Source of the DNA: a virus
Virus record (IMG/VR): IMGVR_UViG_3300006917_000074
Coordinates: 1-36,103 of that record
DNA: 36,103 nt
Reading direction: 5' to 3' (one strand)
Shown: one piece after another, positions 1-36,103 of the stretch
Position numbering within the stretch: position 1 is the first letter of the stretch
Layout of the letters: each line of letters starts with the position of its first letter
Notes under the pieces: model-generated
Seen by the model: the letters and a program-made list of their open reading frames with translations, nothing else
Told to the model about the DNA's origin: nothing
The model's database searches: none
Made by a program: the position numbers and the translations under genes

Positions 1-202
1 AAAGCCCGCCCCCAATAAATAAAAGAAACAAATACTAGTATAAATATCTTATATAAGATGCAATGGCGATGTATGTAGAAACAAGAGGAAAAAGGAACAA
101 ATACAACTATTAATGGGTACGCAATAGTGGAAAGCTCCAACATTGCTAAAGTGTCTTTCCTACCATAAAGAGTATAGACATTCACTATACCTAGCACTAT
201 AG

Positions 203-222
203 AATGGCTTAGTAGAGCCATT
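203..222 (+). promoter_or_regulatory. Hairpin in the late leader
   Basis: AATGGCT at 203-209 and AGCCATT at 216-222 form a perfect 7-bp stem around a 6-base loop. No T-run follows, so it is not an intrinsic terminator. It may be a processing or regulatory structure in the late leader RNA. Confidence 0.4.
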
Positions 223-302
223 TAATATAGAGTCGCACAATATAGATTGTCCGACATATCACTTTGGAATAGATAAAAGGGGTATACCCGAAAGAGGGGT
301 AT

Positions 303-350
303 GGTATTGAAAAGCGGAGTCTCCCCCCACAAGTGCTACCAATTTTTTAA
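303..350 (+). terminator. Weak terminator-like structure
   Basis: TGGTA near 303 pairs with TACCA near 337-341, enclosing a small GGAG/CTCC hairpin, and is followed by a run of six T. The outer stem is only 5 bp, so termination is uncertain. If real, it would separate incoming rightward transcription from the late genes that begin at 409. Confidence 0.25.
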
Positions 351-408
351 GAAAAAAGTGTATAGAAAGAGATGAAAGTAATTTTTTATATTATATAGGG
401 GGTTTTGG

Positions 409-618
409 ATGGACATTGTCTATACGGTGGTTAGAATAATTGTTATGAGGAGGGGGAAATTGTTTACAATGAGACTTACTGAGGAGGAGATGGCTCAGTA
501 TAGGGAGTTCGTGGGTGGGAATGTTTCTTCTTTTATAAGGAGATTTATGGGGGCGCTGGTCGGAGACCCTCAATTTAGTAAGGTAATTGATGATTATTTT
601 AATGAGAAGGAAAAATAA
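409..618 (+). CDS. Ribbon-helix-helix-like small protein
   Basis: This is a 69-residue protein. The stretch starting at about residue 19 (LFTMRLTEEEMAQYREFV, then NVSSFIRRFM) matches the pattern of an Arc/MetJ/CopG-type ribbon-helix-helix: a short strand carrying the DNA contacts, a polar helix, an N-cap turn with Asn-Val-Ser, and a second amphipathic helix. Proteins of this type bind operators as dimers. The start at 409 is chosen because AGGGGG at 397-402 lies 6 bases upstream, one of the few clear ribosome-binding sites in the window. A later ATG at 448 or 471 is possible and would trim the hydrophobic N-terminus. It is the first gene of the late block, so a regulatory role there is plausible, but its target is unknown. 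Confidence 0.55.
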   Translation: MDIVYTVVRIIVMRRGKLFTMRLTEEEMAQYREFVGGNVSSFIRRFMGALVGDPQFSKVIDDYFNEKEK

Positions 619-817
619 GAGGTTCCCGTATGGGATACCTTGGCCTTATTTTGAGGTTGATTGGGAGCATTATGAGGCGGCGAAAGTGGCGTTTAAGGCA
701 GAGTTGAAGCAGGTGTTTTATTCGAGGAAGAGGTTTTCAGAGAAGAAACAGCCAGGTATTGGGAGAAGTCATCATGGATACTTCACTCCAGAAGGGTGGG
801 AACTTATACTTAAATAG
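602..817 (+). CDS. Small basic protein of unknown function
   Basis: This 71-residue basic protein starts with Arg/Lys-rich residues, followed by an aromatic stretch (PYGIPWPYFEVDWEHY) and a Lys/Arg-rich middle. It ends with a GYFTPEGWELIL segment. No family is recognised. The ATG at 602 overlaps the end of the upstream ribbon-helix-helix gene by 17 bases, which suggests coupled translation; an earlier ATG at 590 in the same frame is possible. It precedes the chaperonin gene by 8 bases and is probably co-transcribed with it. Confidence 0.5.
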   Translation: MRRKNKRFPYGIPWPYFEVDWEHYEAAKVAFKAELKQVFYSRKRFSEKKQPGIGRSHHGYFTPEGWELILK

Positions 818-825
818 TAAATAAC

Positions 826-2346
826 ATGCGAAGAATCATTAAGACGAATTATGAGGCTAGGCAGCAACTTGCTGAGGGAGCGAGAAAACTTTCTGAGGCA
901 GTTGGCTCCACATTTGGCCCGTATGGGAAGAATTTCTTTCTTGATAAGAAGAATACGGTGACGAATGATGGTGTTTCGGTGGCAAGAGAGTTTCAACCTG
1001 ACGATGAAATTGAGTCGAGGGGAGCTACTGCAATTCGGGAAGCAGCAATTAAGACTGTTGATATATCAGGGGATGGAACTTCGACAGCTATTATCCTTGG
1101 ATATGCTATCTATGAAAGAATTTCTCATTACTTGGGGGATGATGTGACGAGAGCAAAGATGACTCCTTCTGAAATTGTAAGGAAAATCGAGACTGAAAAG
1201 CAGGAAATCATTCAGAAATTAGAGGAAATGGCGACCCCAATTACTTCAGAGGAAGAGCTTGTGCAATCAGCTATTGTTTCAACGGAATCAAAGGAACTTG
1301 GAGAGATAATTGGAAAGGCACAGTGGAAAGTGGGGAAAGATGGCTATCTCCTCGCTGAACCTACTGCAGAAAGGCAGTCGTCGGTTGAAATGATTCATGG
1401 TATCCGGATTGATAACGGGTTTGGCACTTCACAGATAATCAATAATCAAGAGAAGCAAACACTCGAAATTGAAGATGTACAGGTACTGCTCACCTCATAC
1501 ACGATAAAAGATATTAAGGATTGGCAGAATATCATGCGCGTTTGTGAACAGGTCGCGAAAGACGGGCAAAACAAGCTCGTTGTTATCGCAAGGGCGTGGA
1601 CGGATGAAACTGTTCGGTTTTGCCTTGAGAATATAAACAAGGGTGGTATGTCTATTTATCCGCTCTCAGCTCCTTATGAGGATATGCAGGAGAGATTTAA
1701 GGATTTGGTGGCTGTACTTGGCGGTAAATTCTATGATTCCGAGAGCTCTCGCTTAAAGGATGTGGTACTTTCTGATTTGGGCTTTGCAACGAAAGTGACA
1801 GCAAAGAGATTCGAGGCGATTCTCGCTGGAAAGAACGATAATTGGACTGCGGAGCGGATTGCGGCGAGGACAAAAGAACTTGAAGATAAGTACAACGGTT
1901 CTGAGTCTGAATTTGAAAAGAAGAAACTTAAAGAGCGCGCCGCTCAACTCAATAATGGTTTTGCAATCGTAAAGGTTGGTTCTCCATCTGACATGGAACG
2001 ACAACGATTGTTCGATAAAGCAGAAGACGCTGTTCATGCTGTTCGTGCTGCTCTCCAGGAAGGCACTGTCCCTGGTGGCGGCCTCGCTCTCAAACAAATC
2101 GCAGAAATACTTCCTGATGATTACTTTCTCAAGATGCCGATACAGGAGCCATACAAACTCCTTATGGATTCTGCTCCAAAAGACTTTACAATTGAGTCAT
2201 GGGTGAGAGACCCACTCAAGGTAGTGAAGGTTTCCTTGGAACAGGCTTGTGCCGCTGCTTCTACGTTCGCAACGGTGGCTGGTGTGATAACCGCGAAAAA
2301 GTCTTCCGAACTAGACGAGTTATTCCGAACTCGCACTCAACAATAG
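826..2346 (+). CDS. groEL: Phage-encoded GroEL-type chaperonin (HSP60 family)
   Basis: This 506-residue protein aligns with group I chaperonins from end to end. Nucleotide-site residues are present: GPYGKN (31-36; GPKGRN in E. coli), Asp48 in TNDGVSVARE (Asp52 equivalent), GDGTSTA (82-88; GDGTTTA) and Asp401 in KAEDAVHAVRAA (the catalytic Asp398 equivalent), followed by VPGGG. The apical domain is complete (about 185-370) but diverged. The C-terminal equatorial part is clearly shorter: the roughly 30 residues around the usual GYNAATGE segment are missing, though a DP dipeptide at 462-463 keeps the Asp495-type position. The usual GGM tail is also missing. There is no GroES gene nearby. Its place directly before the head genes suggests it folds capsid or tail proteins. 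Some large phages encode GroEL homologues that act without a co-chaperonin; whether this one does is unknown. Confidence 0.95.
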   Translation: MRRIIKTNYEARQQLAEGARKLSEAVGSTFGPYGKNFFLDKKNTVTNDGVSVAREFQPDDEIESRGATAIREAAIKTVDISGDGTSTAIILGYAIYERISHYLGDDVTRAKMTPSEIVRKIETEKQEIIQKLEEMATPITSEEELVQSAIVSTESKELGEIIGKAQWKVGKDGYLLAEPTAERQSSVEMIHGIRIDNGFGTSQIINNQEKQTLEIEDVQVLLTSYTIKDIKDWQNIMRVCEQVAKDGQNKLVVIARAWTDETVRFCLENINKGGMSIYPLSAPYEDMQERFKDLVAVLGGKFYDSESSRLKDVVLSDLGFATKVTAKRFEAILAGKNDNWTAERIAARTKELEDKYNGSESEFEKKKLKERAAQLNNGFAIVKVGSPSDMERQRLFDKAEDAVHAVRAALQEGTVPGGGLALKQIAEILPDDYFLKMPIQEPYKLLMDSAPKDFTIESWVRDPLKVVKVSLEQACAAASTFATVAGVITAKKSSELDELFRTRTQQ

Positions 2347-2379
2347 GCGTCGAAATTATTAGTAATAATGAAATTTCTC

Positions 2380-2454
2380 ATGGCAACAAAGAAAAAGGCA
2401 AAGAAAGTAGTGAAGAAATCTGCAAAGAAAGCAGTTAAGAAGGTAATGAAATAA
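2380..2454 (+). CDS. Lysine/alanine-rich micro-protein, 24 aa
   Basis: The reading frame ATG GCA ACA AAG AAA AAG ... TAA gives a 24-residue peptide made almost only of Lys, Ala and Val (MATKKKAKKVVKKSAKK, then AVKKVMK). The pattern resembles the basic tails of histone H1-like proteins. An in-frame ATG at 2368 would add MKFL. The gap between the chaperonin stop and the next gene is almost exactly filled by this frame, which supports it being real. A nucleic-acid-binding role is a guess from charge alone. Confidence 0.45.
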   Translation: MATKKKAKKVVKKSAKKAVKKVMK

Positions 2455-2456
2455 TT

Positions 2457-2651
2457 ATGGCCCCATTTGTGTCGAAGGCCCAGATGAGAGCAGCTTTTTC
2501 CGGTAAACTTGGAGAAAAGATGAAAGATAAAGCTGAAGAATGGGCTAAAGAAACGCCTGACATGCGCTCTCTTCCTGAGAGAGTCGGCGAGACACATGCT
2601 CAAAAAGCAAAGAAGCAATTGCTCCGCGGGATGAGGGGGAAGAAACGATAG
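2457..2651 (+). CDS. Small conserved-type phage protein (terminase-proximal)
   Basis: This 64-residue basic protein has the pattern MAPFVSKAQMRAAF ... AEEWAKETPDMRSLPERV and a Lys/Arg-rich end. I recognise the general form (SKAQxRxFF followed by WAxET and LPER) from many small phage proteins next to terminase or portal genes, whose role is not established. It starts 2 bases after the stop of the micro-protein and ends 2 bases before TerS, which fits tight co-transcription. Confidence 0.65.
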   Translation: MAPFVSKAQMRAAFSGKLGEKMKDKAEEWAKETPDMRSLPERVGETHAQKAKKQLLRGMRGKKR

Positions 2652-2653
2652 GT

Positions 2654-3166
2654 ATGGAAAACCCCCTCAAGGGGCTTCGCGTCCCAAAAGAAGCAAAGAA
2701 ACCTAAGCGGAAACCAACTCCACGGCAGAAAGCTACTATGATGAAAATCATGCGTGGAGTAGAGCCGAAGAAAGCAGCTCTCGAAGCTGGATATACTGAA
2801 CTAAGTAATGTCGTGAGAGCAAAGGGATTTGAAGAATTGCTTGATGAATATCTTCCTGAAGATAAATTGCTTTCTCTTCATAGAAATGGGTTAGATGCGG
2901 TAAAATATGTTGGCGCCGACCTGCGAGAGGTTCCCGACTACCAGACACAGAAAAATTTTCTTGAATTGGCTTATAAATTACGTAATCGACTAAAAACAGA
3001 TGGAGGAGGAAACGGAGACACAATCAACATCACTCTCTTCTCAAGAGACCAGCTCAAAAGAGTCGCAGCAAGAATTATTGAACATGATGCGCTACCAAGC
3101 GCAGAATCATCTCATAGACTTCATGATAGCGACCAACCATCGCTACCAGCCGAACTGGCACCATGA
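2654..3166 (+). CDS. terS: Terminase small subunit
   Basis: This 170-residue protein has a basic N-terminus followed by TPRQKATMMKIMRGVEPKKA and ALEAGYTELSNVVRAKGF (about 22-60). That is the helix-turn-helix pattern of phage small terminase subunits that recognise the packaging site. A helical middle is followed by ITLFSRDQLKRVAARI (about 125-140), a C-terminal segment typical of the family. Position immediately before TerL supports the call. The gene overlaps the TerL reading frame by 80 bases or more, and the last 25 residues look like overlap-encoded filler. Confidence 0.8.
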   Translation: MENPLKGLRVPKEAKKPKRKPTPRQKATMMKIMRGVEPKKAALEAGYTELSNVVRAKGFEELLDEYLPEDKLLSLHRNGLDAVKYVGADLREVPDYQTQKNFLELAYKLRNRLKTDGGGNGDTINITLFSRDQLKRVAARIIEHDALPSAESSHRLHDSDQPSLPAELAP

Positions 3167-4475
3167 GCTTCTTGCAGCGGAACTAGAGAACATCGCTAAG
3201 AATGGTGATAGGGACTTTAAGGTATTGATAGTTTCAATGCCTCCTCGCCATGGGAAATCACAGCTATGTTCTATAGGATTTCCTGCGTGGTACTTGGGAA
3301 TGAGCCCAAATAAAGAGATTATAACTGTTTCATACTCAGCAGAACTTGCTCAGGATTTCGGTGGTAAAACAAGAGAATTGGTAGATTCTGAGGCATATAA
3401 GTTTATTTTTAATACAACTCTCAAAGAAGATGACGCCGCTAAGGCAAGGTGGCGTACTAATGAAAACGGTTCTTATACTTCAGTTGGTGTCGGAGGGCCA
3501 GTGACAGGGCGTGGAGCAAACATTCTCCTTTTCGACGACCCTGTCAGAAATAGAGAAGAGGCTGAATCCCAAATAATCAGAGAAAAACTGTGGAATTTTT
3601 TTACATCAACTGCGTTCACTCGATTGGAACCAGGTGGGGTTGTCGTTGTTGTTATGCAGAGATGGCATGTCGATGACCTTGTCGGGCGAATAATCACACA
3701 CCCGTCCCTTTCAAAGATGACAAAAGTCATACACTTACCAGCAATCGCTGTTGAAAATGATTCCTACAGAAATGTGGGGGAAGCACTTTGGCCTAAAAAA
3801 TACTCGATAGATAAATTGAATGAAATCAAGGAAACTGTCGGCCCGTATGACTGGGCTTCTCTTTACATGGGAGACCCAGTCCTGACAGATAACCAAGAGT
3901 TCGATATTGCTTGGTTCAAGCCAATTACTGAAGTTGAACTGCTCCAAAAAAGCACAAGGAATTTTCTCACTATCGACCCAGCAATGAGTAAAGAGAAATC
4001 TTCCGACTATACTGGATTCATTGATAACTCTGTAGATGTACAGAATTTTTGGCATGTTAAGGGCTGGCACCAAAAGTTATCCCCAGAAGAGCTTATTGAA
4101 ACAATGTTCAATTTGTACCTACTCAGACGATATGAAGTAATCGGAATTGAGAAGACCGCTTACACATGGGGTCTCAAACCTTATCTCGACCAAGAGATGC
4201 GAAGAAGAAAAATTTTCTTGCCAATTCTTGAACTTTCACATGAACAAAGAAATAAGGAAATAAGAATCCGTGGCTTAATTCCTCGATATGCAAGCGGTTC
4301 CATTTTCCATGTTCAAGGTTTCACAAAAGAACTAGAATCTGAGCTCCGTGATTTCCCGAGAGGTCTCCACGACGATATCATCGACGCACTCAGTTACCAA
4401 CTACAAGTTGCGGATTCTCCAAACATTTCAGTAGGTTCTTCTGCAAGAGTATTTCTTCCAATGGATGATTGGTGA
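3087..4475 (+). CDS. terL: Terminase large subunit (ATPase and nuclease)
   Basis: This is the packaging motor that pumps DNA into the prohead and cuts it. From the ATG at 3087 (462 residues) the protein shows NWHHELLAAELE, Walker A PPRHGKS (52-58), SYSAELAQDFG, and Walker B LLFDDP (147-152). The C-terminal RNase H-like nuclease has acidic residues Asp297 in TIDPAMS, Glu355 in GIEKTAY and HDDIIDA (428-434). The frame is open back to 3000, but the residues before 3087 are low-complexity and overlap TerS, so the later ATG (3084 or 3087) is preferred. All catalytic motifs are intact. Confidence 0.95.
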   Translation: MRYQAQNHLIDFMIATNHRYQPNWHHELLAAELENIAKNGDRDFKVLIVSMPPRHGKSQLCSIGFPAWYLGMSPNKEIITVSYSAELAQDFGGKTRELVDSEAYKFIFNTTLKEDDAAKARWRTNENGSYTSVGVGGPVTGRGANILLFDDPVRNREEAESQIIREKLWNFFTSTAFTRLEPGGVVVVVMQRWHVDDLVGRIITHPSLSKMTKVIHLPAIAVENDSYRNVGEALWPKKYSIDKLNEIKETVGPYDWASLYMGDPVLTDNQEFDIAWFKPITEVELLQKSTRNFLTIDPAMSKEKSSDYTGFIDNSVDVQNFWHVKGWHQKLSPEELIETMFNLYLLRRYEVIGIEKTAYTWGLKPYLDQEMRRRKIFLPILELSHEQRNKEIRIRGLIPRYASGSIFHVQGFTKELESELRDFPRGLHDDIIDALSYQLQVADSPNISVGSSARVFLPMDDW

Positions 4476-4510
4476 TTAACTTGACAAGTGCTTATGTTAC
4501 TATTCATTCT

Positions 4511-6586
4511 ATGATTGGGAAAGCCTTCTCTCCGACGAAAGATGGTGTTTTAGTTAATGGAGAAGTCAACCCTGTAAAGCCGTCTGAGTATAAATTCCCG
4601 AATTGGGATGTTGCTCAGCTTTTTGCAAAAGTTCAATTGGGCTATCAGCGTGCTTATGCGCTCCAACACAGAACATTTGATGAATTTGATGGGATGTCTC
4701 TTTTACAGAGGTCGAAACTCGACCAAGAGACCTTTAGCGCATTTGTTGGTGCTCAGTTTGTTGCTCAACATAACAAATGGCGTTGGAAAGGGAGGAAAAA
4801 TACTGCTAGAAATAAGCTAATTGGGATACTCGCGCACATGCTTTCTGGGATGCTGTATCCTATGGTTCGAGCCCAAAACGATGAGAACGAAGACGACGCA
4901 ACATCTGCACAAGTAATGCGCCTTATTGTTGAGGAACATCTCCGCAAGGCAAAATATGAAATTCGGTTTCTTTATATGGTGCTTTCTGCGTTGGTAAATC
5001 CAGCTGTTATTGTGAAAGTTGAATATGTAGAAGCAATCCAGCTTATTAAACAAAGGCTTGCTGATGGAAAAATAAAGATAACTGAGGCAGTTGATTCTCT
5101 ACTTTCAGGTCTTAATTTGTATATAGAACCAATTGACCAAGTTCTTTTAGGTGATTTTTACGTAAATGATGTACAGAGTCAACCTGAAATTTACGAAGTA
5201 AGGAGAATCCCGTATGATACAGCGCGCAAAATATGGGGCAGCCATAAAGATTTCAAGTATGTCCAACCTGGTAAGACAAGACTTTTTATGGCTGGGAATG
5301 AGGCGGGAACATTGTTCGATATTGATTGGACTGAGGCAGATGAAACTGCGGTACAGGTAATCGCAGCATACTACCGAGCTGATGATTTACAGGCGACTTT
5401 CGTCGGTGGTGTTTTTGTAGGTGACGAGAGCGACCCGTTCAACTCTAATCCATTTGAACATCGAAGAATGGTTCCAGTCGGAGAAGAGTGGATGTCTATG
5501 CCTGTGTACCCTTTCGCGAAGACGTTTTTTGAACCGTTAGACACAAGTGGACGTTTTGCCTACGGCAAATCAGGTGCTTTCAAGGAGTTCTGGGATGACG
5601 CAACACAAAACAAAATGCACCAACTGCTTGTTGATGGAACGTATCTTGACGTCATTAAGCCTATATTCTTCTCGGGAATTTCAAAGATTGACTCTACTGT
5701 GATAGCCCCTGGCGCTGCGATTGGTATGCCGACAGGAGCAAAAACTGAGGCATATTCACTCGGGCCAAACCTCGTTTCTGCTATGCAGGTGACTCAGAAA
5801 CAAGAACAGGACATGAGTGAGAGCACCCAAGACAAGATAATGTCAGGAATCACTACGCCTAACGTAACTGCAACGCAATCAATCCAGGCGCAACAACAAG
5901 CCCAACGTGTATTAAGTGTATTTAGCGTGATGATTGCTGACCTTATCAAGCAAATTGGTGAACTTGTTATAGATTGCACAATTCAATACACGACTGTTGG
6001 GGAATTGGACGCCACGACACCTGAAAATCTGCGACTTAAATTTGAAACCTTGCTAATAAAGAGCAAAGAAAACGGCCAAGACAAGGCGAATAAGATAGTA
6101 TTCAATTCTGACTTAATTGGTAAAAAAATGTCCCAAACCAAGCAAGACGAATACGCTTGGAAATTGTGGAAAGACGCTGGAGGGGCTGACGCGAAGTACA
6201 ATCTTTTCCATGTGAACCCTTATAAGTTTGCGAGGAATAAATACTCAATGTATGCCGATGCAGAGCAAATAACATCAGCTGCCGTTGGCTCTACGAGGAT
6301 GAAGAAGATTCTCAATGTACAAATGCTCACGTCTCAGTTTGTATACCCATTCACTGACCAAAAAGAAATTGCGAATTACGTTATTGAGGAGTTCTCAGAT
6401 GGAGACCCTGACCGATTTAAGTCGAAGCAATCTCCTGACCAAATGATGTCTGCTGTTATGGGCGGTGGTGCGGGTGGGCCAACTGGCCCTGGGGGCTCGA
6501 CGCCATCTCCTATAGCGGCGGATGCCACGAAAAAGGTCGGTTCTTCAATGAACGAATTACCAGCATTAGGCGCGGGAGCGCAGTAA
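4511..6586 (+). CDS. Portal protein
   Basis: This roughly 690-residue protein sits directly after TerL, the usual portal position. It has an alpha/beta N-terminal half, then FKEFWDDATQNKMHQLLVDG and TPNVTATQSIQAQQQAQRVL, the long helices expected of the stem and wing of a podovirus-type portal. The C-terminus is low-complexity Gly/Pro (GGGAGGPTGPGGSTPSP), probably a flexible tail. The start is uncertain: GTG at 4472 overlaps the TerL stop as GTGA, TTG at 4469 is also open, and the first ATG is at 4511. The portal forms the dodecameric gate for DNA at one capsid vertex. Confidence 0.85.
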   Translation: MIGKAFSPTKDGVLVNGEVNPVKPSEYKFPNWDVAQLFAKVQLGYQRAYALQHRTFDEFDGMSLLQRSKLDQETFSAFVGAQFVAQHNKWRWKGRKNTARNKLIGILAHMLSGMLYPMVRAQNDENEDDATSAQVMRLIVEEHLRKAKYEIRFLYMVLSALVNPAVIVKVEYVEAIQLIKQRLADGKIKITEAVDSLLSGLNLYIEPIDQVLLGDFYVNDVQSQPEIYEVRRIPYDTARKIWGSHKDFKYVQPGKTRLFMAGNEAGTLFDIDWTEADETAVQVIAAYYRADDLQATFVGGVFVGDESDPFNSNPFEHRRMVPVGEEWMSMPVYPFAKTFFEPLDTSGRFAYGKSGAFKEFWDDATQNKMHQLLVDGTYLDVIKPIFFSGISKIDSTVIAPGAAIGMPTGAKTEAYSLGPNLVSAMQVTQKQEQDMSESTQDKIMSGITTPNVTATQSIQAQQQAQRVLSVFSVMIADLIKQIGELVIDCTIQYTTVGELDATTPENLRLKFETLLIKSKENGQDKANKIVFNSDLIGKKMSQTKQDEYAWKLWKDAGGADAKYNLFHVNPYKFARNKYSMYADAEQITSAAVGSTRMKKILNVQMLTSQFVYPFTDQKEIANYVIEEFSDGDPDRFKSKQSPDQMMSAVMGGGAGGPTGPGGSTPSPIAADATKKVGSSMNELPALGAGAQ

Positions 6587-6589
6587 TTT

Positions 6590-6685
6590 ATGGCAAGTCA
6601 AAAGAAAGCAACAGTTTTACCTTTGCACAAGCGGATTGCGACTGGCGGTAAGCCAAGTGGTCATCCGAAACCGAAAGTGAAATAG
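6590..6685 (+). CDS. Small basic protein, 31 aa
   Basis: ATG at 6590 opens a 31-residue frame, MASQKKATVLPLHKRIATGG followed by KPSGHPKPKVK, ending at TAG 6683-6685. It starts 3 bases after the portal stop. Rich in Lys, Pro and Gly, it has the look of a short nucleic-acid- or protein-binding peptide. No family is recognised. The tight spacing and strong composition support it as a real gene. Confidence 0.5.
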   Translation: MASQKKATVLPLHKRIATGGKPSGHPKPKVK

Positions 6686-6715
6686 GTCGTATTATTAAAA
6701 TAATTGAAATCAGCT

Positions 6716-6925
6716 ATGGAACCATATAAATGGGTATCAGAAGGAGGTTTGAGGAAATTTGACCGAGCGATTCAAGAATTGAAGAAGTCTAAACTAGAAG
6801 TCACTGAAGAGGCTGTTAAGGCACTTTATGTGAAATATGGTGGACTTGTGCTTGATGAGAATTTCGATGAAGCCGCTGAGGAAGAGACCGTTGAGGTCAA
6901 GCCGAAGCGACGTAGATTGAAATAA
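6716..6925 (+). CDS. Small head-module protein of unknown function
   Basis: This 69-residue protein begins MEPYKWVSEGGLRKFDRAIQ. A helical, charged middle is followed by an acidic patch (FDEAAEEETVEV) and a basic tail (KPKRRRLK). The ATG at 6716 is preferred to the TTG at 6704. It lies between portal and scaffold genes. No family is recognised; a head-assembly accessory role is inferred from position only. Confidence 0.55.
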   Translation: MEPYKWVSEGGLRKFDRAIQELKKSKLEVTEEAVKALYVKYGGLVLDENFDEAAEEETVEVKPKRRRLK

Positions 6926-6927
6926 AT

Positions 6928-7329
6928 ATGAGAGCCAAGTTAGCGCATTGGCTTCTCAGAAAAGTTCTTTCAGGGAAACTAGAATTAAGCGAAAAGAATC
7001 TTTTGTTCGGTTTAATTATCGAACGAATGGACGCTTATCCGCTTAGTGCTATTCTTTATACAGATGATTTGGGGCAGTTGATTCTCAAAGGGGAGGTTGT
7101 CGATTTAGACAAAGCCAAGCAACTCTATATGTCGGCCAACGATGCTATAGATAACAAGGCAGAACAACTAATCGACCTCCAAATGCTTTGGGAAGCGACA
7201 GTCAACGGGATTCACAATGGTGATTCCCCTGAAAAGCTCCTTTTCTTCAGAGCAGCGATATGGTGGCATCAGCAGCGGCAACGCTACTTACGTCTCCTAG
7301 CGCAACGAGAAGGCTTGTCCAGCCAGTAG
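6928..7329 (+). CDS. Hypothetical head-module protein
   Basis: This 133-residue, mostly helical protein starts 2 bases after the previous stop. It contains hydrophobic helical segments (AHWLLRKVLSGKLELSEKNL and WWHQQRQRYLRLLAQREGL) but no clear membrane span or catalytic motif. Its location between portal and scaffold fits a structural or assembly role. I do not recognise a family. Confidence 0.6.
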   Translation: MRAKLAHWLLRKVLSGKLELSEKNLLFGLIIERMDAYPLSAILYTDDLGQLILKGEVVDLDKAKQLYMSANDAIDNKAEQLIDLQMLWEATVNGIHNGDSPEKLLFFRAAIWWHQQRQRYLRLLAQREGLSSQ

Positions 7330-7389
7330 GACAGTTATTCGTCAACTTAAAACGACAAAACTTTCATAGTTTTTCGTAAACTCAAAACG

Positions 7390-7983
7390 ATGTCAGAAGA
7401 AATTAAAGTAGTGGAAACTCAAACCACCGAAGAGTTGCAAGGCTCCGTTCCTTCACAAGAAACAAAACCAAAGTATTCCGAAGCAGAGACAACTGCTTAT
7501 AATCTAAGAAAACAAGCTGAAAAGGCTAAAGAACTTGGCCTTAACCCAGTAGAAATTCTTGGGATAAAGACAGAACCTGCTCCGGCTCCAAAACTAGATG
7601 AAAATGAGCCATTAACTGTAGGCAAACTGAAAGAGATGCAGCAAACGCAAGCTCAACAGGAAGCCTTCAAGTTGCTCGATTCGATTGAGGACGAAATGGA
7701 GAGAGAGGCAGTACGTGAGATACTAAAAACGCGTATTGTTCCTTCGGGTAATGCTGCCGCTGATATTGCAATCGCAAGAAGCGCAGTAAACTCTGTGAGA
7801 AATGCTCGTATTGCCGAGGAGGCTGCGCGTAAAACTGCGGCTCCTAGAACTGCTGCAGGTGGTTCTAGCGACGCTCCGAAAGAAGTACCTTTCGAGCCGA
7901 CTGAGCAGGAGAGAATTTTCATGGCTCCTCCATATAATCTTTCAAAAGAAGAACTCATCAAGCTGAGGAACAAAATGCAATAA
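7390..7983 (+). CDS. Probable scaffolding protein
   Basis: This 197-residue, acidic, strongly helical protein is rich in Glu, Ala, Lys and Gln with no cysteine. Coiled-coil-like stretches (about 30-50 and 75-150) are followed by a Gly/Ser/Ala linker and a short helical end (SKEELIKLRNKMQ). Composition, size and position, just before the decoration and capsid genes, are those of internal scaffolding proteins that guide prohead assembly and then leave. Such proteins diverge fast, so the call rests on composition and order. Confidence 0.65.
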   Translation: MSEEIKVVETQTTEELQGSVPSQETKPKYSEAETTAYNLRKQAEKAKELGLNPVEILGIKTEPAPAPKLDENEPLTVGKLKEMQQTQAQQEAFKLLDSIEDEMEREAVREILKTRIVPSGNAAADIAIARSAVNSVRNARIAEEAARKTAAPRTAAGGSSDAPKEVPFEPTEQERIFMAPPYNLSKEELIKLRNKMQ

Positions 7984-8028
7984 TTTGGCTTTACTTGGGG
8001 AAGGCCTTATTCAGGTAATTCTACCAAT

Positions 8029-8547
8029 ATGGCAGGTATACCAAACAAAATTTTCACAATCGACAAAGGTCTCTCGATGACTTTTGAAACGACGTTCATC
8101 GTTGCTTCAGGAACATCAGCATCGATTGCTTCAGGAACTCCATCTAAGTGTGTCACAGCTGACGGCTCTGTTGCCGGAGTTGTCGCCGCTATGGTGGACG
8201 GCGATGGACTCGTCACTGGAGAGCGCTTTACTGGACTCGGCAAGCGAACCTCAACTGAGACAGCCTCAGCAAACGGAACGGTTGGCACTTGGGCACCAGT
8301 CCCAGGCCTTGTCTACCGAGGCTATGCAAAGTCCGCAGCTGCTGCTGACACTCAATCAGAAATTAACGCCCTTATGGGTAAGAAGGTTCTTTTCGACCTC
8401 ACAAGTTCTGATTGGACAGTTGACACTGCCGCGACTGATGCGCTTGTAAACTGTGTTGTAGTCGTCGGTGGAAACCCAAAGACGAGCGAGATAAGTTTTA
8501 TCTACTCTGCAAAGGGAACCATCTTCGATACTTCGACAGCGATTTAG
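8029..8547 (+). CDS. Probable capsid decoration/head protein
   Basis: This 172-residue protein is rich in Gly, Ala, Thr, Ser and Val, predicted to be mainly beta, with no signal peptide. It begins MAGIPNKIFTIDKGLSMTFE and ends with ISFIYSAKGTIFDTSTAI. Its place between scaffold and major capsid is typical of head decoration proteins that bind the outside of HK97-type shells. No specific family is recognised. A 124-base gap with a hairpin separates it from the capsid gene. Confidence 0.6.
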   Translation: MAGIPNKIFTIDKGLSMTFETTFIVASGTSASIASGTPSKCVTADGSVAGVVAAMVDGDGLVTGERFTGLGKRTSTETASANGTVGTWAPVPGLVYRGYAKSAAAADTQSEINALMGKKVLFDLTSSDWTVDTAATDALVNCVVVVGGNPKTSEISFIYSAKGTIFDTSTAI

Positions 8548-8613
8548 TTCTTAACAGATTAACAAACTAGCATTTAGCTTTGAGTCGTTCCATCTGTAAA
8601 GATGAAAGAGTTG

Positions 8614-8642
8614 GTAGGGCGAGTTAGTTCTAAGACCCCTAC
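8614..8642 (+). promoter_or_regulatory. Hairpin in the capsid gene leader
   Basis: GTAGGG at 8614-8619 pairs with CCCTAC at 8637-8642 in the 124-base gap upstream of the major capsid gene. No T-run follows. It may stabilise the capsid mRNA or mark a processing point. I see no clear promoter in this gap. Confidence 0.3.
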
Positions 8643-8671
8643 GCGAAACGACAGAAACTAACCAAAACTAC

Positions 8672-9640
8672 ATGCCTGGATTAAATTATAGTTCTTCTCC
8701 AAATCTCGAACTTGTAAAGACAGCTCTCGACAAGCTCCGAGATGGTACGCTTGCTTCCGTTGACAACAACGGTAAGGCAATAGCTACCGACCCGATGGTT
8801 TTCAACCAATCAACTGCTGACCGAGCTGCTGTCATTAGCTCTGTTATCGGTGGCGGTGGTTACTTCAAAAAGACCATTACTGGTGTTGCTCAAGACATCA
8901 CGGCTAAGAAAAACGCGGTTAAAGCTGCATTTTCACCTAAGACGACGATAATCGCTGAGTTCAACTCTGACTTACCAATCTCCCGTTCGTTTATGATGGA
9001 CCAACAGCATGAAGCTGTTGCAAAATCTGTTCGACAACAGGTTCTCTCTTGGACAGCGACTCGTGACCAAAACGCTTTTGCGTACTACGCTTATGGCTTC
9101 GGCACCACGCTTTCGACGACTGTAGGTGACAACGTCGCACTGTTCTCAAGCAGCCACGTAAACGTCAACGGAGACACGATTGACAACTACGAGACCGCAG
9201 CAATGAGTGTGTCAGCTCTCAATGCTGCTATCGTTTCTCTTCGCGGACAGAAAAACCAAACAGGTGTTATCGTCGGTTATGAGCCGAAGTTCCTCCTCTG
9301 CGGTTCTACTCTTCACATGGACGCGACTACAGTAGCGAAGTCTGTGCTTCGCGCAGGAACTGGCTCCAACGACCTTAACTATTTCTCGGAACTTTATCCT
9401 GGGATGAAGGTTGTGTGGAACCAGTTTATAGACAACTCTGGCGCAACAAACCAAGCGACGATGTACTTCGTAGGTTCCGCTGACCACGGTGTAATGCGCT
9501 TTGAGCGAGAATCTTTCTTCACTACCCTTGTGGGATGGGAGACTAACGAAAACGACCAGTATCTGTACAAGATGCGCGCTCGTGAGGAAGTTGACACCAT
9601 AGAGTACCAGGGTCTCGTCGGCTCTGACGGAAGTGCCTGA
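8672..9640 (+). CDS. Major capsid protein (HK97 fold, Mu GpT-like pattern)
   Basis: This 322-residue protein has the order expected of HK97-type capsid proteins of the Mu GpT-like group: a helical N-arm, a long helix region with SWTATRDQNAFAYYAYGFG, then LFSSSHVNVNGDTIDNYETA and LRGQKNQTGVIVGYEPKFLL (P-domain and A-domain core). It ends with VGWETNENDQYLYKMRAREE. The LFS..H.N..G pattern followed by a strand giving GYEPKFLL is characteristic. It forms the icosahedral shell. The position after scaffold and decoration genes agrees. Confidence 0.88.
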   Translation: MPGLNYSSSPNLELVKTALDKLRDGTLASVDNNGKAIATDPMVFNQSTADRAAVISSVIGGGGYFKKTITGVAQDITAKKNAVKAAFSPKTTIIAEFNSDLPISRSFMMDQQHEAVAKSVRQQVLSWTATRDQNAFAYYAYGFGTTLSTTVGDNVALFSSSHVNVNGDTIDNYETAAMSVSALNAAIVSLRGQKNQTGVIVGYEPKFLLCGSTLHMDATTVAKSVLRAGTGSNDLNYFSELYPGMKVVWNQFIDNSGATNQATMYFVGSADHGVMRFERESFFTTLVGWETNENDQYLYKMRAREEVDTIEYQGLVGSDGSA

Positions 9641-9665
9641 TTATTATCGTAATTCGCAACCAACT

Positions 9666-10022
9666 ATGAAAGCATATATAGCTATCGGATTGGCTCTGGT
9701 TGCGATAGTAATCGCACTCCTCGGAGCTACCCCTAAATATGGGGATATTACAGGAACTTCGTACTTTGACTACTTCCAAGCATCGACAAATGGAGGTTTC
9801 AAGGTCGGGAGCAACACTATCATAAACGGTAGTGGAAACATCTCTCAACCAACTTCCAATTCGGCCACTTCCACAGCTGTACTTGGTTGTATTCAAATGT
9901 ACGCCACGTCGACTGCCACAGCGGTTCGTATTGAATTTTCAACTACAACTGCGCTCGCCACTTATAGCGGCGGGTCAGTGCCAGCTGGTGCTGTCGCGTG
10001 GGACTACGGAACCTGTCCGTAA
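9666..10022 (+). CDS. Membrane-anchored or secreted small virion-module protein
   Basis: This 118-residue protein begins MKAYIAIGLALVAIVIALLG, a single hydrophobic span of about 18 residues behind one Lys, i.e. a signal peptide or N-terminal anchor. The rest is Ser/Thr/Gly-rich, predicted beta, with two cysteines (in LGCIQMY and the terminal GTCP). The ATG at 9666 lies 25 bases after the capsid stop. The export signal is unusual for a gene between capsid and adaptor. It pairs with the next gene (10115), which has the same design. Function unknown. Confidence 0.6.
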   Translation: MKAYIAIGLALVAIVIALLGATPKYGDITGTSYFDYFQASTNGGFKVGSNTIINGSGNISQPTSNSATSTAVLGCIQMYATSTATAVRIEFSTTTALATYSGGSVPAGAVAWDYGTCP

Positions 10023-10029
10023 TTCGTTC

Positions 10030-10077
10030 CCTCACCCCACCCGTAATTACTGCGCTAGTACTACGGGTGGTAGTGAG
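10030..10077 (+). promoter_or_regulatory. Strong hairpin between two membrane-anchored protein genes
   Basis: CCTCAC and ACCCGTA (10030-10045) pair with TACGGGT and GTGAGG (10062-10077), giving about 13 bp around a 16-base loop with a small internal loop. GTGAGG can alternatively pair with CCTCA just downstream (10087-10091). No T-run follows, so it may be an attenuator or mRNA processing site setting expression after the capsid gene. Confidence 0.4.
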
Positions 10078-10114
10078 GTCGCGAAGCCTCAATTATTAAA
10101 AAGAATTAAAGTTT

Positions 10115-10711
10115 ATGGAATCATTAAAAAATACAATTATAACTTTGGCTATTATTGCGCTAGTCATCGCAGCAGTAATCGCCTCTGGCGTCACTGTAGT
10201 GAAAGCGAATCCTTCTTATTTCGTGCGGAATAGCTCATCTTCTTCAACAAACTGTACGATGTCTGCATCAACTTCTGTCGCTTATATGACAGCAGGAAGA
10301 GCAACTACGACTCTAACCCTTAACGCAGTTGGATGCGGCTCCTCAAGGGCTATCGATTCAGCTGCATTGATGCTTTACAGAAATGCGAGTGCCCCTGGTA
10401 CAAGAACAAGAATCAAGTTCGAGTTTTCAGATGACTGCGACGCTTCGACAGGCGGTAGTTGGTACGCGCCGGTTGCGACTTCCACAGATTACGTAGTTGA
10501 CACTGACGCAGCTGTCAACTCATTTAACGCCATTACATGGCAGTTTGCTTCAACAACGATTGGAGGAGGTGTCGCAGCGTCTGATAGTGACACACTGCTT
10601 ATCCCTATTCGAGTCCCAACTAAATGTGTACGTGCGGTGCTCACTGTTCCGATTGGGGCGGCTTCTTCCTCGATTTGGGGAGCACTTGTTGGGAAGCAAG
10701 AAACAAATTAG
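10115..10711 (+). CDS. N-terminally anchored beta-rich virion-module protein
   Basis: This 198-residue protein has a hydrophobic span at residues 8-28 (ITLAIIALVIAAVIASGVTV) behind Lys5, then a Ser/Thr/Ala-rich part ending in IPIRVPTKCVRAVLTVP and IGAASSSIWGALVGK. Four cysteines lie in the outer part. It looks like a single-pass or secreted beta-sandwich protein. Together with the gene at 9666 it forms a pair of exported-looking proteins between capsid and adaptor. No family is recognised, and no enzyme motif is visible. Confidence 0.6.
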   Translation: MESLKNTIITLAIIALVIAAVIASGVTVVKANPSYFVRNSSSSSTNCTMSASTSVAYMTAGRATTTLTLNAVGCGSSRAIDSAALMLYRNASAPGTRTRIKFEFSDDCDASTGGSWYAPVATSTDYVVDTDAAVNSFNAITWQFASTTIGGGVAASDSDTLLIPIRVPTKCVRAVLTVPIGAASSSIWGALVGKQETN

Positions 10712-10720
10712 CAAACTTGT

Positions 10721-11899
10721 ATGTCATTCAACACAGTCTCACAGCTAAAGGATAGTATTTCAGGACAATTACAGGGACTAAACCTGAACAATGTCAAAAA
10801 TCTATATAAGGCATTAGAGCGCACCGCTCGTGAGACTTGTGTTGAACTTGATATACCAGAGGCTTCGCTCCAAAGTAATTTGATTCTTTATGACGGCGTG
10901 TATGATTACGGCGAACTGCCGAGTATCTTCGGCTCTGCGATAACCGACGTAAGACCTCAGGGCGTTTCTCGCTCTTCGGTAAATTACACCTACCGTAAAC
11001 CACCGCAAGATTTTGACAGAGAAAAAGGATTTGGGACTACTGGTACTGAAATCGCTTTCGAGTATAAGAACGGCACTCCTGTAACGAGGATTTACTCAGT
11101 TTTGCCGAAGTCACGCGCGATACTCGATGCAATGTCAACAACATCTGGTTGGTCTGAGGGTGGAAGCGCGTCTGCTCCTGTCCAAGACTCAATCATCTAT
11201 TACTCTGCACCTGCTAGTCTCAGACTCACAATGACAGGAGCATCAACAGGAACACTGACGAAAACAATTTCATCACTTGACCTGTCAGAATATGAAGATG
11301 TGGGTGTCGTTTTTCTTGCCGTGAGGATTCCTGACGGTGCATCAGCAACTGATATAACATCGATGACATTTCGTGTTGGCTCCAGTGCTTCAAATTACAA
11401 TGACGTCTCCGTAACTGAAGGTTTCCTCGGTACATGGACTGTAGGAGAGTGGTTGCTTATTGCTTTTGACTTTTCGACAGCATCTCAAACAGGAACGCCA
11501 GATTGGTCTGCGATTACTTATGTCTATCTTAGTATTGCTCATGGGGCGACAATAACTAATCTTAGACTCGGTGGTCTGTGGATGTCTTACCCTTGCCCTG
11601 TGACAGCTTTCTACCAAACAAATGCCATTTTTATGGCCTCCTCTACGCCGTCGAATCGAATAACGAGTGATAATGACCAAGTCATCTTGAATGAAGCAGC
11701 GTATGTCATTTTTGAGATTAAAGCGGCCAGAACTATTGCCAAACAGCAAGGTGGCACAATAGCATCATCTTTCATATCTGACATTGATAGGCAGCTTTAT
11801 GGGATACCTGGCGATATGAACAGACCTGGTCTTATCCCAATGTATAAAGCCGATAATCCTTCAAGAGAACTGAGAGAAATTGGCTCATGGTATGAGTAA
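10721..11899 (+). CDS. Head-tail adaptor with an inserted beta-sandwich domain
   Basis: This is a 392-residue protein. The N-terminal part (to about 130) and the C-terminal part (about 290-392, ending RQLYGIPGDMNRPGLIPMYK) are helical and resemble the connector/adaptor that sits under the portal in short-tailed phages. Between them, about residues 135-290, is a Ser/Thr/Gly-rich insert (SGWSEGGSASAPVQDS, then SAPASLRLTMTGASTGTLTK and LRLGGLWMSY) with the look of a jelly-roll carbohydrate-binding-like domain. Position before the nozzle gene supports the adaptor role. The insert could be displayed on the outside of the neck. Confidence 0.6.
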   Translation: MSFNTVSQLKDSISGQLQGLNLNNVKNLYKALERTARETCVELDIPEASLQSNLILYDGVYDYGELPSIFGSAITDVRPQGVSRSSVNYTYRKPPQDFDREKGFGTTGTEIAFEYKNGTPVTRIYSVLPKSRAILDAMSTTSGWSEGGSASAPVQDSIIYYSAPASLRLTMTGASTGTLTKTISSLDLSEYEDVGVVFLAVRIPDGASATDITSMTFRVGSSASNYNDVSVTEGFLGTWTVGEWLLIAFDFSTASQTGTPDWSAITYVYLSIAHGATITNLRLGGLWMSYPCPVTAFYQTNAIFMASSTPSNRITSDNDQVILNEAAYVIFEIKAARTIAKQQGGTIASSFISDIDRQLYGIPGDMNRPGLIPMYKADNPSRELREIGSWYE

Positions 11900-13811
11900 A
11901 AAGGCATCAGGAATTATTGGAACAGATGATGTCGATTTCGGCATTATTTCTGGTTTCCCAGGATATAATTCTTCAGGAGACCCGACAGCTATCAAACCGA
12001 ACTATCTAACTCAAGGTTCAATAAATACGTACCGCAAAACTTCAGGAGTGATTGCAAATCGCCCTGGTAGAAAGCTCTATGATGCGTCTACTGACGCAAC
12101 TATAGCCGGTATTAAAGCGGCTTTTGTATGGCACACATCTCTTTCGAGCACGTTTGTCTTGGAAGTTTGCGATGGCAACCTTCGGTTTGAGAGTGATGTA
12201 ACGGGGACAAGAACTTGGTACAATCTTCTTACCAGTCTTACGCTTACCTCTTTTGTTTTCGATACGTGGTGGGACAACACCGACAAAAAAGATAAGCTTC
12301 TCATGGTCAACGGTAGTAATGTTGTTTATGACTGGAGCGGTGGAATCGCTCTCTTCGTTTCAGCAACTCCGACGGTCATCACACTTGACAGAAACGCAGC
12401 GACAGCAGGGTTTGCATCCTCTGGGACTGTTACAATAAACGGAACCGATTACACTTATACAGGAATAAGTGGCAGTACCCTGACAGGGGTCGGCTCCAGT
12501 GCCGCAGGCGAGGCAGCAGATAGTGTTGTGGTACAGACTATCTACACACTCCCAAATTCATCTATTTCCTCTGGGCCAGGAACTGAATTTGTGAATGATT
12601 ACATAAAAGTGATTAATAATCAGATGTACTTAGGCTCATATACTTCGAGACTCACATATATAACGAAAGATAGCGACTATAAATCATGCGCTCAATCATC
12701 TCCAAGATTGACTGGAGAAGGAGATACACTCACGCTTGACGACAATGGGCGTGGTATTGGTGTTAAAAAAGGTGCAGCTCACATCTTTGCAGGAAGTGGA
12801 AACTTGTATAGAGTGACCTTTAACCAGATAACTGTAGGTTCGACTCTTTCTGAGCAAACCAAGGTAGAGAAAATTCCACTTGGCTCGGAACTTTCAGCCA
12901 AATCACACGATTTTATCGACTCATTGTCGGATAACCTTATCTACCTCGACCAAACAAATCAAGTGAGAGTATTCGGTTCTTTCTCACAAATGGTGACTGA
13001 CAGACCTGTGATTTTATCAAGAGATGTAATGGACGAGCTTTCTTTGACTGATTTTACTGGCGGACATCTCAAAGTGATTGCTGACAAACGTGGGGACAAT
13101 ATATATATAACTGCCCCGAACAGCTCATACGTATACTGGTTCCAAGAAATTGCGATGCTCAACGCTGTTGAAAACTTGTCGGTTGAAAGATTATGGCAGC
13201 CTCCTCAAATATGGGGTGTCTCACGTGTCCTTGCCGTTCCTGATTCAAATGGTGATGAGAAATTAGTTGGTTTTTCAAACATTAATCCACAAGCATATTA
13301 TCTTTGGGAAACTGACCAATGGGTAGATGATGCTCCGTCTGACAGTCTGCCCTACATCTCAATCGCACTGTTCGCCTATCAAAATGGTGGGAGAAGACAG
13401 GGAAAGATTATCTTTGATAAGACATATTTTGAAGGATATTGCACACAAGGAACCAATCTTTACTCGGGCTTTTACTACGATTACCAGGGTTCAACTACTG
13501 TTACTTCTCCTATTATCTCTAATATAGATTCACGATTCCAAACTTCACAACTGTTTTCTGGCGTTGTTCCTCCGTCACTCGGAGATGCTTCTCTCGGTGA
13601 AAATCCTCTTGGCGATGGGCTAAATACGGCGTTGGACGACCATTTCACACTTCCAAAATTCAGGACAATCATCGGAACGCAAGTGAATGACTGCTATGAA
13701 TTTGCCACAATGTTGTATTCGCAGGAGGCGGGAGATAGATGGGAATTACTTTGCTACGGCTCGAATATACGACTTTCGCAGTCGGAACCAATAGAAATAA
13801 TTAAAATTTAA
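11892..13811 (+). CDS. Tail nozzle/stabilisation protein
   Basis: This 639-residue protein is mostly beta with repeated W/Y/F strand pairs. PGRKLYDASTDATIAG, VWHTSLSSTFVLEVCDGNLR and DNLIYLDQTNQVRVFGSFSQ suggest a propeller-like fold. Size, composition and order (after the adaptor, before fibre and ejection genes) match the tail tubular B/nozzle or packaged-DNA-stabilisation proteins of T7- and P22-like phages. The ATG at 11892 overlaps the upstream stop by 8 bases; TTG at 11880 is open but less likely. It would form the distal tail tube. Confidence 0.7.
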   Translation: MSKKASGIIGTDDVDFGIISGFPGYNSSGDPTAIKPNYLTQGSINTYRKTSGVIANRPGRKLYDASTDATIAGIKAAFVWHTSLSSTFVLEVCDGNLRFESDVTGTRTWYNLLTSLTLTSFVFDTWWDNTDKKDKLLMVNGSNVVYDWSGGIALFVSATPTVITLDRNAATAGFASSGTVTINGTDYTYTGISGSTLTGVGSSAAGEAADSVVVQTIYTLPNSSISSGPGTEFVNDYIKVINNQMYLGSYTSRLTYITKDSDYKSCAQSSPRLTGEGDTLTLDDNGRGIGVKKGAAHIFAGSGNLYRVTFNQITVGSTLSEQTKVEKIPLGSELSAKSHDFIDSLSDNLIYLDQTNQVRVFGSFSQMVTDRPVILSRDVMDELSLTDFTGGHLKVIADKRGDNIYITAPNSSYVYWFQEIAMLNAVENLSVERLWQPPQIWGVSRVLAVPDSNGDEKLVGFSNINPQAYYLWETDQWVDDAPSDSLPYISIALFAYQNGGRRQGKIIFDKTYFEGYCTQGTNLYSGFYYDYQGSTTVTSPIISNIDSRFQTSQLFSGVVPPSLGDASLGENPLGDGLNTALDDHFTLPKFRTIIGTQVNDCYEFATMLYSQEAGDRWELLCYGSNIRLSQSEPIEIIKI

Positions 13812-13833
13812 TGGATAATTACTAACAAATTCT

Positions 13834-15342
13834 ATGAATAGAAAAGCAGTAATCGTAGTTTGCATCTCAATCGTAATCACTCTAACGACAGTAATGCTTT
13901 CCTCATTCAAGAGCGCCACACAAACGTATGAAGGTTTTGCACCTACTGGCGGTGGAACGTATAGACTACAGGCATCGATAGGTACTTCAGACACAAGTTT
14001 TACACTATCCTCGTTTAAAGAGCCAGTCTCCAATATCAAATATACGATGTCCTATCTTAATTCAGACATAGTGTATGGAACGCTTGACCCGCAGACATCG
14101 AAGCCGGAATTTATATCTTTCACTGGCATAACTCAAAACGCAGATGGTACTGCGACTCTTACAGGTGTCACGAGAGGTTTGTCACGAACACCAGCTGGTA
14201 GTGCTTGTATCGCATCGACGACCCTTGCACAAGCGCACGCAGCACAATCTATCTTTATTGTTTCGGATTCCCCATGTTTCTTCTACGAATATCTTCCGAC
14301 AAGAGCGAACGCAACTTCGAGTGCTTCTTTGGTTTTCTCCTCCACAACACCACCTCACTATGATTGGGCACTTACATCGACGCAGTGGAATGACGTAGCA
14401 TCATCAACGCTTGTTGACCTCGCGAAACTTCAGGCCACTGCAATCGCAGGAGCATCAAATGCGACTGATGTTTTGCAGGGTCTTGTTGAACTTGCGACTG
14501 CGAGGGAAGCAGCATCTTCTACAGTAACTGGTGGCACTGGAGCAAACCTTGCTTTGTGGAGTAAGTATGCAACTGATACCCCTAATACTGCTACTCGTGG
14601 CTCTGTCATCCCGATGACAAGAATTACAGGGTATTTGGCACAGGCTTGGCTTGATTTGACTGCGTTGTTTACCTTTACTGGAGGTCTCACTTCAACTGGT
14701 ACCACAACAATCTCAGCCTCAAGTCTTACAACTAATCCGGCCGTATTTAATAGTTTGGCTTATCGTTTCCCAACAGCGCGTGGAGCAAGTTCGACTGTCC
14801 TTTCTGAAGATGGCACAGGGAAATTAACGTGGGAGCCAGCACACGGGATGTACACACTCGCCACATCGACGACTCTCACTGCAGGCGCAGGTGTTTTTAG
14901 CACTTCTACGTTGATAACAATACCCGCTGGATTTCTTAACGCGAGCTCAAGTATTTCCGTCGCGGGCGGCGCGAGCTGTCTGGCGACAGGCTCAACAGGA
15001 GCTGATTGCAATGTATATTTGCGAGATAGCACTGGTAAGACACTTGGGAGTATCTCAATCGGGCCAAGGTCAACAAATACGAACGGTTCTGACGCAATAG
15101 GCAGCTTCACGTTCAATACTATTTTTGCTCCGTCGATGACAGCCGAGACGACAAATTATACGTGTGCCATTTTTGGTGTTTTCACGTCAGCGACCGCATC
15201 GCTAATGGGTTGTTCAGGAGGCGGCTCAACAGCAGGTACAGTCGATTTCACTAGTAATGTGACACTAGCCATTGTTTTGTACGGCGGTGGCTCAAACTCA
15301 AGTGCTAATGTGTATGGTCTTAGCTTAATTATCCGTCAATAA
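13834..15342 (+). CDS. Signal-peptide-bearing fibre-like protein
   Basis: This 502-residue protein begins MNRKAVIVVCISIVITLTTV, a Sec-type signal or anchor with an n-region Arg/Lys pair and a 17-residue core. The mature part starts with a beta domain (YRLQASIGTSDTSFTLSSF) and FISFTGITQNADGTATLTGV followed by TRGLSRTP. A Ser/Thr-rich collar region and a C-terminal beta domain with cysteines follow. The domain with TGVTRGL is common in tail-associated proteins that I remember from metagenomic Patescibacteria-type phages. It may be a fibre or collar subunit. The export signal is odd for an internally assembled virion. Confidence 0.6.
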   Translation: MNRKAVIVVCISIVITLTTVMLSSFKSATQTYEGFAPTGGGTYRLQASIGTSDTSFTLSSFKEPVSNIKYTMSYLNSDIVYGTLDPQTSKPEFISFTGITQNADGTATLTGVTRGLSRTPAGSACIASTTLAQAHAAQSIFIVSDSPCFFYEYLPTRANATSSASLVFSSTTPPHYDWALTSTQWNDVASSTLVDLAKLQATAIAGASNATDVLQGLVELATAREAASSTVTGGTGANLALWSKYATDTPNTATRGSVIPMTRITGYLAQAWLDLTALFTFTGGLTSTGTTTISASSLTTNPAVFNSLAYRFPTARGASSTVLSEDGTGKLTWEPAHGMYTLATSTTLTAGAGVFSTSTLITIPAGFLNASSSISVAGGASCLATGSTGADCNVYLRDSTGKTLGSISIGPRSTNTNGSDAIGSFTFNTIFAPSMTAETTNYTCAIFGVFTSATASLMGCSGGGSTAGTVDFTSNVTLAIVLYGGGSNSSANVYGLSLIIRQ

Positions 15343-15346
15343 AAGT

Positions 15347-17266
15347 ATGCCTGGAGCACCAGATTGGTCAAAATATAGCGGAACGACACCTGCGAATACT
15401 ATCCCTCCTGTTTTAAGTATGCCGCAAACCACTCCGATTGATTGGTCTAAATACACACCTATTGCCCCTGCGTCTGGCGTAACCCAGAAAACAGTAGAAC
15501 CGTCAGTTGTAAGTAGCACCGCTATTGAACCTAAGATTGCTGAATATAAGGACAAACTTGCTGAATACCAGGCTAAATTTGACCAGATAAAAACTCCCAA
15601 AACTGGTACAACAGCAACTCAGACTGATTGGCAGAAGCAACAAGAAGAAAAGGTAAAGAACCAAGGACAAACTGGTTACGACATCTTCGGAAATCCTGTT
15701 TCCGATACAGGGACGTCCTCTACGGTGCAGACCCCAACCCCTCAACTAACGAGAGATGAACTCATAACTCGCTCTCTCCAAGAGGCGCAGAACACTTACG
15801 CGAGTGTGCGGAATACTCTGAATCCTGAGCTGCAAATGCAAGTAGACGCTATAAACAAACAATTTGACGCGCTTCTTAACATGCAGAAAATGGCTAACGC
15901 TGGTAAAGAGGCAGCTGTTGATTCGGCCCTTCTAAGAACTGGCAGTTCACGCTACTCCCCACTTTCTGCGGCAGGGATATCTAACACAGAGATTAGTTAT
16001 GGCATTTCTCAATTATCGAATATAGAAAGTCAGAGGCAGACTGCCATTGCAAATGCAAGAGCTGCTGCTGCAAAAGATTCTTGGGATTTGGTAGGTAAAA
16101 TTCTAGGACGTGTTGATGAGTTAGAGAAAGAACAAAGAGACCTCCTTACTTCCCAGAATCAAAAACTACTTGAGCAAGTGAGAACTGCTCAGATAAGCCA
16201 AGCTGTTTCTGCTGCTATTGATAGTGGTCTTCAAAATCCAAAAGACATCTTCGATGCCATGTCAGGGAATCAAGTAATTGGAACACTGAATGTCTCTTCA
16301 GATGAGGTGGCAAAGGCTTACTCTGATTTGGTAGGTTCTCCTGCCCAACTTGGGCAAGACTGGAATATGTTCCAGAATCTTCTCAGTTCAGGAGAATTGC
16401 AGAGGGTTACAGGAAATGCCAACCCTACGTTTTTTGATTATTTGAAAGCGAAAGACGCGGCTACGACTAATCCTACCGACCCAACGCTTCTAGCACTTCG
16501 CCAAGCTCAACTGCAGCAGACACTTCTGCAACTTAAGGGATATATCGACCTCCCAACAAATCCAGATGGAACAGTTAGCGAGCAGAATGTGCAATATGGT
16601 TCAGCTATGAAATTTGCTCTTGCAGACGCTAGTGCGACTGAAGCTAAACTAAGAGGACAAACATTTTCAGAGCTCCTCTTACAAGGGGAGCAGCAAAAAG
16701 CAAAAGAGTTCATCTTCAAAACTGCGCTCGAAACATCGAACGCTGACACCTTTAGGAAAATACAAGGAGTAGGTGAAACAATGGCTGCTATTGATTCTTT
16801 CAAGCAATTGGTACGGGAGATGAAGGATAGGGGAATATCTACAGACATTATCTCAGGAACAGCAGAAGATTTGGCGAGGAAGGCTGGCGCGACTATTGAC
16901 CCAATTAAAGTTGATTATCTTTCGAGAGCTTCACAGATACTTTTCAACTATCGTAAATCAATGACCGGTGTTCAGTTCTCGTATGCAGAAGGACAACAAT
17001 ATGCAAAACTGTTCCCTAATTACCAGAATACACTCGCAGTGAACGACCAGTTGATTAACTCACTTTATTCTGGTCTTGCAACGCAAGTAGAGATATTCTA
17101 TAAGCAGAAACTCGGAACAGACAATTACAATTATCTACTTTCTGACCCGAAAGGTCTTAACCAATTTGGTATCGGAAACCAACAAGTGAAGACAGAAAAT
17201 ACTCTCGACCCTGACCTATTACAAACTAACTCGCAACCAGGCACTGCGTCATTCCTTGGTTTTTAA
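15347..17266 (+). CDS. Probable internal virion/ejection protein
   Basis: This 639-residue protein has a Pro/Thr/Gln-rich disordered N-terminal 130 residues with a repeated DWSKY motif, then long Gln/Ala-rich helices (ELQMQVDAINKQFDALLNMQ; QSQRQTAIANARAAAAKDSW-like stretch) to the end. No signal peptide or catalytic motif is visible. Large, helical, Gln-rich proteins after the nozzle gene are typical of podovirus ejection proteins that leave the capsid with the DNA and build a conduit through the envelope. The neighbouring transglycosylase gene supports this reading. Confidence 0.6.
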   Translation: MPGAPDWSKYSGTTPANTIPPVLSMPQTTPIDWSKYTPIAPASGVTQKTVEPSVVSSTAIEPKIAEYKDKLAEYQAKFDQIKTPKTGTTATQTDWQKQQEEKVKNQGQTGYDIFGNPVSDTGTSSTVQTPTPQLTRDELITRSLQEAQNTYASVRNTLNPELQMQVDAINKQFDALLNMQKMANAGKEAAVDSALLRTGSSRYSPLSAAGISNTEISYGISQLSNIESQRQTAIANARAAAAKDSWDLVGKILGRVDELEKEQRDLLTSQNQKLLEQVRTAQISQAVSAAIDSGLQNPKDIFDAMSGNQVIGTLNVSSDEVAKAYSDLVGSPAQLGQDWNMFQNLLSSGELQRVTGNANPTFFDYLKAKDAATTNPTDPTLLALRQAQLQQTLLQLKGYIDLPTNPDGTVSEQNVQYGSAMKFALADASATEAKLRGQTFSELLLQGEQQKAKEFIFKTALETSNADTFRKIQGVGETMAAIDSFKQLVREMKDRGISTDIISGTAEDLARKAGATIDPIKVDYLSRASQILFNYRKSMTGVQFSYAEGQQYAKLFPNYQNTLAVNDQLINSLYSGLATQVEIFYKQKLGTDNYNYLLSDPKGLNQFGIGNQQVKTENTLDPDLLQTNSQPGTASFLGF

Positions 17267-17267
17267 T

Positions 17268-19085
17268 ATGCCGCCCTTCATTCCACCACAGCAAAATACA
17301 CCTACCGCTGGGTCAGCACCTACGAAGAAACCATCTCTCCAGCAATTTGGAGATAATTTGAAGGCAAAATACGGAAATGTTCAATTACCTGATGGGAGAA
17401 CTTACAGCCAAATCGACAGTGTCGAAGCTGCTCAGAGGTACATAAAGGCTCATCCTGAATACGCGCAAGCAGTTGAGACACGCGGCTCAATTGAGCAAGG
17501 TTGGGATAAGTTTGCAGAAATGACACCACAGCTCGACTTCACAAGAGGTGTTCTAAAGGAGGGCACTAGATTGGGGGCGAGCTTCGGAGAGATGGGAGCT
17601 AAAATAGCCGATACAGTGACAACACCTGTCCTAAAAGCAATAACAGGTAAGGACATCCCTACAACTGGAACAGCTGAAGGATTTTCTGAACTATATAAGC
17701 AATCTGAGCCAAAAGGATTCGGGGAGAAAGCAGGTGCTTTCACCGCCCAGTTAGGTGAGTTTCTGTTGCCAGAAACTGAAATCGCCAAAATGTCAGAAGT
17801 TCCTGCTGCCTTGAGAGCAGGTCTACAGGTGATTAAAGATGTCGGTATCGCAGGGATGCAATCAGAAGGTGATAAGGGGGCGATGGTCGGGACAGGTGTC
17901 ATTTCAGGATTGCTTCACGGAGTTCCGCAGATAGCTCAAATTCCTGTTGTTAAGCAAGCACTATTAAAGACATTTGGCGCTGTCTCAGGCTATCCAAAGC
18001 AATGGCTAGAAGTTGCTCTTCAGCGCTCAGAGGCAACCAAAGCTGGCGTTGAGGGCGGCGCAGGATATTTCACTGGAATGATTAAAGGAGCTTTCCCTAA
18101 ATTTAGGGAATTTGTTAAAAGTGCAGCTGAGAATGGGAAACAATATGTCGGGAAACTATCAGAGGAGGCTGGTGGTTCTGGCATCAATATCGCAAAAAAC
18201 CCCGAAACAAAACAGGCCGCTGAAACTCTCGTCGAGAGCATCGCGAGGAAATTGAATAGTGCCAATATAGGTGTCGGTGACGACCTTATCCTACAATTTG
18301 ACCAACCAGATTTACCATCAAAATTTGTATCCGCTGCTGATAAAAAAGCAGTACAAGATGCTTTCTTACAAATTGCTAATCTGAAGAAAATTGGAATAAA
18401 GAATATCGACGCCACATATGAGAGATTACTCTCATATCTTGAGATACCGAGTGGCAATGATGCAGTTGGTGTGCAAGCGAAGTCCATCATTAGTTCGATG
18501 CTCAACGACCTTATAACCTTTACGAAGGCCGTTGGAACTGCTGCCGAAAATACTGCAGCGGCAAAAGGAATTGAATTAACTAATGCTATTCCGAAACAAT
18601 TTGCCGATTACGCAAAATACAAAGAAGCGAGCATTTTGTTTAGAACTTGGGTAAGGAACATCGAAGAAACTTTCGGTTTTTCGACCAAGTACCCAAGCCC
18701 GAAAGACGAGGAAGCCGCCATAACTAGGATGTTACAAGTATTCAACGATAACAGAGTCCCGACTCAATCGTCGGCGGTTGAACTAGGACAGGCTCTTGGG
18801 GAAGATTTTGTAGGAACTGCGGCTGGAACAAAGATTGCATTGGGGGGGAAGAGTATGACCCCAAATATACAGACGTTCGCAAATTCAGGTTTCATGGGGA
18901 GGCTCGCCTCTATAGTGCAGACCATCCCTCAGTCACTCATCAAAAATTATATAAGTACCGGCACCCTTTCTGGCCTTGAGAAGCACCCTGTCGTACAAGG
19001 ACTTGCCAGTCTTACCGGAGCGACAACAGCTGAAATCGCAAAAGAGATTGCTGAACTTGTCACGCAAAATAATCAAGAAGAATAA
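17268..19085 (+). CDS. Probable internal virion/ejection protein with amphipathic segments
   Basis: This 605-residue protein has a Pro-rich N-terminus, then YSQIDSVEAAQRYIKAHPEY. A hydrophobic/glycine region (about 90-250, including IAGMQSEGDKGAMVGTGVIS) could insert into membranes, and the rest consists of Ala/Lys-rich helices. The ATG at 17268 lies 1 base after the previous stop; an earlier GTG-type start at 17256 overlaps that gene. Position between another ejection-type gene and the virion transglycosylase fits the three-protein ejection set of T7-like phages. No enzyme domain is recognised. Confidence 0.6.
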   Translation: MPPFIPPQQNTPTAGSAPTKKPSLQQFGDNLKAKYGNVQLPDGRTYSQIDSVEAAQRYIKAHPEYAQAVETRGSIEQGWDKFAEMTPQLDFTRGVLKEGTRLGASFGEMGAKIADTVTTPVLKAITGKDIPTTGTAEGFSELYKQSEPKGFGEKAGAFTAQLGEFLLPETEIAKMSEVPAALRAGLQVIKDVGIAGMQSEGDKGAMVGTGVISGLLHGVPQIAQIPVVKQALLKTFGAVSGYPKQWLEVALQRSEATKAGVEGGAGYFTGMIKGAFPKFREFVKSAAENGKQYVGKLSEEAGGSGINIAKNPETKQAAETLVESIARKLNSANIGVGDDLILQFDQPDLPSKFVSAADKKAVQDAFLQIANLKKIGIKNIDATYERLLSYLEIPSGNDAVGVQAKSIISSMLNDLITFTKAVGTAAENTAAAKGIELTNAIPKQFADYAKYKEASILFRTWVRNIEETFGFSTKYPSPKDEEAAITRMLQVFNDNRVPTQSSAVELGQALGEDFVGTAAGTKIALGGKSMTPNIQTFANSGFMGRLASIVQTIPQSLIKNYISTGTLSGLEKHPVVQGLASLTGATTAEIAKEIAELVTQNNQEE

Positions 19086-19090
19086 TCCTT

Positions 19091-19792
19091 ATGCCTACAC
19101 AAGACATAAGCTCATTCTCAAATTCCATCGTACCGCAGGCGACTCAAAGCACCGTAGAGAATGTTAAAAAACTTTTACCTATCATCGTTACAAGTGCGAA
19201 AAACCTGACATATAATCCTGATTTACACTTTGAAAGGCAACCTGAACCGCAATCGTCGTTGCCGCCGATAAACGAAAATCCTATTGTAAGCAACGCGAGG
19301 AAAATCCTTAGTTGGGTGAATAAGCCGTCTATCACGCGAGAAGTTTCTTATCATTCTGCGGGTCGTGGACTCGACCCAATGGCGTTGCGAATGGCGATAG
19401 TCGGGCAAGAAAGTGGTGGCGATTATTCAGCAATAAGCACACACACTGATTCAAGAGGAAACCATTCATACGGTAAGTACCAAATACTTGGTTCAAATAT
19501 ACCTGTTTGGACGAAAGAAGCGTTAGGGAAGAGCATGACACCTTCACAATTTTTGAAAGATACGAGTGCCCAAGATAAGGTTTTTGCGTGGCATCTTTCA
19601 AATCTGATGCAGAAATACGGAAATATAAACGACATCGCATCTGTTTATTTCAGTGGCGGGCCTTACGAGAAGAATAAAATGAAGAAAGACAAAAGCGGTC
19701 TTACTGTAGAAAAGTACGCGCTACAAATTAGCGAAAAGTATCGGAAGGCTGTTTCCCAATTGAGACCTTCAAGCAAAGAGTTACAATCTTAG
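19091..19792 (+). CDS. Virion-associated lytic transglycosylase
   Basis: This 233-residue protein has a disordered N-terminal 85 residues, then a lysozyme-like/SLT domain: LDPMALRMAIVGQESGGDYS gives the catalytic Glu107 in the ES-G motif, followed by SYGKYQILGSNIPVW (126-140; the YG.YQI element) and a helical end. Such enzymes cut the glycan strands of peptidoglycan. Because the gene lies among ejection proteins and far from the holin, it more likely opens the cell wall during DNA entry than during lysis. There is no signal peptide. Confidence 0.82.
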   Translation: MPTQDISSFSNSIVPQATQSTVENVKKLLPIIVTSAKNLTYNPDLHFERQPEPQSSLPPINENPIVSNARKILSWVNKPSITREVSYHSAGRGLDPMALRMAIVGQESGGDYSAISTHTDSRGNHSYGKYQILGSNIPVWTKEALGKSMTPSQFLKDTSAQDKVFAWHLSNLMQKYGNINDIASVYFSGGPYEKNKMKKDKSGLTVEKYALQISEKYRKAVSQLRPSSKELQS

Positions 19793-19793
19793 T

Positions 19794-20723
19794 ATGTCGG
19801 TCTCCCAGATACACAAAAGGGCTGTTTTCTCTTCGAGAGAGCAAGCTAACGAGGCTCGGAATATATTGCAAAACGCATTGCTCGCGAAAGGTTTTGAATC
19901 AACGAAAATTGAAAAAATTATTGAAATCGAGAATACTCTTCTCGAAACGAAAAAAGCGGTTATAGAAGAACTAGCTTCACTTCGTATGAAGAACGAAGCC
20001 TCTTTTGAGGCGGCACTTTCTAAGAGTTTTGAAGCAGCAGAAGTTATAATCAAAAATTATATCGAGAAGATTCAATATGAGGTTTCAGCCCAAACTGAAG
20101 AGGCGACAGCTAAAATTAAAGACTCTGTCCATGACGCCAACGCTTTCCTTACGATGGCCAAAGAAGTATTCCGTTCGGTTACTTCTTCCATCGAGTCTCT
20201 CAAAAATGAGTTTACAAAGAAGATGACATTTGTGGAAACGCTGCGAAAGCAGGATATTCTTAACGAGGTAGAGTCTCTCATCGAAAAGAAAATTGCCGAA
20301 GAAGAGTCCGAAGCAGATGAAAGCGAGGAAGAGATTAAAGTTTCTGATATAAAAGGATTACAAGAGAAACTCGACGAAATAAGGCGAGCTTCAGTAGTTT
20401 ACGGGAGCGGGATGAGGGGTGGTGGAGATACAGTGTCAGCCGGAAGTGGTATTTCAATAGCACGTGACTCAAATGGGAGGACTGTCATAACAAATACTTC
20501 GACGGGCGGTTTTACTGAATTGTCAGCAACTGAAACCCCTAATGGGGCTACGACAGTCTTCACTTTTCCGGCAGCATCAGCACAGCCGTCGTATATTGTC
20601 GCCGATGGGGTAACTTATAAAGCTATCTCAAAAGTAGGTACTGTGTACTGGACTTGGAACGCTGGAGCAAAGCAAGCTACATTAACAATACCGCCGACAG
20701 ATGACATTTATGCGATTGTTTAA
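19794..20723 (+). CDS. Coiled-coil fibre/connector protein
   Basis: This is a 309-residue protein. Residues 1-200 are almost entirely helical and charged (Glu/Lys/Ser heptads), predicted as long coiled coils. Residues 205-240 form a Gly-rich turn region (GGDTVSAGSGISIARDSNG) common in fibre shafts, and 240-309 a small beta domain (TETPNGATTVFTFPAASAQP; KQATLTIPPTDDIYAIV). This design suits a trimeric stalk joining tail and spike. The start is 1 base after the transglycosylase stop, and the gene runs into the spike gene with 1 base between them. Confidence 0.6.
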   Translation: MSVSQIHKRAVFSSREQANEARNILQNALLAKGFESTKIEKIIEIENTLLETKKAVIEELASLRMKNEASFEAALSKSFEAAEVIIKNYIEKIQYEVSAQTEEATAKIKDSVHDANAFLTMAKEVFRSVTSSIESLKNEFTKKMTFVETLRKQDILNEVESLIEKKIAEEESEADESEEEIKVSDIKGLQEKLDEIRRASVVYGSGMRGGGDTVSAGSGISIARDSNGRTVITNTSTGGFTELSATETPNGATTVFTFPAASAQPSYIVADGVTYKAISKVGTVYWTWNAGAKQATLTIPPTDDIYAIV

Positions 20724-20724
20724 T

Positions 20725-23700
20725 ATGAAGAGAATTAGATTACTATCTGCTTTCAGTATTGGCGTTCTCCTCGCTATCGGAGGTACTGTTTATGCCGCAA
20801 CAGGTGGAATACCTGTTTCCGTTCCTACGGCTACTGGTGCTAATTTTGTTCTTTTGTCAGATTCTACAGGGAGATACACGGCAGTTTCGACATCTTCGCT
20901 TGGAATTATTGGTGGTTCAGGTGTATGGCCGTTTACGACTGGTCTAACAAACTTTGGGACTTCGACCCAAGCGACGACAACACCCGGTTGGTTCAAAATG
21001 GGCATTTATGCTTCGTCAACATCGCAATTTGTTTACGCCAGTACGACTGCTTTAAGTGCGGCTACACTATGTCTTACTGGTGACACATGCCGTAGTACAT
21101 GGCCGTCTGCTGGAGCTGGTGTGTGGCCTTTCACGCCATCAACTAACTTCGGTGTTCCTGTACAATCGACATCAACCCCAGAGTGGTTCACAAATGGCTT
21201 ATATGCGTCTTCGACATCTCAGTTAGTAAATGCTTCAACTTCTCAAGTCTCTTTTGCTTCTCTTTTCGGAAACGCTCTTGCTACATCATCCGCAGGAACA
21301 ACACTCGGAACACTTCTGTTTAACGGAACAAATTTTTACGCAAAACTAGGAACAGCCACGACATCAGTGGGTAACGGCGGCTGGTTTGACATAGCAAGTT
21401 CGCACGATATCGATGTATTTCTCATAGCAGGACAAAGCAACGCAGTGGGTGCCGCAACAGATAACACTGGCGCGTTAATACCAGTTGGTGACAGTGTATA
21501 CAAATTTAGAAATGGCGTGCTTTCGGCAGTCGCTTCTGACCCTGTATGTAATACAAACAATGGTAGTGCATGGCCTCAATTTGGTATTACCTACTACAAT
21601 CTCACGCATCATCGTGTTCTTTTGGTTTGTACCGCAGTGGGTGGAACAGGACAAAATCAGCTTTCAGATACAGGCAATGGCAACTGGTATCCGAATCAGA
21701 CACCTCCATACGGAGGGTCTGGCAGTACGCTATATGCTGATTCTTTGGCGAAACTTTCAGCAGCTACATCAAGCGCGATTGCGGCAGGCTTTAATCCAGT
21801 TTTTAAAGGTATCTTATGGGTTCAAGGCGAGAATGACGGGGTGACAATCAATTCTGCGACTGAGACACAAGCAGAATACATAGCAACGATGGAGACGATG
21901 ATTTCCCAGTACCGTACTAACCTAGGTGCAAATACGCCGTTTTATATATTTAGAACGGGGCGACGCGGGGACGGACTACAGGAAGAAGCGTTCAGACAGA
22001 TACGAGAAGCGCAAGAACAAGTCGCCGCATCAAATATATTCAACTATCTTGTTTTCAGAAACGCGGTTGATTTCGTGCATCGTGGACTACAACAAGACCC
22101 AGCAACATCGGTTTACCATTATCTACAAGCTGGATATAACGAAATGGGTAACGTCGGAGCACAAAATGTCGTAACTGCACTAAAGACGACACCAGGGACA
22201 GGCTGGTATGTACTCAGTAAAAATGCTTACTTTAATCTAGCTTCGACTTCACAGTACATTCTCGCAGGCGTCGCCACGACCACTCCGACTCAAACAAATA
22301 TCGCTATGGAATTACTTGGCGATACTACTCTTTATGCCCGTAATTCATGGCTTGCATTGACGCAATTTGCGTCTAATTCTGCGCTTCTTTTTAAACGTGC
22401 CGGAGGTACAGTACTCAACCCAACAGCTGTTTCTTCTGGAGATAAGATAGGGAGCATCGAGGCGGTTCCGTTTGACGGTGGAACACCGTGGGCTACTACA
22501 TCTGCTTCAATAGGCTTCTATGCGGCTGAGACGCAAACAACTGAACGACATGGCTCCTATATCAATTTCAGCACGACACCGAACGTAGGCGCAGCGCAGA
22601 CGATTGGCGTTGACGCAGGTACTTCTACAAAAGTAGGTACAGGTGTTACTGCGCTTTCAGCATCACAAACAGTGGGAAGCGGCAGTAATCGTATACTTGT
22701 GTGTGGACTTGCTCACTCAAGTGCAAACGATATTGTCCAAACTGCCACAAATACGACATCTGGCGTGCAGCTAACTCGTGCTGCTCGTGTAGGCGGGACA
22801 ACTGTTTCATCAGAAATTTGGTACGAACTAAACCCGCCCACTGGTGTGAATAATGTAAACATCAGCTTCTCGTCTGCCCCGAACGCAGCGTGGGGGTGTC
22901 AATCATTTTCTAATGTTTCTCAGATTTCACCTTTCGGAACGAACACTTCAACCAGCAGTAACATGATAGGACAGCCAGTGCAGTCCATTACTACGACGGT
23001 AGGTGACCTTATGATTGACGTTCTTGCGAAACGAAGTGGAGTGCAACAAGTAACATTAGGGCTCACGTCCCAAACCGCATTACAGGCAACGAGTTCGAGT
23101 GCTCTCGCTTCCGCTTCTTCTCTTTATATGAGTTATACCCTTGCTACTACCACAACGACGTATTCAGGGTGGGATTGGACAACAACTGCTACTCAGCATG
23201 CCTATCTCCAAATACCGTTACAAGGAGCAAGTGCTAACGCTTCAATTCTTACTGAGGCGTTAAGAATCAATCAAGATGGAAAAGTAGGAATCGGTACAAC
23301 ATCTCCATATCTTAAACTTTCGGTTGCTGGCCCAATTGTGGGAGACTACTACATCGCCACTACGTCAACCGCTTCAAGTTTTCCGTATGCTTCGACCACC
23401 GCTCTCTCAGCTACAACATTATGTTTTACAGGTGATACATGCCGTACGACGTGGCCGTCTGCGGGAGCTGGTGTTTGGCCATTCACTCCAACTACTAACT
23501 ATGGTGTTGCGGTGCAATCAACGTCAACGCCAGAATGGTTCACGAACGGATTGCACGCTTCCTCAACATCACAGATTCAATACGCTTCAACTACCGCACT
23601 TTCGGCTACTACACTCTGCCTTATAGGAGATACCTGTATCAGTACATGGCCTGTAGGTGGAGGTTCAGGTTTTTCGACGACATCGGCCGATTACTGGCAG

Positions 23701-25143
23701 ACCCAGCGTAACTTTTTCAGCACAACATCAGCAGATTATTGGAAGACACAAAATAATTTCTTCTCTACCACATCTGCTGATTACTGGGTGTCGCTTTACG
23801 ATAAAGGATACTTTTTCTCGACTACAAGCGTTGCCTATTGGAAATCGATTACTGACTTGTTTTCTACGACATCGGTTAATTACTGGTTGACTCAAAAAAC
23901 AACAAGCAATCTTACGGAGGGTTCTAACCTGTACTACACAGACGCTCGTGTTCTTACATACTTGGATACCCTAAATAAAGGGTACTTCTATTCGACTACA
24001 AGCGCGTCTTACTTCCTCTCGCAGAATCAAGGTAATGCGTTCTCAACAACTAGTGCAACGTATCATCTGACAACTTCAATTGATACTTCGGCAGAAATTG
24101 CTGCCATATTAACAGACGAAACAGGAACAGCGGGTAATCTAGTATTTTCGACTTCTCCTACTTTCACTGGCACCATAAATGCTGAGGCTGCTTCTCTTTC
24201 TTCGACATTATCCGTTTCGGGGTTATCTGCCCTTGCTTCAACGACTATCACCGGCCCAGCGACAAGTTCTCGGAACTCTGCGGCTGCCGTTGCCACTACA
24301 ACAAATATAGTTATCTATGACCCTACAAATTCGAACGCATGGAGTACCACTAACCCGTGGGGACTTGTCGCATGGGCGACAGGCGACCTTGGCTTTCCAG
24401 GTAAATCGTACAGCGCGGTTGGCCCCGTCATGGACGCGGTAAACGGTAATAATGCAAACCTTGGATTTTTCTCAGATGTGAATGGTGCTGGACTTCTTGA
24501 GCGTATGCGAATGACGTTAGACGGAAATTTCCTTATCGGCACTACTTCGTCCGCAGCAAAGCTCACAGTACAAAGTGCTTCTGGTAACCTACTGCGATTG
24601 GTGAACAGCGTTGGTACGATAATTCTTGGCATTACGAACACCGGCATAGCGACGATTCTTGGCGAATGGGATTTCGGTGGAGCGACCAGTCTTGAAATTC
24701 CGAACGGCACAGCACCTACCGTAGACGCAACTGGAGAATGTGCGTGGGATACAACCGACGACCAGCTCATATGCGGTGATAGCGGGAACACTGCACGAGT
24801 CGTTGCGCACGATGAATTTCGTATTATATCCACGACGATTCATGCATCTTCAACATATTTTGCATCAGGGCAGTCTCTCTTAGCCCTGCAATACAAAGAT
24901 GCGCTTGAAATCACGCAATTTCTTTGCTCTGTGGAAAACGGCACATCAAAGGTACTTAACTTTACTGATGGAACGAATGACACCGAAACTATTACCTGTA
25001 CCACAGGTGGCGCAAGTGACACAGATGTTGCAACAAACGACACATTTACCGCTGGTGAACTTGGTTACATCGAATTTGGGGCAACAACTGGCAACGTAAC
25101 TGCAGTGCATATAGAGGTTTGGGCGAGAATAACAAGAGAATAA
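20725..25143 (+). CDS. Large secreted-type tailspike with SGNH/sialate O-acetylesterase-like domain
   Basis: This 1472-residue protein starts at the second ATG (20725), giving MKRIRLLSAFSIGVLLAIGG then TVYAATGG, a textbook Sec signal peptide with cleavage after VYA. Residues about 20-230 are Ser/Thr-rich beta repeats. About 230-480 form an SGNH-type esterase domain: GQSNAVG (Ser238), VQGENDG (366-372) and YHYLQAGYNEMG (His465). The Asp usually three residues before the His is replaced by Ser462, so activity is uncertain. A beta domain (about 630-840) and GIGTTSPYLKLSVAG follow, then repeats of the first segment, seven FSTTS..YW repeats, LTEGSNLYYTDARV and terminal beta domains. The likely role is receptor binding and de-acetylation of surface glycans. 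Confidence 0.75.
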   Translation: MKRIRLLSAFSIGVLLAIGGTVYAATGGIPVSVPTATGANFVLLSDSTGRYTAVSTSSLGIIGGSGVWPFTTGLTNFGTSTQATTTPGWFKMGIYASSTSQFVYASTTALSAATLCLTGDTCRSTWPSAGAGVWPFTPSTNFGVPVQSTSTPEWFTNGLYASSTSQLVNASTSQVSFASLFGNALATSSAGTTLGTLLFNGTNFYAKLGTATTSVGNGGWFDIASSHDIDVFLIAGQSNAVGAATDNTGALIPVGDSVYKFRNGVLSAVASDPVCNTNNGSAWPQFGITYYNLTHHRVLLVCTAVGGTGQNQLSDTGNGNWYPNQTPPYGGSGSTLYADSLAKLSAATSSAIAAGFNPVFKGILWVQGENDGVTINSATETQAEYIATMETMISQYRTNLGANTPFYIFRTGRRGDGLQEEAFRQIREAQEQVAASNIFNYLVFRNAVDFVHRGLQQDPATSVYHYLQAGYNEMGNVGAQNVVTALKTTPGTGWYVLSKNAYFNLASTSQYILAGVATTTPTQTNIAMELLGDTTLYARNSWLALTQFASNSALLFKRAGGTVLNPTAVSSGDKIGSIEAVPFDGGTPWATTSASIGFYAAETQTTERHGSYINFSTTPNVGAAQTIGVDAGTSTKVGTGVTALSASQTVGSGSNRILVCGLAHSSANDIVQTATNTTSGVQLTRAARVGGTTVSSEIWYELNPPTGVNNVNISFSSAPNAAWGCQSFSNVSQISPFGTNTSTSSNMIGQPVQSITTTVGDLMIDVLAKRSGVQQVTLGLTSQTALQATSSSALASASSLYMSYTLATTTTTYSGWDWTTTATQHAYLQIPLQGASANASILTEALRINQDGKVGIGTTSPYLKLSVAGPIVGDYYIATTSTASSFPYASTTALSATTLCFTGDTCRTTWPSAGAGVWPFTPTTNYGVAVQSTSTPEWFTNGLHASSTSQIQYASTTALSATTLCLIGDTCISTWPVGGGSGFSTTSADYWQTQRNFFSTTSADYWKTQNNFFSTTSADYWVSLYDKGYFFSTTSVAYWKSITDLFSTTSVNYWLTQKTTSNLTEGSNLYYTDARVLTYLDTLNKGYFYSTTSASYFLSQNQGNAFSTTSATYHLTTSIDTSAEIAAILTDETGTAGNLVFSTSPTFTGTINAEAASLSSTLSVSGLSALASTTITGPATSSRNSAAAVATTTNIVIYDPTNSNAWSTTNPWGLVAWATGDLGFPGKSYSAVGPVMDAVNGNNANLGFFSDVNGAGLLERMRMTLDGNFLIGTTSSAAKLTVQSASGNLLRLVNSVGTIILGITNTGIATILGEWDFGGATSLEIPNGTAPTVDATGECAWDTTDDQLICGDSGNTARVVAHDEFRIISTTIHASSTYFASGQSLLALQYKDALEITQFLCSVENGTSKVLNFTDGTNDTETITCTTGGASDTDVATNDTFTAGELGYIEFGATTGNVTAVHIEVWARITRE
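21013..23600 (+). repeat. Duplicated WPFTP.TN cassette inside the tailspike gene
   Basis: A segment of about 65 residues, from ASTTALSA through GDTCRSTWPSAGAGVWPFTP to STPEWFTNGLYASSTSQ (DNA about 21013-21240), recurs at about 23385-23580 with near-identical residues, and a third partial copy (LIGDTCISTWP) follows at about 23590-23655. The two full copies flank the esterase and middle beta domain. This looks like internal duplication, with the enzymatic block lying between the copies. Confidence 0.7.
23670..24069 (+). repeat. Seven FSTTSxxYW-type tandem repeats in the tailspike
   Basis: The motif FSTTSADYW and variants (FSTTSVAYW, FSTTSVNYW, YSTTSASYF, FSTTSATYH) occurs seven times, the first five about 15-18 residues apart. 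The repeats are likely to form a fibrous shaft. The DNA copies use different synonymous codons, so the array is not a very recent duplication. Confidence 0.75.
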
Positions 25144-25144
25144 T

Positions 25145-26077
25145 ATGCGTAAAACTTCTGCCATTGTGGGAGCTTTATTGATACTCACAGTGTTGGTTCT
25201 TTCTGTGCAACCACAAACTACTCAAGCAGCTCCGACCGTTGAGATTTTTAGCACACCTGGTTCATTCGGTTGGACAGCGGCAACCAGCACAGTATTTGTT
25301 CAGTGTTGGGGCGCAGGAGGAGGCGGTGGCGACGGAGCAAACGATGGTGGAGCTGGTGGTGGTGGCGGCGCATATGCTGCTGCTACTGCTACGGTTGCTA
25401 TTGGTGTTACATACACCGTAAAAATAGGACAAGGAGGCAACGGGGCAACTGTTAACGGGAGTGCTGGCTCGGATGGAGACGAAAGCTCTTTTGCCACGAC
25501 TACAGTAGTCGCTGCGGCGGGTAAAGGAGGCGGTGGCACAGGAGCTACTGTTGGTGGTGCTGGAGGGCTTGCGGCCTCATCTACTGGGACTACAACAGCA
25601 AGTGGCGGTACAGGGGGTATTCCTAACACATCAGCCGACAGCGGTGGCGGTGGTGGTGGTGCTGGTGGCCCTGTTGGTGCTGGTAATATCGGACAAGATG
25701 GTACTGGCACTATAGGTGGTGCGGGTGGTTCAGGCAATGCTGGTTCAGGTGGCGCGGGGGGAGTAGGAAATAACACTGCTTATTCACCAGTCACAAAAGG
25801 TGGGACAGCCACAAGTTCAGGTGGAGGTGGCGGTGGCGGTGGAGATAACGGAACTCGTGGTGCAGATGGTGGTTTCCCCGGAGGAGGCGGTGCTGGCGGC
25901 GAATCAAACGCAACCGCTGGTAACGCTGATGGCGGTAACGGCGAGTGTGACCTCACCTACGACTTAGGAAGCGGAGGAGGCGGTGAACCACCTGTTAATA
26001 GCCAATCAGAATTTTTCTTTGGTTTTATTATTCCGTTTGCGACCCCTTATAATAGAAGAAGGAAGCCCCGGATATGA
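25145..26077 (+). CDS. Secreted glycine-rich fibre/adhesin-like protein
   Basis: This 310-residue protein has a Sec signal peptide (MRKTSAIVGALLILTVLVLS, cleavage after TQA near residue 29). A beta strand pair, PGSFGWTAATSTVFVQCWGA, leads into a long Gly/Ala repeat (about 60-285). The order F.PG...WT....T...V..WGAGGGGG is the glycine-rich domain seen in many phage tail-fibre and surface proteins. The C-terminus is unusual: FFFGFIIPFATPY followed by NRRRKPRI, a short hydrophobic patch with an Arg cluster. It is the last of the fibre genes and overlaps the methyltransferase start as ATGA. Confidence 0.65.
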   Translation: MRKTSAIVGALLILTVLVLSVQPQTTQAAPTVEIFSTPGSFGWTAATSTVFVQCWGAGGGGGDGANDGGAGGGGGAYAAATATVAIGVTYTVKIGQGGNGATVNGSAGSDGDESSFATTTVVAAAGKGGGGTGATVGGAGGLAASSTGTTTASGGTGGIPNTSADSGGGGGGAGGPVGAGNIGQDGTGTIGGAGGSGNAGSGGAGGVGNNTAYSPVTKGGTATSSGGGGGGGGDNGTRGADGGFPGGGGAGGESNATAGNADGGNGECDLTYDLGSGGGGEPPVNSQSEFFFGFIIPFATPYNRRRKPRI

Positions 26078-26652
26078 AGATTGGAAACTTCGACACTAAA
26101 TTCAAATACATACCGTATTTTCGGAATGTCCCTGATGTCCCATCAGCATGGCATCCAAATGAGCGAGTCCTAACAAAAATTCTTCGTACATTCGATATCC
26201 CTAGAAATACCGCCGTCGATTTCGGAGTCGATTGGGGTTTCAGCACGGCGGTACTGGCGAATCACTTTGATAGTGTTACCGGTGTAGACGATTACCAAGA
26301 ATACTCGGCGACACGTCCTAAAGGAATGTATGAAAAGGTGAAGGAGAAGCTTGCAAAATGGGACAACATCACGCTCGTTAAAAGTGATTATCAGACATTC
26401 ATTGCAAAAGTAGGGGATACTCAATTTGATTTAGCACATATAGATATAATTCACGATTACGAACACACTTTCGAGTGCGGTTTATGGGCTGCCAACCACT
26501 CAAAAATAACCCTATTCCACGACACGCTACACTATTCAGAAGTATTCAATGCTGTAGTAGACATCGCCGCCGCCACCGGTAAGACCTATTACAACTTTCA
26601 GGAGGGTTTCGGGCTAGGGATTCTTGTAGCCACCAATAGACCACATCTATGA
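26074..26652 (+). CDS. Class I SAM-dependent methyltransferase
   Basis: This 192-residue protein has a Rossmann-type motif I, AVDFGVDWGFSTAVLA (47-62), an acidic residue ending strand 2 in TGVDDYQEY (69-77), and a later strand/loop pair, FDLAHIDIIHDYEHTF and KITLFHDTLHYSEVF. This resembles the Methyltransf_24-like group. The substrate is unknown; sugars, DNA or protein are all possible. The neighbours are fibre and lysis genes, so modification of surface or virion components is possible. The ATG overlaps the upstream stop, and GGAAG lies at a suitable distance upstream. Confidence 0.7.
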   Translation: MKIGNFDTKFKYIPYFRNVPDVPSAWHPNERVLTKILRTFDIPRNTAVDFGVDWGFSTAVLANHFDSVTGVDDYQEYSATRPKGMYEKVKEKLAKWDNITLVKSDYQTFIAKVGDTQFDLAHIDIIHDYEHTFECGLWAANHSKITLFHDTLHYSEVFNAVVDIAAATGKTYYNFQEGFGLGILVATNRPHL

Positions 26653-26975
26653 CAGGACAAGACCAAATTCTTGCGACCATAAAACAAGCTGTCGATGACG
26701 CTGTTAATCGAACCGTTCCCACTGCCGTACAAGTATCGATTCCGATTTACGTTAATGGGAAAATAGATAAATTGACCGTCAAACTTGAAGAATATATGAA
26801 CGAACAAGGGAAACTTAACCAAGCGCGTTTTGAGCTATTGACCAAGATGGACAACGAGCAACAAGTTCTGCGGACGAATCAAGCGTGGCTTATGAAGTTT
26901 ATGATTGCTATAATGTTTGGCATAGGCGGTATGTTCGTTACATTTACGACAACACTTGCTACACGCGGTCTATGA
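26649..26975 (+). CDS. Small coiled-coil protein with C-terminal membrane span
   Basis: This 108-residue protein has a soluble N-terminal part, a helical coiled-coil-like region (about 40-80) and one hydrophobic segment near the end (WLMKFMIAIMFGIGGMFVTF). It starts by ATGA overlap with the methyltransferase stop and its own stop overlaps the protease start. The design resembles lysis accessory proteins such as holins with a tail anchor or spanin-like parts, but no family can be named. A lysis role is inferred from its place in the cassette. Confidence 0.5.
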   Translation: MTGQDQILATIKQAVDDAVNRTVPTAVQVSIPIYVNGKIDKLTVKLEEYMNEQGKLNQARFELLTKMDNEQQVLRTNQAWLMKFMIAIMFGIGGMFVTFTTTLATRGL

Positions 26976-27832
26976 AGTTCAGGCAGCAACCGTGGAGCCA
27001 CGACCATCGCAGTAAGCGATTTACCACTAAGGCTCTCCAGTTTGCAGCAATCTCGCAACTTCCCATAAGTCTATTTAGAACTCGATATGAGTGCTTAGAC
27101 CAGGGCGGCAGCACGAGATGTGCAGCTTATGCTGCGGTGATAAATGGGCAATACATTCATGGCCAGACATTTTCCATTGATTGGCAGGTGAATAAAATTA
27201 GCCGTATACAAGGGTATTCAGTAGACGGCACTGGTTCTGACCCGAACGCAGCAATGAACTCGCAAACTTACTCAAAAGAGGGTGGGTATCTTCCATCAAA
27301 TATGTGGACTCTTACGGCTCCTGCTCTTTTAGACCGCTACGCGCAAGATTATTCTACTCGTGCGTTTGTGAAGCCAGCAAGCGGCAAAGATGTATTCGAT
27401 AGTATTTGTGTCGAATTATTCCGAGCATACCACGAACAGCGCGGGGCTTGCGTTCAAATGTTTACAGGATGGTACGACAACTTTAGTCAGCCTGAGATAC
27501 GAACAATCGGAAATTTACTTGGCTACCACTCATATCTAGCCATTGATTTTAACAGACAAGACCAAAATGAAGACAATCATTACCTCGTTCTACAAAACTC
27601 ATACGGACGTAATATGGGAGAGAATGGTTATCATAAAATGTACCGCCCTGTGGTGAACAAATTGCTATCAGGTTGGGGAAGTAGTTGCAAAATCCCAGTA
27701 GAGCTTACCAAAGCACAGCTTGAACTCGCAAAACAAGAGACACCGCTAGGTAAAATACAGCGGCAGCTTATCAACGCTTTCTATACAGTCGGCGTGTATC
27801 TTGTACGTTTGTACGGTAAAATTGCAGTATGA
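26972..27832 (+). CDS. Papain-like cysteine protease (C1-type fold)
   Basis: This 286-residue protein shows the papain triad in order. CLDQGGSTRCAAYAAV contains the oxyanion-hole Gln44 and nucleophile Cys50, GYHSYLAIDF contains His186, and VLQNSYGRNMGENGYHKM contains Asn209 in the N-S-x-G element. The long spacing between Cys and His fits family C1. No signal peptide or pro-peptide is evident. The C-terminal 25 residues (INAFYTVGVYLVRLYG) are amphipathic or membrane-seeking. The start is the ATG at 26972 that overlaps the upstream stop. Location between a membrane protein and the muramidase suggests a role in lysis, entry, or processing of a virion or host protein. The target is unknown. Confidence 0.75.
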   Translation: MKFRQQPWSHDHRSKRFTTKALQFAAISQLPISLFRTRYECLDQGGSTRCAAYAAVINGQYIHGQTFSIDWQVNKISRIQGYSVDGTGSDPNAAMNSQTYSKEGGYLPSNMWTLTAPALLDRYAQDYSTRAFVKPASGKDVFDSICVELFRAYHEQRGACVQMFTGWYDNFSQPEIRTIGNLLGYHSYLAIDFNRQDQNEDNHYLVLQNSYGRNMGENGYHKMYRPVVNKLLSGWGSSCKIPVELTKAQLELAKQETPLGKIQRQLINAFYTVGVYLVRLYGKIAV

Positions 27833-28365
27833 ACGTGCCTCAATCGCTATTAGTCGCACTACAAAACCTAGCAAAGTCGCTACAGGCATACGTCGATAGC
27901 AAAAAAACACCCTCTATTTCGCCAAATTTGCCACCACAACCAACGAAACCAACAGAAACGACATCTGAGCCGATTCGTGCGGTTTTGAACCCTACAGCCC
28001 CGTATGACTTCTCTACTCCAAAAGCAGCTTGCCACTCCGTTCGCGTCATCTGCGACGAAGAAGGGCTGACTGTAGCTCAAAAAAACATAATCGCACAAGT
28101 TATATCATGCGAAAGTGGATTTAAGAACACAGCCAAACTCGAAAACAAAAAGGACGGCAAGACATGGTCAACGGATTGGGGTATATGCCAGATAAATGAC
28201 TTTTATCATATAGGCTCCGGCAAGTCGTTTCCATCTGTTGAATACGTCCTCGAGCGACCAGACAAGGTGGTACGTTGGATGATTCGTCAATACAAAGCAG
28301 GACGTCTTTCTATGTGGGTATGTTACTCAAAGGGAATGTACAAAAGTTTTCCACCTAAAATATGA
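27829..28365 (+). CDS. Muramidase/transglycosylase-type endolysin
   Basis: This 178-residue protein has an N-terminal helix, a Pro/Thr-rich linker (residues 27-50), then a lysozyme-like domain: IIAQVISCESGFKNTAKLEN has the catalytic Glu95, and TDWGICQINDFYH (115-127) is the G..QIN element of transglycosylase/lysozyme families. It cleaves peptidoglycan. No signal peptide is visible, so release probably depends on the following holin. The start overlaps the protease stop as ATGA. Several cysteines could form disulfides outside the membrane. Confidence 0.8.
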   Translation: MNVPQSLLVALQNLAKSLQAYVDSKKTPSISPNLPPQPTKPTETTSEPIRAVLNPTAPYDFSTPKAACHSVRVICDEEGLTVAQKNIIAQVISCESGFKNTAKLENKKDGKTWSTDWGICQINDFYHIGSGKSFPSVEYVLERPDKVVRWMIRQYKAGRLSMWVCYSKGMYKSFPPKI

Positions 28366-28407
28366 ACGTGTCGCATTGGTCGAACGGCACTTGGTAAACA
28401 AAATTTT

Positions 28408-28653
28408 ATGTCTGAACTATACAGATTAGATAAAAACGACGTCGTTAAGGGTGGCCTTGTGGTAGTGTTGGTCGCTGTGTTCGCTTCCTTACAGGAGATG
28501 TTCACCGCACACGGCCTCGACTTCGCCGCTTTTGATTGGGGTTGGATATTAAATTGCGCTGCACTGGCCTTTATAGGCTATCTAGGCAAAAACCTTTCGA
28601 CTGACTCAACAGGAACAACACATACCCCGTTTGGTAAAGTTAAAGCGCGGTAA
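28408..28653 (+). CDS. Holin
   Basis: This 81-residue protein has two hydrophobic spans (KGGLVVVLVAVFASLQEMF, about 14-32, and WGWILNCAALAFIGYLGKNL, about 44-63) and a hydrophilic C-terminus. The pattern with a final AFIGYLGKNL is familiar from small phage holins. It directly follows the endolysin and is the last gene of the rightward late block, before hairpin and terminator structures. It would form membrane holes that release the endolysin. Confidence 0.75.
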   Translation: MSELYRLDKNDVVKGGLVVVLVAVFASLQEMFTAHGLDFAAFDWGWILNCAALAFIGYLGKNLSTDSTGTTHTPFGKVKAR

Positions 28654-28659
28654 TACTTG

Positions 28660-28683
28660 TTTTTGCATATTGGTGTGCAAAAA
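28660..28683 (+). terminator. Hairpin after the holin gene
   Basis: TTTTTGCA (28660-28667) and TGCAAAAA (28676-28683) form a perfect 8-bp stem with an 8-base loop. It is A/T-rich. It could act as an RNA end-protecting stem or a weak bidirectional terminator ahead of the stronger one at 28717. Confidence 0.4.
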
Positions 28684-28716
28684 TACTAACGTGCGCAGGA
28701 CATATCAACGTCGAAG

Positions 28717-28748
28717 AAGCCGCTCAACTTGATTTAGGCGGCTTTTTT
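28717..28748 (+). terminator. Intrinsic terminator of the late block
   Basis: AAGCCGC (28717-28723) pairs with GCGGCTT (28738-28744), followed by more T (to 28748). It lies 64 bases after the holin stop and between convergent gene blocks. Part of its sequence (ACTTGATTTAGGCGGC, 28727-28742) recurs in inverted orientation at 30804-30819. Confidence 0.85.
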
Positions 28749-28754
28749 CGTTAT

Positions 28755-28883
28755 CTATATTAACTCCATGAATTGACGCTTAATCAAGCTTTTCACTCCT
28801 CCTCCAGCAAGCCTCACAAGCATATCGTGAACAGGTAATCCAGTAATTCTTGTTTTCGGAGCAAGAGCATACCGAAGGGACAT
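28755..28883 (-). CDS. Small ORF, 42 aa, unknown
   Basis: On the minus strand, ATG at 28883-28881 opens MSLRYALAPKTRITGLPVHD, then MLVRLAGGGVKSLIKRQFMELI, ending at TAG. Its composition looks more protein-like than the overlapping 66-residue frame (28780-28980), which has many Cys, Trp and Arg. The same frame is open a little further upstream behind one in-frame TAA (VKVYHTSRQGK, stop, EESP). Only one of the two overlapping frames is likely to be real. It lies directly before the terminator hairpin at the end of the leftward block. Confidence 0.35.
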   Translation of the reverse strand: MSLRYALAPKTRITGLPVHDMLVRLAGGGVKSLIKRQFMELI

Positions 28884-28980
28884 AGGAGATTCTTCTTACT
28901 TGCCTTGACGGGACGTGTGATAAACTTTGACCCCACTTACGGCTGTTGTTTTTCTTTATTGTGCTTCTTTTACGTTCCAT
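28780..28980 (-). CDS. Alternative small Cys-rich ORF, 66 aa
   Basis: This frame begins MERKRSTIKKNNSRKWGQSL and contains five Cys residues in the second half (SVCSCSENKNYWITC; ACEAC). It starts 2 bases after the stop of the upstream minus-strand gene, which supports it as a downstream operon member. However, it overlaps the 28755-28883 frame. No zinc-binding family is recognised. Low confidence. Confidence 0.3.
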   Translation of the reverse strand: MERKRSTIKKNNSRKWGQSLSHVPSRQVRRISYVPSVCSCSENKNYWITCSRYACEACWRRSEKLD

Positions 28981-28982
28981 AA

Positions 28983-29159
28983 TTATCTGTCCCAGACCTT
29001 GTCATAATTCCCATTTTTGAACAACAAATCCACGGCGCGGTCAAACTCTTGGAAAGCGTGTCTATACATCATTTCCTTGTCGTGGAGGCGGCGTCTTTTT
29101 TCGGCGGCGGAGTCCTCTAAAGGGTGAAACTTTTCGATTAAAGTGTGAACATTTTTCAT
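28983..29159 (-). CDS. Small helical protein of unknown function
   Basis: From the internal ATG at 29159 this gives 58 residues, MKNVHTLIEKFHPLEDSAAE followed by a basic helix (KRRRLHDKEMMYRHAFQEF) and DRAVDLLFKNGNYDKVW. The frame is open to 29216, but the extra residues are encoded by the repeat region. It is the next gene after the RepA-like ATPase on the leftward strand, with the repeats between them. No family is recognised. Confidence 0.5.
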   Translation of the reverse strand: MKNVHTLIEKFHPLEDSAAEKRRRLHDKEMMYRHAFQEFDRAVDLLFKNGNYDKVWDR

Positions 29160-29166
29160 GGTTGAG

Positions 29167-29380
29167 TTATGGGGAATTTTATGGGGAACCTTAGGGAAAG
29201 GGGATTCCTTCCCCATATCCCTGTTTTACCCAGGTTAAATAAAACTAAACCTACCCGTTCCCCATAATATATGGCTTATTTCCTTGCTCTCCTGACTTAT
29301 GGGGAACGACTGGGGAACGTTATGGGGAACGAAAGTTATGGGGAACGGTTTTGGGGAACGGATTTTAGCGTTCCCCATAA
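29167..29380. repeat. Cluster of TTATGGGGAACG repeats (iteron-like)
   Basis: The consensus TTATGGGGAACG occurs at 29297-29308, 29320-29331 and 29336-29347, and as TTATGGGGAAC at 29179-29189. Partial copies start at 29167, 29311 and 29349, and inverted copies lie at 29257-29267 and 29369-29380. Spacing is irregular. The cluster begins at the end of the RepA-like ATPase gene and fills the gap to the next leftward gene. Repeated short sites next to a replication ATPase suggest an origin or an operator, but no initiator protein is identified. Confidence 0.75.
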
Positions 29381-30645
29381 CTTGTTTTTGGGGTATCAGT
29401 AACGAACCAAACTGCACCTCTTTTTTCTCCCTTGACATCGACCAGCCCTCGTTTCTTAAGACGCTGTGTAGACTTCTTGACGACCTCGTCATTAAGTCCT
29501 GTAATCTCAATAATTTGACCCCTAGTGAGCCTCCCGTTTCCGCGGAGTGCTTCTTCAATAATTGAGTCAGTTGAGTTGATTTCGACCACGTCTTCTTTCT
29601 TCAAAGTGACTGGCCCGTAATGGTCTCCTATTTCGCCAATTTCCCACTTCTGGCGGTAGCAGAACGGCTCTACCTTACCCATGTTCGACTTTTTAGCTAT
29701 TGTGGCCTTAATCAGCTTCCCATCCTCTTCAGACTCAAGGGTAAGCCTCCATGCTACACGTGTGAGTGCCCTCCAAAAAACTGTCCCGTAATAGGCTTTA
29801 TCGGCTGTTTTAGCCAACGTATCCTTAGGTTCATGGTGAATAATGAGCTTTGTGGCAGGTATATTCTCCAGTGCGTTGAAGAAATCGACAACTTTTTGCT
29901 CATCATTAGGAGAGCCACCAGCAGCGTTTGACCCTGCGTCAATCACAATTAGGTCAAAACCACCCTTAACGACCATCTTGGCTATAACCTCAGATAAATC
30001 GCGTATAGAACCGTCTGGCTTGTACCAGCCCACGTTAGAAGCCAATGTCTCTTTCGAGATACCCATACCTGCGGCTATTTCAAAAAGACGTTTATTAAAG
30101 ACACTCGGGCTATCTTCATAGTCAAGGAATAATGTCTTTAATGCTGTCTCAGATGAATACCCCATAAATGGGTATCCAGTCGCCAAAGAAGCGGCCATTC
30201 TCAAGCAAAAATACGATTTACCAACCTCAGAGTCACCAAACACCATATTATTTGCTCCTTTTTGGAGAAAGGGAAACAAGAGGAACTGGTCTTCTTCACA
30301 TGGCACCTCATTGAAGTTGCGTACCACTTGAGAGTCATTGAACTTCTCAATAACGGCATTAAACGCCTTGTTTATGATAATCGCCCATTTAATCTTATCT
30401 TCGTAAGCGTTCTGTAGAGAGCGCCGGAAACCCTCAACCGCCGAATGAGAGTTAATATCAAGCCTTTGGCAGTAGGATTCAGATACCCCATCCTTTGTGG
30501 ACTGAAGAAACACCTGCACTAACGCTGTAAAAGACTGGTGCGCCCTACTTATCTCTGAGAAAGAGAAATACACCCTCCCTTCTGGGTAAGGCACCTTAAC
30601 AACAAAATCTCGACCCTCAACAACAACCTGTAGTTCATCACTCAT
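29365..30645 (-). CDS. RepA-like AAA/RecA-fold ATPase (putative replicative helicase)
   Basis: This 426-residue protein starts at the second ATG (30645), which has AGGA 7 bases upstream. The N-terminal 130 residues are a phage-specific domain. The RecA-fold core has Walker A GDSEVGKS (137-144), FLDYED (173-178), Walker B LIVIDAG (232-238) and IIHHEPK (about 268-274), as in hexameric RepA/AAA_25 ATPases. The last 70 residues (SIIEEALRGNGRLTRGQIIE; VVKKSTQRLKKRGLVDV) form a winged helix. It is the probable replicative helicase or initiator; there is no DnaB-type or polymerase gene in the window. The 3' end runs into the TTATGGGGAACG repeats. Confidence 0.75.
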   Translation of the reverse strand: MSDELQVVVEGRDFVVKVPYPEGRVYFSFSEISRAHQSFTALVQVFLQSTKDGVSESYCQRLDINSHSAVEGFRRSLQNAYEDKIKWAIIINKAFNAVIEKFNDSQVVRNFNEVPCEEDQFLLFPFLQKGANNMVFGDSEVGKSYFCLRMAASLATGYPFMGYSSETALKTLFLDYEDSPSVFNKRLFEIAAGMGISKETLASNVGWYKPDGSIRDLSEVIAKMVVKGGFDLIVIDAGSNAAGGSPNDEQKVVDFFNALENIPATKLIIHHEPKDTLAKTADKAYYGTVFWRALTRVAWRLTLESEEDGKLIKATIAKKSNMGKVEPFCYRQKWEIGEIGDHYGPVTLKKEDVVEINSTDSIIEEALRGNGRLTRGQIIEITGLNDEVVKKSTQRLKKRGLVDVKGEKRGAVWFVTDTPKTSYGER

Positions 30646-30656
30646 ATTCACTTCCT

Positions 30657-30692
30657 AAAACCCCCACACCTCGCAGGAAATGCGGGGGTTTT
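30657..30692 (-). terminator. Bidirectional terminator between the RecA-like and RepA-like genes
   Basis: AAAACCCCCACA (30657-30668) pairs with TGCGGGGGTTTT (30681-30692) with one mismatch, giving a GC-rich stem flanked by A and T runs, so it can work in both directions. On the leftward transcript it sits just 5' of the RepA-like gene, where it would end or attenuate transcription coming from the RecA-like gene. Confidence 0.7.
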
Positions 30693-30737
30693 AATAAATG
30701 AATAAGTCCTGCGAGACATACAGGAACAATACATCAA

Positions 30738-30759
30738 TATCGAAAAAAATTTTTCGATA
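30738..30759. promoter_or_regulatory. Perfect dyad with 10-bp arms
   Basis: TATCGAAAAA (30738-30747) and TTTTTCGATA (30750-30759) form a perfect inverted repeat with a 2-base centre. It lies in the leader of the RepA-like gene and is a candidate operator. No T-run or G/C core makes it a terminator. Confidence 0.5.
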
Positions 30760-30780
30760 GTTGGGGATAACCATCAATAG

Positions 30781-30798
30781 AACAAAATATAATTTGTT
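30781..30798. promoter_or_regulatory. Dyad AACAAA-ATATAA-TTTGTT with TATAAT inside
   Basis: AACAAA (30781-30786) and TTTGTT (30793-30798) form 6-bp arms around ATATAA; TATAAT is readable at 30788-30793. It may be an operator overlapping a -10 element, but no matching -35 is clear on either strand. Confidence 0.35.
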
Positions 30799-30803
30799 GA
30801 GAT

Positions 30804-30828
30804 GCCGCCTAAATCAAGTCGAGGCGGT
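30804..30828. terminator. Hairpin matching the late terminator in inverted orientation
   Basis: CCGCCT (30805-30810) pairs with AGGCGG (30822-30827), loop 11 bases. GCCGCCTAAATCAAGT (30804-30819) is the exact reverse complement of 28727-28742. Only a short T-run (TTT) follows on the plus strand, so its efficiency as a terminator is doubtful. Confidence 0.5.
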
Positions 30829-30892
30829 TTCTCGGCGTAGGCCCAAAAAAAGATTTATTAAAATCCGTACGCATGTATAGCGTACCATGAAT

Positions 30893-31720
30893 TTAATCCT
30901 GCCCTGTCTTCTTCTTTTTCTTTTCTGGGAGTTTTACATATTCCCCAACGAAGCCTAACTTTGGAATAAATTCCAAATCAACCTTCGCCCCAACAAAAGC
31001 CCCCATATATTTCGCCTTTTGCTTTATCTCAACCTTCCTATACTCAATTTCACGAGAACCGTCGGAGCTTCTTTTTGGTGGTTTATCAGATTTGGAAACC
31101 CAAACAGATAATCCTTTAAGGTATTGGAACACTTGCCCTCCTTTGGATTTGTATATTGGGTATCGACTCATTATTGATTGGTCGTGGTACAGGTGGTTGA
31201 TGAAAATAAGAACAGCATTTTGCCTATCAATAACAGGTTCTATCTTCCTGCAAAACTTCCCGATGATTCGGGATTGCAAAGCTCTTGTTTCTGCTTCAGT
31301 GGGTTTTTCTTGTTCGTCACGCCCTGAGATGCCGCCGATGGAATCAAGCACCACCACAGCATTTTTATGGGGCTTGAACTTTTCATCGCCGAACTCGCCG
31401 CCATCAATCCATCTCGCCATCCTTTCAAGTAACGCCTCCCCATAGTCCTGTTTATCATATTCGAGTATATCGCAGTCGATGCCAACAGCAGAAGCGAACT
31501 CAACAAAATCTATAGACCTCTCAGCATCAGCATAGTATGTAGGACGTCCGAGACGCTGTGCCTGTGCAAGAAATTGAAGGGCTAGAGTGCTTTTCCCTGT
31601 TCCCTCCATTCCAGCAATTTCAATAATTATCTTAGAGGGGAACCCGCCACCAAGAATCTCATTTAACGATGGTATTGATGTTGGTATTATTTCGTGCTTC
31701 TCAATCTCGGAGGCTTTCAT
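30893..31720 (-). CDS. RecA-like recombinase/ATPase
   Basis: This 275-residue RecA-fold protein contains TSIPSLNEILGGGFPSK (14-30), Walker A GMEGTGKS (37-44), YADAERS (64-70, comparable with IDAEHAL of RecA), Walker B VVVLDSIGG (123-131) and IFINHLYH (173-180, like the FINQIR region). It ends in a Lys-rich tail (PEKKKKKTGQD). It is shorter than bacterial RecA and lacks the C-terminal domain, like phage Sak4/UvsX-type proteins. A role in strand exchange or recombination-dependent replication fits the SSB-like gene across the divergent promoter. It starts 1 base after the ribbon-helix-helix gene stop. Confidence 0.8.
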   Translation of the reverse strand: MKASEIEKHEIIPTSIPSLNEILGGGFPSKIIIEIAGMEGTGKSTLALQFLAQAQRLGRPTYYADAERSIDFVEFASAVGIDCDILEYDKQDYGEALLERMARWIDGGEFGDEKFKPHKNAVVVLDSIGGISGRDEQEKPTEAETRALQSRIIGKFCRKIEPVIDRQNAVLIFINHLYHDQSIMSRYPIYKSKGGQVFQYLKGLSVWVSKSDKPPKRSSDGSREIEYRKVEIKQKAKYMGAFVGAKVDLEFIPKLGFVGEYVKLPEKKKKKTGQD

Positions 31721-31721
31721 G

Positions 31722-31859
31722 CTATTTATCCGACACCGCGTTGATAAGAGTTTCTTCTACAAATACGGAAATAGTCCACCTCTTAGAATCAGCCTTGTCT
31801 TTTACCTTTTTAATAATTTTCGGGTCTAAATACGCCGTTAGACGTTGCTTTTTACTCAT
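31722..31859 (-). CDS. Ribbon-helix-helix transcription regulator
   Basis: From the ATG at 31859 this gives 45 residues: MSKKQRLTAYLDPKIIKKVK, then DKADSKRWTISVFVEETLIN. A strand (RLTAYLD), a basic helix and a second helix beginning at TISVFVEETL are the Arc/CopG fold. The frame is open to 31928, but the extra part is the promoter region. The predicted start of transcription (about 31860) is next to the ATG, so the mRNA would be leaderless. It lies beside the inverted repeat in the divergent control region and is the natural candidate to bind it and repress both directions. Confidence 0.7.
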   Translation of the reverse strand: MSKKQRLTAYLDPKIIKKVKDKADSKRWTISVFVEETLINAVSDK

Positions 31860-31866
31860 AGAGTGT

Positions 31867-31894
31867 ATTATGTATTTTATATAAATAATGTCAA
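31867..31894 (-). promoter_or_regulatory. Leftward sigma70-type promoter
   Basis: On the minus strand TTGACA (31894-31889) is followed after 16 bases by CATAAT (31872-31867), 5 of 6 matching TATAAT. Predicted initiation near 31860 would give a nearly leaderless mRNA for the ribbon-helix-helix gene. The -35 lies inside the left arm of the operator-like inverted repeat. Confidence 0.65.
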
Positions 31895-31929
31895 CATTTG
31901 CAGTTATCCCCACACCATTTGTTGACATT
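31887..31929. promoter_or_regulatory. Divergent operator-like inverted repeat
   Basis: AATGTCAACA (31887-31896) and TGTTGACATT (31920-31929) are perfect 10-bp inverted arms, 33 bases centre to centre, about three helical turns. Each arm contains the -35 box of one of two divergent promoters. A GTTATCCCCA motif (31903-31912) lies between them. The adjacent ribbon-helix-helix protein is the likely ligand. Confidence 0.6.
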
Positions 31930-31949
31930 TGTTACTGACCACATATAAT
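31922..31949 (+). promoter_or_regulatory. Rightward sigma70-type promoter
   Basis: TTGACA (31922-31927), a 16-base spacer and TATAAT (31944-31949) are both perfect consensus hexamers. Initiation near 31956 gives a 24-base leader to the ATG at 31980. It would drive the rightward early block of small proteins, the SSB-like and the PcfJ-like genes. Confidence 0.8.
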
Positions 31950-31979
31950 AGCCACATTACAAACGTTTGATTATTAACT

Positions 31980-32192
31980 ATGAACTTAAATATGAGTCTT
32001 GATAATAGTGAATTAAGGGTGGTCGAGGACAGTTACTCAGACTTTGAGTATTTCCTCGAAAATAAACTGTGGGATGCGGCAGCATCAACGGCTAAAGCGA
32101 TGCGAGAATTTTCTGAGGCTCACGCCGAAGAACTCTACGCAAAATTAGCTGAAGCGATGCGGAAGGACTTAGCAGATAAAAAGCAAATATAA
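31980..32192 (+). CDS. Small early protein of unknown function
   Basis: This 70-residue acidic, helical protein reads MNLNMSLDNSELRVVEDSYS, then YFLENKLWDAAASTAKAMRE and an Ala/Glu-rich helix to the end. An internal ATG (residue 5) is possible. It is the first gene behind the perfect promoter, so it should be made early and strongly. No family is recognised. Confidence 0.55.
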   Translation: MNLNMSLDNSELRVVEDSYSDFEYFLENKLWDAAASTAKAMREFSEAHAEELYAKLAEAMRKDLADKKQI

Positions 32193-32193
32193 T

Positions 32194-32346
32194 ATGCCAC
32201 CAGAACAAGAATTTCCATCGGTTCAAATCGAAAAAAATGTGCGTTATATCCTCAGAATTAAAGGATTATACATCGGTCAATTTACCTCTGATGAATTGAG
32301 GACAATAAAGGATTTTATGACTTCTTACGAAGTCCCACAAGAATAA
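32194..32346 (+). CDS. Small early protein, 50 aa
   Basis: ATG at 32194, 1 base after the previous stop, opens MPPEQEFPSVQIEKNVRYIL followed by RIKGLYIGQFTSDELRTIKDF and MTSYEVPQE. An alternating strand-strand-helix pattern suggests a tiny compact domain. It is tightly coupled to the upstream gene. No family is recognised. Confidence 0.5.
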   Translation: MPPEQEFPSVQIEKNVRYILRIKGLYIGQFTSDELRTIKDFMTSYEVPQE

Positions 32347-32374
32347 GTAGATTTGTTCTTTAGCAATAGAAATA

Positions 32375-32516
32375 GGTGGTGGAGGGACTGCTGGGTGCAA
32401 GGCGCAATAGTACCAAGGCCGGAGAGAAAGGTACTACCTCCCTATATTCGTCACGGAATATGGCATGGGAATAAGGTGTCGTGACTGCTTCTCTGCCCAG
32501 CCGCCCCTTCATCACC
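32375..32516 (+). ncRNA. Candidate structured RNA with closing stem and pseudoknot
   Basis: Positions 32375-32396 pair with 32495-32516 in a stem of 22 positions, 20 paired (three as G-U). Inside are a 7-bp hairpin (TAGTACC 32408-32414 with GGTACTA 32430-32436) and a 6-bp hairpin (ATATTC 32444-32449 with GAATAT 32456-32461). The six-base loop GTCACG (32450-32455) of the second is the exact complement of CGTGAC (32480-32485), which makes an H-type pseudoknot possible. No gene on the plus strand explains this gap. It ends 24 bases before the zinc-ribbon gene, so it may be a riboswitch-like leader or a separate small RNA. Confidence 0.5.
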
Positions 32517-32540
32517 CCATTACAAGCAATAAAAACAACC

Positions 32541-32675
32541 ATGAGTACAACAAGAGAAGACTTTATTGAAAAAGAAAAATTTAGCAACTGCTGCGGAGCA
32601 GCCATGTATGAACTTGGCGACTGCTACCTTTGCTGTGATTGCAAGGAATACTGCGAACCAGTAGACGAAGAATAA
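32541..32675 (+). CDS. Small zinc-ribbon protein
   Basis: This 44-residue protein, MSTTREDFIEKEKFSNCCGA then AMYELGDCYLCCDCKEYCEP, has two Cys clusters (NCCGA and CYLCCDCKEYC) around a short strand turn, the pattern of small phage and bacterial zinc ribbons of the form CCGA...C..C...C. Function is unknown; many act in protein or nucleic-acid contacts. The start at 32541 is chosen because the upstream part of the open frame is occupied by the structured RNA. It ends with an acidic tail. Confidence 0.6.
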   Translation: MSTTREDFIEKEKFSNCCGAAMYELGDCYLCCDCKEYCEPVDEE

Positions 32676-32695
32676 ATTAACAGCACATACCTCTC

Positions 32696-32731
32696 CACCT
32701 CTCAAGCTCGTTATGTGCGGCTTGGGAGGTG
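32696..32731 (+). promoter_or_regulatory. 12-bp hairpin with an alternative pairing partner
   Basis: Positions 32696-32707 (CACCTCTCAAGC) pair along their full length with 32720-32731 (GCTTGGGAGGTG), one pair being G-U. The loop carries TATGTGC (32712-32718), which can instead pair with GCACATA at 32683-32689. The two pairings cannot easily coexist (only one base between the loop strand and the stem), so they may be alternative states. There is no T-run. It lies 22 bases before the next ATG. Confidence 0.45.
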
Positions 32732-32753
32732 CTGGGGATAACACGAAACAAGT

Positions 32754-32918
32754 ATGAAAAACAAACTACATGAAATTTTTGATGATATCGAGGTGGTGCT
32801 GGAACACTTAAGAAATGACCTTACTGGTTGTTCCTTACCTGAGGAAGTGCTTGGAGCGATGGACAGAGTGGAGACATGGCTCGCTACAATGTCAGAAGAT
32901 GATGAAAAGCGACTATGA
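32754..32918 (+). CDS. Small acidic helical protein, 54 aa
   Basis: ATG at 32754 opens MKNKLHEIFDDIEVVLEHLR, then NDLTGCSLPEEVLGAMDRVE and TWLATMSEDDEKRL, ending at TGA 32916-32918. It is helical and acidic. The stop overlaps the next start as ATGA, a pattern used throughout this genome, which supports a real gene. No family is recognised. Confidence 0.55.
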   Translation: MKNKLHEIFDDIEVVLEHLRNDLTGCSLPEEVLGAMDRVETWLATMSEDDEKRL

Positions 32919-33220
32919 AAGTAATCTATCGTCTTAGCCCAGGCCCGCAATTCGAGTATGTTGAAGTTCATTCAGAGGAACCGAATGAGATAGAGCCGAA
33001 AGAAATTGCGCGATACTATGAGGAATACTCTTCAGCATTTCGTCCCAAACCAATTAACAGCTTAAATGACAAGGAATACGATACATTCATACAAAATATG
33101 TTGGAGGGCGGCTCCAACCACGTAGAAGACATAGAAAGAATGTCGCCAGAGCAGCAAAAGTACATGCAGATAGTTAAGCGGGCATTAAATAGAATCGAAT
33201 ATAAACTAAGCAAAAACTAA
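32915..33220 (+). CDS. Hypothetical early protein
   Basis: This 101-residue, charged protein begins MKVIYRLSPGPQFEYVEVHS. A Glu/Tyr-rich middle (EIARYYEEYSSAF) and helical end (MSPEQQKYMQIVKRALNRIE) follow. It overlaps the upstream gene as ATGA and lies 1 base before the SSB-like gene, so it is probably co-expressed with it. No domain is recognised. Confidence 0.6.
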   Translation: MKVIYRLSPGPQFEYVEVHSEEPNEIEPKEIARYYEEYSSAFRPKPINSLNDKEYDTFIQNMLEGGSNHVEDIERMSPEQQKYMQIVKRALNRIEYKLSKN

Positions 33221-33221
33221 T

Positions 33222-33962
33222 ATGAATCGAAACGAAATTAAATCAAAAATGGGTATTGGTACTGCAACGGGAAATTTTTATTATCTTGATAAGATAACGA
33301 TGAGCGGCGATGATGGCTCGTTTAAGTTTGCAGACCTGACGACTGAACGTCAGAAGGGTGAAAGGGTTGTCATAAAAGATATTGGAAAGACCGTAGAGGG
33401 CGTTATTCTCAAGATGCGGTGGCAGCTTTCGAGGTGGGATGAGCCGAGTAGCATATTTTATAATTCTACGGAATATGACGATAAAAACACAGACCAGGTA
33501 ATGATATTCCCACCCAAGAAGAAAGGCTCAGTATTAGAAATGAAGGAGGCGTTCAAACTATCAACGCAGCGTGTTATTTACTTCTACGTCCCATCCATGG
33601 AGAAAATCGTGCGTCTTATAGTGAAGAGCTCTGCTTTGAGTGGGGACAAAAACCCAAAGGGGGAATTTGGTTTGTTTGAGCACATGGATAATTTCTCTAA
33701 TGACGACATTCTCCCTCTCGAAGCGATAACGAAATGTGTTGGTGTTCATAGAAAGGGGACAAACAAGGACGGCTCCCTCAACCCCCGCAAAGACCATTAC
33801 GCAATGACCTTTTCAAGAGGAGCTACATTAACAGAAAGTGAGGTTGAAAAGATGGTCGCCATGCTCAATGAAGTGGACGAAAAAACAAGCAGACAGGCTC
33901 CTGCACAAAACATCACCAACGAAACTGAAGATGAAATAAACCCAGACGACATCCCTTTCTAA
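33222..33962 (+). CDS. Putative single-stranded DNA-binding protein
   Basis: This is a 246-residue protein. The body is beta-rich with aromatic and basic residues (GVILKMRWQLSRWDEPSSIF; STQRVIYFYVPSMEKIVRLI), and the C-terminus is a flexible acidic tail ending EDEINPDDIPF. The DDIPF tip is the partner-binding end of bacterial SSB proteins and of several phage SSBs. The body does not show a recognisable bacterial OB-fold signature, so the call rests on the tail and on the neighbouring RecA-like and RepA-like genes. If correct, it coats single strands in phage replication and recombination. Confidence 0.55.
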   Translation: MNRNEIKSKMGIGTATGNFYYLDKITMSGDDGSFKFADLTTERQKGERVVIKDIGKTVEGVILKMRWQLSRWDEPSSIFYNSTEYDDKNTDQVMIFPPKKKGSVLEMKEAFKLSTQRVIYFYVPSMEKIVRLIVKSSALSGDKNPKGEFGLFEHMDNFSNDDILPLEAITKCVGVHRKGTNKDGSLNPRKDHYAMTFSRGATLTESEVEKMVAMLNEVDEKTSRQAPAQNITNETEDEINPDDIPF

Positions 33963-33969
33963 ATGACCT

Positions 33970-34152
33970 ATGAAACCAACAAAAGAAGAAATTCTTGCGG
34001 TAATTGAAGAAGAAAACCAAGCCCTCATAGCTTTCACCGAAGCAATAAACGAGGAGACAATAATTAGAAACAAAGTGCAGATGTGCCGCCAACGATTCAA
34101 CGACGCAAGAGATGCAAAGCGCGCCCTTACGAATGACTTACTAGCACTGTAA
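33970..34152 (+). CDS. Small coiled-coil protein, 60 aa
   Basis: MKPTKEEILAVIEEENQALI followed by AFTEAINEETIIRNKVQMCR is an uninterrupted charged helix, probably a dimeric coiled coil. It begins 7 bases after the SSB-like gene. There is one cysteine and no motif. Function unknown. Confidence 0.5.
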   Translation: MKPTKEEILAVIEEENQALIAFTEAINEETIIRNKVQMCRQRFNDARDAKRALTNDLLAL

Positions 34153-34162
34153 ATAACAAAGT

Positions 34163-34285
34163 ATGAAAACAAAAATAAGAGTTACAACAGGACTACGTAA
34201 ATACGCAACTTTAAATAGTGGCAAGAACGACTACCGCGCAGCGAGATTGGAAATTATGGAGAAATTTAACAGAACAACCGTATGA
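34163..34285 (+). CDS. Small basic protein, 40 aa
   Basis: ATG at 34163 opens MKTKIRVTTGLRKYATLNSG, then KNDYRAARLEIMEKFNRTTV, ending at TGA 34283-34285, which overlaps the next start as ATGA. It is basic, with a strand followed by a helix. It fills the gap before the PcfJ-like gene exactly. No family is recognised. Confidence 0.5.
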   Translation: MKTKIRVTTGLRKYATLNSGKNDYRAARLEIMEKFNRTTV

Positions 34286-35505
34286 ACAAATACAAAACAT
34301 ATGTACAGGAATTCGGTTCGGCTGAAAGGGTTTCACTGTGGATTGATACAGTTCTCACGAAACATCTTAAAACCAACCAAGAAAAACAAGATGAGATAGA
34401 GCACATAATCGACTATCTATCCGCAACCGACAAAGACATTAAAGGAATGTCTTATGAGGACGCAAAGAAAAACGCAGAGCTGTGGAGCAAGGCTCAGCAG
34501 AAAAAAGGAAGAGGTATCAAAGAATCTGTAACAGACACGGAAGTTGTGCTTGACTTTGGCGATGGTTTCAAGATTGTCAAGTTAATCGGAGAGAACGCAT
34601 ACAAGAGAGAGGGTGCGATTATGGGACATTGCGTCGCAAGCTACTATGGTAAAGGAAAAGAAATATTCTCTTTGCGAGACGCGAAAAACATACCGCATTG
34701 CACGATAGAAAAAGGACAGCAAATTAAAGGCCGTGGAAATGGTGATGTTGTTGGGGAATATGTTGGGTATATAGTCAGATTCTTAGAATCAATTGGAATG
34801 ACCGTTGGAGACAATGAAATGAAGCACTTAGGCTACTTCAACGCAGAAAAATTGAAAGCAGAACTGCACAAGGATACAAAGTACTTTAATCAAAAGTACT
34901 TGCCATTAGGGGCTACTCTTATCGGAAAAGATGGAAAAGAGTTTTTCTCCTTTGATTTGTTGGACTATAAACCGTTAGTAAGTGAGAAAGACGGAATCCT
35001 CAAGCTCAACTTTGAGCTACCATCATTCATCAAGCTCTCATTTGAGCACCTATGGTCACAAATTAAAACAAGCGCAACGAACGCAAGCGTTGGGGACTAC
35101 GCAACGAACGCAAGCAGTGGGAACTGCGCAACGAACGCAAGCAGTGGGTACGGCGCAACGAACGCAAGCATTGGGAACTACGCAACGAACGCAAGCAGTG
35201 GGTACGGCGCAACGAACGCAAGCAGTGGGAACGGCGCAAAGAACGCAAGCAGTGGGTACGGCGCAACGAACGCAAGCAGTGGGAACGGCGCAACGAACGA
35301 AATGGCTACAAATTCTATATCAGTGGATGCAGGAGACGGAGGAAAGGTAAAGGGCAAGGTAGGGTCATGGTTCTGCCTTTCAGAATGGAGTGAGGATGGG
35401 AGAACACCTCTTTGTGTGAAGGCAGCAAAAATAGACGGAATTCTTGTCAAAGAAGACACATGGTACACATTAAAGAATGGAGAGTTTGTCATTGTAAATG
35501 ATTAA
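34282..35505 (+). CDS. PcfJ-like protein with nonapeptide repeats
   Basis: This is a 407-residue protein. Residues about 95-160 carry the PcfJ-like pattern: GAIMGHCVASYYGKGKEIFS (111-130), SLRDAKNIPHCTIE and QIKGRGN (147-153), with His116 and Cys117 in MGHC. PcfJ-type proteins occur on conjugative elements and phages and have no well-established function. Residues 265-336 are eight copies of a nine-residue repeat (consensus ATNASSGNG), followed by a small beta domain (GSWFCLSEWSEDGRTPLCVK). The repeat may form a beta-solenoid-like spacer. It is the largest gene of the rightward early block. Confidence 0.65.
   Translation: MNKYKTYVQEFGSAERVSLWIDTVLTKHLKTNQEKQDEIEHIIDYLSATDKDIKGMSYEDAKKNAELWSKAQQKKGRGIKESVTDTEVVLDFGDGFKIVKLIGENAYKREGAIMGHCVASYYGKGKEIFSLRDAKNIPHCTIEKGQQIKGRGNGDVVGEYVGYIVRFLESIGMTVGDNEMKHLGYFNAEKLKAELHKDTKYFNQKYLPLGATLIGKDGKEFFSFDLLDYKPLVSEKDGILKLNFELPSFIKLSFEHLWSQIKTSATNASVGDYATNASSGNCATNASSGYGATNASIGNYATNASSGYGATNASSGNGAKNASSGYGATNASSGNGATNEMATNSISVDAGDGGKVKGKVGSWFCLSEWSEDGRTPLCVKAAKIDGILVKEDTWYTLKNGEFVIVND
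35074..35289 (+). repeat. Eight 27-bp in-frame tandem repeats
   Basis: GCAACGAACGCAAGCAGTGG plus seven more bases is repeated eight times with few changes (one unit has AAG in place of ACG; two units have GTT or ATT for AGT). Each unit encodes ATNASSG followed by NG, YG, NY or similar. The near-identity of the DNA shows recent expansion by slippage or unequal recombination, so copy number probably varies between strains. Confidence 0.9.
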
Positions 35506-35514
35506 AATAATCGT

Positions 35515-35748
35515 ATGAAAGACTCTAAACCAGAGAAAGCAGAGGAATGGCGCGAGGATTTCCAAAAGAAACTATTTGAGAGCACATTGGAGAATGACGC
35601 GTGGCTTCATATAAACGAAGATTGTAAATGCCAATGTTATATCGAAGATAAAGAAATTGAATTATTTATCGAGAACCAAATAGCCAAAGCCAAGCAGGAA
35701 GGGTACGAGCAAGGGCTGAAACAAGCAGCGGATAGTCCTACCTTTTAA
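35515..35748 (+). CDS. Small acidic protein with CKCQC motif
   Basis: This 77-residue protein begins MKDSKPEKAEEWREDFQKKL. Three close cysteines (EDCKCQCYIEDKE) and a Lys/Glu helix ending QEGYEQGLKQAADSPTF follow. The Cys cluster could bind a metal in a dimer. No family is recognised. It lies 9 bases downstream of the PcfJ-like gene. Confidence 0.5.
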   Translation: MKDSKPEKAEEWREDFQKKLFESTLENDAWLHINEDCKCQCYIEDKEIELFIENQIAKAKQEGYEQGLKQAADSPTF

Positions 35749-35752
35749 TCAC

Positions 35753-35916
35753 CTAACCAATAGATAACAATATGATTACAATACTAGGCTTATCACTAGC
35801 AGTGTCACTAATACTGGCAAGTGCAAGTTTACTTCTCTTATCGGTCAGTTTTTTCATGTCTGCGTTAAAAGATAGAAGAAAAGATAGATTATAACTAACC
35901 AATAGATAACAATATG
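35753..35916 (+). repeat. 22-bp direct repeat around two ATG codons
   Basis: The 22 bases at 35753-35774 (CTAACCAATAGATAACAA and then TATG) recur exactly at 35895-35916. The first copy ends in the ATG of the 40-residue membrane protein. The second ends in an ATG followed at once by TAG, so no protein is made there. The repeat looks like a duplicated translation-initiation or regulatory cassette. Confidence 0.75.
35772..35894 (+). CDS. Small single-span membrane protein, 40 aa
   Basis: MITILGLSLAVSLILASASL then LLLSVSFFMSALKDRRKDRL ends at TAA 35892-35894. One hydrophobic segment of about 27 residues is followed by a basic tail, so the C-terminus should be cytoplasmic. Function unknown; small membrane proteins of this kind occur in phage early regions. 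The start lies inside the 22-bp repeat. Confidence 0.5.
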   Translation: MITILGLSLAVSLILASASLLLLSVSFFMSALKDRRKDRL

Positions 35917-35953
35917 TAGTCGAAACTCAGGAAAGGAATAACACAAAATCACT

Positions 35954-36103
35954 ATGCCAATAGGAAACCCAACATCAAATACGACTGGACCCAACAGAAC
36001 TCTTACGTTCGGAGAAAAAGCAGTAGGACTGACTTTCAATCCCAGTGGCGACCCTACAGTAGCTAAAATCAAGCGACTTTACGCCGAAATTATCGACACA
36101 CTC
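35954..36103 (+). CDS. Partial: Acb2/Tad1-hairpin-like protein (putative anti-defence)
   Basis: The first 50 codons are in the window: MPIGNPTSNTTGPNRTLTFG, then EKAVGLTFNPSGDPTVAKIK and RLYAEIIDTL. The FGEKAVGLTFNPSGDP..V..IK..YA.IID pattern recalls the domain shared by Acb2 (anti-CBASS) and Tad1 (anti-Thoeris), proteins that sequester cyclic nucleotide signals; this is from memory, not from a search. The second helix of that hairpin would follow beyond the edge. If the molecule is circular, the frame continues at position 1 as KARPQ and stops, giving only 55 residues without a second helix. Small genes near it are also candidates for anti-host functions. Confidence 0.45.
   Translation, partial: MPIGNPTSNTTGPNRTLTFGEKAVGLTFNPSGDPTVAKIKRLYAEIIDTL

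Follow-up and report, generated by a model that had tools for sequence, protein, structure and literature searches.

A papain-fold protease and a c-type-like lysozyme form a recurring putative lysis module in uncultured phages

Papain-fold modules are already known in phage lysins, and among the BFVD structure matches are some annotated as endolysin, lysin A and N-acetylmuramidase. In Thermoanaerobacterium phage THSA-485A (CP003186), as in the locus described here, a C1 peptidase gene lies beside a lysozyme gene, but there a GH25 lysozyme comes first and is followed by a 'peptidase C1A papain', whereas in our locus the protease precedes a c-type-like lysozyme; the THSA-485A peptidase is distant in sequence, and the pair is known from annotation, with a putative function. 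Gordonia phage OneUp (KU998245) likewise encodes a papain-like-fold peptidase, a glycosidase and a holin as separate genes, gp43, gp44 and gp45 (endolysin, lysin A and holin), although its peptidase is a Peptidase_C39_2 rather than a C1A enzyme, its glycosidase is GH19-like rather than a c-type-like lysozyme, and its hosts are actinobacterial. Split lysin A genes pairing a glycosidase with a peptidase are described for Gordonia phages (PMC9671378). The pseudomurein endoisopeptidase PeiR of the phi-mru prophage is also a viral lysis-module peptidase, shown to lyse cells and to act on the pseudomurein of a methanogen (PMC2812497); its likeness to the protease described below is drawn at the level of a role in a lysis module.

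The window, which is the whole stretch of DNA analysed here, is a 36,103-base IMG/VR virus record. The five chained reading frames described in an initial annotation are real, all on the plus strand with the ends that it named, and encode a 192-aa methyltransferase (26074-26652), a 108-aa coiled-coil-like protein with a C-terminal transmembrane stretch (26649-26975), a 286-aa papain-fold protease (26972-27832), a 178-aa c-type-like lysozyme (27829-28365) and an 81-aa holin-like small membrane protein (28408-28653). Exact ATGA overlaps are present at four junctions (glycine-rich gene and methyltransferase, methyltransferase and membrane protein, membrane protein and protease, protease and lysozyme), so that the chaining extends as far as the lysozyme, after which there is no such overlap and 42 bases separate it from the holin-like gene. 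The protease start that places the catalytic cysteine at residue 50 is the ATG at 26972, and the codons of the proposed catalytic set are those of Gln44 (27101-27103), Cys50 (27119-27121), His186 (27527-27529) and Asn209 (27596-27598).

As a single sequence the protease matches PHROG 16701 'peptidase' (E 2.7e-11) and approaches Pfam Peptidase_C1 (E 1e-3), its 19.7 bits being 1 bit short of the 20.7 cut-off. An eight-row homologue alignment (A7) compared with the PDB gives 163 distinct sequences at E <= 1, with ervatamin B as the best profile match (E 4.2e-10) and papain-family names for all of the best 60 of the 163. We use the label 'papain-fold, C1A-type' because Peptidase_C1 is matched below its gathering cut-off, although the family profile is strong against the PDB. 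An AlphaFold2 model of the protease also has a papain fold, at moderate confidence (pLDDT 70.9, pTM 0.69) and with poor modelling of residues 1-26 and of the C-terminal part; Foldseek matches it to cathepsins and xylellain (best E 4.1e-9), and the best VIA-align hit is xylellain (Z 18.9 over 213 residues, rmsd 2.9). The fold proposed in the initial annotation is thus borne out both by the homologue profile and by the predicted structure. A conserved amphipathic C-terminal helix serving as a membrane-acting arm was considered and set aside: when the last 45 residues of ten proteins were shuffled 2000 times each, the hydrophobic moment was equalled or exceeded 40 to 985 times, depending on the protein (131 times for the window protein).

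Used as a query, the protease itself finds a single near relative, L002, in which it is cut by the contig end (20 residues); the lysozyme query reaches more relatives. Once duplicates are merged (L010, L012, L013 and L015 are the contigs of L003, L004, L005 and L006, while L031 and L035 duplicate L030 and L034), 23 distinct records, including the window, contain a relative of the lysozyme, and the neighbourhood of each was inspected. A papain-like protease is directly upstream of the lysozyme or fused to it in 15 of the 23. It is a separate upstream gene in the window, L003, L006, L007, L008, L014, L016, L022, L032, L033 and L034, with an HNH-like sequence between the two genes in L008, L016 and L032, and it is fused N-terminally to the lysozyme in one open reading frame in L004, L005, L009 and L030. 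In a sixteenth record, L011, the protease position is taken by a fused domain bearing an HExxH motif (HELAH); this domain has no Pfam match and is a candidate metalloprotease by its motif. Inspection of the other seven (L017-L021, L036 and L037) revealed no protease next to their lysozyme relatives. L017-L020 are the weakest lysozyme matches (E 1e-6 to 8e-5) and lie in other gene contexts, the L021 relative is 610 aa long and comes from a contig binned as Reyranella, and L036 has only ~1.3 kb of sequence upstream of its lysozyme relative.

The proteases form two subgroups, group A with eight members (the window, L003, L006, L008, L014, L022, L033 and L034) and group B with seven (L004, L005, L007, L009, L016, L030 and L032), which are related to each other by profile (hhalign probability 82%, E 1e-5). 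A group B model also has a papain fold (pLDDT 81.9; best Foldseek E 4.1e-8) and superimposes on xylellain with Z 19.9 over 217 residues (rmsd 2.8). Leave-one-out profiles run against 783 open reading frames from 24 loci retrieve the protease from its expected position in all 15 member loci, with E values of 3.3e-16 to 1.4e-41 for group A and 1.6e-23 to 3.9e-72 for group B, and the pairing is therefore not due to chance; the group A profile also picks up a prophage protein in L040 (see below). These gene arrangements identify what we predict to be a two-enzyme lysis module that recurs among uncultured phages.

A tblastn search of 50,697 deposited phage records gave no match for the window protease or lysozyme, the L022 protease or lysozyme, or the L005 fusion, and a C1A-type protease paired with a c-type-like lysozyme was found neither in these records nor in the open-access literature searched; of six terms related to lysis, none occurs in the text of PMC13059738. 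With a canonical C1 query, 10 of the 50,697 records gave a match, so that the earlier description of such proteases as rare in phages roughly holds, with the qualification that lysis-module precedents exist.

Conservation of the catalytic residues in close relatives had been set beforehand as a test of the protease assignment, and its outcome is divided. Cys50 and His186 are kept in all eight group A members, and the cysteine and histidine in all 15 proteins when group B is added, but Asn209 is kept in only two of the eight (the window and L022), with Ser, Pro, Met or Leu in the other six. Such replacements, together with Glu at the oxyanion Gln position in two of eight group A members, could suggest that the domain is inactive and serves the lysozyme as a binding module; we regard this as very unlikely given that the cysteine and histidine persist even in the most divergent members, and that group B has an invariant Asp at the third position (7/7), a possible third catalytic residue. 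Because Cys and His persist everywhere, we favour a relaxed requirement for the third residue over loss of activity as the probable meaning of the variable Asn209.

In the lysozyme, the active-site motif ES...D[WFY]G is c-type-like. On its own the protein scores below the Pfam Lys cut-off (13.1 bits vs 27), and when the 13 family members are searched singly at E <= 0.5, eight match Lys (best E 2.6e-5) and nine match SLT, all below the cut-offs. A profile of the 13 relatives nonetheless matches c-type lysozymes (best E 3e-11), and Glu95 (28111-28113) and Asp116 (28174-28176), which align with c-type lysozymes as the equivalents of Glu35 and Asp52, are invariant in 13 of 13.

The two small membrane proteins flank this enzyme pair. 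The upstream 108-aa protein has a hydrophobic 19-mer at residues 81-99 and an 81%-identical copy in L002, and similar small membrane proteins precede the protease in ten other loci, with the hydrophobic stretch N-terminal in two of them. It has no Pfam match and reaches the holin family phrog_689 at E 0.05; we take it to be XhlA-like in layout. The downstream 81-aa protein has no Pfam or PHROG family match above cut-off, and its size, hydrophobicity, position and a homologue of 41% identity that immediately follows the lysozyme in L006 tentatively suggest a probable holin. The methyltransferase is a member of Methyltransf_24 (E 2.8e-7, above cut-off), and its inclusion in the lysis cassette is not supported by comparison: it has no tblastn match in any other locus and is absent upstream of the membrane-protein gene in L002, the nearest relative. 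We take it to be a probable accessory gene that shares the transcript but lies outside the conserved cassette.

The candidate host of the window virus is probably among uncultured, very small bacteria. L022 sits on a MAG contig of a 700-kb genome, and in its phylum as sampled ribosomal protein L30 is present in 3 of 78 genomes, vs 73 of 78 for L2. Small genomes and lack of L30 are marks of Patescibacteria (CPR). A search with PF00112 of 379 genomes in this phylum gave seven with a match at E <= 1e-5, and the two inspected, L040 and L057, are both in integrated prophages of small CPR-like genomes; the other matches are in G019, G041, G108, G156 and G241, in open reading frames of 549-814 aa. 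On the 263-kb L040 contig tail genes are followed by a membrane protein, a C1-M23 fusion (C1 E 7.5e-10, Peptidase_M23 E 2.6e-16), a CHAP-like gene and a tyrosine integrase, and in L057 the order is a tape-measure-like gene, a glycine-rich protein, a membrane protein, a C1-DUF5675 fusion (C1 E 2.2e-8, DUF5675 E 1e-23) and a glucosaminidase-like gene whose match is below cut-off, with an integrase further on. Gene order in these prophages mirrors that of the window, in that a small membrane protein precedes the C1 domain within the lysis region, but the partner is M23 or DUF5675 instead of a c-type-like lysozyme, and the C1 sequences are more canonical. A terminase-based host search of 379 genomes in the phylum of G011 gave no match at E <= 1e-20, an empty answer that is uninformative on the host. 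Weaker matches to the lysozyme are present in host genomes G082, G171, G180, G235, G273 and G316, and the lysozyme-like genes of L041-L044 (in G180, G082, G171 and G273) appear to be in chromosomal neighbourhoods.

Computation thus places a papain fold with conserved Cys and His in linkage and fusion with peptidoglycan hydrolases. This bears on the alternative of a protease that processes or alters a phage virion protein, or has host or phage substrates within the cell, and whose adjacency to the lysozyme is incidental. The protease has no recognisable signal peptide and comes after tail-fibre and glycine-rich genes, and other kinds of phage protease are represented by a separate protein resembling head-maturation proteases. 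Four independent-looking lysozyme fusions and one M23 fusion nonetheless tie the protease to the envelope, and we consider such a role unlikely; cleavage of a virion protein, one of the targets suggested in the initial annotation, finds no support, since the partners to which the domain is fused or linked are lysozyme, M23 or GH25.

A role in the envelope at lysis is the best explanation because the protease occurs in both adjacent and fused versions and with several envelope-acting partners (c-type-like lysozyme, M23 and GH25). Peptidase and glycosidase genes adjoin in a lysis region with a tentatively assigned holin, which is the gene order of a split endolysin, and we consider it likely that the protease and lysozyme are the two halves of such an enzyme, with the protease acting on the envelope at lysis. 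Points that weigh against this reading are the seven of 23 records in which the lysozyme relative lacks a neighbouring protease, the variable Asn209, the lack of a recognisable signal peptide and the moderate confidence of the window model. The protease's activity, timing of expression, export and substrate we infer as follows. The protease and lysozyme would be made together late in infection and released from the cytoplasm via the holin-like protein, perhaps with the XhlA-like membrane protein; the lysozyme would then cut glycan strands, and the protease a protein or peptide component of that envelope through a Cys50-His186 thiol mechanism.

Alternatively, the split endolysin could comprise a peptidoglycan peptidase that cuts stem or cross-link peptides, with only the substrate differing. 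CHAP, NlpC/P60, C39 and C71 relatives of the same general fold cut such peptides in known lysins, the partner lysozyme acts on peptidoglycan, and split lysins elsewhere combine a glycosidase with a wall peptidase (OneUp gp44, GH19-like, and gp43, C39_2; see also PMC9671378). The fold matches of both subgroups are, however, to general C1A proteases, cathepsins and xylellain, and we give a peptidoglycan peptidase a possible but lesser standing. A protein target is slightly favoured because the M23 partner fused to C1 in L040 would already cut wall peptides, and the general C1A fold type, the strong divergence and the different protease motif in L011 are further points for it. As substrate we hold a surface layer made of protein, or a wall protein, to be slightly likelier than a peptidoglycan cross-link. 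A cellular enzyme that acts on surface-layer protein shares the fold of the window protease (Z 16.7) and of group B (Z 17.6), although it differs in having a propeptide and lectin-like domains and no role in lysis.

These observations suggest a likely role for a protease that databases label only as 'peptidase', and make testable how phages exit bacteria that may have protein as their outermost layer. Should the protease cut a surface protein, it would provide a further envelope-opening step. More speculatively, phages of tiny surface-layered (Patescibacteria-like) bacteria might carry a lysis protease that strips the protein coat of the host, as a third step beside holin and lysozyme in which proteases of different classes would serve (an HExxH enzyme and two subgroups with a papain fold), in a role comparable to that of spanins or LysB for outer membranes. 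With either substrate, the protease-lysozyme pair could become a tool to open very small bacteria.

At one of the loci carrying a relative of the window lysozyme (L011, 3404-4447), the fusion partner of a lysozyme of this type is not the papain-like domain but one that bears a HELAH (HExxH) motif and for which a Pfam search returned no match. Another lysozyme of the window's type lies at the end of a 610-aa protein (4555-6387 of L021) whose contig was assigned to a Reyranella bin; the protein may be a lysin carried in the virion, or the sequence may come from a phage that was binned wrongly. Three relatives (L008, 3627-4016; L016, 3094-3747; and L032, 1318-2421) have HNH-like endonuclease sequences between their protease and lysozyme genes or at the end of these genes.

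The window also encodes a candidate second wall enzyme (19091-19792), suggested by a match to an SLT-like domain that falls slightly below the cut-off (E 6.5e-4); the gene precedes the fibre gene. The fibre-like protein (20701-25143) is 1480 aa in length and contains an internal SASA carbohydrate-esterase domain (residues 238-446, E 4e-15). A GroEL-like chaperonin is phage-encoded at 826-2346 (phrog_5725 match, E 6.4e-84).

The phage lysozyme family, comprising the window protein (27829-28365) and its relatives, keeps both the Glu and the Asp found in the HEWL motif and looks c-type-like, a lysozyme type that would not have been expected in phages.

Follow-up and report, generated by a model that had tools for sequence, protein, structure and literature searches.

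A candidate RNA with two nested pseudoknots in a presumed early operon of a phage

The putR RNA of phage HK022 is a folded nascent RNA of ~70 nt which, lying ~270 nt downstream of the PR start site, suppresses termination, and put RNA consists of two stem-loops of conserved sequence (PMC9378689). Large pseudoknotted non-coding RNAs are also found in phages, namely ROOL and GOLLD, whose function is unknown (PMC12286853), and an autoregulatory mRNA pseudoknot has been described for T4-type gene 32 (PMC535899).

Here we describe a 142-nt candidate structured RNA from a linear virus sequence of 36,103 nt, hereafter the window, i.e., the whole stretch of DNA that was analysed (Table 1). Like HK022 putL and putR, it would be a folded nascent RNA in an early operon behind one of two early promoters, an arrangement that needs no expression platform, and its place downstream of the early promoter is that of a put-type RNA. 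However, it does not have the ~70 nt and two stem-loops of put, being a closing stem with two nested knots, whereas PMC9378689 mentions no pseudoknot for HK022 put. The distances differ as well, with ~420 nt from the promoter here against ~270 nt from the start site for putR, and no antitermination target is seen here. The likeness to putR is one of position, not of structure; sequence and structure matching to put/nut was covered by Rfam.

In T7-type phages, the early mRNAs carry RNase III processing stems without an enclosed pseudoknotted core; like the element, they place a long duplex between cistrons of an early transcript, but here a pseudoknotted core is enclosed. The knot of T2 gene 32 has a 1-nt first loop, a 0-1-nt second loop and a long third loop, proportions resembled by knot B of the element. 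What the element has in common with T4-type gene 32 is an H-type pseudoknot in the mRNA of phage replication genes, but here two knots are nested in a closing stem, neither at an mRNA 5' end nor beside a ribosome-binding site. As with ROOL and GOLLD, the candidate is a pseudoknotted non-coding phage RNA, although these greatly exceed it in length (many GOLLD >800 nt), often occur close to tRNA islands and have been defined through covariation (PMC12286853), whereas the window has no tRNA or Rfam match.

If real, the element would be a defined 142-nt object with a fold that chemical probing could quickly test. To our knowledge, almost no RNA regulation has been described in phages of uncultured hosts, to which the element, if real, would add an unclassified pseudoknotted RNA.

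Table 1. Coordinates in the window of the candidate RNA, its parts, and the neighbouring promoters and genes
Feature	Position	Strand	Remarks
Divergent promoter	31894-31867	-	11/12 consensus matches
Sigma-70-type promoter TTGACA-16-TATAAT	31922-31949	+	12/12 consensus matches; presumed early promoter of the RNA's operon
70-aa ORF, operon gene 1	31980-32192	+	From ORF list; no Pfam, PHROGs or NCBIfam match
50-aa ORF, operon gene 2	32194-32346	+	Stop 28 nt 5' of the RNA; no Pfam, PHROGs or NCBIfam match
Candidate structured RNA	32375-32516	+	142 nt; closing stem around two nested pseudoknots
P1 5' arm	32375-32396	+	20/22 pairs with 32495-32516
Hairpin A	32408-32436	+	7-bp stem TAGTACC/GGTACTA, 15-nt loop
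Pseudoknot A 5' strand, AGAGAA in loop of hairpin A	32423-32428	+	Exact complement of TTCTCT
Hairpin B	32442-32463	+	8-bp stem CTATATTC/GAATATGG, 6-nt loop GTCACG
Pseudoknot B 5' strand, loop GTCACG	32450-32455	+	Exact complement of CGTGAC
Pseudoknot B 3' strand, CGTGAC	32480-32485	+	Pairs with loop of hairpin B
Pseudoknot A 3' strand, TTCTCT	32489-32494	+	Immediately 5' of P1 3' arm
P1 3' arm	32495-32516	+	Pairs with 32375-32396
44-aa Cys-rich zinc-ribbon-like ORF	32541-32675	+	3' of the RNA; A-rich leader without Shine-Dalgarno; no Pfam, PHROGs or NCBIfam match

Architecture of the element and the role of chance

As read from its sequence, the whole element is a closing stem (P1) with two nested H-type pseudoknots. 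The initial annotation had described the long closing stem, two internal hairpins and an exact complement between the loop GTCACG and a downstream CGTGAC, all of which were recovered; a recount of P1 gave 17 Watson-Crick and three G-U pairs, with mismatches at 32387/32504 (A-C) and 32389/32502 (T-C). Its account of the pseudoknot was correct for this knot, B, but incomplete, having overlooked the second knot formed by AGAGAA and TTCTCT. The 3' strand of that second knot, A, adjoins the closing stem, so that stem and knot can stack, and the loop lengths would allow both knots provided that loop B is opened at its closing C-G pair. The element is present as a single copy in the window, and its G+C content is 56% compared with 38-42% in the flanking genes.

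That this pairing arose by chance in a GC-rich non-coding gap is quite unlikely. Some figures do favour chance, since a 20/22 stem is expected ~0.35 times in a shuffled 36-kb strand and RNA folding of the whole gap gives a z of only -1.7. Within shuffles of the 194-nt gap, however, the same stem arose in 4 of 3000, and when the inner 98 nt were shuffled 4000 times, a single hairpin-loop knot was obtained 196 times but two nested loop-to-downstream knots not once; here stem and both knots occur in one short gap. The full descriptor (stem plus two nested knots), framed with the element already seen so that the chance figures flatter it, was run on both strands of loci totalling 2.85 Mb, both related and other, with the window itself (L001) included, and ranked the element second; the only higher score fell where a GTTCCC-like sequence is repeated (L073). 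Shuffles and descriptor ranking thus agree with the earlier opinion that such nested pairing was improbable by chance. Scanning for H-type knots whose helices have 7 bp was uninformative, as shuffles already give 4-12 per strand.

Folding energy is less distinctive. On the + strand, the element has a minimum free energy of -58.0 (z -3.0; 1 of 200 shuffles), which is only moderately unusual for a nested fold, and the case therefore rests on the architecture. The minimum-energy nested fold lacks hairpin A, whose pair probabilities are ~0.1, and in its place pairs GGAGAG with the region of TTCTCT. If the strands that form the knots are kept unpaired, the energy is -54.0 kcal/mol before the knot helices are added, compared with -59.0 for the nested fold; as free duplexes, the knot helices contribute -4.9 and -7.2, which makes the knotted and nested folds comparable in energy. 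The pairing itself is there to be read and the shuffles demonstrate its improbability; that the element is transcribed and folds in the proposed form is inferred. Overall, we consider it likely that the element is a real structured RNA.

An RNA of the + strand is favoured by the RNA energies (z -3.0 against -1.8 for the - strand) and by the G-U pairs, as P1 has 20/22 pairs on the + strand and 18/22 on the -, the three G-U counting on the + strand only. These results also bear on a DNA element, e.g., an origin, a primosome site or a site of recombination, where inverted repeats that interleave would work on single-stranded DNA. Such a site would be well placed, ~0.5 kb away from both the divergent early promoters and a local change in GC skew, with replication genes close by, but the skew change coincides with the divergence of transcription, the stem relies on G-U pairs that favour + strand RNA, and DNA folding is unremarkable on either strand (z -1.2 and -0.7). 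A DNA-level structure was rejected on these non-significant z values, and we regard the DNA reading as very unlikely.

Operon context and proposed function

The element is co-directional with a packed operon and lies ~0.42 kb (about 420 nt) downstream of its perfect promoter. The operon runs 70-aa ORF, 50-aa ORF, RNA, 44-aa ORF, a strong hairpin (32696-32731), 54-aa ORF, 101-aa ORF, 246-aa ORF and then more ORFs. Up to the 246-aa ORF, its genes follow one another almost without a break, save for two structured gaps flanking the 44-aa ORF. Judged by gene content and place, the operon would be an early one. One of its ORFs (33222-33962), which had no Pfam, PHROGs or NCBIfam match, might encode a single-stranded DNA-binding protein, a guess from its position and C-terminal DDIPF tail. 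The window encodes GroEL, terminase, RecA-like and AAA proteins, and its tail-fibre-like proteins bear GIGTTSPYLKLSV-type repeats, which we take to be associated with Parcubacteria, a weak guess at the host.

We give even weight, for and against, to the proposal that the element is a cis-acting + strand intercistronic RNA of the phage early operon, acting on the transcription or processing of its own mRNA. Transcription from the promoter at 31922-31949 would yield an mRNA carrying nt 32375-32516, which would fold locally into the 22-position closing stem and the two nested H-type pseudoknots. Put/nut-like antitermination, by analogy with HK022, is the leading mechanism within this proposal, albeit a tentative one, in which the folded nascent RNA would modify RNA polymerase for the remaining operon; processing or other cis roles would account for the rest. 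The antitermination mechanism is weakened by the lack of an apparent target, as the operon shows no convincing terminator between the element and the end of the record. If it is true, control of an early operon by RNA alone would carry the put idea over to an architecture that is new.

Next most likely after antitermination, and almost as simple a fit to the anatomy, is excision in the long stem. Cutting there would release a small, compact RNA and leave the following gene with an unstructured leader. In a separate reading, the early mRNA would give rise by excision to a small RNA with a trans-acting or structural role, its ends brought together by the closing stem, which a double-strand-specific nuclease, e.g., RNase III, would cut. 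The near-perfect 22-position stem that encloses the whole fold, the lack of an expression platform for the next gene and the precedents of ROOL and GOLLD (PMC12286853) speak for such an RNA. However, the element has neither promoter nor terminator of its own and the collections searched hold no homologue, and we consider a trans-acting or structural product unlikely.

The initial annotation had also suggested a riboswitch-like leader of the zinc-ribbon gene, which found no support. The stem stops 24 nt before the ATG, and the element sits inside the operon after two genes, not at the 5' end of the transcript. There is also no expression platform, since no T-tract terminator follows the element and no Shine-Dalgarno sequence is masked, which lowers both the riboswitch and the autoregulatory-leader readings. 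A riboswitch that masks a Shine-Dalgarno sequence was rejected. In its wider form, a metabolite- or protein-binding leader controlling translation of the 44-aa zinc-ribbon-like gene, whether as a riboswitch or by T4 gene 32-like autoregulation, draws on the position of the element directly 5' of that gene and on the possible single-stranded DNA-binding protein gene in the same operon. Pseudoknots are common in mRNA leaders that bind metabolites or proteins. It is nevertheless decidedly unlikely given the intercistronic position, the lack of a terminator/antiterminator pair and the lack of a Shine-Dalgarno sequence to mask, a lack shared by most genes of this phage.

Returning to the cis-acting RNA and its possible release, we tentatively suggest that the element represents a new class of phage early-operon RNA, in which a closing stem with two nested H-type pseudoknots would either modify RNA polymerase or be set free as a stable RNA, the phage having several other strong candidate pseudoknots between its genes.

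Search for relatives and other structured gaps

No match to Rfam 15 was found in the window at the gathering threshold, which led us to reject a known Rfam class, and the best hit of a permissive Rfam search over 461 nt was a chance snoRNA fragment (E 0.68). A tRNA or tmRNA was rejected as ARAGORN returned 0 genes in the window. Type III toxin-antitoxin RNAs consist of pseudoknotted repeats in tandem, with a ToxN-like toxin gene downstream; this class was rejected for an element in single copy followed by a 44-aa Cys-rich ORF without a family match. The earlier description of a non-coding pseudoknotted candidate without a nameable class is thus upheld in that it matches no Rfam family, and the element, which falls in no known class, is probably a genuine regulatory or processed RNA of a kind not named before.

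Blastn-type searches found no homologues in phages or plasmids. With neighbouring proteins as queries, the 246-aa ORF and the RecA-like protein had no relatives among viral contigs, the AAA protein matched only distant Roseobacter phages, the PcfJ-like protein matched a single phage contig and TerL recovered 80 related viral contigs per scan. The best of these relatives (L006) has an identical TerL and stops short of the RNA, and the others share ≤64% identity; among the TerL relatives, tblastn of the early genes around the RNA found no copy except for the PcfJ-like N-terminus in one (L134). A covariance model (R1), weak because it was built from one sequence, returned no match from 89 loci, 50 viral records or 6 genomes, and gave only short chance matches in 27 pattern-hit loci. 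Exact patterns (hairpin A; loop B with its partner) gave zero matches or matches without the remaining structure. By DNA, protein neighbours, covariance model and structural descriptor, there was no homologue in the collections searched.

Several other gaps are strongly folded; those in related phages have sequences unrelated to the element. The hairpin between the 44-aa and 54-aa genes (32683-32731, + strand) has a z of -5.2, and its loop TATGTGC is complementary to an upstream GCACATA. On the - strand, the leader of the AAA (RepA-like) gene (30630-30720) has a very strong fold (z -6.5). Here CTCGCAGGA/TCCTGCGAG interleaves with TAAAACCCCC/GGGGGTTTTA, and this possible H-type pseudoknot lies directly 5' of AGGA and ATG; the whole gap at 30652-30892 has a folding z of -10. 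Related phages also have intergenic gaps with strong inverted repeats that interleave and may form pseudoknots, at 1269-1575 of L219 (G015), where an apparent intrinsic terminator follows, and at 6445-6720 of L109. A min-helix score of 24 was reached in six gap strands from four gaps, that at 30652-30892 of the window included, against 0 in shuffles.

Further repeats were observed in the window. An exact 21-nt repeat, TAACCAATAGATAACAATATG, occurs at 35754-35774 and 35896-35916 (0 expected by chance) and is apparently a repeated translation-start leader or a piece of a promoter. The regions at 34282-35505 of the window and 2376-3887 of L134 each combine a PcfJ-like N-terminus, with 48-49% identity between the two, and, after it, short-period repeats, ATNASSGNG in the window and the wholly different STVAGGDY in L134.
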